Shown here one piece after another: positions 1 to 38,053 of a stretch of DNA of 38,053 nucleotides. The stretch is taken from contig DAOVGM010000087.1 in NCBI GenBank assembly GCA_030672365.1, positions 1 through 38,053 on the forward strand, in the 5' to 3' direction. How positions within the stretch are numbered: position 1 is the first letter of the stretch; each line of letters opens with the position of its first letter. Position numbers and translations under genes: made by a program. The notes under the pieces were generated by a model. That model was not told the origin of the DNA. It did not search any database and worked only from the letters and a program-made list of their open reading frames with translations. The stretch is from Methanomassiliicoccales archaeon. GTDB lineage: Archaea; Thermoplasmatota; Thermoplasmata; SG8-5; JAGLSY01.

Positions 1-4
1 ACCT

Positions 5-880
5 TTGATTGAAGAGACTGCTATTGGTGAGGAACCAATAGAAGAAACTGCTATGGGTGAGGAACCCATAGAAGAAACTCCTGCATATGAGCCAGAGCCC
101 ATTGTCGAAGAACCCATTGCCGAGCCCGAGCCTATTCCTGAACCGATGGCGGAAGAGCCGGCAATTGAGCTGGTGAGTGAGCCAGCGGTTGAGGAGGAGG
201 TTGCCCCGGGGCCAGCGTTCGGGGAAACATCAATGGATGAGCCCGAAGCAGAGCCAGTAGTCGAAGAGATGCCTCCTGCCGAACCTATCGACATTCCTGT
301 TGAAGAACCGGCCACATTCGGAGAGCCAGTTGCTGAGGAAGTCCCAGCAGAAGAACCGACAGAAGCTCCTGCGGAAGAACCGAGTGCTGAACAGTCTCTC
401 GAAGAACTGGCCGAAAGGGGTGACGAGCTTTTCGGCGAGGAGAAATACGAGGATGCGCTGGAGTGCTTCCAGAAGATAGTCAACCAGATTTCGAACGACC
501 AGGACGCATTGCACAACATGGCGGCTGTTCTTTACAAACTGGAGAGGTTCGACGAGGCCATCCAGACATTCGACAAGCTTATCGAGATAGAGCCCAACGA
601 CGTTACCGCGTACCTGACGAAAGGCGCTGCGCTTTACTGGAGCGAAAAATATGACGAGGCCATCGACAGCCTGAATAATGTTGTCAAAAGGGACTCGAAC
701 GACGGGGCGGCTTGGTACTACAAGGCATGCGCGGAGGCGAAGAAAGGCAACAATCAATTGGTCATTCCGTTTTTGAAGAGAGCGATGGACATCGAGCCAG
801 ACTTCAAGGAAAGGGCTCGCGAGGACGACGCTTTCGAGGCTGTGAAAGACGACGAGGAATTCAAAGGCATCGTCGGCTGA
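5..880 (+). CDS. TPR-repeat protein with Glu/Pro-rich low-complexity N-terminus (probably truncated by the window edge)
   Basis: ORF 5..880; TPR-like motifs (ALHNMAAVLYKLERFDEAIQTFDKLIEIEPND, AYLTKGAALYWSEKYDEAIDSLNNVV); N-terminal EEPIEET/PEPI repeats. Confidence 0.8.
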   Translation: MIEETAIGEEPIEETAMGEEPIEETPAYEPEPIVEEPIAEPEPIPEPMAEEPAIELVSEPAVEEEVAPGPAFGETSMDEPEAEPVVEEMPPAEPIDIPVEEPATFGEPVAEEVPAEEPTEAPAEEPSAEQSLEELAERGDELFGEEKYEDALECFQKIVNQISNDQDALHNMAAVLYKLERFDEAIQTFDKLIEIEPNDVTAYLTKGAALYWSEKYDEAIDSLNNVVKRDSNDGAAWYYKACAEAKKGNNQLVIPFLKRAMDIEPDFKERAREDDAFEAVKDDEEFKGIVG

Positions 881-889
881 GGGGGAATA

Positions 890-1852
890 ATGAACGACGT
901 GTGGGTTGAAAAATACCGTCCAAAGAAATTGGATGAGGTCGTAGGCCAGGAGGGCGTCATCGAGCGTCTGAAGAGTTATGTCGGGAGCCGCAACATGCCG
1001 CACCTGATGTTCGCAGGCCCCGCGGGCACGGGCAAAACGACCTCCGCGATAGCGCTGGTCAAGGAGATGTTCGGCGAGGACTGGAAGTTAAATTTTCATG
1101 AATTGAACGCCTCGGACGAGCGCGGGATCGACGTCGTCAGAAAGAACATCAAGGACTTTGCCAGGACAGCCCCCATCGCCGACACCCCGTTCAAGGTCAT
1201 CTTTCTGGATGAAGCTGATGCTCTAACTTCCGATGCCCAGGCCGCACTCAGGCGAACAATGGAAAAATACACCAACACCTGCCGCTTCATTCTCTCTTGC
1301 AATTACTCATCGAAGATCATCGACCCCATCCAGTCCAGATGCGCGGTCTTCCGTTTCCGGCCTCTCAATGAAGACGATGTGAAAAAGTATCTGGGCCGCA
1401 TTATCAAGGAAGAAAAATTAAAGGTCACGGACGACGGCATGGACGCCCTCATCTACGTTGCCGAGGGCGACCTGAGAAAAGCCACCAATATTCTGCAGGT
1501 ATCGGCATCCCTTGGCGGTGAAATCGACCAGGAGGTCGTGTACAAGACATCGGCCACGGGCAAGCCAGCCCAGGTCAAAGAAATGCTGGAGGTCGCCCTG
1601 GGCGGCGAGTTCATGCCTGCCAGGAACCTGCTGGACACCCTGCTGATAAACTACGGGCTGAGCGGCGAGGACATAATCCGCCAGGTACACAGGACGGCCT
1701 TCGACATCGACATCGACGAATTGCTGCGTGTCCGCCTCCTGGAAAAGATAGGGGAGACTGAATTCCGGCTCATCGAGGGCAGCAATGTCAGGATACAGAT
1801 CGAGGCACTACTGGCCTACATGGCGATGGTGGGACAGCAGGGGCGGAGGTAA
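890..1852 (+). CDS. rfcS: Replication factor C small subunit (clamp loader)
   Basis: WVEKYRPKKLDEVVGQ, Walker A GPAGTGKTT, DEAD, SRC motif (DPIQSRCAVFRF). Confidence 0.96.
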   Translation: MNDVWVEKYRPKKLDEVVGQEGVIERLKSYVGSRNMPHLMFAGPAGTGKTTSAIALVKEMFGEDWKLNFHELNASDERGIDVVRKNIKDFARTAPIADTPFKVIFLDEADALTSDAQAALRRTMEKYTNTCRFILSCNYSSKIIDPIQSRCAVFRFRPLNEDDVKKYLGRIIKEEKLKVTDDGMDALIYVAEGDLRKATNILQVSASLGGEIDQEVVYKTSATGKPAQVKEMLEVALGGEFMPARNLLDTLLINYGLSGEDIIRQVHRTAFDIDIDELLRVRLLEKIGETEFRLIEGSNVRIQIEALLAYMAMVGQQGRR

Positions 1853-1919
1853 TTATCCCAAAACCCTTTAATAGCCCTTCCTTTATCCGAGGCTGAACCT
1901 ATTATTTAGGAGATAGAAA

Positions 1920-2069
1920 ATGGCTAGATTTCCCGAGGCTGAAGCAAGAACTCTGGACAAGAAGGTATGCATGAGCTGCAACGCCACCAATCCGAAGAAG
2001 GCGACAAGATGCAGGAAGTGCAAGTCCAAGCAGCTGAGGATGAAAGCCAAGGAAAGTCGGAAAAGATAG
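1920..2069 (+). CDS. rpl40e: 50S ribosomal protein L40e (49 aa; absent from the supplied ORF track)
   Basis: ATG at 1920: [49 protein letters not shown]; zinc-ribbon CxxC...CxxC typical of L40e. Confidence 0.93.
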
Positions 2070-2123
2070 GGATTCATATTTTTACGTGCTGGCTCTGGCC
2101 CAGATGGTATGACAGATATGTTT

Positions 2124-2250
2124 GAACATCCCCGCCCTACCAGGCGGGGCTTTCACGAATCTTTGCTGTTTTCTGCTTGTCACAGAAAATGCTGGCAATA
2201 CATTACCCCGCCCTTGAAATGAACAGTTTTCGTACCAGACGGGGCATGAC
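2124..2250 (+). mobile_element. IS200/IS605-end-like hairpin module (non-autonomous remnant), copy 1
   Basis: CCCCGCC-ctacca-GGCGGGG-ctttcacgaatctttgctg-TTTTCTG-cttgtca-CAGAAAA; near-identical conserved core at 36348; no transposase. Confidence 0.5.
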
Positions 2251-2268
2251 GCAGTTGGCCGTATCGTT

Positions 2269-2346
2269 GCTCCGAGCAGGGCATAGGGGGTTGGGTATGC
2301 CCAGCGGAGGAGCAGGGTGGGGGGATTGAAAACTGGCTGGGGCGGG
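2269..2346 (+). repeat. Structured G-run element copy A
   Basis: GCTCC-GAGCA-GGGCATA-GGGGGTTGGG-TATGCCC-AGCGGA-GGAGC; G-run motif 2315-2346. Confidence 0.88.
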
Positions 2347-2360
2347 AATGATATTAAAAA

Positions 2361-3143
2361 TTATTTGCCTTTGAACTTCGGCTTTCTCTTCTCGACGAAG
2401 GCATCGACTCCTTCTCGAAAGTCCTCTGTCTCGCCGGAAATCGACATCATGTGCCTTTCCGCTTCGAAATGGTCCATGAGGGACGGTTTGTCCGCGATTC
2501 GGATCAGGGTCTTGGCCCTGCCTATGGCCAGCGTCGGTCCCTTTTCTATCTTTTCCGCCATCTTCATGACCTTTTTCATGAGCTTGTCGTCGTCGACGAC
2601 CTTGTTGATGAGCCCGATGCGCTCGGCTTCTTTCGCGCCGATGGTCTCGCTGAGGTAGATAAGTTCGCCGGCCTTCGCCCTGCCCACCAGACGCGGCAGG
2701 AAGAACGTTCCGCAGCCGGGGGCCAGACCTATTTTCATGAAACCCATGTTGAATTTGGCCTTCTTGCTGGCAATTCGAATGTCGCAGGCCATCGCGAGGC
2801 CGCAGCCTGCTCCAACAGCGTGGCCGTTTATCGCCGCGATGATGATCTTCTCCATGTTCCAAATTCGGATGATGGGCCTGTGGATGCCGGTAACCAGGTT
2901 TCCCAGGAACTCGGTCGGTTTTTTGGACTCGGCCATTCCCTTGACGTCCCCGCCGGCACAGAACGCCTTGCCCGTGCCTGTCAGGATTATGACCTTGATG
3001 GAATCGTCGTCCTCGCAAATTCCAAAAATGTCGTCCAGTTCGGCTGAAAGCTCGTCGTCGAAGGCGTTCATGCGGTCCGGGCGGTCGAGCGTGATGATTG
3101 CCTTCCCGCCGTCCATATCCACTTTCAGGGTTTTATATGTCAT
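2361..3143 (-). CDS. Enoyl-CoA hydratase/isomerase (crotonase) family protein
   Basis: AIITLDRPDRMNAFDDELSAEL, GTGKAFCAGGDVKGM, INGHAVGAGCGLAMACDIRIAS. Confidence 0.93.
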   Translation of the reverse strand: MTYKTLKVDMDGGKAIITLDRPDRMNAFDDELSAELDDIFGICEDDDSIKVIILTGTGKAFCAGGDVKGMAESKKPTEFLGNLVTGIHRPIIRIWNMEKIIIAAINGHAVGAGCGLAMACDIRIASKKAKFNMGFMKIGLAPGCGTFFLPRLVGRAKAGELIYLSETIGAKEAERIGLINKVVDDDKLMKKVMKMAEKIEKGPTLAIGRAKTLIRIADKPSLMDHFEAERHMMSISGETEDFREGVDAFVEKRKPKFKGK

Positions 3144-3170
3144 TGACTCCCATCCTCAGGGTGTTAAAAA

Positions 3171-4595
3171 TCATTCGCTCGCTTCCTCTGCCGGCACTTT
3201 CGGCCAGTCGCCCTTGTTCGTCAAATATTCGTGAATCGATTTCGCCGCTGTTTTACCGGCGCCCGCGGCCTGGATGACAGTGGCCGCGCCTGTCACTATG
3301 TCGCCGCCTGCCCAGATGCCCTCGACACTTGTCTTGCCGTCCTCGAGTGCCTCGATGTAACCCCACTTGTTGAGCTTCAGGTCCGGTATTGTTCCGGTGA
3401 GGAGGGGGTTGGCGTCCGCGCCGATACCGATTATGACGGTGTCGACCTCTATCTCATATTCGGAGCCCGGGATTGGCACCGGTCTTCTGCGACCCGAATC
3501 GTCCGGCTCGCCCAGTTCCATCTTCAAGATCTCCATGCCGCGCACCCAGCCGTTGTCGTCCCTGAGGATTTTCACCGGGTTCCTGAGGAGGTGGAACTCT
3601 ATGCCCTCTTCCTCGGCATGATGGATCTCCTCGTTCCTGGCCGGCATCTGCTCCATCGCTCTCCGGTAGACACTGTAAACCCGCTCCGCGCCCAGGCGCA
3701 TCGCGGTCCTGAGGCAGTCCATAGCCACATTGCCGCCGCCGACAACAGCCACCTTCCTGCCGCGCATTATCGGGGTGTCGTAGTTCGGGTGGTCGTAGGC
3801 CTTCATCAGGTTGGCGCGTGTGAGGTACTCGTTGGCAGAATACACACCGCACAAATTCTCGCCTTCCATGTTCATGAATTTCGGCAGGCCGGCTCCCACG
3901 CCGATGTAAATCGCATCGTACTTGTACTTGTTGAACAAATCGTCAATCGTAATGGCGGTCCCGATGACCGCGTTGAGCTCCAGCTTCACGCCCATGTCGA
4001 TGAGGTACCTGACTTCGGATTCCACTATGAACTTCGGAAGGCGGAACTCGGGAATTCCGTAGACCAACACGCCGCCGGCCTTGTGAAGTGCCTCGTAAAT
4101 CGTGACCTCGTGCCCGAGCAGGGCCAGGTCTCCCGCAAGGCAGAGCCCGGATGGTCCAGAGCCGATGACGGCGATTTTCTTTCCTGTCGATGGTGCCAGT
4201 TTTGGAATTTCAACCTTGCACTCGCCGCGCTCGCAGTCCGCGGCGTACCTTTCGAGGCGGCCGATGGCGACCGGTTCTCCCTTTTTCCCGAGGACGCACT
4301 TTCCCTCGCACTGGACTTCCTGGGGGCAGACCCTTCCGCAGACCGCCGGCAACGCGTTCGTTTCTTTAATTTTCTTGGCCGCTGCGGGGGCGTCGCCCTC
4401 TCTGATGAGCTTGATGAATTCCGGTATTTGTACGTTAACCGGGCAGCCGGTGACGCACTGCGGGTTCTTGCACTGGATGCAGCGCTCGGCTTCCATCTTG
4501 GCTGTTTCTGCGTCGTAGCCGAGCGGGACTTCGTTGAAATTCCTCGCTCTCGCTGCGGGAGGTTGCTCGGGCATCTTGTGCCTGGGTATCTTCAT
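3171..4595 (-). CDS. NADPH-dependent glutamate synthase-like / NfnB-type flavoprotein with N-terminal Fe-S domain
   Basis: CIQCKNPQCVTGCPVNVQIPEFI, GSGPSGLCLAGDLALLGHEVTIYEA, GGGNVAMDC, GGDIVTGAATVIQAAGAGKTAA. Confidence 0.93.
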   Translation of the reverse strand: MKIPRHKMPEQPPAARARNFNEVPLGYDAETAKMEAERCIQCKNPQCVTGCPVNVQIPEFIKLIREGDAPAAAKKIKETNALPAVCGRVCPQEVQCEGKCVLGKKGEPVAIGRLERYAADCERGECKVEIPKLAPSTGKKIAVIGSGPSGLCLAGDLALLGHEVTIYEALHKAGGVLVYGIPEFRLPKFIVESEVRYLIDMGVKLELNAVIGTAITIDDLFNKYKYDAIYIGVGAGLPKFMNMEGENLCGVYSANEYLTRANLMKAYDHPNYDTPIMRGRKVAVVGGGNVAMDCLRTAMRLGAERVYSVYRRAMEQMPARNEEIHHAEEEGIEFHLLRNPVKILRDDNGWVRGMEILKMELGEPDDSGRRRPVPIPGSEYEIEVDTVIIGIGADANPLLTGTIPDLKLNKWGYIEALEDGKTSVEGIWAGGDIVTGAATVIQAAGAGKTAAKSIHEYLTNKGDWPKVPAEEASE

Positions 4596-5467
4596 TCTTT
4601 CTTTGATGTCGATTTCTCAACCCTCCCTTGCTCTTCGTCCTGCCTGCAGCCTATGCTGAAATGATGAAATGCCATCGCCTCGTCCATGACATACTGGCTG
4701 TTCCTCTTGAACAGCTCGTCCCAGTCCACCTCGTGGCCGTTGAACCACGGGCCGTCGACGCACGCGTACTTCGTCTCGCCCCCAACCGTCACGCGGCAGC
4801 AACCGCACATGCCTGTGCCGTCGACCATCAGGGCGTTCAGCGAGACCTCGGTGTCGATATTGTGCTCCCGGGTCGCCTGGGAGCACATCATGAGCATGAA
4901 GTTGCAGCCCATGAAGAACGCCTTGTCGACTTTCTCGCCCAGCTCCTCAAGAATCGAATGAACTTTACCCGTGTTGCCGGAACTTCCGTCCGACGTGGCC
5001 AGCATCAGCGCGTCCGAGACTTTCTCCAAATTCTCGACGTTGTAAAACAGGTAATTGCTTCTGGCCTCGATAACTGTGATGACCCTGTTGCCGGCCTCCT
5101 TGAGAGCATGGGCCAGCGGGTAGACCGCGCCGATTCCGTAACAGCCGCCTCCGACGAAAACTGTGCCGTAGTTTTTAATTTCCGGCACGATACCCAGCGG
5201 TCCGACCACGCCTTCGAGGTGGTCGCCCATCTTCATCTGGGCCAGCTTCATCGTCGAAACCCCCAATTCCTGAATGAAGGCAGTTATCGTACCCTCGTCC
5301 CGGTCCCAGTCCGAAATTGTGAACGGCACGCGCTCGCCCTCCTCGTCCGGTATAAAAATGACGAACTGGCCTGGTTTGGATTTCTCGGCAATTTCGGGTG
5401 CGTGAACTACGAATTTGTAGATGTTGGGCACGACCATTTCTTTCTCCAGAATCTTGAACTTGCTCAT
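4592..5467 (-). CDS. Ferredoxin-NADP reductase-like FAD/NAD-binding subunit (NfnA/SudB-like)
   Basis: MSKFKILEKEMVVPNIYKFVVHAPEIAEKSKPGQFVIF; C-terminal CGCCRVTVGGETKYACVDGPWFNGHEVDWD typical of this family; overlaps the next gene by 4 nt. Confidence 0.9.
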   Translation of the reverse strand: MSKFKILEKEMVVPNIYKFVVHAPEIAEKSKPGQFVIFIPDEEGERVPFTISDWDRDEGTITAFIQELGVSTMKLAQMKMGDHLEGVVGPLGIVPEIKNYGTVFVGGGCYGIGAVYPLAHALKEAGNRVITVIEARSNYLFYNVENLEKVSDALMLATSDGSSGNTGKVHSILEELGEKVDKAFFMGCNFMLMMCSQATREHNIDTEVSLNALMVDGTGMCGCCRVTVGGETKYACVDGPWFNGHEVDWDELFKRNSQYVMDEAMAFHHFSIGCRQDEEQGRVEKSTSKKE

Positions 5468-5470
5468 TGG

Positions 5471-5587
5471 AAAACCTCCATAAACCTGGAGGTTTTGAGG
5501 TGAATGGTGAGCGGTAGTGAACTCATTCTGCATCTCTCACCATTCGGTTCGAGCTGTTGAATGTGTTCACTTCGTTCACTCATTCAA
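5471..5587. repeat. Three consecutive perfect hairpins between the NuoG-like and NfnA-like genes
   Basis: AAAACCTCC-N8-GGAGGTTTT (5471-5496); GAATGGTGAG-N24-CTCACCATTC (5502-5545); TTGAATG-N17-CATTCAA (5557-5587, overlapping the NuoG stop). Confidence 0.75.
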
Positions 5588-7344
5588 ACCGCCTCCCATA
5601 CGGTTTTCAGGTCGTCCATTAACCTGGTGAGGTCAACTCCGCGATATGAAAAACTCGGGTTCCGCTCTTTCAGCATCTTGGGCAGCCAGTTTTTTTCCGA
5701 AAGCAGGTCTTGCAATTCCGGCTGCGGGAGTTCCTTCAGTCCGTTTTCAAACGCCGAGCGCACATCTTCGTGCGTTTCGAAAATCGCCTCCTTTCCGAGG
5801 CCTTTGAGAATATCATTTGTTATTTTCCAATCCGGTCTGGCTCTCGCATAGGGCTCGGGCGCAGCCCTCAAAATCCTCAGCGTTCCGTCGAAGGAGACCG
5901 TGGTGCCGTCGGTCTCTATGAACGACAGGGCCGGAAGAACGATGGACGCAGCCTTCGAGGTTCCGGATTCGAATACGTCCTGGACGATGAGGAACTCCGG
6001 TTTTTCCGAAGTAGCCACGCCGCCGCCAGTAGCAATACCGTCGGCAGCCGCGCTTCCGTCGGTATCCACACCACCGGCAGCCGCGCCGCTGTCGGTAGCA
6101 ATACCGCCAGCAGCCAGGTGTTGGGTCGTGTAAACTGCCTTCAGCCCGGCGATTTCCTCGGGCTTCATGAGCTTTTCCTCGTCAAAGCCAGATAGTTGGC
6201 AGAGTGCTGAAACTCCGGATTCGTTTCCTCCCCCGAATCCGGAGGAAGCATCTGATGCGATTGCTATGTTTTCGGTCCCGAGGGCGCGGGCCAGCTCCAA
6301 GAGCGTGAAGGCCGCCTCGTTGCTGAGGTCGCTGGACAGAATAAAGCCGACATCCTGGGGTTGGTAATTTTTAAGCCCTTCGACAGCGGATTCAACTGCC
6401 TCATCCCAATCTACAGGGATGAGCCAGTCATCTTTCCTGACCAGAGGATACTTCAGCCTTTCAAAGTGATTTGTGATGGTGGCTATGCAAAATCGACCGA
6501 GAACGCAAAGCTGGCCGTTCGTGTAAGAGTCTGAATCGGGAGTGGTCTCGACCAATTTCCCCCATTTGACGCCGGCCACGATACCGCAATTGATGTTGCA
6601 TAACCCGCAGACAGTGCTGACCGTGGCGTCGGGCTCCCCGTGCCATTTCGTCGCCCTTGCCGAAAGGGCGCCTGTCGGGCACACGTCCACACATGCCCCG
6701 CAGAATTTGCAGCCCAGCTCAAGGTGACTCTTTCCGAAAGATGTGTCGATGCGGGTTTCGTGGCCTCGGTTTGTGAAGGCCAGCACTCCCATTCCGCGTA
6801 TGTCCTCACAGACGCGGACGCACCTTCCGCAGAGGATGCAGAGGTTGTAGTCGCGGTCGAAGAACGGGTCAGATCGCTCGACGTCCATGTCCTTGTACTC
6901 GAAGTCATAGTCCACCTTCTCGATGCCCAGGTACTCGATGACGTCCTTGAGCTCGCAGTGCTCCTTGTTCGGGCACAGCTGGCATCCGGTTATCTGGCCT
7001 ACCTTCATCGGGCAGGTCCTGTACTTCGCGCATGTCTCCGCGTCCTCGCAAAGGATGCACGAGTTCGGGTGCTCGGAAAGCAATAATTCCAAGATCTTGC
7101 GGCGGAGGTCGTTGAGTTCTTCATCATTCGTAGTGATGACCATTCCGTCACTGGCCGGCGTCGTGCAGGCAGGCGGATAACCGCGCATGCCCTCGATTTT
7201 CACAAGGCAAAGGCGGCATGCCCCGAAGGCGGGAAGCTCCTTTAGAGTGCAGAGCGTCGGAATGTAGATGTCGGCATCTCTGGCTACCTCTAAGATCGTT
7301 CCCGATTTTTTGATTTCAACTTCTTTGCCATCTATCTTCAACAT
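5584..7344 (-). CDS. NuoG-like Fe-S/molybdopterin-domain subunit (586 aa, shortened C-terminal domain)
   Basis: [2Fe-2S] GACRLCLVKIEG, two 4Fe-4S motifs CILCGRCVRVCE / CKFCGACVDVCPTGAL, molybdopterin-type CGLCNINCG. Confidence 0.9.
   Translation of the reverse strand: MLKIDGKEVEIKKSGTILEVARDADIYIPTLCTLKELPAFGACRLCLVKIEGMRGYPPACTTPASDGMVITTNDEELNDLRRKILELLLSEHPNSCILCEDAETCAKYRTCPMKVGQITGCQLCPNKEHCELKDVIEYLGIEKVDYDFEYKDMDVERSDPFFDRDYNLCILCGRCVRVCEDIRGMGVLAFTNRGHETRIDTSFGKSHLELGCKFCGACVDVCPTGALSARATKWHGEPDATVSTVCGLCNINCGIVAGVKWGKLVETTPDSDSYTNGQLCVLGRFCIATITNHFERLKYPLVRKDDWLIPVDWDEAVESAVEGLKNYQPQDVGFILSSDLSNEAAFTLLELARALGTENIAIASDASSGFGGGNESGVSALCQLSGFDEEKLMKPEEIAGLKAVYTTQHLAAGGIATDSGAAAGGVDTDGSAAADGIATGGGVATSEKPEFLIVQDVFESGTSKAASIVLPALSFIETDGTTVSFDGTLRILRAAPEPYARARPDWKITNDILKGLGKEAIFETHEDVRSAFENGLKELPQPELQDLLSEKNWLPKMLKERNPSFSYRGVDLTRLMDDLKTVWEAV
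6017..6115. repeat. Three tandem 33-bp units inside the NuoG-like CDS (AAGGIATDSGA / AAGGVDTDGSA / AADGIATGGGV)
   Basis: acgccgccgccagtagcaataccgtcggcagcc / gcgcttccgtcggtatccacaccaccggcagcc / gcgccgctgtcggtagcaataccgccagcagcc. Confidence 0.88.
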
Positions 7345-7352
7345 TGTTTACC

Positions 7353-9152
7353 TCAATTGGTTTTCTTCTCCACCGCCTTCACCTTCGGCGGGCACGACTG
7401 GAAGCATATTCCGCACTTGATGCACTTCTCGTGGTCTATCACGTGAACTTCCTTCTTCTCACCCGAAATCGCGCCCACCGGGCACTTCCTGGCGCATATC
7501 CCGCAGCCGATGCACTTCTCGGGGTTGATGGTGTACCAGATAAGGTCCTTGCAGACCAGCGCCGGGCACCGCTTGTTGTTGATGTGCTCCTCGTACTCCT
7601 CCCGGAAGTATCGAAGCGTGGTGAGAACAGGATTGGGTGCAGTGCCGCCCAGCGCACACAGCGAGCCGTTCTTAATGGTATAGGCCAACTCCTCCAGTTT
7701 TTGAAGGTCGGAGGGCTCTCCCCTGCCGGCCTTTATCTTGCCCAGTATCTCGTGCATTCGCTTCGTCCCGATTCTGCACGGAGGACATTTTCCGCAGGAT
7801 TCCTCCATCGTGAAACTGAGGAAGTAATGAGATAAATCAACCATGCAGGTGTCCTCGTCCAGCACGATGAGGCCGCCCGAGCCCATGATTGAGCCGGCGG
7901 CAGCCAGTGATTCGAAATCGACGTTTATCTCGCCGTCCTTGGCAGGTATGCAGCCTCCGGACGGGCCGCCGGTCTGGGCTGCCTTGAACGTCTTGCCGTC
8001 GGGCACCCCTCCGCCGATGTCGAAAATAATTTTATTGAGCGGCGTTCCCATCGGAACCTCCACAAGTCCGCTGTTCGCCACCTTGCCAGTTAGGGCGAAT
8101 ACAGCCGTTCCCGAGCATCCCTCCAAGCCGATTGACGCGAACCAATCGGCTCCCTTCGACAATATAACGGGAATGCTGGCCAGCGTCTTGACATTGTTGA
8201 TGTTCGTCGGCTTACCCCATACGCCGGACATTGCCGGATACGGAGGTCTGGGTGTCGGCATTCCGCGCTTGCCCATGATGGAAGCCATGAGGGCCGTTTC
8301 CTCGCCGCAGACGAAAGCCCCGGCGCCCTTCTTTATCTCGATGTCGAAGCTAAAGTCCTGGCCCATGATGTCCCGGCCGAGGTATCCGCGTTCCCTCGCC
8401 GTTTCGAGGGCGTATGCGAATCTCTCGATGGCCAGTGGGTATTCCGCGCGGACGTAGATGTAGCCGTGCGAAGCGCCGATTGCGTATCCTGCAATCACCA
8501 GCCCTTCGAGAACTGCGTGCGGGTCCGCCTCCAATATACTTCGGTCCATGAACGCACCGGGGTCTCCCTCGTCGGCGTTGCATATGACGTATTTCGGCTC
8601 CCCTTCGGCATTACGGCAGAACTGCCACTTCTTTCCCGTCGGGAATCCGGCACCGCCCCTTCCTCTCAGACCTGACTTCGAAACCACATCTATGACCTCT
8701 TCCGGTGTCATGGCCAGTGTCTTTTCGAGGGCGACGTATCCTCCCGCGGAAATGTAGTCGTCTATTTTCTCGGGGTCAATGTGACCGCAGTTTTGAAGAA
8801 TGACCCTCTGCTGGTTCTTGTAGAACATGATGTCCTTGTAATTCGGAACGTGCTGGCCAGTCTGCGGGTCTGTGTAAAGCAGGCGGTCGATGACCTCGCC
8901 CTTCTCCAGGTGCGTCTCGATGATTTCCTGAACGTCCTCGACCTTCACCTCGCAGTAGAAAATGTCGTCCGGCTCGATGATTAGTATCGGACCGCGCTGG
9001 CAGAAACCGTGACAGCCAGTCTGTTTAACTTCTACCTTCTCGGCGAGTCCGTGGACCTCGAGGAGGTTCTCCAACTCCTCCATGATTTCCGGCGATTTTG
9101 AAGAAACGCAGCCCGTCCCTCTGCAAATCAGGATCGTGCGTTCGGGCATCAC
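7353..9152 (-). CDS. NuoF-like NADH-binding flavoprotein (HndC/HydB-like) with C-terminal 2x4Fe-4S
   Basis: SGLRGRGGAGFPTGKKW, CNADEGDPGAFMDR, ESCGKCPPCRIGTKRM, C-terminal CIGCGICARKCPVGAISG...CIKCGICFQSCP. Confidence 0.95.
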   Translation of the reverse strand: MMPERTILICRGTGCVSSKSPEIMEELENLLEVHGLAEKVEVKQTGCHGFCQRGPILIIEPDDIFYCEVKVEDVQEIIETHLEKGEVIDRLLYTDPQTGQHVPNYKDIMFYKNQQRVILQNCGHIDPEKIDDYISAGGYVALEKTLAMTPEEVIDVVSKSGLRGRGGAGFPTGKKWQFCRNAEGEPKYVICNADEGDPGAFMDRSILEADPHAVLEGLVIAGYAIGASHGYIYVRAEYPLAIERFAYALETARERGYLGRDIMGQDFSFDIEIKKGAGAFVCGEETALMASIMGKRGMPTPRPPYPAMSGVWGKPTNINNVKTLASIPVILSKGADWFASIGLEGCSGTAVFALTGKVANSGLVEVPMGTPLNKIIFDIGGGVPDGKTFKAAQTGGPSGGCIPAKDGEINVDFESLAAAGSIMGSGGLIVLDEDTCMVDLSHYFLSFTMEESCGKCPPCRIGTKRMHEILGKIKAGRGEPSDLQKLEELAYTIKNGSLCALGGTAPNPVLTTLRYFREEYEEHINNKRCPALVCKDLIWYTINPEKCIGCGICARKCPVGAISGEKKEVHVIDHEKCIKCGICFQSCPPKVKAVEKKTN

Positions 9153-9613
9153 TCATCACCCCCGTTTCTGAGAGTGTCCAGCAATTCTCCGATCTTCTCC
9201 TGGGTCATCTTGCCGTAGACCTCATTGTCCACGACCATGACCGGAGCCAGTGCACAGCATCCGAGGCACGCTACCCTCTCGAGGCTGAACTTGCCGTCCT
9301 CGGTAGTCTCTTCCGGTTTAATGGCCAGATAGCTTTCCAGGACATCGAGGAGCGGGGTCGAGCCCTTGACGTGGCATGCCGTCCCCTGGCAGATCTTTAT
9401 CATGTGCTCCCCCGGCTCAATGAACTTGAACTGCTTGTAGAACGTGGCGACGCCGTAAATCCTGCTTTCAGGAATGGCCATCGCCTCGGAGACACTGGCT
9501 ATGGAATCCACGGAGAGGTAGCTGTCCTCCGCCTGGATGTCCTGAAGAATCTGAATAAGATTGCCCGGCCCGCGACCGTGAATGTTGATGATGTCCTCGA
9601 TATTACTGCTCAT
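9149..9613 (-). CDS. NuoE-like [2Fe-2S] subunit
   Basis: GVATFYKQFKFIEPGEHMIKICQGTACHVKGS...VACLGCCALAPVMVVDNEVYGKMT. Confidence 0.95.
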   Translation of the reverse strand: MSSNIEDIINIHGRGPGNLIQILQDIQAEDSYLSVDSIASVSEAMAIPESRIYGVATFYKQFKFIEPGEHMIKICQGTACHVKGSTPLLDVLESYLAIKPEETTEDGKFSLERVACLGCCALAPVMVVDNEVYGKMTQEKIGELLDTLRNGGDE

Positions 9614-9687
9614 CCGACCCCCAAAATGACAACATCTATTTATGATTTAACCCAGTGAAGTTGTTATGCATGTTTTTAAATCTATTA

Positions 9688-10221
9688 TTATTTAGCAGCG
9701 AAATCATATAATTCACTCATTCCGGGATTCTGTTTTCCTTCTGCTACTACGATGTAATTCACATCCACCATTACTGGCTTCTCGAGCAGGTACTCCTCAT
9801 ATACAACCCGTAGAGTATCGTAATATCTTCTTGCTGTGGCATGATTTTTTGCCGAGAACCTCATTATCCAGTCATATTCTCCATTGACGTAAAAGAGATC
9901 AATAAGACGTGCACCAATTGAACGCGGCACATCTTTCTCTATTCTGTCTATAACCAAGTCAGCAAACCCTCGACTCATCGGTTTGGTTTTAAGTAGGACG
10001 AGGTACATCTGATGACCTATTTTTTTTTGGTCAATGACAGCAGTGTAACCCCAGATAACCCTCTCATCTTCAAGTTTCTTTTTTCTTCGCCAAACACCTT
10101 GTCGATAACTGTTTATTTCTTTGGCTATCTCACCGACACTTTTTGTGGGGTCATCCAGTAATGCTTCTAATATCTCATCCTTATGCACGCTGTTATTACT
10201 TCCTTTCTTTTTTTTCCCCAT
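9688..10221 (-). CDS. Lrp/AsnC-like winged-helix transcriptional regulator
   Basis: N-terminal HTH (ILEALLDDPTKSVGEIAKEINSYRQGVWRRKKKLEDERVIWGYTAVID) and Lrp-like ligand domain; start at 10221 preceded by GGTGATAAT. Confidence 0.8.
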   Translation of the reverse strand: MGKKKKGSNNSVHKDEILEALLDDPTKSVGEIAKEINSYRQGVWRRKKKLEDERVIWGYTAVIDQKKIGHQMYLVLLKTKPMSRGFADLVIDRIEKDVPRSIGARLIDLFYVNGEYDWIMRFSAKNHATARRYYDTLRVVYEEYLLEKPVMVDVNYIVVAEGKQNPGMSELYDFAAK

Positions 10222-10328
10222 ATTATCACCACGGGTATCATGCATTGTTACTTTTGTGTATTTTTCCTTAATTTTTTTATGTGAAAGCCCTTGTTTCAGG
10301 GTTGATTCACACGATTATTGTTCTGTAC

Positions 10329-10375
10329 TGTTACATTTTTAACATTTTTGTTGTTTTATTGTTACAAGTGTAACA
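10329..10375. promoter_or_regulatory. Two TGTTA-N6-TAACA dyads, starts 31 bp apart, in an AT-rich divergent intergenic region
   Basis: tgttacatttttaaca (10329-10344) and tgttacaagtgtaaca (10360-10375, perfect 7-bp arms); further TGTTA half-site at 10246. Confidence 0.55.
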
Positions 10376-10701
10376 GTTATCTGCTTTTAATCAACACCCA
10401 CATGTGTCTCAAGTAGATAAATATTTCTATAAATAATCAACAATTCCGAATTAAAAATGAAATTTCATTTTGAACGATTAAAATACTACACCCATCATCC
10501 TGATTGTTTACACGACAAAAGAGTAAAGATGGTGAAAAAATTAATTCATGATGTTGCAAAATGTTACTCTAAATATTCACATTATTTACAATTTCCATCA
10601 TTTTATTGATAAAAACGTCTCAAATTGTGTCAACACACCTCTAAATATGTCCTTTTACAATTAACAATCGCCATAACATGGCGAAAGAAAAGGTGGTGTA
10701 G

Positions 10702-11043
10702 ATGAAAGTCCTAATAACGTCATCTGGAGCAGATTTGGAATCTCAAGTGTTTCCACAATTTGACAGAAGCCCATATTATTTGATTGTCGAAACAGTAACA
10801 ATGGGTTTTGAGACAAAATGTATCGAGGATTCTGAGAGTTCAAACGCTGGAATTGACATTGCTTTGACGGCAATCGAAAGAGGGGTGGAAGTAGTATTAA
10901 CTGGAGACATCAGCGACGAGGTTCATGAAATGCTGACGAACGCCGGAGTTACCGTGATATTGAATTGTAACGGAACTTTGCACAAACACCTGGACAGTCT
11001 TATCGCACACGGATTTGATGAGGCACAATTTGCTTGCGTGTAA
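10702..11043 (+). CDS. Dinitrogenase iron-molybdenum cofactor biosynthesis family protein (NifX/NifB-C-terminal-like)
   Basis: Short single-domain protein: MKVLITSSGADLESQVFPQFDRSPYYLIVE... VEVVLTGDISDEVHEMLTNAGVTVI. Confidence 0.82.
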   Translation: MKVLITSSGADLESQVFPQFDRSPYYLIVETVTMGFETKCIEDSESSNAGIDIALTAIERGVEVVLTGDISDEVHEMLTNAGVTVILNCNGTLHKHLDSLIAHGFDEAQFACV

Positions 11044-11062
11044 ATGAGTAGAGAGTGATTGT

Positions 11063-12397
11063 ATGGCTGAAGAATTGAATCCGTTTAAGATAGCACAGCA
11101 GCAACTGGATAAAGTCGCTGGTTTGCTGAATTTGAAGAAAGGCATTCATGAATATCTGAGATACCCGCACAGGGAGCTGACAGTAAACTTTCCGGTGAAG
11201 ATGGACAACGGGGACATCAAAGAATTCACAGGCTACAGAGTTCAATACAACAATGCCCGGGGTCCCTGCAAAGGCGGTATACGTTATCACTGGAACGTAT
11301 CGCTGGACGAGGTCAGAGCGCTGGCTGCCTGGATGACCTGGAAAACAGCGGTCGTCGGCATACCTTATGGCGGTGCCAAAGGCGGCGTTATCTGCAACCC
11401 CAAAGAAATGTCGATGGGCGAACTCGAAAGGCTGACAAGGCGTTTCACAGCCGAGATTTCGCCGATAATCGGACCGGAGAGGGACATTCCGGCACCAGAT
11501 GTCTATACCGATGCTCAAACGATGGCCTGGATAATGGACACTTACAGCATGATCAAAGGCTACAGCGTTCCCGGTGTGGTAACGGGAAAACCACTTCACA
11601 TCGGCGGCTCCTTGGGAAGGAACGAAGCCACTGCCAGAGGTTGTATGTTCACAATCCGGGAGGCTCTAAAAAAGATGGACTACAAAGTTATATCTCCTGA
11701 GGTCTGGAACAATAAGTGTGAGACAAATGAGAATGATAATTGCGACGGTGATGAGGGAAACGGATTTATGATAGATGAAGCCACTGTGGCTGTCCAGGGA
11801 TTTGGGAATGCCGGCTCAATTGCTGCTACACTTCTCAGCGAAAAAGGAGCAAAGGTGATTGCTGTAAGTGATAGCAAAGGTGGAATAATTAACAAAGATG
11901 GGCTGGATGTCAATGATGTAATAGGCCATAAAGCGAAGACTGGCTCGGTCACGGGTTTTGATGGCACTGAAAAACTTGAGCCAAAACAAGTTCTTGAAGT
12001 CGAATGTGACGTTCTGGTCCCAGCCGCATTAGAGAACCAGATAACCGGAGAAAACGTAGATAATCTCAAAACGAAGATTGTGGCAGAGGCCGCAAACGGT
12101 CCGACAACCCCTGAAGCAGACCGGATACTCTTTGACAAAAAAATAATGGTACTGCCAGACATATTGGCGAACGCCGGTGGTGTAACTGTCTCCTATTTCG
12201 AATGGGTCCAGGGTCTACAATCATTCTTCTGGTCTGAAAGGGATGTCAATTGTCGATTAAAGGAAATCATGGTCAGGTCTTTCGATGATGTCTACAAAAT
12301 GAGCCAGAAAAACAATGTGGACATGAGAACCGGAGCATATATGTTAGCCGTTGACAGAGTTGCAGAAGCGATAAAATATCGGGGAATATTCCCATAA
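11063..12397 (+). CDS. gdhA: Glutamate dehydrogenase
   Basis: GPCKGGIRYHWNVSLDEVRALAAWMTWKTAVVGIPYGGAKGGV, VAVQGFGNAGS, AEAANGPTTPEAD, ILANAGGVTVSYFEWVQ. Confidence 0.96.
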   Translation: MAEELNPFKIAQQQLDKVAGLLNLKKGIHEYLRYPHRELTVNFPVKMDNGDIKEFTGYRVQYNNARGPCKGGIRYHWNVSLDEVRALAAWMTWKTAVVGIPYGGAKGGVICNPKEMSMGELERLTRRFTAEISPIIGPERDIPAPDVYTDAQTMAWIMDTYSMIKGYSVPGVVTGKPLHIGGSLGRNEATARGCMFTIREALKKMDYKVISPEVWNNKCETNENDNCDGDEGNGFMIDEATVAVQGFGNAGSIAATLLSEKGAKVIAVSDSKGGIINKDGLDVNDVIGHKAKTGSVTGFDGTEKLEPKQVLEVECDVLVPAALENQITGENVDNLKTKIVAEAANGPTTPEADRILFDKKIMVLPDILANAGGVTVSYFEWVQGLQSFFWSERDVNCRLKEIMVRSFDDVYKMSQKNNVDMRTGAYMLAVDRVAEAIKYRGIFP

Positions 12398-12471
12398 TCA
12401 TCAATCCAAAATCACACTCACCAGCCTATTGGGGATATCAAGCCTCCATATGGATAAACTTACTGGTGGGA

Positions 12472-12501
12472 TGCAGGGGTGGGTGGTCGTCCACCCCTGC
12501 A
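12472..12501. terminator. Perfect 11-bp hairpin between convergent gdhA and pdxT
   Basis: TGCAGGGGTGG-gtggtcgt-CCACCCCTGCA. Confidence 0.5.
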
Positions 12502-12541
12502 ATATACCGCATATCAGAATGATTTGGTTAGGATGAGAGCT

Positions 12542-13138
12542 TTATTTCAGAATTGAATCTATGAACATCTTGTGTATTCGCAGGTCGTCCGTCAACTCGG
12601 GGTGGAAAGCGACAGCCAGCAGGTTTTCCTTACGCGCCAAGACCACACCCTCGGCGACACTGGCCAGAGGCACGACAGCCCCGCGAACATCGGTTATCGC
12701 GGGTGCCCTGATGAAAACCGCGTTGTACGGCTCGTCAAACCCGTCGATAGCCAGCATCTGCTCGAACGATTCCCTTTGCCTGCCAAACGCGTTCCTCTCG
12801 ACAGTCATCTCCATCAGGCCGAGAACCTCGACGTCGCCGGTTTCGGAATGACCGTCGACTTCATCTGCCAGGATCAGACAGCCGGCGCAGGTCCCCATAA
12901 TAGGCAGGTCCTCCTTGGCCAGCTCGATTATCTTGCCGGCAATTCCGAGGCGCTTCATGTGCCGTGAAATCGTACTGCTCTCTCCTCCGGGAATGATTAT
13001 GCCGTCCGAGTTCGACAGGTCAGAGGCGCTCCGAACCGAAAAGACCTCGCCTTCAATGCCCATTTCCTCGAAGCACCGGACAACAACAGCCAGATGTTCA
13101 GAGACCGCGCCCTGCAGACCGATGACCCCAATCCTCAT
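12542..13138 (-). CDS. pdxT: Pyridoxal 5'-phosphate synthase glutaminase subunit
   Basis: MRIGVIGLQGAVSEHL, IIPGGESSTISRHM, MGTCAGCLILA, AVAFHPELTDDLRIH. Confidence 0.95.
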   Translation of the reverse strand: MRIGVIGLQGAVSEHLAVVVRCFEEMGIEGEVFSVRSASDLSNSDGIIIPGGESSTISRHMKRLGIAGKIIELAKEDLPIMGTCAGCLILADEVDGHSETGDVEVLGLMEMTVERNAFGRQRESFEQMLAIDGFDEPYNAVFIRAPAITDVRGAVVPLASVAEGVVLARKENLLAVAFHPELTDDLRIHKMFIDSILK

Positions 13139-13191
13139 CATGACAGGGAAAAGGTATGCCGGATATAATCATTATGTGCCGACAATGCCAG

Positions 13192-13375
13192 CCGCTCCGA
13201 GCAGGACTTGGGGGGTCGGGCAAGCAATGTTGCGTTAAATGCGCAACATTATCCTTCGGGATGCGAAGCGAACCGAAGGATGGCTAGCGCAGGAGCGGGG
13301 TGGGGGGTGCATGAAATGTGTGGGGTGGGCCAAAAAGGCGTAAGGGTGGGGGGAGAAGAGATTGGTTGGGGAGGG
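13192..13375 (+). repeat. Structured G-run element copy B, with a two-hairpin cassette and two G-run motifs
   Basis: CCGCTCC-GAGCA-GGACTTG-GGGGGTCGGG-CAAG[hairpins]CT-AGCGCA-GGAGCGG; G-run motifs 13298-13329 and 13344-13375. Confidence 0.85.
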
Positions 13376-13395
13376 TCATAAACAGACTTGGCCAG

Positions 13396-13893
13396 CTACT
13401 CATATTGGTTAGTCGAGCATGCCACCGCAGCCCCTATCGGGAAGAACGATATCATGTTGAAGAATGAAAGAAGAACATACCACCACATCTGGCGCGAGTA
13501 ATTCACGCCGAAATCCAAGAAAATGTCCATCCTGTACGGCGTGTAGAAAAGGTAAAGCATGAGGGCGATGGCCAGCATCCCTATGAAGATGGATAAAGCC
13601 ATCGTTCTCCTGATATGCTGGAACGAAAGCCCGTACACGTAGCCGGTGAAGAACGGGCCTCCCGCAAATACGGCCAGTCCAAAAATCGAGCCGAAAAGGG
13701 TGAACGGCAGTTCGAGAAGCGAGTACAGGAGGTAGATGGTCGTGAGAATGAGAACCGCCAGTATGCTTTTAACGATTACCCACGGCCATGTGTGGAATCT
13801 CATTTTCGGCAGTGGCGAATCTTCCTGGTGCTCGTAGAGCTCGATCAGGCCCTGGATTGCCTCGTCGGTGACCTCGCTGGCCATATCAGGCAC
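13396..13893 (-). CDS. Hypothetical membrane protein
   Basis: ORF with multiple hydrophobic segments; overlaps the following minus-strand ORF. Confidence 0.7.
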   Translation of the reverse strand: MPDMASEVTDEAIQGLIELYEHQEDSPLPKMRFHTWPWVIVKSILAVLILTTIYLLYSLLELPFTLFGSIFGLAVFAGGPFFTGYVYGLSFQHIRRTMALSIFIGMLAIALMLYLFYTPYRMDIFLDFGVNYSRQMWWYVLLSFFNMISFFPIGAAVACSTNQYE

Positions 13894-14350
13894 CTCCCTG
13901 GACGTAGGTCAGGGGCACGAGCGCATCCCTCGATATCACATAAATCGTGAAATCGACCCGTATCCGGGATGCGGGGTCGATGATTATCTGGTAGTCCGGC
14001 AAGGTCGACGGAAACACGATTTCGACGTCGGTCGTCGAGTCCCGCCAGAGTATCGGGCCTGTCGAGTTCAGGGCGATTGTAACATTATTGAAATTCGGGT
14101 TGCCGGGAACGGTCAATGTCGCATTCCAGATGCCCAGCTCGAACTCGCCCGGATTTGTGAACGAAAAATTCAGCAACACTGTGCCCAGGCCGGTCGATAT
14201 GTCGTTCAGCTCGACGTCGACCCCGTAGCCCTCTTCCGCATAAGCCAGATAGGTGCTCATCGTGATGGGCAGCATTATTATCGACACTATTCCCACGATG
14301 AAGAATATCAGGTGAAGCCAGACGTTGAGAGGCAGGGCCCGGAACTTCAT
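13886..14350 (-). CDS. Hypothetical membrane-anchored protein (one TM helix, extracytoplasmic beta-rich domain)
   Basis: MKFRALPLNVWLHLIFFIVGIVSIIMLPITMSTYLAYAEEGYGVDVELNDIS; start chosen at internal Met. Confidence 0.65.
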   Translation of the reverse strand: MKFRALPLNVWLHLIFFIVGIVSIIMLPITMSTYLAYAEEGYGVDVELNDISTGLGTVLLNFSFTNPGEFELGIWNATLTVPGNPNFNNVTIALNSTGPILWRDSTTDVEIVFPSTLPDYQIIIDPASRIRVDFTIYVISRDALVPLTYVQGGA

Positions 14351-14380
14351 GGGTAAGGTGCACCTCCATTCCATTCCCCG

Positions 14381-14695
14381 TCATCCGTACATCGGGCCGT
14401 CATATTCCTCCACCTCCCTGGCCTTCATGCCTTTCTTGTGCTTCAACCGCTTTTTCTGGGTCGGATTGCGGCCTGTGAACCGGAAATTCCGGCTGATAAG
14501 GTCCACATAAGTCTTGTCGGGCAGGGGCCGAACCTCCACCAATCCCTTGTGAGCCAGGCCTTTCAGGGCACGCTGTAAACGGACGATAGACACATGCAGT
14601 TTCCTCTCCATCTCGTCCAGTGTAATCGGATAGGCCTCCTGAAGCAGTCTGAGAATTCTCGCCTCCAGACTGCTGCTGTTAAACTCATGGGCCAT
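14381..14695 (-). CDS. Winged-helix DNA-binding protein (104 aa)
   Basis: ARILRLLQEAYPITLDEMERKLHVSIVRLQRALKGLAHKGLVEVRPL. Confidence 0.68.
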   Translation of the reverse strand: MAHEFNSSSLEARILRLLQEAYPITLDEMERKLHVSIVRLQRALKGLAHKGLVEVRPLPDKTYVDLISRNFRFTGRNPTQKKRLKHKKGMKAREVEEYDGPMYG

Positions 14696-14768
14696 TAATA
14701 TCTCCTTCTTCTCCGAAGCGTTGATTGTGCTTCTTCTCCATCTTCTACGGAGTAGAGAGTATAAAAAT

Positions 14769-15059
14769 TTAACCGAACATATTGCTGGCCGGTTTCTCTT
14801 TCTTGTCCTCTTTATCCACGGCTCTGATTATGTCAATCGAGATTATCATGTGAGAGGGGATCACCCGAATGCGGCCGGCCATTTCCTTGTGGGACTCGTC
14901 CAGCTCGATGCAGAAGCCGTCGTCCGGCCCTATCGGCGTGTAGCCCATGAACTTGCCGTGCGTTATCTGGGGGGCGTCCTTCGACTCTATGGACTTGACC
15001 CTGTACTTGGAGCCAACAGTCAAAACTATGTTATTTTCATCGTCCTTTTTCTTCACCAT
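14769..15059 (-). CDS. Conserved hypothetical protein
   Basis: MVKKKDDENNIVLTVGSKYRVKSIESKDAPQITHGKFMGYTPIGPDDGFCIELD; plausible start at MVKKK. Confidence 0.6.
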   Translation of the reverse strand: MVKKKDDENNIVLTVGSKYRVKSIESKDAPQITHGKFMGYTPIGPDDGFCIELDESHKEMAGRIRVIPSHMIISIDIIRAVDKEDKKEKPASNMFG

Positions 15060-15127
15060 CTCATTTCCTCCTTTCACCTGTCCAATATCATCAAATATCC
15101 GGTTTATTTTCCTTCCTTATCAAAGGA

Positions 15128-15592
15128 TTATTTCTTCTGCTCCTTCTCGACCAGCTTCTGGATGTGGTCAACCGACTTTCTGTAGTTCTCCATCGCCACG
15201 CCCACGTGCGCCTCCACGAAGTTCCAGGCCTTGGCCAGATTGTCGTATCGAATCCTGTATCCTTTCTTTGTGGAATCGGGCGAGACCTCCACAGGCGCGA
15301 AGTCCAGTATGTCCAAGGATTTGAGTTTGTTAATGTGCCTGTATATTGTCGGCTTGGAGGTGTCCAGCTCCTGCGCCAGCTCCTCCACGAGCCAGACCTT
15401 GTCAGCACGGAGAAGGAAGCAATCGACGAACAGGCGGAACGGAACGCTGTCCCTCAACTCGCTGGCCCCGGTCCGCGGCTCGTAGCCTTTCGGTAAATAT
15501 CCAATATTAGCCAGAAAGATGGCGCATGCCTCTTCCAGCTCATCGTAGGGGGTCAGGGGCGTGTTCGTGACAACAGAAAGTTCGAAGCTCAT
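15128..15592 (-). CDS. HTH transcriptional regulator (ArsR/MarR-like winged helix)
   Basis: VWLVEELAQELDTSKPTIYRHINKLKSLDILDF. Confidence 0.75.
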   Translation of the reverse strand: MSFELSVVTNTPLTPYDELEEACAIFLANIGYLPKGYEPRTGASELRDSVPFRLFVDCFLLRADKVWLVEELAQELDTSKPTIYRHINKLKSLDILDFAPVEVSPDSTKKGYRIRYDNLAKAWNFVEAHVGVAMENYRKSVDHIQKLVEKEQKK

Positions 15593-15650
15593 ACAAATCG
15601 AGATGGCATGTTGAATAGTTAAGACTTACGGTTAACAAGTCCAACACATC

Positions 15651-15744
15651 GCGTTGGGGTGGGTGGTCGGGGGAATAACGACGGGCCAGGTGGCGGGCAA
15701 AAGGGTGGTCGGGCGGGGGTGCGGGGGAATGATGGGGAAGCGGG
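15651..15744 (+). repeat. G-run-rich intergenic tract, possible degenerate member of the G-run family
   Basis: gcgttggggtgggtggtcgggggaataacgacgggccaggtggcgggcaaaagggtggtcgggcgggggtgcgggggaatgatggggaagcggg; no P1/P2 stems found. Confidence 0.4.
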
Positions 15745-15754
15745 AAACGGATAG

Positions 15755-16702
15755 TTAATGCCGCAAAATGTGAGTGCCAGCATTTCCGGCGACTGCTTCC
15801 TCGGCAAGGCTTATGTCTGTGATGATGACCTCCTCGCCTCCGTTCTCCAGAAAATCGATGGCCGCCTCCATCTTCGGGCCCATTGAGCCGGGAGGGAACT
15901 GCCCCTCCTCGAGGAAGAATTTTGCGTCGTCCAGTGTGATGTTGTCCATAGGTTGCTCGTCCGGCTTGCCGAAGTTTATCGACACCCTGTCGACGTTCGT
16001 CAGGATGATGAATTTCTTCATCTCCAACTGGTTGGCCAGCTTTGCCGAGGCATAGTCTTTATCGATAACTGCCTCGACGCCGTCCAGCTGACCGTCCTCC
16101 AGCTCGATAACCGGGAGTCCTCCGCCACCGCAGGCGATGACTATCTGGCCTCGCCTGAGAAGGTAGCGTATGGTGTCCTTCTCGACTATGCGGATGGGTT
16201 TCGGTGAGGGGACTATTCTCCGCCATCCGCGGCCGCTGTCCTCAACGACGTCCCAGTTCTCCTTTTCGGCTATTTGGTCGATCTCCTCTTTCGTGTAGAA
16301 CTGGCCTATGGGTTTTGTAGGGGTCCCGAAGGACGGGTCGTTCCTGTCGACGACCACCTGCGTGATGACAGTCACCGTGTCCTTGCCTAATGATTCGCGC
16401 TTTGCCGTGTTCTGCATCGTCTGTTGGAGCATGTAGCCCATGGAGCCGACTGTCTCCGCAACGCAGACGCCCAGCGGGTATGGGGGGATGAAGGACTTTG
16501 CGCTCTCGTGTCTGCGCAGGGCATTGCCGACCTGGGGGCCGTTTCCGTGGGTGAGGACGATGTCATAACCAGTCTTCATCAGTTTGACCAGCGAGTCGCA
16601 TGTTTCCCTCGCATTCGCGAACTGCTGATAAATCGTGCCCTCATCGCCGCTCTTGATAAGTGCGTTTCCGCCGATGGCCACAACTACGTTTTCCATTTTC
16701 AC
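15755..16702 (-). CDS. arcC: Carbamate kinase
   Basis: VVAIGGNALIKSGDEGT, VLTHGNGPQVGNALRR, VIACGGGGLPV, VDRVSINFGKPDEQPMDNITLDDAKFFLEEGQFPPGSMGPKMEAAIDFL. Confidence 0.96.
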   Translation of the reverse strand: MKMENVVVAIGGNALIKSGDEGTIYQQFANARETCDSLVKLMKTGYDIVLTHGNGPQVGNALRRHESAKSFIPPYPLGVCVAETVGSMGYMLQQTMQNTAKRESLGKDTVTVITQVVVDRNDPSFGTPTKPIGQFYTKEEIDQIAEKENWDVVEDSGRGWRRIVPSPKPIRIVEKDTIRYLLRRGQIVIACGGGGLPVIELEDGQLDGVEAVIDKDYASAKLANQLEMKKFIILTNVDRVSINFGKPDEQPMDNITLDDAKFFLEEGQFPPGSMGPKMEAAIDFLENGGEEVIITDISLAEEAVAGNAGTHILRH

Positions 16703-16851
16703 TCCCCATACTCCATTTGGAGTTATACTCCCCCTCGGAGTTATCCCGCTGCCACGGGAATCTGGTTAATGCCCAAACGGATATATTAAACTTGGTGTAC
16801 ACAATGTTTATATCGCTCTGTTCGATACTGTCGAAAAGCAGGAGGGGTAAC

Positions 16852-17568
16852 TTGGTTACGGCAGGAGACACAATAGGGCACGACAAGACACTCCAGGACC
16901 ACTGGATTAAGCGATTGGTGGCATTAATTATCGATGCGGTGATCTTTTATGCAATCGCATGGGTCATTCTATTTTTCATTCCGTGGGGCTGGGGTGGATG
17001 GTACTGGCTCGGATGGAGTTTCATCTCAGGAGTCCTGTTCTTCCTGTATGCCACGATCATGGAGATGACCTCCGGCGCAACAATAGGAAAAGGCATCCTC
17101 AACCTGAAAGTCACGTCTCTCAACGGCCCGGTGAACGCCGAAAAGGCCCTTATAAGAAACATCTCGAAGATTCACGGCCTCTTTCTCTTACTCGACTGGC
17201 TCCTCGGATTTTTAACGGAGGGCGACCCGAAGCAGAAGTACATGGACAGGGTCGCGGGAACGACTGTGATCAGCACCGAATACCAGACAATGCAGCAACA
17301 GCACATATACCAATCACCGCCGTATCAGGACACACAGCCAGCACATCAGGAATACCCGAATCAGCAACAGCCGGTCTACGAATATAGAGGACAGCCGGAA
17401 CAGTATCAGGCGCCGCCGCAGCAATACCCACAGCAACAGGCTGCAGTTGAGCCTGCGCAACAACAAGCCCCACAACAAGTGGAGCACAAGTGCGATGCCT
17501 GCGGAGCCAGCCAGATATTAACGGGAGATGGCAGGTATCAGTGCATTCGATGTGGCAAGATAACTTAA
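16852..17568 (+). CDS. RDD-family membrane protein with Gln/Pro-rich linker and C-terminal zinc ribbon; likely TTG start
   Basis: QDHWIKRLVALIIDAVIFYAIAWVI; C-terminal CDACGASQILTGDGRYQCIRCGKIT; Shine-Dalgarno ggagggg just upstream of in-frame TTG at 16852. Confidence 0.8.
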   Translation: MVTAGDTIGHDKTLQDHWIKRLVALIIDAVIFYAIAWVILFFIPWGWGGWYWLGWSFISGVLFFLYATIMEMTSGATIGKGILNLKVTSLNGPVNAEKALIRNISKIHGLFLLLDWLLGFLTEGDPKQKYMDRVAGTTVISTEYQTMQQQHIYQSPPYQDTQPAHQEYPNQQQPVYEYRGQPEQYQAPPQQYPQQQAAVEPAQQQAPQQVEHKCDACGASQILTGDGRYQCIRCGKIT

Positions 17569-17609
17569 CAATAGTTAAATTTATATGAGTTTATGGAATG
17601 GGGAGTGAT

Positions 17610-18383
17610 ATGACGGAGATCGATGATGTCCTGGTGACTAGAAAAATCGTGGAGCGCTACTCGAGAGAATTCCAGGAGCTGGCCGATGTAGACGTGATTA
17701 TAGCCGGCGCCGGGCCTGCCGGACTGACTACGGCGAGATTGCTGGCCGAGGCAGGCAAGAAGGTCCTCATTTTGGAAAAGAAGCTAGCTCCCGGAGGAGG
17801 CATGTGGGGCGGGGGAATGACCTTCCCCATTGTAGTCATCCAACCTGCATCGAAACACCTTCTGGATGCTGTCGGTATTCGGACAGAGGACGCCGGCGAC
17901 GGCTACTACACCGCCGACTCCATCGAGTGCGTGACGAAGCTCTGCGCAGCTGCGCTGGACGCAGGTGCAAAGTTGTGGAACGCCATTTCCGTCGAGGATG
18001 TTATGATTCGAGAAAATCGTGTCACCGGCGTCGTGATAAATTGGGCTGCCATCACGGTTGCTGGTCTGCACGTAGACCCCCTGACCCTCGGGGCGAAGGT
18101 AGTCATCGATGCGACCGGTCATGACTCGGAGATTTGCCATGTCATCCAGCGAAAAGCAGGGAAGCTGGACACGCCCAGCGGTGAAATCGAGGGTGAAAAA
18201 TCGATGTGGGCCGAAATAGGAGAGAGAACGGTCGTCGAGAACACGCGGGAGGTGTATCCCGGTGTATACGTAATCGGCATGGCGGCCAACGCGGTCATGG
18301 GCGCGCCGCGCATGGGCCCTATATTCGGCGGAATGCTGCTTTCCGGGGAAAAGGCGGCAAAGATGATACTTGAGCGTCTCTGA
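17610..18383 (+). CDS. thi4: Archaeal Thi4-type thiazole synthase / ribulose-1,5-bisphosphate-forming family
   Basis: DVDVIIAGAGPAGLTTARLLAEAGKKVLILEKKLAPGGGMWGGGMTFP, DATGHDSEI (His where eukaryotic Thi4 has Cys), MGPIFGGMLLSGEKAA; Shine-Dalgarno ggggagtgat before ATG 17610. Confidence 0.92.
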   Translation: MTEIDDVLVTRKIVERYSREFQELADVDVIIAGAGPAGLTTARLLAEAGKKVLILEKKLAPGGGMWGGGMTFPIVVIQPASKHLLDAVGIRTEDAGDGYYTADSIECVTKLCAAALDAGAKLWNAISVEDVMIRENRVTGVVINWAAITVAGLHVDPLTLGAKVVIDATGHDSEICHVIQRKAGKLDTPSGEIEGEKSMWAEIGERTVVENTREVYPGVYVIGMAANAVMGAPRMGPIFGGMLLSGEKAAKMILERL

Positions 18384-18463
18384 AATATCCCAGTCATCTT
18401 GGCCAACCTACCAAATAATTATATATTCTGTGCTTTATACAGTCATAGCAAGGATGTGGATTT

Positions 18464-18844
18464 ATGTCCATGGTCGGGGAGTTAAAAAAGGAGCTAGAAA
18501 ACCTGAGCGAAAAGCACGGCATCGAGATTTCGGCAATCATTTCCAGAAGCGGTGTTCCTATTGCCTGGAATGTGCCTGATGAGTCGCAGGTAGAGACGTT
18601 TTCTACACTGTCTGCAACGATTCTCGGTGCATCGGAAGTAGTATATACTGGCTTGGGTAAAGAACCGCCAACGAAGATAATCGTTGAGTCAAAAAGCGGA
18701 ACGTTTTTGGCAGGCAGCATCAGCTCCAAGGCCCTTATCGCTGTGATCAGCAACTCGACCGACACGGAGGCAGTATGCAAATCCCTTGATGAGGCTACAA
18801 AAAACATAACGGAGGTTTTGGCCAATGCCCAGGGAAGCTTCTGA
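18464..18844 (+). CDS. Roadblock/LC7-domain protein
   Basis: LSEKHGIEISAIISRSGVPIAW... SATILGASEVVYTGLGKEPPTKIIVESKSGTFLAGSISSKALIAVI. Confidence 0.78.
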   Translation: MSMVGELKKELENLSEKHGIEISAIISRSGVPIAWNVPDESQVETFSTLSATILGASEVVYTGLGKEPPTKIIVESKSGTFLAGSISSKALIAVISNSTDTEAVCKSLDEATKNITEVLANAQGSF

Positions 18845-20366
18845 GCGCCACATACCCGAAGAGGTCAAATCGTTCTTTCAGCATAAAAGCGGCAGGTCGA
18901 TGATGGTCATCGGCGGAGCCGGCACAGGTAAGACCACGTTCGCGCTTCAATTGCTCGAAGAAATCGCCAAGCCAGAGAAGAGTTTTTACCTTACGACGAG
19001 GGTTTCCGACCAGGCCCTGTATTCACAATTTCCGTGGCTCGAAAGCGAGGACATGAAAAATAGGATCATCGATGCCAGCAGGATTTTCCTTTCGACGGTT
19101 TATACAGATGAGGAAGGAGGCGAACGCCCTGCCATTAGCAAGGAAGAGATGGAGCGTCTTTCCAGCGCGAAGGATTTTCTCAAATCCATCAACGACGAGC
19201 CGCTGGCTCCCCCGAGCAAAGTGGACCGCTCGCGGCTTTCGCTGCTTCTCGAAAGGAACCGCATGCCCGAAATCGAGCGAATCTACGACAAGGTCGATTC
19301 GATACTGCCCGAAAAAACGATGCTGGTCATCGACAGCATCGAGGGCATCACGAACAAATACGGGCTCGAGCCGGACGAGTTCATCACCTGCATTCAAAAG
19401 GATCTGGTCGAGGACTCGCACGTGGACACCGTGTTCGTCGTAGAGAAAGACAGCGAGCACGACCTGGGTTTTCTGGTAGATGGCATCATCCAGTTCGAGC
19501 ACGGCTTGCTGGAGGGCAGGAGAGTTCGCCAGATGAATTTGTTGAAGCTGAGGGCGACGGAAATCGCCCAGCCAGCATATATTATCACACTGAAGGACGG
19601 CAGGTTCATGAGTTTCGACCCGTTCGACGGCGCTCCTGGCACGGAGAAGGCACAGTGGCAGCCGATTCCGGACACGACAACGCATTACAGCACCGGCACG
19701 ACAGACCTCGATGAACTGCTGGCCGGCGGATATGCCAAGGGCAGTTACAACGTCATCGAGGTGGACGAGAACGTTTCCAATGAGGAATACTACTCGGTTG
19801 TCAGGCCGATCCTTCTCAACTTCATCTCGCAGGGAAAAGGCGTATTCGCAGTACTGACTGGCGGCGACCATGCAGAGTCGATGAAGAAAGACCTTACAAC
19901 TTACATTTCGGAGGACATCTTCGACAACTCGTTCAGGATCGCGGATTACTTCATTCACAAGTCAGATTCGCCGTACATCATGGCGCTGGGCACCCGTAAC
20001 AAGGAGGATGCGGTCCGCACCTGGAAGAGCAACCTGGAGTTTCTCAGAGGGCCGGATAACAAGCCCATAATCGATTTTACTGGCTTCGACACTCTCGAGT
20101 ATTTACAGGGCGGTGGCGTGGCGATAAAACAGCTTCTCGAGGCTGTAGCTAAGATTAAAATTTCGCAGGACATCGGCATCGGAATTTTGAAACCGGGGTT
20201 GAAACTCACCCAGGAAATCATGAACATGGCCGATACCTACCTCAAAATCACCGACATCAACAAATGCCCGTGCATCTACGGCATCAAGCCCAAGACGATA
20301 ATCTACGGCATCGTGGCAGATGCGGAAAAGGGCAGCCCGAACATCAAGCTGGTCCCCATAGTGTAA
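18825..20366 (+). CDS. RecA/KaiC-like ATPase, apparently two tandem domains with one canonical P-loop
   Basis: MMVIGGAGTGKTTFALQLLEEI; LVIDSIEGI; second domain STGTTDLDELLAGGYAKGSYNVIEVDENVS; overlaps the roadblock gene by 20 nt. Confidence 0.8.
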   Translation: MPREASERHIPEEVKSFFQHKSGRSMMVIGGAGTGKTTFALQLLEEIAKPEKSFYLTTRVSDQALYSQFPWLESEDMKNRIIDASRIFLSTVYTDEEGGERPAISKEEMERLSSAKDFLKSINDEPLAPPSKVDRSRLSLLLERNRMPEIERIYDKVDSILPEKTMLVIDSIEGITNKYGLEPDEFITCIQKDLVEDSHVDTVFVVEKDSEHDLGFLVDGIIQFEHGLLEGRRVRQMNLLKLRATEIAQPAYIITLKDGRFMSFDPFDGAPGTEKAQWQPIPDTTTHYSTGTTDLDELLAGGYAKGSYNVIEVDENVSNEEYYSVVRPILLNFISQGKGVFAVLTGGDHAESMKKDLTTYISEDIFDNSFRIADYFIHKSDSPYIMALGTRNKEDAVRTWKSNLEFLRGPDNKPIIDFTGFDTLEYLQGGGVAIKQLLEAVAKIKISQDIGIGILKPGLKLTQEIMNMADTYLKITDINKCPCIYGIKPKTIIYGIVADAEKGSPNIKLVPIV

Positions 20367-20438
20367 TCATCTTGGCCTATGGCCAAGCTTAAACAGCCTC
20401 TGCGAGTCTGTATATTCACATTCACTGGCTAAATCCTA

Positions 20439-22910
20439 CTACGCTTCGAGTTCTTTGATTTTCTGGTTGATTTCGCCGACCTCGTTCTTCGCGCCGACCA
20501 TCTCCAGCAAATCTTTGGCCATCATATAATTCTCGAGGGCCTCGCTCTTCTCCCCCATCGCCTCGTAGGTCCTTGCCAGGTCGATGTAGGTCGTACCGAG
20601 ATCGTAGGGAATGTCCAGCATCTCCAGAATGACTATGGATTTGTTGGAGTTCTCGATGGCCTTGTCCCACTCCTCCTTGAACCTGTAGATGATGCCGTAA
20701 TTCTTGAACACGCCGTTCATGCCTATCTTGTCGTCCAGCTCCTCACAAATCTTGAGTGCGCGGTCGCAGTATTCTTCGGCTGTGTCGTAATCTCCGAGAT
20801 TGGCCAGCGCTTCGGCCGAATTGAACAGTGCCCATGCCACGAAGTTCTTGTTTCCGATTTTCTCGGAGGCCTCCTTGCACTTCTCGAAAGAATCCAATGC
20901 CTTGTCAAAATCCCTCATTCGTAAGTAAGAATCGCCCATGTTGTTGTAAGCCCTGGCCAGCTCGTTAAAATCACCTACTTCTTCGAGGTGAGGGACGCTC
21001 TTCAAGTAATACTGCATGGCTTTGGTATGGTCACCCCAGTTGTTGTAGACGTTGCCCAGTTCGATGTGTGTCTTGGCCATGCTGGGATTGTCGCCTGCCT
21101 TCATCGAGAAGCTTATGCTCTCCTTGTAATGCTCGACCGCTTCGTTGTTCTCACCCTTTCGCCAGTGAACGTACCCGAGCCCTCTTTGCGCACCGGCCAG
21201 ACCGACCAAATTATCCGAATTCTCGAATATCACGATGACCTTCTCGTATAAATCTTCCGCTTGATTGAAATTACCTCTGAGCCGCGGGCTGTGCCCGAGG
21301 TAGAGCAGGGTCTCGCCCTCTGCTGCTTTATCTTCTAATTTCCTGCTGAATTGAAGGGCTGTTTCTAAGTTCGGAATCGCAGAGCTAGAATCCCCGAGGG
21401 CATAATGTAAATTGCCTATTTTTGTAGAGAGGGAAAGGGTCTCGCGCGGAACGTCGATTTCCGCATCGCTGCCGATGAAATTGAGATTTCGAATGGCAGA
21501 GCTGAAGTATTCTATTGCGTCCTCAAAGGCGAACGAACGCATCGCCTTCTCTCCTGCCTGGACAGAATATTCGTGCGATTTCATGAAGTCCTTGCCAAAC
21601 GTGAAGTGCTTGGCCAGACTGAAAATCACGTCGTCGGTTCTTCCGTGGTAGAGGCGTTCGATGATTTCTCCGACCTTCTTGTGGAGAACCCGCGTCCGGC
21701 TCTTGCTCATGCCCTCGTAGATGACCACGCGGGTCTGCTTGTGACCGAATATGAATATTTCTTCATCGGGACGGGATGTGTCCTCCTTGATAATATCGAG
21801 CTCGTTGAGGTGGTCCAGTATATCCAGCAATTCCTCGCTGTCCATCTCCGTGACCTGCTGCAGAACGTCGAACTGAAACCGCGTTCCGATGACCGAGGCG
21901 AACCTCAGGGCCTTCTTCGTTCTCTCGTCCATTCGGGCGATCCTGTGGCTTATGACGTCCTTTATGCTCGTAGGAATTCGCACGGAAGAAAGATCGACGC
22001 CAGCATCCCAGATGTGAGCGTGTCGGCGGATGATGCCCTCGTCCATGAGTGACTTTAAAACTTCTTCGATGAAGAACGGATTTCCCTCGCTCATGTCATA
22101 TAGCTTTTTCAGGAAACCTTCAGGAGCCTCCTCGACTTCCAGTATCGATTTCACCATCTCAGCGACGTCCTCCGGCGACAGATTGGCCAGGTTTATAGTA
22201 GAATACAATTTTTCCTGCCTCAATCGCCTGAGCATCTGGGTCAATTGATGCTCCTCGCCGGGAACAATATCCAGTTCCGCAGGTCTGTAAGCGCATACGA
22301 TCAGAACTCTGGATTCCTTGATGTTCCTGGCCACGTAGAAAAGCAACTGGAGGGTGGCACTGTCAGCCCACTGGAGGTCGTCGAGGAAAAGAAGAAGCGG
22401 ATTCTCTTTTGAAGTGTCGATGATTATTTGTAATATGGTGTTGAACATCTTGTCCCTCTGGCTCTGGATGTCGATGGTTGCGATTTCCGAAGCTTCCGTT
22501 TTCGCCATCGGGAGAAGCCCGAGCGGCAAGTCGGAGGATTCGTCCGCGTAGCCGTCGCCTGTCGAGTTATCGACGCTCATCATGCCTACGGGCATTCCGG
22601 ATTCGTACTCGCTGGCTTCAGGTTTTTTCTGGACCTTGAGCTTGTATTTGAGGGCATCGATGAAAGGCAGATAGGGGTCTGCATGCTGCTGTGAAATGCT
22701 ACGTCCGATAAGAAACTGGAATCCCTCTTCCCTGGATTGCTGGCCAACCTGATGAATGAGCCGTGTTTTGCCGATTCCCGACTCCCCCGTGACAAAAACA
22801 AGGCGGCCGATGCCGTCCTTCGCTTCCTTGCAGTAGGTGCTCAATTCCTCGATTTCCTTCTGCCTGTTGATGAATTTGGTCGTCATCTCGATGTCTGGGT
22901 CTTGCTGCAT
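20439..22910 (-). CDS. STAND-type AAA ATPase with C-terminal TPR array
   Basis: FVTGESGIGKTRLIHQVGQQ; LLLFLDDLQWADSATLQLLFYVARNI; multiple TPRs (AYNNMGDSYLRMRDFDKALDSFEKCKEASEKIG). Confidence 0.9.
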   Translation of the reverse strand: MQQDPDIEMTTKFINRQKEIEELSTYCKEAKDGIGRLVFVTGESGIGKTRLIHQVGQQSREEGFQFLIGRSISQQHADPYLPFIDALKYKLKVQKKPEASEYESGMPVGMMSVDNSTGDGYADESSDLPLGLLPMAKTEASEIATIDIQSQRDKMFNTILQIIIDTSKENPLLLFLDDLQWADSATLQLLFYVARNIKESRVLIVCAYRPAELDIVPGEEHQLTQMLRRLRQEKLYSTINLANLSPEDVAEMVKSILEVEEAPEGFLKKLYDMSEGNPFFIEEVLKSLMDEGIIRRHAHIWDAGVDLSSVRIPTSIKDVISHRIARMDERTKKALRFASVIGTRFQFDVLQQVTEMDSEELLDILDHLNELDIIKEDTSRPDEEIFIFGHKQTRVVIYEGMSKSRTRVLHKKVGEIIERLYHGRTDDVIFSLAKHFTFGKDFMKSHEYSVQAGEKAMRSFAFEDAIEYFSSAIRNLNFIGSDAEIDVPRETLSLSTKIGNLHYALGDSSSAIPNLETALQFSRKLEDKAAEGETLLYLGHSPRLRGNFNQAEDLYEKVIVIFENSDNLVGLAGAQRGLGYVHWRKGENNEAVEHYKESISFSMKAGDNPSMAKTHIELGNVYNNWGDHTKAMQYYLKSVPHLEEVGDFNELARAYNNMGDSYLRMRDFDKALDSFEKCKEASEKIGNKNFVAWALFNSAEALANLGDYDTAEEYCDRALKICEELDDKIGMNGVFKNYGIIYRFKEEWDKAIENSNKSIVILEMLDIPYDLGTTYIDLARTYEAMGEKSEALENYMMAKDLLEMVGAKNEVGEINQKIKELEA

Positions 22911-22984
22911 CAGGTTTCTCCCCGGTAAGGATACAGTAATAACAATTAATATTAATACTAAACGGAGAATCGCCCATAGAATAT

Positions 22985-23068
22985 GCAGGGATACCCGAGC
23001 TTGGCCAAAGGGGCAAGGCTTAGGACCTTGTGGTTAGTCCTTCGCCGGTTCAAATCCGGCTCCCTGCA
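22985..23068 (+). tRNA. tRNA-Leu (anticodon UAG)
   Basis: Acceptor GCAGGGA/TCCCTGC; anticodon arm CAAGG-CTTAGGA-CCTTG; T-arm GCCGG-TTCAAAT-CCGGC; long class-II variable arm; A73. Confidence 0.93.
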
Positions 23069-23209
23069 TTTTCCCTTTATAGGATTTGACATAATGCCGT
23101 CGTATGCCCATCGTATTACTAGCAAATGAACGCGGAGGGCGCACCTCTGCGAAATCGGGCATATGGCCGATGGAACAGAAACATACAGCCAACAGGATGA
23201 TTGTTTCTG

Positions 23210-23221
23210 CGGCTCCCTGCA
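23210..23221 (+). repeat. 12-bp direct repeat of the tRNA-Leu 3' end (cggctccctgca)
   Basis: Identical to tRNA positions 23057-23068; 153 bp apart. Confidence 0.7.
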
Positions 23222-23246
23222 CTTCCAATCCTGAACTTCTCCAGCC

Positions 23247-24497
23247 TCAGATGTCCTTCTTTCGCATCAGCCAGAGGGTTGCCAGAAATGACAAAATAGC
23301 CATGAGTAATAGCCAGGCAAATGTCGAGGTTGCGGTCATCCACTCAGGGGAGTCCATGCTGAAACCCTGGAACTGGGTGATTCCGAACAAAAGCATCCCG
23401 CCCATCTGGTAGGTGTCCATAAAGCTAAGGTGCTCGACTATCCAGACCCAATCGGGAAACTGGATATTGCCGGTCATCAATTCGCTGAAATCGCCGCCCA
23501 TGGCCGCCCATACACCCATGACGATAATTCCGATTATCATGCCGCTGAACCAGAGGAAGATTCCGCCGCCCATTGCGGTCGACCTTTTCTTGGCCAGCGT
23601 TGACATAAGGATGGCAAATCCTAGGAACACCATCGTGAAGATGAATGTGCCGAACATGAAGAGGATGTAAGCGGTCCATTTGGCGCTGGTCGCCATCAGG
23701 CCGATGATGAGGCCAGATACTCCCATGCCGACGAAAATCGTGGTGAAGAGGACTGCCCCCAGACCGATGAACTTGCCGATGACTACGTCCTCCCTGGACA
23801 CCGGACAGCTCAGGACAACAGATAGTGAGCCGTTCTCGCGCTCTCCGATTATTGTTCCGTAGCCGAGCATGATCGCGATTATAGGCAGCAAAATGGATGT
23901 TATGCTGACCATTCCCAGCACCGTACTTTCGAAGCCTTTGAAACCGACCCCGATATCCGGAGCCTCTATCTTTATCCACGTCCCTTCGTAGTTGACCAGG
24001 ACGTTATTGACCTCCCAGGCGCTGTTGCCGTCCAGCGATGTGTTTCCGGCGACTGCGACCATGTAAAGGTCACCGTTCGTTCCGTTAGCCCCGTTATCAC
24101 CCAAAGGCGGGAAGTTCGAACTGGCATCCCAGACACCCGCGAAGGACAGTCGCTGCCAGCTGTCGCCTATGTTGACAACCCAATCACCCGGCATCCATTG
24201 TATTTCAACGCCGTCGAAGGTCACGTTCCCTCCGACAGAGACGACATATGCGTCCCAGCTGGCCCCGCCCTCGCCGTTGTCACCGAGCAACGGCACGTTC
24301 ATGCTAGCGTTCCATTCCCCTTTTGGCGTGACCTCGCCTATCGAAGTAGCGGTCGCACTGAGTGAGAAATACGAAATGACCAGCGTGAGAATGAGGAAAA
24401 TTACGGTGAGCGTAATCATCCACTTGTTCCTCACATTGTCCATGTACTCCTTCTTGGCAATGCCGAACACCTTGTCCTTGTGGATGTTCGAAATCAT
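23247..24497 (-). CDS. ABC-2 type transporter permease with large extracytoplasmic insertion after TM1
   Basis: TM1 WMITLTVIFLILTLVISYFSLS; ABC-2 core GTIIGERENGSLSVVLSCPVSREDVVIGKFIG; internal tandem repeat between TM1 and TM2. Confidence 0.9.
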   Translation of the reverse strand: MISNIHKDKVFGIAKKEYMDNVRNKWMITLTVIFLILTLVISYFSLSATATSIGEVTPKGEWNASMNVPLLGDNGEGGASWDAYVVSVGGNVTFDGVEIQWMPGDWVVNIGDSWQRLSFAGVWDASSNFPPLGDNGANGTNGDLYMVAVAGNTSLDGNSAWEVNNVLVNYEGTWIKIEAPDIGVGFKGFESTVLGMVSITSILLPIIAIMLGYGTIIGERENGSLSVVLSCPVSREDVVIGKFIGLGAVLFTTIFVGMGVSGLIIGLMATSAKWTAYILFMFGTFIFTMVFLGFAILMSTLAKKRSTAMGGGIFLWFSGMIIGIIVMGVWAAMGGDFSELMTGNIQFPDWVWIVEHLSFMDTYQMGGMLLFGITQFQGFSMDSPEWMTATSTFAWLLLMAILSFLATLWLMRKKDI

Positions 24498-25528
24498 GCG
24501 TCCACCTCCTCGTCAGAGGGTACTGGCTCGGCAAAAGACGGCTCTTCCGGCTCCTCCATTTTAGGCTTCTTCTTATCTACCTGTATGCCGCCTGCCGTGG
24601 CTTCATCACCGATGTAACCGAGGAAGGCATCTTCAAGTGATGGCTCCTCTGTTTTGAAATCCAATATTTCGTAGCCAGCTTGCTCGATAATATGTAAAAC
24701 CTTCGTCTTTTCGGTCTTTTCAACTGATACTGTTATCTGATTTCCGGCGACGGTGACATCCGAGAATCCGCCGGCCCTCAGGAGCTGGCCGACAACATCT
24801 CCGTCCTTCGCAACCCTCAAAATGAGATGGGGTTTGAGCTGAATGCCGTCACTGATGTTCTCAACTGTATCTTCGATGACCAGCTGGCCCCTGTTCAGGA
24901 TTGCCACCTTGTTGCAGAGTTCCTGCACTTCGAAAAGAAGGTGGGATGAGAAGAAGACGGTCGTGCCTTTCGCAGACATCTCCAAAATGATGTCCTTCAG
25001 TACCCTGGCCCATCTCGGGTCAAGGCCGGATGTGGGCTCGTCGAGAATTAACAAATGCGGGTCACCCAACAATGACTGGGCAACTCCGAGAAGCTGGACC
25101 ATCCCCTTTGAAAATGTGCCGACCTTGGCATCGCGCCACGACTCCAGCCCGACCTTCTTCAGCAGCTCGTCGCACTGGCCCTTGTCAACCCCCTTGAGCT
25201 CTGCGAAGAACTCCATCGTCTGGTATGCGGTCAGATTCCTGTAGAACTGGGCCCGCTCCGGCAGGTAGCCTATACCGACCCTCGCTTCCACCCCTACTTC
25301 GGACGTGTCCATGCCATTGAGATAAACCTTGCCAGCATCCTGATTAAGAAGACCCAGGATGGCCTTGATTGTCGTCGTTTTACCGGCTCCGTTGGGCCCC
25401 AGAAACCCATAGATGTCGCCCTTCCTGACATTCAAAGAAACACCGTTCACGGCCTTCACGGTCTTGAAACTCTTGTGAAGGTCCACAGTACGAATCATAA
25501 ACTCTGGCATCGAATCTGGCTCGGTCAT
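24494..25528 (-). CDS. ABC transporter ATP-binding protein
   Basis: GFLGPNGAGKTTTIKAILGLL, LLGVAQSLLGDPHLLILDEPTSGLDPRW. Confidence 0.96.
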   Translation of the reverse strand: MTEPDSMPEFMIRTVDLHKSFKTVKAVNGVSLNVRKGDIYGFLGPNGAGKTTTIKAILGLLNQDAGKVYLNGMDTSEVGVEARVGIGYLPERAQFYRNLTAYQTMEFFAELKGVDKGQCDELLKKVGLESWRDAKVGTFSKGMVQLLGVAQSLLGDPHLLILDEPTSGLDPRWARVLKDIILEMSAKGTTVFFSSHLLFEVQELCNKVAILNRGQLVIEDTVENISDGIQLKPHLILRVAKDGDVVGQLLRAGGFSDVTVAGNQITVSVEKTEKTKVLHIIEQAGYEILDFKTEEPSLEDAFLGYIGDEATAGGIQVDKKKPKMEEPEEPSFAEPVPSDEEVDA

Positions 25529-25599
25529 GTTATCAGCCCCCAGTTATGCAAATGAGTATAAAAGGATTTTCTGGGGTTTCCCAGACATTCACCCTTTCG

Positions 25600-25746
25600 T
25601 GCGTCACGAGCAGGGCACAGGGGGATGGGTGTGCCCAGCGCAGGGACGCAAGGGTGGGGGGAGCATGAATTGAATGGGGTGGGTAGCGAGCCGGAAAAAA
25701 GCGCAGTGGCGCAAGGGCGGGGGGCTATCCAAAAATATGGGGCGGG
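25600..25746 (+). repeat. Structured G-run element copy D, with two G-run motifs
   Basis: TGCGTC-ac-GAGCA-GGGCACA-GGGGGATGGG-TGTGCCC-AGCGCA-gg-GACGCA; G-run motifs 25652-25683 and 25715-25746, the second abutting the mtnP stop codon. Confidence 0.85.
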
Positions 25747-26538
25747 TTAGAATCCTGCTTCGTCAAGGTGAGCACGACATTCCTTACATTCCACATCAGC
25801 CAGTCTTCCGATAGCGGCCTCGATGATTGTCTGTATCTTGCCGGCATTCTCCTTCATCGTCCTGATGACCTCGGAGACATTCACCGGCTTCTCTGCCCAG
25901 ACATCGTAATCGGTTATCATCGACAAGTTCGCATAGCATATTCCAAGTTCGCGGGCCAGCTGTGCTTCGGGAACCCCTGTCATCCCGATTATGTCGGCGT
26001 AGTTCCGGAACATCTTGGACTCGGCGCGCGTCGAGAATCGCGGACCCGCAATCACGACCATCGTGCCTGTCGGGTGATGTGGTATGTTCTGTTCCTCACA
26101 GATGCCGGCCAGCATTTTTCGGAGGGACTCACAGTACGGGTCTGCGACCGATACGTGGACGACCTCCGGGCCGTCGTAGAATGTAAGCTCGCGGCCCCTC
26201 GTCCAGTCTATGAACTGGTCGGCCAGGCATATCTCTCCTGGCCTATAATCTTCTCTTAGCGAGCCCACGGCGGAGGGGCAGATCAGCTTGTCCACGCCGA
26301 GCTCCTTGAAGCCCCAGATGTTCGCCCGGTAGTTGATTTTGTGGGGCGGTGTCTTGTGGCCTGGCCCGTGTCTTGGGAGGAATATGACCTCGGCCTTGCC
26401 GGCTCCGCCGACCTCACCTAGGATGTACTCGCCGGATGGCTTTCCGTAAGGTGTTTCGATGGATTTTCTTCCGACCTCATTGAAGAAGCCAGCATCCGCA
26501 ATTCCGCTGCCGCCGATGATGCCTACCTTGACAGTCAT
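25747..26538 (-). CDS. mtnP: S-methyl-5'-thioadenosine phosphorylase
   Basis: MTVKVGIIGGSGIADAGFF, IFLPRHGPGHKTPPHKINYRANIWGFKELGVDKLICPSAVGSL, TMVVIAGPRFSTRAESKMFRNY. Confidence 0.94.
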   Translation of the reverse strand: MTVKVGIIGGSGIADAGFFNEVGRKSIETPYGKPSGEYILGEVGGAGKAEVIFLPRHGPGHKTPPHKINYRANIWGFKELGVDKLICPSAVGSLREDYRPGEICLADQFIDWTRGRELTFYDGPEVVHVSVADPYCESLRKMLAGICEEQNIPHHPTGTMVVIAGPRFSTRAESKMFRNYADIIGMTGVPEAQLARELGICYANLSMITDYDVWAEKPVNVSEVIRTMKENAGKIQTIIEAAIGRLADVECKECRAHLDEAGF

Positions 26539-26603
26539 GTTATCACGATGCAGAATGCGTAAGACGATAAAATCGTTTGGATTCCACAACCGTTAAGTAG
26601 TAT

Positions 26604-26847
26604 GCTGGCATCCGTCGACGCTTGAGGTGAATGATATGTTGTTATTAGACACAGAAACTCGAAAATGCCAGCAATCGAATGCGCCGCGAGGGGCGTGTCT
26701 GGCCCCTCGGTTCCGGAGGACCCTTCAGAGGGAAATCTACCGCCAGAGAGCGGAGTCCTCCGAGCTAAATCGTATGAAGCGATATATGGGGGATGACCCC
26801 ACCAAGCCGAAACCTCATTGGTGGATTACTTGGTAATCCATTTTTTT
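26604..26847 (+). ncRNA. Candidate structured small RNA with intrinsic-type terminator (alternatively a 69-aa small-protein gene)
   Basis: GCTGGCAT(26604)/ATGCCAGC(26665); CGAGGGGC-N7-GCCCCTCG(26687-26709); CGGAGGAC...GTCCTCCG(26714-26762) enclosing CCGC-cagaga-GCGG; TGGATTAC-ttg-GTAATCCA-TTTTTTT(26822-26847). Confidence 0.5.
26822..26847 (+). terminator. 8-bp hairpin plus T7 terminator
   Basis: TGGATTAC-ttg-GTAATCCA followed by TTTTTTT. Confidence 0.75.
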
Positions 26848-26869
26848 CTATAATGAAACTTCCAGTCGA

Positions 26870-27823
26870 TTAGGCTGATAATTTCAGCTCATAGGCGATG
26901 CTTTCTTTGTAAATCTCATAGCCCAATGAAGTGTAAAGGCCCAAGGCGTCACGGTTTTTCGCATCCATTCCTAAATATATCGTGTCCATGCCGCGGTCGT
27001 GAATCCATTTCATGTTCTCGGAAAGCAATGCCCGACCGATTCCTTTCCTCCGCAACGATTTCCTAACACCCAGTATATCCGCCCAGCCGACTTTTGTATT
27101 ATTTTCCTTGTTATAGACGACACTTTCCTCACACATTGTGATGCCAACGATTTCATCTTCCATTTTTGCAATTGTCAACCGGGTTATTTCCCGGTCCACC
27201 TCTTGCCATTTGAGCCACTCTACAAGCGGAACGGGCGCAAAATTATAATGTTCGGCGAAAAACTCGTTCATGCTCTCCAGAAAAAGTTTTATTTCCTCCG
27301 TGCTGGCCTCTTTGAACATTAGTTCTTCTAACCGGATGCCCTCCGGGAGAGGTGCAGCCTCCGGAGCCTCACCCTTGTCCTTCCAGACCATTACAAAACT
27401 GTGCCGGACATCTTTCATCCCGAACTCGAGGGAGAGGTCATGGCGCCAACCCTCCATACCATAGCACCATCTCTTTGCAAAGCCAACCTTCCTCTTTTTG
27501 ATATAATCCAGACCGAACCTCATGAAATGCTGCTCGATTCCCTTTCCCCTGTGCTTCGGGTCCACATACACCTCGATCCAGGCATCGTCCTTTGCTTCGA
27601 TTCTGAACTGTTTGATATGAGAGCCGCCGTAGCCCATGATCTCTCCGTCAACAATAGCCAGCAAGTAACCCTTTGGGTCATACTCCTCGTCCTCAAAAGT
27701 AAATTTCTTAACCTCTTCCACGGTCTCGTCCTGATGGAGAGGATGCTCTCTGCTGGACTTGTTAATGACGTCTGTTATGGCCTCGATATCGGTCAATGCC
27801 GGATGGCGGTACTCTATCTCCAT
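26870..27823 (-). CDS. GNAT N-acetyltransferase, two tandem GNAT-like domains
   Basis: EVYVDPKHRGKGIEQHFMRF and GVRKSLRRKGIGRALLSENMKWIHDRGMDTIYLGMDAKNRDALGLYTSLGYEIYKE; start placed at MEIEYRHP. Confidence 0.85.
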   Translation of the reverse strand: MEIEYRHPALTDIEAITDVINKSSREHPLHQDETVEEVKKFTFEDEEYDPKGYLLAIVDGEIMGYGGSHIKQFRIEAKDDAWIEVYVDPKHRGKGIEQHFMRFGLDYIKKRKVGFAKRWCYGMEGWRHDLSLEFGMKDVRHSFVMVWKDKGEAPEAAPLPEGIRLEELMFKEASTEEIKLFLESMNEFFAEHYNFAPVPLVEWLKWQEVDREITRLTIAKMEDEIVGITMCEESVVYNKENNTKVGWADILGVRKSLRRKGIGRALLSENMKWIHDRGMDTIYLGMDAKNRDALGLYTSLGYEIYKESIAYELKLSA

Positions 27824-27903
27824 TGTAACGGCGGGAAGAATGAGCCAGTGATAAAACTTTCGGCCTGCCGAGACATGCCAAAGGATTTTATAATCATGGG
27901 GGC

Positions 27904-28542
27904 ATGGATACCCGAGGTGGACGCACGATAGGCGACTGGCTAATCGAATTTTTCTCGTCATGGGGCTGGCTCGGCATGATACTGGCCCTTTACTTTTTGT
28001 CTATTCTGGATTCGGTCGCGATACCGACCCTCCCGGACATATTCGCTGTGCTCATCTTCCTGGGAGACGTCAGCTGGGACTGGGGACTCATAGTGCTGGT
28101 TGTTGCCCTCCTCGGCGACATCTCCGGCGATACGCTTCTCTATGTATTTGTCAAGAAAGTCAAGGTGCCTGGCTTTGTCCAAAAGTTCTCAAAAAAGTAC
28201 GTAGAATTTCTCGTCGTATCGGACGAGCGCCTCATCTTGCTCAATCGAATCGCGCCTGTCATGCCTTTCACCGGCGCCTTCATCGCCATGCTGGACTGGA
28301 ATTACAGGAAATCCATGTTCTACATATTCGTCGGGGGCATCGCAAAATACGGGGCGCTCTTCCTGCTGGTCGGGGCGTTCAATGTTGTCTGGACCGAGGA
28401 CACGGCACAGTTGGTCAGCATAATAATGGTCCTGGCGACTGTCGCGATAAGCCTGGCTGCCTCGTACCTGTATCGCAAAAATAAGATGAAGTCGGATAAT
28501 AAAAACCAGCACTCCGAGCAGGACTTGGGGGGGACGGGCTAA
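27904..28542 (+). CDS. DedA/SNARE-associated-like membrane protein; last residues encoded by repeat element E
   Basis: LGDISGDTLLYVFVKK...LLNRIAPVMPFTGAFIAMLDWNYRKSMFYIFVGGIAKYG; tail QHSEQDLGGTG lies in the element. Confidence 0.75.
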   Translation: MDTRGGRTIGDWLIEFFSSWGWLGMILALYFLSILDSVAIPTLPDIFAVLIFLGDVSWDWGLIVLVVALLGDISGDTLLYVFVKKVKVPGFVQKFSKKYVEFLVVSDERLILLNRIAPVMPFTGAFIAMLDWNYRKSMFYIFVGGIAKYGALFLLVGAFNVVWTEDTAQLVSIIMVLATVAISLAASYLYRKNKMKSDNKNQHSEQDLGGTG

Positions 28543-28705
28543 TGTTGTGTCAAATGCACAACATTTTACTTCTGGATGCGAAGCGAACAGAAGTTATCTG
28601 TCGTGACCGAAGGCGCGACAGATCATGTTGGAATGCAAAGCAATCCAACATGCCGCCAGCGGAGGAGCAAGAGGGTGGGGGGAATTAAGCGACACCCGGG
28701 GTGGG
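28512..28705 (+). repeat. Structured G-run element copy E, carrying a four-hairpin cassette
   Basis: CTCC-GAGCA-GGACTTG-GGGGGGACGGG-C[4 hairpins]CC-AGCGGA-GGAG; G-run motif 28673-28705 (spacer 15). Confidence 0.82.
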
Positions 28706-28728
28706 TTGCGAAACCATCATAACGGTAT

Positions 28729-29433
28729 TCACTTCCGATAGCCAGCCGAGTCCATTCCCTCGCCGTCCAGAATGCTGAGGTCGCTGCGAATCCACAAAAG
28801 GACGGTTTTCACAAAACCGTCCTTTATGAAACGGCGGTCGGACAGCCAGACACGTAAAAAACGGTCGTATTTCATGCCCGGAAGGCCCTTTGCACGCATC
28901 GAAAAATCCAGATCTTCGCATTGGACCGGGCCGAAGCCCTTGTATTTGAAAAGCGCTTCTTTGCGAAGGGCGCAGTTATTGACCGGCATCCATGGAATCC
29001 TCTCTGTCCAGTAAAAGAATTCGGCGATTTTGAAGACACTGCCGGCGAAGATATTGTAGATGATGGACATGAGTTTCGACTTGGATTCGTAAAGGCCCAG
29101 GCCGGCGACAGCATTGGTGTCCTTGTCGATAAAAATCATGCGGAGCTTGGCCATCCAGTAAGGGTCGGGAAAACCATCGCAGTCCAGAAAGGCGACTATG
29201 TCCTTTGTAGCATTTTCCGCTCCGTATGTTTTTGCCGGGCCGATACCCTGCCTGTCCATCGGACATATCTTGACACCGTATTTCTCGCAGATTTCGATGG
29301 TGCGGTCCGTGCTGTGACCGTCAACCACAATGATCTCATCGTGCGGGTACATTTGTTTTTTGAGGATAGCCAGCATCGTCTCGATGTTTTTCTCCTCGTT
29401 GAGGGTCGGTATCACAACTGAGATCTCGGTCAT
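28729..29433 (-). CDS. Family 2 glycosyltransferase
   Basis: EISVVIPTLNEEKNIETMLAILKKQMYPHDEIIVVDGHSTDRTIEI; FLDCDGFPDPYWMAKL. Confidence 0.93.
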   Translation of the reverse strand: MTEISVVIPTLNEEKNIETMLAILKKQMYPHDEIIVVDGHSTDRTIEICEKYGVKICPMDRQGIGPAKTYGAENATKDIVAFLDCDGFPDPYWMAKLRMIFIDKDTNAVAGLGLYESKSKLMSIIYNIFAGSVFKIAEFFYWTERIPWMPVNNCALRKEALFKYKGFGPVQCEDLDFSMRAKGLPGMKYDRFLRVWLSDRRFIKDGFVKTVLLWIRSDLSILDGEGMDSAGYRK

Positions 29434-29449
29434 GTCTTGCCTCACAATT

Positions 29450-30040
29450 TTAGTATAAATCCCGGATTTTTAGATAGATCGCCTCTGACATCATGATGTC
29501 GTGGGTGTTGTGCTTGATTATCGAATCCCAATCACCTTGTCTGAAAAGAACTGGCATCTGGTCAGAGGGTATCGTGTCCTCCGGCACCGGCACCCCGAAT
29601 ATTTTGGCGGTTATCTCAAGGCGAACCCAGGAGAACACGCCCGTACCAGAAAGCGCTTGCATGATGTCGAAGTGGTTCGACCTCCCCATCGTCCATTTGT
29701 TGAGGTTGATGCTGGTATCCGGCTTGATGCCGTTCATGACAGACCTGACGTTCAAGAACGGGATGTCGAACCTGTACCCGTTGAATGTGACAATCAGCAT
29801 CGCCTGGGATTCACGGAGATATGCCCAGAAGTCCTGCAGGAGCTTCTTCTCATCTTCGCCGTGCAAAACCACTGGCTCGCCGCCAGACTGCTTGAGCCCG
29901 ATGGAAATCACCCTCGAGAAATAAGGATGGAGGGCGGGCACGATGTCCTTCTCTTCCAGATAATCCAGAACTCCCTGGTCCTCGAAGTCCAGGCCAGCGG
30001 TCTCGATGTCAACTACCAGATAGCTCTTCCCGTTTGACAT
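29450..30040 (-). CDS. RNase H-like 3'-5' exonuclease domain protein
   Basis: YLVVDIETAGLDFE, MLIVTFNGYRFDIPFLNVR, HNTHDIMMSEAIYLKI. Confidence 0.82.
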   Translation of the reverse strand: MSNGKSYLVVDIETAGLDFEDQGVLDYLEEKDIVPALHPYFSRVISIGLKQSGGEPVVLHGEDEKKLLQDFWAYLRESQAMLIVTFNGYRFDIPFLNVRSVMNGIKPDTSINLNKWTMGRSNHFDIMQALSGTGVFSWVRLEITAKIFGVPVPEDTIPSDQMPVLFRQGDWDSIIKHNTHDIMMSEAIYLKIRDLY

Positions 30041-30107
30041 TCTATCACATCCCGCAATTGAATTCTAAATATTTAAGAATTGGCTGAGGAGAGTTCGCAG
30101 AGTTAAC

Positions 30108-30143
30108 ATCGGCGGAGGCGGGGGTGGGTGGGCCAGATGGGGT
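30108..30143 (+). repeat. Short G-run-rich intergenic tract, possible degenerate remnant of the G-run family
   Basis: tcggcggaggcgggggtgggtgggccagatggggtt. Confidence 0.3.
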
Positions 30144-30224
30144 TGTCGGTTCACAAATTGCTCGGAACGACAATCCCAAATGGGCTACACAATCCTTTTA
30201 TCGCTAAAAACTGATTAACAGCCA

Positions 30225-30302
30225 ATGAAAATCGAGCTGATTGAGGCCAAGTCCATAGTCCGCCAGGAGAAGAAAACGAGCAACATTCATCTCAACCCGT
30301 AA
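30225..30302 (+). pseudogene. 25-codon ORF resembling the N-terminus of SPL-like radical SAM proteins, truncated at the convergent gene
   Basis: MKIELIEAKSIVRQEKKTSNIHLNP*: ends where a NPYxGCxHxCxYC motif would be expected. Confidence 0.3.
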
Positions 30303-32026
30303 TCCACAACAGGGCAAGGATGTAGGCACTTGCCGCAGGAAACGCACCTCTCCTCGTCCAGCATCACCCGGCCCTCACTGAGAGAAAGCGCATCCTCCGG
30401 ACATCTGGAGACGCATATTCCGCACCCCACGCAGAACAGTGCCTTTCGCTTGATCTCCTCAGTTTCCTCGCCTCCTGTGATTTTTGAGAGCTGGCTGATA
30501 CGCTCCGCGCCGGATTCGTCTATTTCCGGCGCGTCGCGCTCCCGCGTGGCGAAGGCATCCAGCTTGTCGATTATGTCCTGTCTTTGTTGTATTTCAAGAA
30601 AATCTCTGATGCCCTTCGGTAGGTGCTTCCAGCGCCACAAGCCCATGTCAACCCACTCCGGCGGAAGGTCATGTTTTTCGGCATACTGGCTCAGAAATTT
30701 TATCCAGTCTCTCGCTTTCGGCTCGTACTTCTCAATCTCCGCATGCTCCGCCATGTCTGCCGAGGGGCACAGCCAGCATCCTATCCTTTCGAATCCTTTT
30801 TCGTAAAGAGGGTTGTATTCTTCACCCTTTGAAAAAATGTAAAGCCAGACCTCCAGGGCCGGCCACTTCTGGATAGGCGACATTCCAATCTGTCCCGGCA
30901 CCCAGGGATTCACCCAGATGCCGCCCTTTTGGTATCGGTTCTCTGATTCGTACTGCCGCTGTCCGATGAACGAGAGAACCCCGTCAGGAAAGTGTTTTTT
31001 TATCAATCTGGATGTCGGCCCCAGCTTGCAGGTCTTGCAGCACCAGCGAAAGTCCTTCGCAGGCGGTCCGAAGTGCTCCGCGGCATCGAAGAACGCGTTG
31101 CCGGCATCCTCGACAAGAAGTTCAAGGCCGTGCTTTTCGACGGTCTCGCTGATGTTGGCCAGCGTCTCCGGGAACTCGATGCCGGTGTCCATGAATATCA
31201 CTTTTGGTTTAATGCCTGCTTCGAGGACGAGAAGAAGGGTCGCGAGGCTGTCCTTTCCGCCGGAATACGAGACAGCCAGTTCCTTGCCGATTCGCTCGAC
31301 TGTGGTGTTAATTTTCCGCACGGCCCGGGCAACGTCGGCCTCCAGTTTAGGAAGATTGGCCTGGACTGCATCGTCCCATGTCTGTCCCCCGGGGAATCTG
31401 GCCGTGCCTTTCGGGTCGCTGTGCCACCGCGTTTTAATCGCCGGCCCCCTCTCCAGTTCCAGCATGTCTGAGCCGGACATCCTGGCCCTGCCCGTGGCGA
31501 TGACATTTCGTTGGCTGTCGAAGACTATGACCTCGTCCCCGACTTTGATGTTCTCATCGGCTTCCATTACGCCGACGGCCATCGCGCTGGCCCCCTTTCT
31601 CATCGACGGAATTGCACCCTCGTGGACTTCCAGCCAGCTTCTTGTAACATGGGGCTCGATGAAGAGTGCACCCTCGGTACGAATGACGAATCGCTGACCC
31701 TTGCCGGGCTCGAAAACGTGGGTCCCGACAACCTGGCCGTCGACAATCACCTCGTCCATCCTGTCCACTCCCGGACATTTATTCAGCACCACAACCTTGT
31801 CTTTCGGAAGCAGTATTTCACCGCAGCCGTCACCGAACTGGCAGTCCACGGTTGAGCGGATTTGCCCGATGTCAAAATCAAATGCGGGGCGAAAGTCTCC
31901 GGGCGGGGTAATCTTCATCGGCTCGGTCTGACCGCCACACGTACCGCACTTCTCTAGCTCGATAATTGGGATATTGCAGGTTGTGCACCATCGCAACGCA
32001 ATCTTTCCGAGACGAACCGCTCCCAT
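30287..32026 (-). CDS. Phosphoadenosine phosphosulfate reductase-family protein with zinc ribbon, PUA-like and 2x4Fe-4S domains
   Basis: N-terminal CTTCNIPIIELEKCGTCGG; PP-loop AVSYSGGKDSLATLLLVLEAG; C-terminal CVGCGICVSRCPEDALSL...CVSCGKCLHPCPVVDYG. Confidence 0.9.
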   Translation of the reverse strand: MGAVRLGKIALRWCTTCNIPIIELEKCGTCGGQTEPMKITPPGDFRPAFDFDIGQIRSTVDCQFGDGCGEILLPKDKVVVLNKCPGVDRMDEVIVDGQVVGTHVFEPGKGQRFVIRTEGALFIEPHVTRSWLEVHEGAIPSMRKGASAMAVGVMEADENIKVGDEVIVFDSQRNVIATGRARMSGSDMLELERGPAIKTRWHSDPKGTARFPGGQTWDDAVQANLPKLEADVARAVRKINTTVERIGKELAVSYSGGKDSLATLLLVLEAGIKPKVIFMDTGIEFPETLANISETVEKHGLELLVEDAGNAFFDAAEHFGPPAKDFRWCCKTCKLGPTSRLIKKHFPDGVLSFIGQRQYESENRYQKGGIWVNPWVPGQIGMSPIQKWPALEVWLYIFSKGEEYNPLYEKGFERIGCWLCPSADMAEHAEIEKYEPKARDWIKFLSQYAEKHDLPPEWVDMGLWRWKHLPKGIRDFLEIQQRQDIIDKLDAFATRERDAPEIDESGAERISQLSKITGGEETEEIKRKALFCVGCGICVSRCPEDALSLSEGRVMLDEERCVSCGKCLHPCPVVDYGLR

Positions 32027-32102
32027 TTCACACACCTTTCCCGCGCTCCTAAACTTGCGCGGGATAAAAAACTATCTGGCAGCTCCGAGCAGGTGATGCA
32101 GT

Positions 32103-32185
32103 CCGCGTCGAGCAGGACATCGGGGGGAGGGGATGTCCAGCGCAGATGCGGAAGGGTGGGGGGAGAAACCATTGGCTGGGGCGGG
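32103..32185 (+). repeat. Structured G-run element copy G, immediately downstream of PCNA
   Basis: CCGCGTC-GAGCA-GGACATC-GGGGGGAGGG-GATGTCC-AGCGCA-GATGCGG-AA; G-run motif 32154-32185. Confidence 0.88.
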
Positions 32186-32208
32186 TAAAAATACAGATAA
32201 AATTTGGC

Positions 32209-32946
32209 CTATTCGCTTTCGATTCTCGGGGCCAGCAAATACGTTACCTCACCCTTACCATCCGCAATCGAGAACTCCAACTTCACCGGGTAGTCGTTGC
32301 CCATGCGCATCGTGACTACACTGGCTGTGCTGATGGCCTTCACCATGTTCGAGAAGTAGTCCAGCGGGAAGAGGCTGCGGGATTCCTCCTTGCACTCTAT
32401 CTCTTCCAGAAGGTCCTTCGGCAGCTTGAGGTTGACCGAATCGGTATCACCCTCGCTCAGCATCTCGAAACCGTCCGGGTCTGCGATAAGCGCGATGTGG
32501 TCCGATACGCTCTCCGATGCCCTGATTCCCTGCCTCAATTCACTCGTCTTGACGCTCAACTTGACAGGCAGTGTCAGATTCGGAACTTTGGGGTCAGACA
32601 TACCGGTGGTGTCCACGAGGCTCATCCTGCGCGTGATGTTGCCGACCTGGAAAACAAGCTGGTTGCGGTCCTCGTCGTGCTCGATGGAGATGTCCTCTCC
32701 GGCAGTAGCCAGCCTCAGGACTTCCTTGGTCTTGTCGATGTCGACGCCCAGCTCGCTGCCGTCTGCTTTGTATTCCTCGAAACCGCCCTTGCTGAGCGAC
32801 AGCTCGACCATGGCGACGTGCGCGGGGTCGACCGCTTTAATGACCAGGCCGGTCTTTTCGACGGAAAATTTGGCCTCGTCGACCAGCGTTGCCACAATTT
32901 CCACGAGCTCCTTAAGCACTTCTGGTTTTACTTTTGCTTTGAACAT
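32209..32946 (-). CDS. pcn: DNA polymerase sliding clamp PCNA
   Basis: MFKAKVKPEVLKELVEIVATLVDEAKFSVEKTGLVIKAVDPAHVAMVELSL; C-terminal YPVKLEFSIADGKGEVTYLLAPRIE. Confidence 0.97.
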   Translation of the reverse strand: MFKAKVKPEVLKELVEIVATLVDEAKFSVEKTGLVIKAVDPAHVAMVELSLSKGGFEEYKADGSELGVDIDKTKEVLRLATAGEDISIEHDEDRNQLVFQVGNITRRMSLVDTTGMSDPKVPNLTLPVKLSVKTSELRQGIRASESVSDHIALIADPDGFEMLSEGDTDSVNLKLPKDLLEEIECKEESRSLFPLDYFSNMVKAISTASVVTMRMGNDYPVKLEFSIADGKGEVTYLLAPRIESE

Positions 32947-33026
32947 GGCTCCCCCTCATTTGGGTTTTGATGCATAAATACACAAAACCATATAATAGTT
33001 TCGAGTTTTCTTAGGCTCGATAGTCC

Positions 33027-33656
33027 ATGACCTTCAGGATAGCAGTTCTCGCATCTGGCGGAGGAACCGACCTCCAGTCGATACTGGACGCTTGCAATTC
33101 GGGGCAGATCAAGGGCTCCGTGGCAATCGTCATCAGCAATAACCCGGATGCTTATGCTTTGGAGAGGGGAAAAAAGCACGGCGCCGAGACACTGGTTATG
33201 TCTCACAAAGGCAAATCACGGGAGGAGCATGAGGTCGAGGTCGGCGATGCCATCGAAAGCCGTGATATCGACCTCATCGTGCTCGCTGGCTATCTCCGGA
33301 TGTTCACTTCGTACTTCGTGGAGCGCTTCAAGTGGAAGATCATCAATGTTCATCCTGCGCTCCTGCCTAATTTCGGAGGGGCTGGCTATCACGGAATGAA
33401 GGTCCACGAGGCTGTTCTGGCTTCGGGGCTGAAGGAGTCCGGTTGTTCCGTGCATTTCGTGACCGAGGAAATCGACGGCGGACCGGTGATAGGCCAGATG
33501 CGGGTTCCGGTGCTCGATGGTGATACCCCCGAAACCCTGCAGGCGCGTGTGCTGGAAAAGGAGCATATTCTTCTTCCGCTGGTCGTCCAGTGGTTTTCAG
33601 AAGGTCGGATATCGCTGGAAGAAGGAAAGGTTGTCGTTCACGGGGAAACTAATTAA
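33027..33656 (+). CDS. purN: Phosphoribosylglycinamide formyltransferase
   Basis: IAVLASGGGTDLQSILDAC, VLAGYLRMFTSYFVERFKWKIINVHPALLPNFGGAGYHGMKVHEAVL, VHFVTEEIDGGPVIGQ. Confidence 0.97.
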   Translation: MTFRIAVLASGGGTDLQSILDACNSGQIKGSVAIVISNNPDAYALERGKKHGAETLVMSHKGKSREEHEVEVGDAIESRDIDLIVLAGYLRMFTSYFVERFKWKIINVHPALLPNFGGAGYHGMKVHEAVLASGLKESGCSVHFVTEEIDGGPVIGQMRVPVLDGDTPETLQARVLEKEHILLPLVVQWFSEGRISLEEGKVVVHGETN

Positions 33657-33688
33657 TTCTCATACAACTTCCAGTGGTACGTGATATC

Positions 33689-34207
33689 ATGGATTACACA
33701 ACCATTTTACTGATCATTCTGTTGATAATAGGATTGTTGCTGGCCTTCGCCGGACGTGCTGTCTGGGAGACCCTGATGGGCATCATCGGCGGCTTCATCG
33801 GATGGTTCATCGGGTTCGCACTCGGCTGGTACTTCACCGGGAACTGGCTAATCGCGATTATCGCCGGGTTCATATGCGGTTTCATCGGCAGCTTGCTGTT
33901 CCACTACCTCGTGGAGATCGCCCTTGCTCTGATAACCGGTGCTCTTGCCGGCGGTGCATTGTATTTCGCTTTCATCGACGAGAGCTGGGCAGCCGGTGCG
34001 GGGATTGTCGTCTTCGTCATCGTTTTCATCGTGGCCTATTACTACATAGATGAATTGATAGGCATACTCACGGCCCTCATCGGCGGGATACTGGCCGGGG
34101 CAGCCCTCTACTACCTCATGGGCGAGGACGCCATGCTCGCCCTCGGTCTCGGGTTATTGATATTCCTTGGTGGCGCGCTCGTGCAGACCTTCGTGCTGAA
34201 CGATTGA
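33689..34207 (+). CDS. Gly-rich polytopic membrane protein (DUF4203/TMEM198-like)
   Basis: Repeated Gly-rich TM segments (LMGIIGGFIGWFIGFALGWYFTGNWLIAIIAGFICGFIGSLLFHYLVEIAL). Confidence 0.7.
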   Translation: MDYTTILLIILLIIGLLLAFAGRAVWETLMGIIGGFIGWFIGFALGWYFTGNWLIAIIAGFICGFIGSLLFHYLVEIALALITGALAGGALYFAFIDESWAAGAGIVVFVIVFIVAYYYIDELIGILTALIGGILAGAALYYLMGEDAMLALGLGLLIFLGGALVQTFVLND

Positions 34208-34234
34208 CATTGATAGACAATTAGAGGCAGCCAG

Positions 34235-35155
34235 ATGATTGTTACAAAGGGGCTCACAAGGAAATTCAACGGATTTACCGCAGTGAGAGATCTCGACCTC
34301 GAGGTTAGAGAGGGGGAGGTGTTCGGTTTCATCGGGCCGAATGGGGCCGGAAAGACCACCACCCTGAGGATGCTGGCTTGTCTTATCAAGCCGACTTCGG
34401 GAACGGCGATGATAGACGATAATCTGGTCGGGCGGGAGCCGGACAGTACACGCATCAGGAGCATGATAGGCCTGCTTCCGGAAAATCCGGGTGTCTACGA
34501 GACCCTGAGCGCGTACCAGAATCTGGATTTCTACGGCGAGCTTCACGGCCTTGAGGAAGGCACCCGCCAGTGGTCTATCGAGAGTCTTTTAAAACTCCTC
34601 GGAATCTGGGAGCGCAGGGACGAGACCATCGGGACATTCTCACGCGGCATGAAGCAGAAGATCGCGATAGCCAGAGCATTGGTCCACGACCCGAAATATC
34701 TGTTTCTGGACGAGCCGACTGCCAGCCTGGACCCGGAGGCTGTCTCGAAGGTCAGGGATTTTCTGAGCGACCTTCGCGGCCAGGGCAGGACGATATTCAT
34801 CAACACCCACAATCTGGACGAGGCCGAGAGGTTCTGCGACCGAATCGGGATTATTAACCAGAGGTTGATCGCAGTGGGTCGGCCGAAGGAGCTGGCCGAC
34901 CGGCTTTGGCCACGGATGGTCCACATCAAGGTCGCGGACATGCGGGACGACCTGCTGGTTAACATTCGCGAGATGCCCGGCGTTCGCAAAGTCGATATGA
35001 TTGCCGACAAATTGAAAATCGAAGTCGACGAACCGGAAGCCAGAGGGTCGGAAATCGCCAAAGTGTTGATCGATGCCGACGTGAAAGTCCTTCATCTCCA
35101 GGAGGCCCATCACAGCCTCGAGGATGTTTATCTGAAGTTTATGGAGGGCAGATGA
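34235..35155 (+). CDS. ABC transporter ATP-binding protein
   Basis: GFIGPNGAGKTTTLRMLACLIKPTSG, FSRGMKQKIAIARALVHDPKYLFLDEPTASLDPEAV. Confidence 0.97.
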   Translation: MIVTKGLTRKFNGFTAVRDLDLEVREGEVFGFIGPNGAGKTTTLRMLACLIKPTSGTAMIDDNLVGREPDSTRIRSMIGLLPENPGVYETLSAYQNLDFYGELHGLEEGTRQWSIESLLKLLGIWERRDETIGTFSRGMKQKIAIARALVHDPKYLFLDEPTASLDPEAVSKVRDFLSDLRGQGRTIFINTHNLDEAERFCDRIGIINQRLIAVGRPKELADRLWPRMVHIKVADMRDDLLVNIREMPGVRKVDMIADKLKIEVDEPEARGSEIAKVLIDADVKVLHLQEAHHSLEDVYLKFMEGR

Positions 35156-35208
35156 ATGAGCGAACATTGTGAGCACATTCATAACACCCAAACGGAATGT
35201 GGGGTGTT
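35152..35208. repeat. Two hairpins between ABC ATPase and permease genes
   Basis: ATGAATG-N17-CATTCAT (35152-35182, overlapping the ATPase stop); AACACCC-N12-GGGTGTT (35183-35208, just upstream of permease ATG 35212). Confidence 0.7.
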
Positions 35209-35211
35209 CGG

Positions 35212-36345
35212 ATGAAGACCAGATGGTCGATGGCATGGGTGGTCGCGAAGAAGGACCTCCGCGAGTTCCGCAAGAACAAGTACATCCTCTACACGCTGGT
35301 GATTACCCCGATAATAATGGCCGTCGTCATGCCGGTGGCTTCGGTCCTTCCGCTGCGGGGGGTGATGATCGAGCAGAACGTGGGCCAGGCATTCGATTAT
35401 GCAAACGTATCAGCTCCCGAGACATTCTTCCTGATGAATGAGGATTATGTCCCGACATACTTCAATATCTCTAATAACCAAACCGTCTATTTAGACTACT
35501 GGACAATCGAGAACCTGACAATCCAAAGTGCAAGTATACGGCATGCGGTGCTGAACAACGTGACGATTCGTGAAGCAATCGTCTCGAACTGCTTCCTGTC
35601 GAATGTGACGATTTTGTCAGGCCTGGTCGAAAATTCCACGCTTCTGGACACCTTCATACATCAGGGGCTTGTGTCGAATTGCACGGGCAACAACATTGTC
35701 TTGGGCGATGTCTACAATTCGGATTCGGACCTCTACAACACGATATTCGCCACACGACTGGATGCCAAGAGCTTTTCCAAGTCTCTCATCGACTCGATGC
35801 TGATATTCTTCGTCATGATTCCCGCGATTCTGCCGACTGTAATAGCCTCATACAGCTTCATCGGGGAGAAGCAGAACAAGAGCCTTGAACCCTTACTAGC
35901 CACCCCGACTTCGGACTTCGAACTGCTGATGGGTAAAAGTCTCTCGGTCTTCGTGCCGACGATGATATCGACGTTCATCGGCTTCGCCATCTTCGCCGCT
36001 CTGGTCAACGCGCTCCTCTACCAATTCTACACAGGGATCATAGTGCCGGACACGAACTGGCTCATCGGAATTCTAATCATCGCGCCGCTGTTCTGCATAC
36101 TCGGAATAATGGTGAACGTCATAATTTCGTCGAAGGTCAACGATGTCAGGGCCAGCCAGCAGCTCGGCTCCCTCGTCGTCCTGCCGATTATCCTGCTTTT
36201 CATAATGACGACGGTCGGAGCATTCACCCTCACACCGTGGGTCCTTCTCGGACTGGCAGGCATCCTATTAATAATCGACATATTCGTCTTCTGGCTCAGC
36301 CTCAAGGTATTCCAGAGAGAACAGATACTGGTACATTGGAAATGA
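35212..36345 (+). CDS. ABC-2 type transporter permease with pentapeptide-repeat-like extracytoplasmic domain
   Basis: VVAKKDLREFRKNKYILYTLVITPIIMAVVMP; ABC-2 core SFIGEKQNKSLEPLLATPTSDFELLMGKSLSVFVP. Confidence 0.9.
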   Translation: MKTRWSMAWVVAKKDLREFRKNKYILYTLVITPIIMAVVMPVASVLPLRGVMIEQNVGQAFDYANVSAPETFFLMNEDYVPTYFNISNNQTVYLDYWTIENLTIQSASIRHAVLNNVTIREAIVSNCFLSNVTILSGLVENSTLLDTFIHQGLVSNCTGNNIVLGDVYNSDSDLYNTIFATRLDAKSFSKSLIDSMLIFFVMIPAILPTVIASYSFIGEKQNKSLEPLLATPTSDFELLMGKSLSVFVPTMISTFIGFAIFAALVNALLYQFYTGIIVPDTNWLIGILIIAPLFCILGIMVNVIISSKVNDVRASQQLGSLVVLPIILLFIMTTVGAFTLTPWVLLGLAGILLIIDIFVFWLSLKVFQREQILVHWK

Positions 36346-36347
36346 TA

Positions 36348-36470
36348 GAACATCCCCGGCCTTACAGCCGGGGCTTTCACGAATCTTTACTGTTTTCTGC
36401 TTGTCACAGAAAACACTGGTACATCGAAACCCCGCCCTCGAATCGAAGAATTTTCGGACCAGACGGGGCA
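36348..36470 (+). mobile_element. IS200/IS605-end-like hairpin module, copy 2
   Basis: CCCCGGC-cttaca-GCCGGGG-ctttcacgaatctttac-TGTTTTCTG-cttgtca-CAGAAAACA; compensatory C-G to G-C change relative to copy 1. Confidence 0.5.
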
Positions 36471-36513
36471 TGCTGGATAAGGCCATATTATTGCCCCGAG
36501 CTGAGAGTGCAGT

Positions 36514-36643
36514 CCGCACCGAGCAGGCTTTGGGGGGTCGGGCAAAGCCAGCGCAGGTGCGGAAGGGAGGGGGGATAATCAATTGTATGGGGTGGGTAAA
36601 AATGACTGGTTGGGGTGGGGGGCACCCCGACAGGATGGGGGGG
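36514..36643 (+). repeat. Structured G-run element copy H, with one exact and one near-exact G-run motif
   Basis: CCGCACC-GAGCA-GGCTTTG-GGGGGTCGGG-CAAAGCC-AGCGCA-GGTGCGG-AA; G-run motifs 36565-36596 and 36613-36643. Confidence 0.88.
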
Positions 36644-36705
36644 TCAACACCACAAACGAAATAAGTACCGTTTGCGATTCACTTGTGTGAGCGGAGGAGT
36701 GGCTG

Positions 36706-37344
36706 GTGGAAGAGAGTAGAAATCTCAAACTAATCGCTATCGTCATAGTTTCTATTATTGCCATTTCATCATTTTTGTATTTAACTTTTAATGATCAAGC
36801 CAGTAAGGAAGGATTTACAGCATCGGAAGGATATGAGGAAGCAAAATGGGGACTTGAAAATCGCTATCATCAAAATTTAAATGATTATCGGCTGATATTG
36901 GTTGAGCCAATATCTGTTACTGGCAATAAAAGCTTCATGTTGGAAAATGGACGTTTTGATTATATTGCATACGTTTTTTCATATTCAGCATTTGGTGATT
37001 TTCCGTCATCTGGCTATATGATCCTTGTTTCTGAAAATGGATATAGTTCAGAAAATTATTCCCATCCATATTATCTAGAAAAATATAATATCACACATTT
37101 GTCTGATACTGGAGAAGATTTCACTATCGAGGATTGGAATGTCGATAGTGATGAAGCATTTGAGATAGCATTAGAAAATGATGATTTTAATTCATTCATG
37201 GATTTAGATCCAGATTTAGAAAGATTTGCATTAAGTTCGTCAACTGGAAAAGCCATTTGGTACATGCATTTGAAATCTGATGATGATAGTGCATTTATCG
37301 AAATTGATGCAAATACCGGGGAAGTTTTAAAAATAGAAGTTTGA
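36706..37344 (+). CDS. AT-rich lipoprotein/membrane-anchored hypothetical protein with PepSY-like C-terminus
   Basis: N-terminal TM IAIVIVSIIAISSFLYLTF; C-terminal KAIWYMHLKSDDDSAFIEIDANTGEVLKIE resembles PepSY; visibly lower GC than neighbours. Confidence 0.65.
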   Translation: MEESRNLKLIAIVIVSIIAISSFLYLTFNDQASKEGFTASEGYEEAKWGLENRYHQNLNDYRLILVEPISVTGNKSFMLENGRFDYIAYVFSYSAFGDFPSSGYMILVSENGYSSENYSHPYYLEKYNITHLSDTGEDFTIEDWNVDSDEAFEIALENDDFNSFMDLDPDLERFALSSSTGKAIWYMHLKSDDDSAFIEIDANTGEVLKIEV

Positions 37345-37420
37345 GGTTTGGGCAGTCCACCAGCCACTCCGTAGCGACGCCCTCAGGCGGAGTCAAGGAT
37401 GCCCCGCTCGATGGCCAGCA

Positions 37421-38053
37421 CTACAAAAATATGTTCTCATCACGCCCAGGCCCGTACGACACCAGCTCGACAGGTATTCCCAGGTTCGCCTCGATGAATG
37501 TAACGAATGCTTGAAGCTGGCCGGGCATCGCAGACCTTCCGCCTTCCGCAACCTTCCGCCACTCCTCTTTCGACATGTCCGGCCATCCCTCGAGAGTATG
37601 ATATTGCGGCTCGCACATTTTTAGATGCCTCATGTTCGCGGGGAAGTGATGGATTTCTTCTTCATCCAGAAGGTAGTGGGTGCATATCTTGACCTCGTCC
37701 AGGCCCGCAAGCACGTCAGACTTGGTCGTTACTATGCTGTCCAGACCGTTGACGCGGACCGAAAAACGCACCATTACAAGGTCGAGCCAGCCTACTCTTC
37801 GCTTGCGGCCGGTGGTGGTCCCGTACTCACCGCCCTTCTCGGCGATGTGCTCCCCAAGTTCGTCGTGAAGCTCTGTCGGGAACGGGCCGGTTCCCACGCG
37901 GCTGGTGTAAACCTTGACAACCCCGATGACCTTGTCTATGCGCTTCGGGCCGAGGCCAGTTCCGCTGAGGCAGCCGCCTGTTACCGTGTTGGACGACGTA
38001 CCGTAGGGAAATATCCCGTGGTCGATGTCCAGATGTGTGCCCTGCGCCCCCTC
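37421..38053 (-). CDS. purA: Adenylosuccinate synthetase, C-terminal part (N-terminus beyond window edge)
   Basis: GAQGTHLDIDHGIFPYGTSSNTVTGGCLSGTGLGPKRI...VGTGPFPTELHDELGEHIAEKGGEYGTTTGRKRRVGWLDLVMVRFSVRVNG. Confidence 0.95.
   Translation of the reverse strand, partial: EGAQGTHLDIDHGIFPYGTSSNTVTGGCLSGTGLGPKRIDKVIGVVKVYTSRVGTGPFPTELHDELGEHIAEKGGEYGTTTGRKRRVGWLDLVMVRFSVRVNGLDSIVTTKSDVLAGLDEVKICTHYLLDEEEIHHFPANMRHLKMCEPQYHTLEGWPDMSKEEWRKVAEGGRSAMPGQLQAFVTFIEANLGIPVELVSYGPGRDENIFL

Follow-up and report, generated by a model that had tools for sequence, protein, structure and literature searches.

What kind of element is the short folded sequence that begins at position 32103 of this window, and why does it recur in one orientation? 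The window, the whole stretch of 38,053 nucleotides analysed here, is part of a 1.26-Mb Thermoplasmata archaeal MAG (GCA_030672365.1; G000, hereafter the source MAG), which is 84% complete and consists of 92 contigs. A sequence-only reading of the window had described six dispersed copies with two pairing stems, P1 and P2, and conserved internal loops, and had left open whether they fold as RNA or as ssDNA. All six copies (2267, 13192, 25601, 28509, 32103 and 36514) were found. The P1/P2 architecture ascribed to them is shared by four, whereas the copies at 13192 and 28509 have other hairpins replacing the P2 hairpin. The motif GAGCA-N7-9-GGGGG has 7 matches in the window versus 0.27 expected from dinucleotide shuffles. 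The copies, scored with the covariance model R2 that was used for the element searches, and the parts of the focal copy are as follows.

32103-32192, plus strand: focal copy, complete and simple, R2 match of 102.1 bits
32103-32109, plus strand: P1 of the focal copy
32110-32114, plus strand: GAGCA of the focal copy
32115-32121, plus strand: P2 of the focal copy
32122-32131, plus strand: G-rich loop of the focal copy
32132-32138, plus strand: P2' of the focal copy
32139-32144, plus strand: AGCGCA of the focal copy
32145-32151, plus strand: P1' of the focal copy
32154-32163 and 32178-32185, plus strand: G runs of the focal tail, with an A-rich end to 32192
32082-32102, plus strand: 5' half of a copy, agCTCCGAGCAGgtgatgcagt, adjoining the focal copy on its 5' side
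2267-2353, plus strand: complete simple copy, 88.1 bits
13192-13336, plus strand: copy with the P2 hairpin replaced by two extra hairpins, 58.3 bits
13338-13382, plus strand: 5'-truncated partial with only the P1' end and G-run tail, 29.2 bits
25601-25690, plus strand: complete simple copy, 92.7 bits
25701-25753, plus strand: 5'-truncated partial that begins near AGCGCA, 34.0 bits
28509-28712, plus strand: copy with the P2 hairpin replaced by four extra hairpins, 28.9 bits
36514-36603, plus strand: complete simple copy with the top R2 score of the window, 105.4 bits

For the focal copy, the span 32103-32185 given earlier had the correct start, but its end, 32185, closes the last G run, and the R2 match continues to 32192. 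The single G-T pair reported in its P1 is present. Fragments of the 5' end like agCTCCGAGCAGgtgatgcagt also precede several other copies. Elsewhere in the window, positions 18825-20366 encode a GvpD-like protein (P-loop, basic region 2).

The core of the element is P1-GAGCA-P2-GGGGGNNGGG-P2'-AGCGSA-P1', and in almost every aligned copy both P1 and P2 comprise 7 bp. A conserved 3' tail with four G runs, GGGTGGGGGGa-N12-TGGaTGGGGYGGG (also written AAGGGTGGGGGGa-N12-TGGaTGGGGYGGG), lies within the unit. In about one sixth of the copies the P2 hairpin or apical loop gives way to one to four further hairpins, which have conserved loops (e.g. GATGCGAAGCGAA) and variable stems, and the length of the element is about 90-240 nt. 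The proposal that the stems vary while pairing is kept was borne out in an alignment of 38 source-MAG copies, where 98.3% of 526 cells are paired and double changes occur in 12 of the 14 pairs; the internal loops, described as nearly invariant, are indeed so in most aligned copies. The covariation score was 0.664, compared with 0.171 for shuffled alignments (none of 500 reached the observed value) and at most 0.096 with a slid structure. An R-scape-like test, using a FastTree tree and a null of independent columns simulated on that tree, gave E<0.05 for eight of the 14 stem pairs (three in P1, five in P2), which agrees with the suggested selection on folding; the sole other significant pairs fell among P1 columns 5, 6, 46 and 47.

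G-U combinations make up 6 of 517 standard pairs (1.2%). Structural RNAs usually contain several-fold more, and the near-absence of G-U here is more in keeping with folded DNA than with folded RNA. Folding of five copies as DNA, on both strands, gave -14 to -19 kcal/mol, roughly equal between the strands, with two additional G-C pairs predicted within the internal loop. A search of Rfam at gathering and E-value thresholds matched nothing relevant, and no described element with the same anatomy was found; the earlier reading had likewise recognised no named family. Loss of covariation or a match to a described family had been named beforehand as the outcomes that would count against a new element; neither occurred.

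The covariance-model search that had been proposed for this genome and its relatives yielded 113 R2 matches in the source MAG, mostly intergenic, and matches in 11 of the 13 genomes of the same order. Across the class, 18 of 150 genomes have matches, the strong ones being limited to the source MAG's order, and copy number in this order goes from more than 110 down to 0-3 per genome. In GTDB, exact matches to the core pattern were confined to MAGs labelled Thermoplasmata, Methanomassiliicoccales or Euryarchaeota; the contigs of IMG/VR gave none. One contig of 46,715 bp (DAOVAY010000001.1) is identical in the source MAG (C58) and in G012 (C69), two MAGs assigned to different families. One of the two bins must therefore be contaminated through some binning error, and the R2 matches in G012 are doubtful for this reason.

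The unit has sharp edges. Over stretches totalling 866 kb of the 1.26-Mb source MAG, conservation runs from P1 to the tail, the 60 nt located 5' of P1 are unconserved, and nothing is conserved past the tail. Pairwise alignments of copies extend from P1 through the tail, between flanks that are unrelated; C20:9733 and C9:16, for example, share 98% identity across 109 nt and differ in their 5' flanks. This precise recurrence in unrelated surroundings indicates that the unit has moved. A few intergenic element positions are common to the source MAG and another genus, which in individual cases hints at conserved locations, but a stricter test of orthologous positions between genera (2/4 versus 6/32) was not significant. 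Neither an empty site nor a target duplication was observed. A second dispersed family is also present in the window (2115-2277 versus 36339-36501, 80% identity over 163 nt) and adjoins an element copy on contig C19 as well; on the minus strand it ends GATTCGTGAAAGCCCCGCC..GGGCGGGG, which recalls the right end of archaeal TnpB (IS200/IS605-like) elements.

Three features go beyond the sequence-only reading: the tail as part of the unit, the more than 110 copies genome-wide, and the fixed orientation. Among 114 matches on 51 contigs, 29 contigs carry at least two copies and none of these is mixed in orientation; with only copies more than 3 kb apart counted, such uniformity has a chance probability of about 2^-31. 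Gene direction was considered as the cause of this polarity and rejected (269 kb of same-strand coding sequence versus 297 kb on the opposite strand; neighbour pairs 24/21/20/16). Once gene strand is corrected for, fourfold sites show the element strand to be rich in G (GC +0.034, CI 0.020 to 0.046) and in T (AT -0.056, CI -0.076 to -0.034). The GC effect is also found in G002 (+0.044), G011 (+0.081) and G007 (+0.129), while the AT effect is inconsistent across relatives.

At a lower threshold, 117 matches were obtained in 863 kb, with one exception in orientation, C78:5753-5834 on the plus strand; the remaining copies of this contig, from 29 kb on, are on the minus strand. The best Orc1/Cdc6 gene (C78:8939-10183), preceded by an ORB-like repeat GTTTCCAATGGAAATAAAGGGG, separates the plus copy from the minus copies. 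GC skew changes sign there, from +0.072 left of orc1 to -0.031 and -0.082 right of it, and AT skew goes from -0.132 to +0.130 and +0.176; the left-hand copy is single and decayed, and the skew is independent support for the orientation switch. The skew pattern near orc1 is similar in G008, G004 and G006, with a right-side GC value of about zero in G008, and a skew switch around orc1 is absent in G003. Near orc1 of the source MAG and these three relatives the polarity is inverted compared with bacteria, the left strand being G-rich and the right C-rich; inverted skew polarity relative to bacteria has been reported for haloarchaea (PMC2841640).

As copy orientation and skew both switch at the orc1/ORB region, the orientation of the element follows the replichore. 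The G-rich element strand points towards orc1 and would thus be the leading-strand template, with its C-rich complement on the lagging-strand template, an assignment that assumes orc1 to mark an active origin and the skew polarity to be inverted relative to bacteria. It is unusual for a repeat to keep to the replication strand without an observed exception outside the origin region, and where present the element could help to locate replichores and origins in archaeal MAGs that are fragmented. On the choice between RNA and ssDNA, the polarity with respect to replication, the independence from genes and the rare G-U pairs favour DNA.

A shorter relative of the element keeps P1, GAGCA, AGCGSA and P1', shows covariation as well, and occurs in G036, G003, G004, G001, G009 and others. 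G036 is a single contig of 5.16 Mb, and two arrays, each uniform in orientation (1.224-1.240 and 2.381-2.385 Mb), account for most of its short sites. At 25 of 29 short sites across genomes the 5' neighbour is a same-strand ORF, mostly within 60 nt. These ORFs, small and often of a defence type, encode PIN-domain, HEPN AbiV and MazE-like proteins, DNA methylases and many products of unassigned function; the PIN, AbiV and MazE-like genes are those of the G036 arrays, and DNA methylase genes precede single short sites elsewhere. Such a layout is that of gene cassettes, with a role in the 3' UTR as the alternative. The association with toxin and defence genes may reflect an archaeal route of gene capture, one that would escape attC-based searches. 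A short copy in G011 (C129) lies opposite to the orientation expected for the long form, and strict polarity is therefore claimed for the long form only. Two other sequences were observed close to short sites. A conserved stretch of about 100-150 nt, GATGCCTCGCCCGGAG..., lies downstream of short sites in G036:C1:1223000-1240000, looks structured and may be part of the cassette site. At loci L218, L211 and L212, IS605-like right ends (GTGGAAGCCCGTGTG.. / CTGTGGAAGCTCTGC..) are located 100-200 nt downstream of several short sites.

Searches for Y1 transposases (PF01797) and for tyrosine (PF00589) and serine (PF00239) recombinases gave no match in the source MAG or G002, an absence that is not final at 84% and 74% completeness, respectively. 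No recombinase was found among the ten ORFs beside the largest G036 array, and in G036 PF00589 matched just twice, partially and well away from this array. Y1 genes are present in seven genomes of the order, and none of those in relatives has an element adjacent to it. A conserved internal loop combined with freely changing paired stems gives the search for the cognate enzyme a clear target.

We infer mobility, action as ssDNA and a cassette function from these observations, and consider the chance about even that these units of about 90-240 nt represent a mobile DNA element which is non-autonomous and works in single-stranded form. The unit would fold when the replication fork exposes one strand; a recombinase or transposase would read the conserved letters of the internal loop in their stem context, independently of the stem sequence, and would make its cuts at the edge of P1 and at the tail. 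Joining of the product into ssDNA exposed at a fork would then fix the orientation. The short form may be a cassette-type recombination site, placed 3' of ORFs in arrays with toxin and abortive-infection genes, and the abundant long form an ORF-less derivative spread through the chromosome. More tentatively, and with less confidence, an attC-like folded site without R boxes may serve to build toxin/defence cassette arrays in some Thermoplasmata and may have become, in other lineages, a chromosome-wide set of replication-oriented hairpins without ORFs. If true, the cassette-array reading would amount to a previously undescribed archaeal recombination system. Several observations were counted against the mobile element: the searches gave no candidate enzyme, empty site or target duplication, a few intergenic positions recur in another genus, the near-invariant loops of most copies could equally reflect a function of every copy at its own site, and, judged by the position of orc1, the exposed lagging-template strand would be the C-rich complement.

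The same near-invariance among aligned copies is what a polar chromosome-maintenance site with a Chi/KOPS-like role would lead one to expect. In this main rival, which we consider rather unlikely, a repair, replication or segregation protein would read the site with polarity, as a fold or through its richness in G runs, and about one site per 10 kb would be held in the correct orientation by selection. Strict orientation with a switch at orc1, the high copy density and the few positions common to another genus are in its favour. It accounts poorly, however, for precise units of which some are near-identical at unrelated places, and for extra-hairpin and truncated copies that look selfish. A decrease from more than 110 to 0-3 copies within one order would also be odd for an essential system, and Chi and KOPS are short oligomers, in contrast to hairpins of 90 nt. 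A fold selected as RNA, in a cis-regulatory or small RNA, would explain covarying stems with conserved loops and the 3' UTR-like positions of the short form. It is nevertheless the most improbable explanation considered, as the long form follows replication and ignores genes, G-U pairs are scarce and Rfam gave no match; for the short form an RNA role is less improbable.

Mobile systems already described were weighed as well. It is improbable that the element is a true integron attC served by an integrase so far unrecognised, which would make the dispersed copies ORF-less cassettes or solo insertions at secondary sites. The layout is alike (an outer 7-bp stem, an unpaired spacer, an inner stem and a variable terminal structure), the short sites come after same-strand ORFs and are arrayed, and archaeal integrons exist (PMC9668308). 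R boxes (RYYYAAC/GTTRRRY), however, are present in none of 96 long and none of 21 short sites, no tyrosine recombinase was found in the source MAG or G002, and the dispersed copies are without cassette organisation. Slightly less probable again are repeats of the REP or IS200/IS605 type, moved by a Y1 HUH transposase that is lost or unassembled here. In favour are the high copy number of the intergenic hairpins, an orientation tied to replication and the occurrence of Y1 genes in seven genomes of the order; yet the 5' tetranucleotide of the element is not fixed (64 kinds in 96 copies, the commonest, CAGT, in 7), no Y1 gene was found in the two genomes with most copies, and elsewhere the Y1 genes are not adjacent to elements.

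Set beside known systems, the element shares its orientation by replichore with Chi and KOPS, but differs from them as a folded unit of 90-240 nt that looks mobile and is patchy between relatives. REP/REPINs are short extragenic hairpins of high copy number for which movement as ssDNA has been proposed (PMC6006769, PMC3116915), and REP as well as IS200/IS605 elements act on ssDNA and favour the replication fork (PMC6006769). The element is likewise a high-copy extragenic palindrome; unlike REP/REPINs with their RAYT, it is without a fixed tetranucleotide at the hairpin foot and no Y1 enzyme was found, and it has strict replication polarity, two stems with a conserved internal loop, and a G-run tail. 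IS200/IS605 elements carry subterminal hairpins and prefer one strand at the fork (PMC6006769). The orientation of the present element follows the replication strand as in these and their derived MITEs, but its hairpin is only at the 5' end, the 3' end is the G-run tail, there is no target tetranucleotide, and no transposase was found in the source MAG. The attC sites, including those of archaeal integrons, consist of stem, spacer, stem and variable end in a cassette position (PMC9668308). With these and CALINs the element has in common the stem-spacer-stem order with a variable end and, in its short form, the location 3' of ORFs in same-orientation arrays; it differs in having no R boxes, in that no integron integrase was found, and in the genome-wide dispersal of the long form. 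The element lacks tested defining features of REP, IS200/IS605 and attC; its working resembles theirs. Overall, it appears to be of an undescribed mobile or recombination type, with kinship to a cassette-type site.
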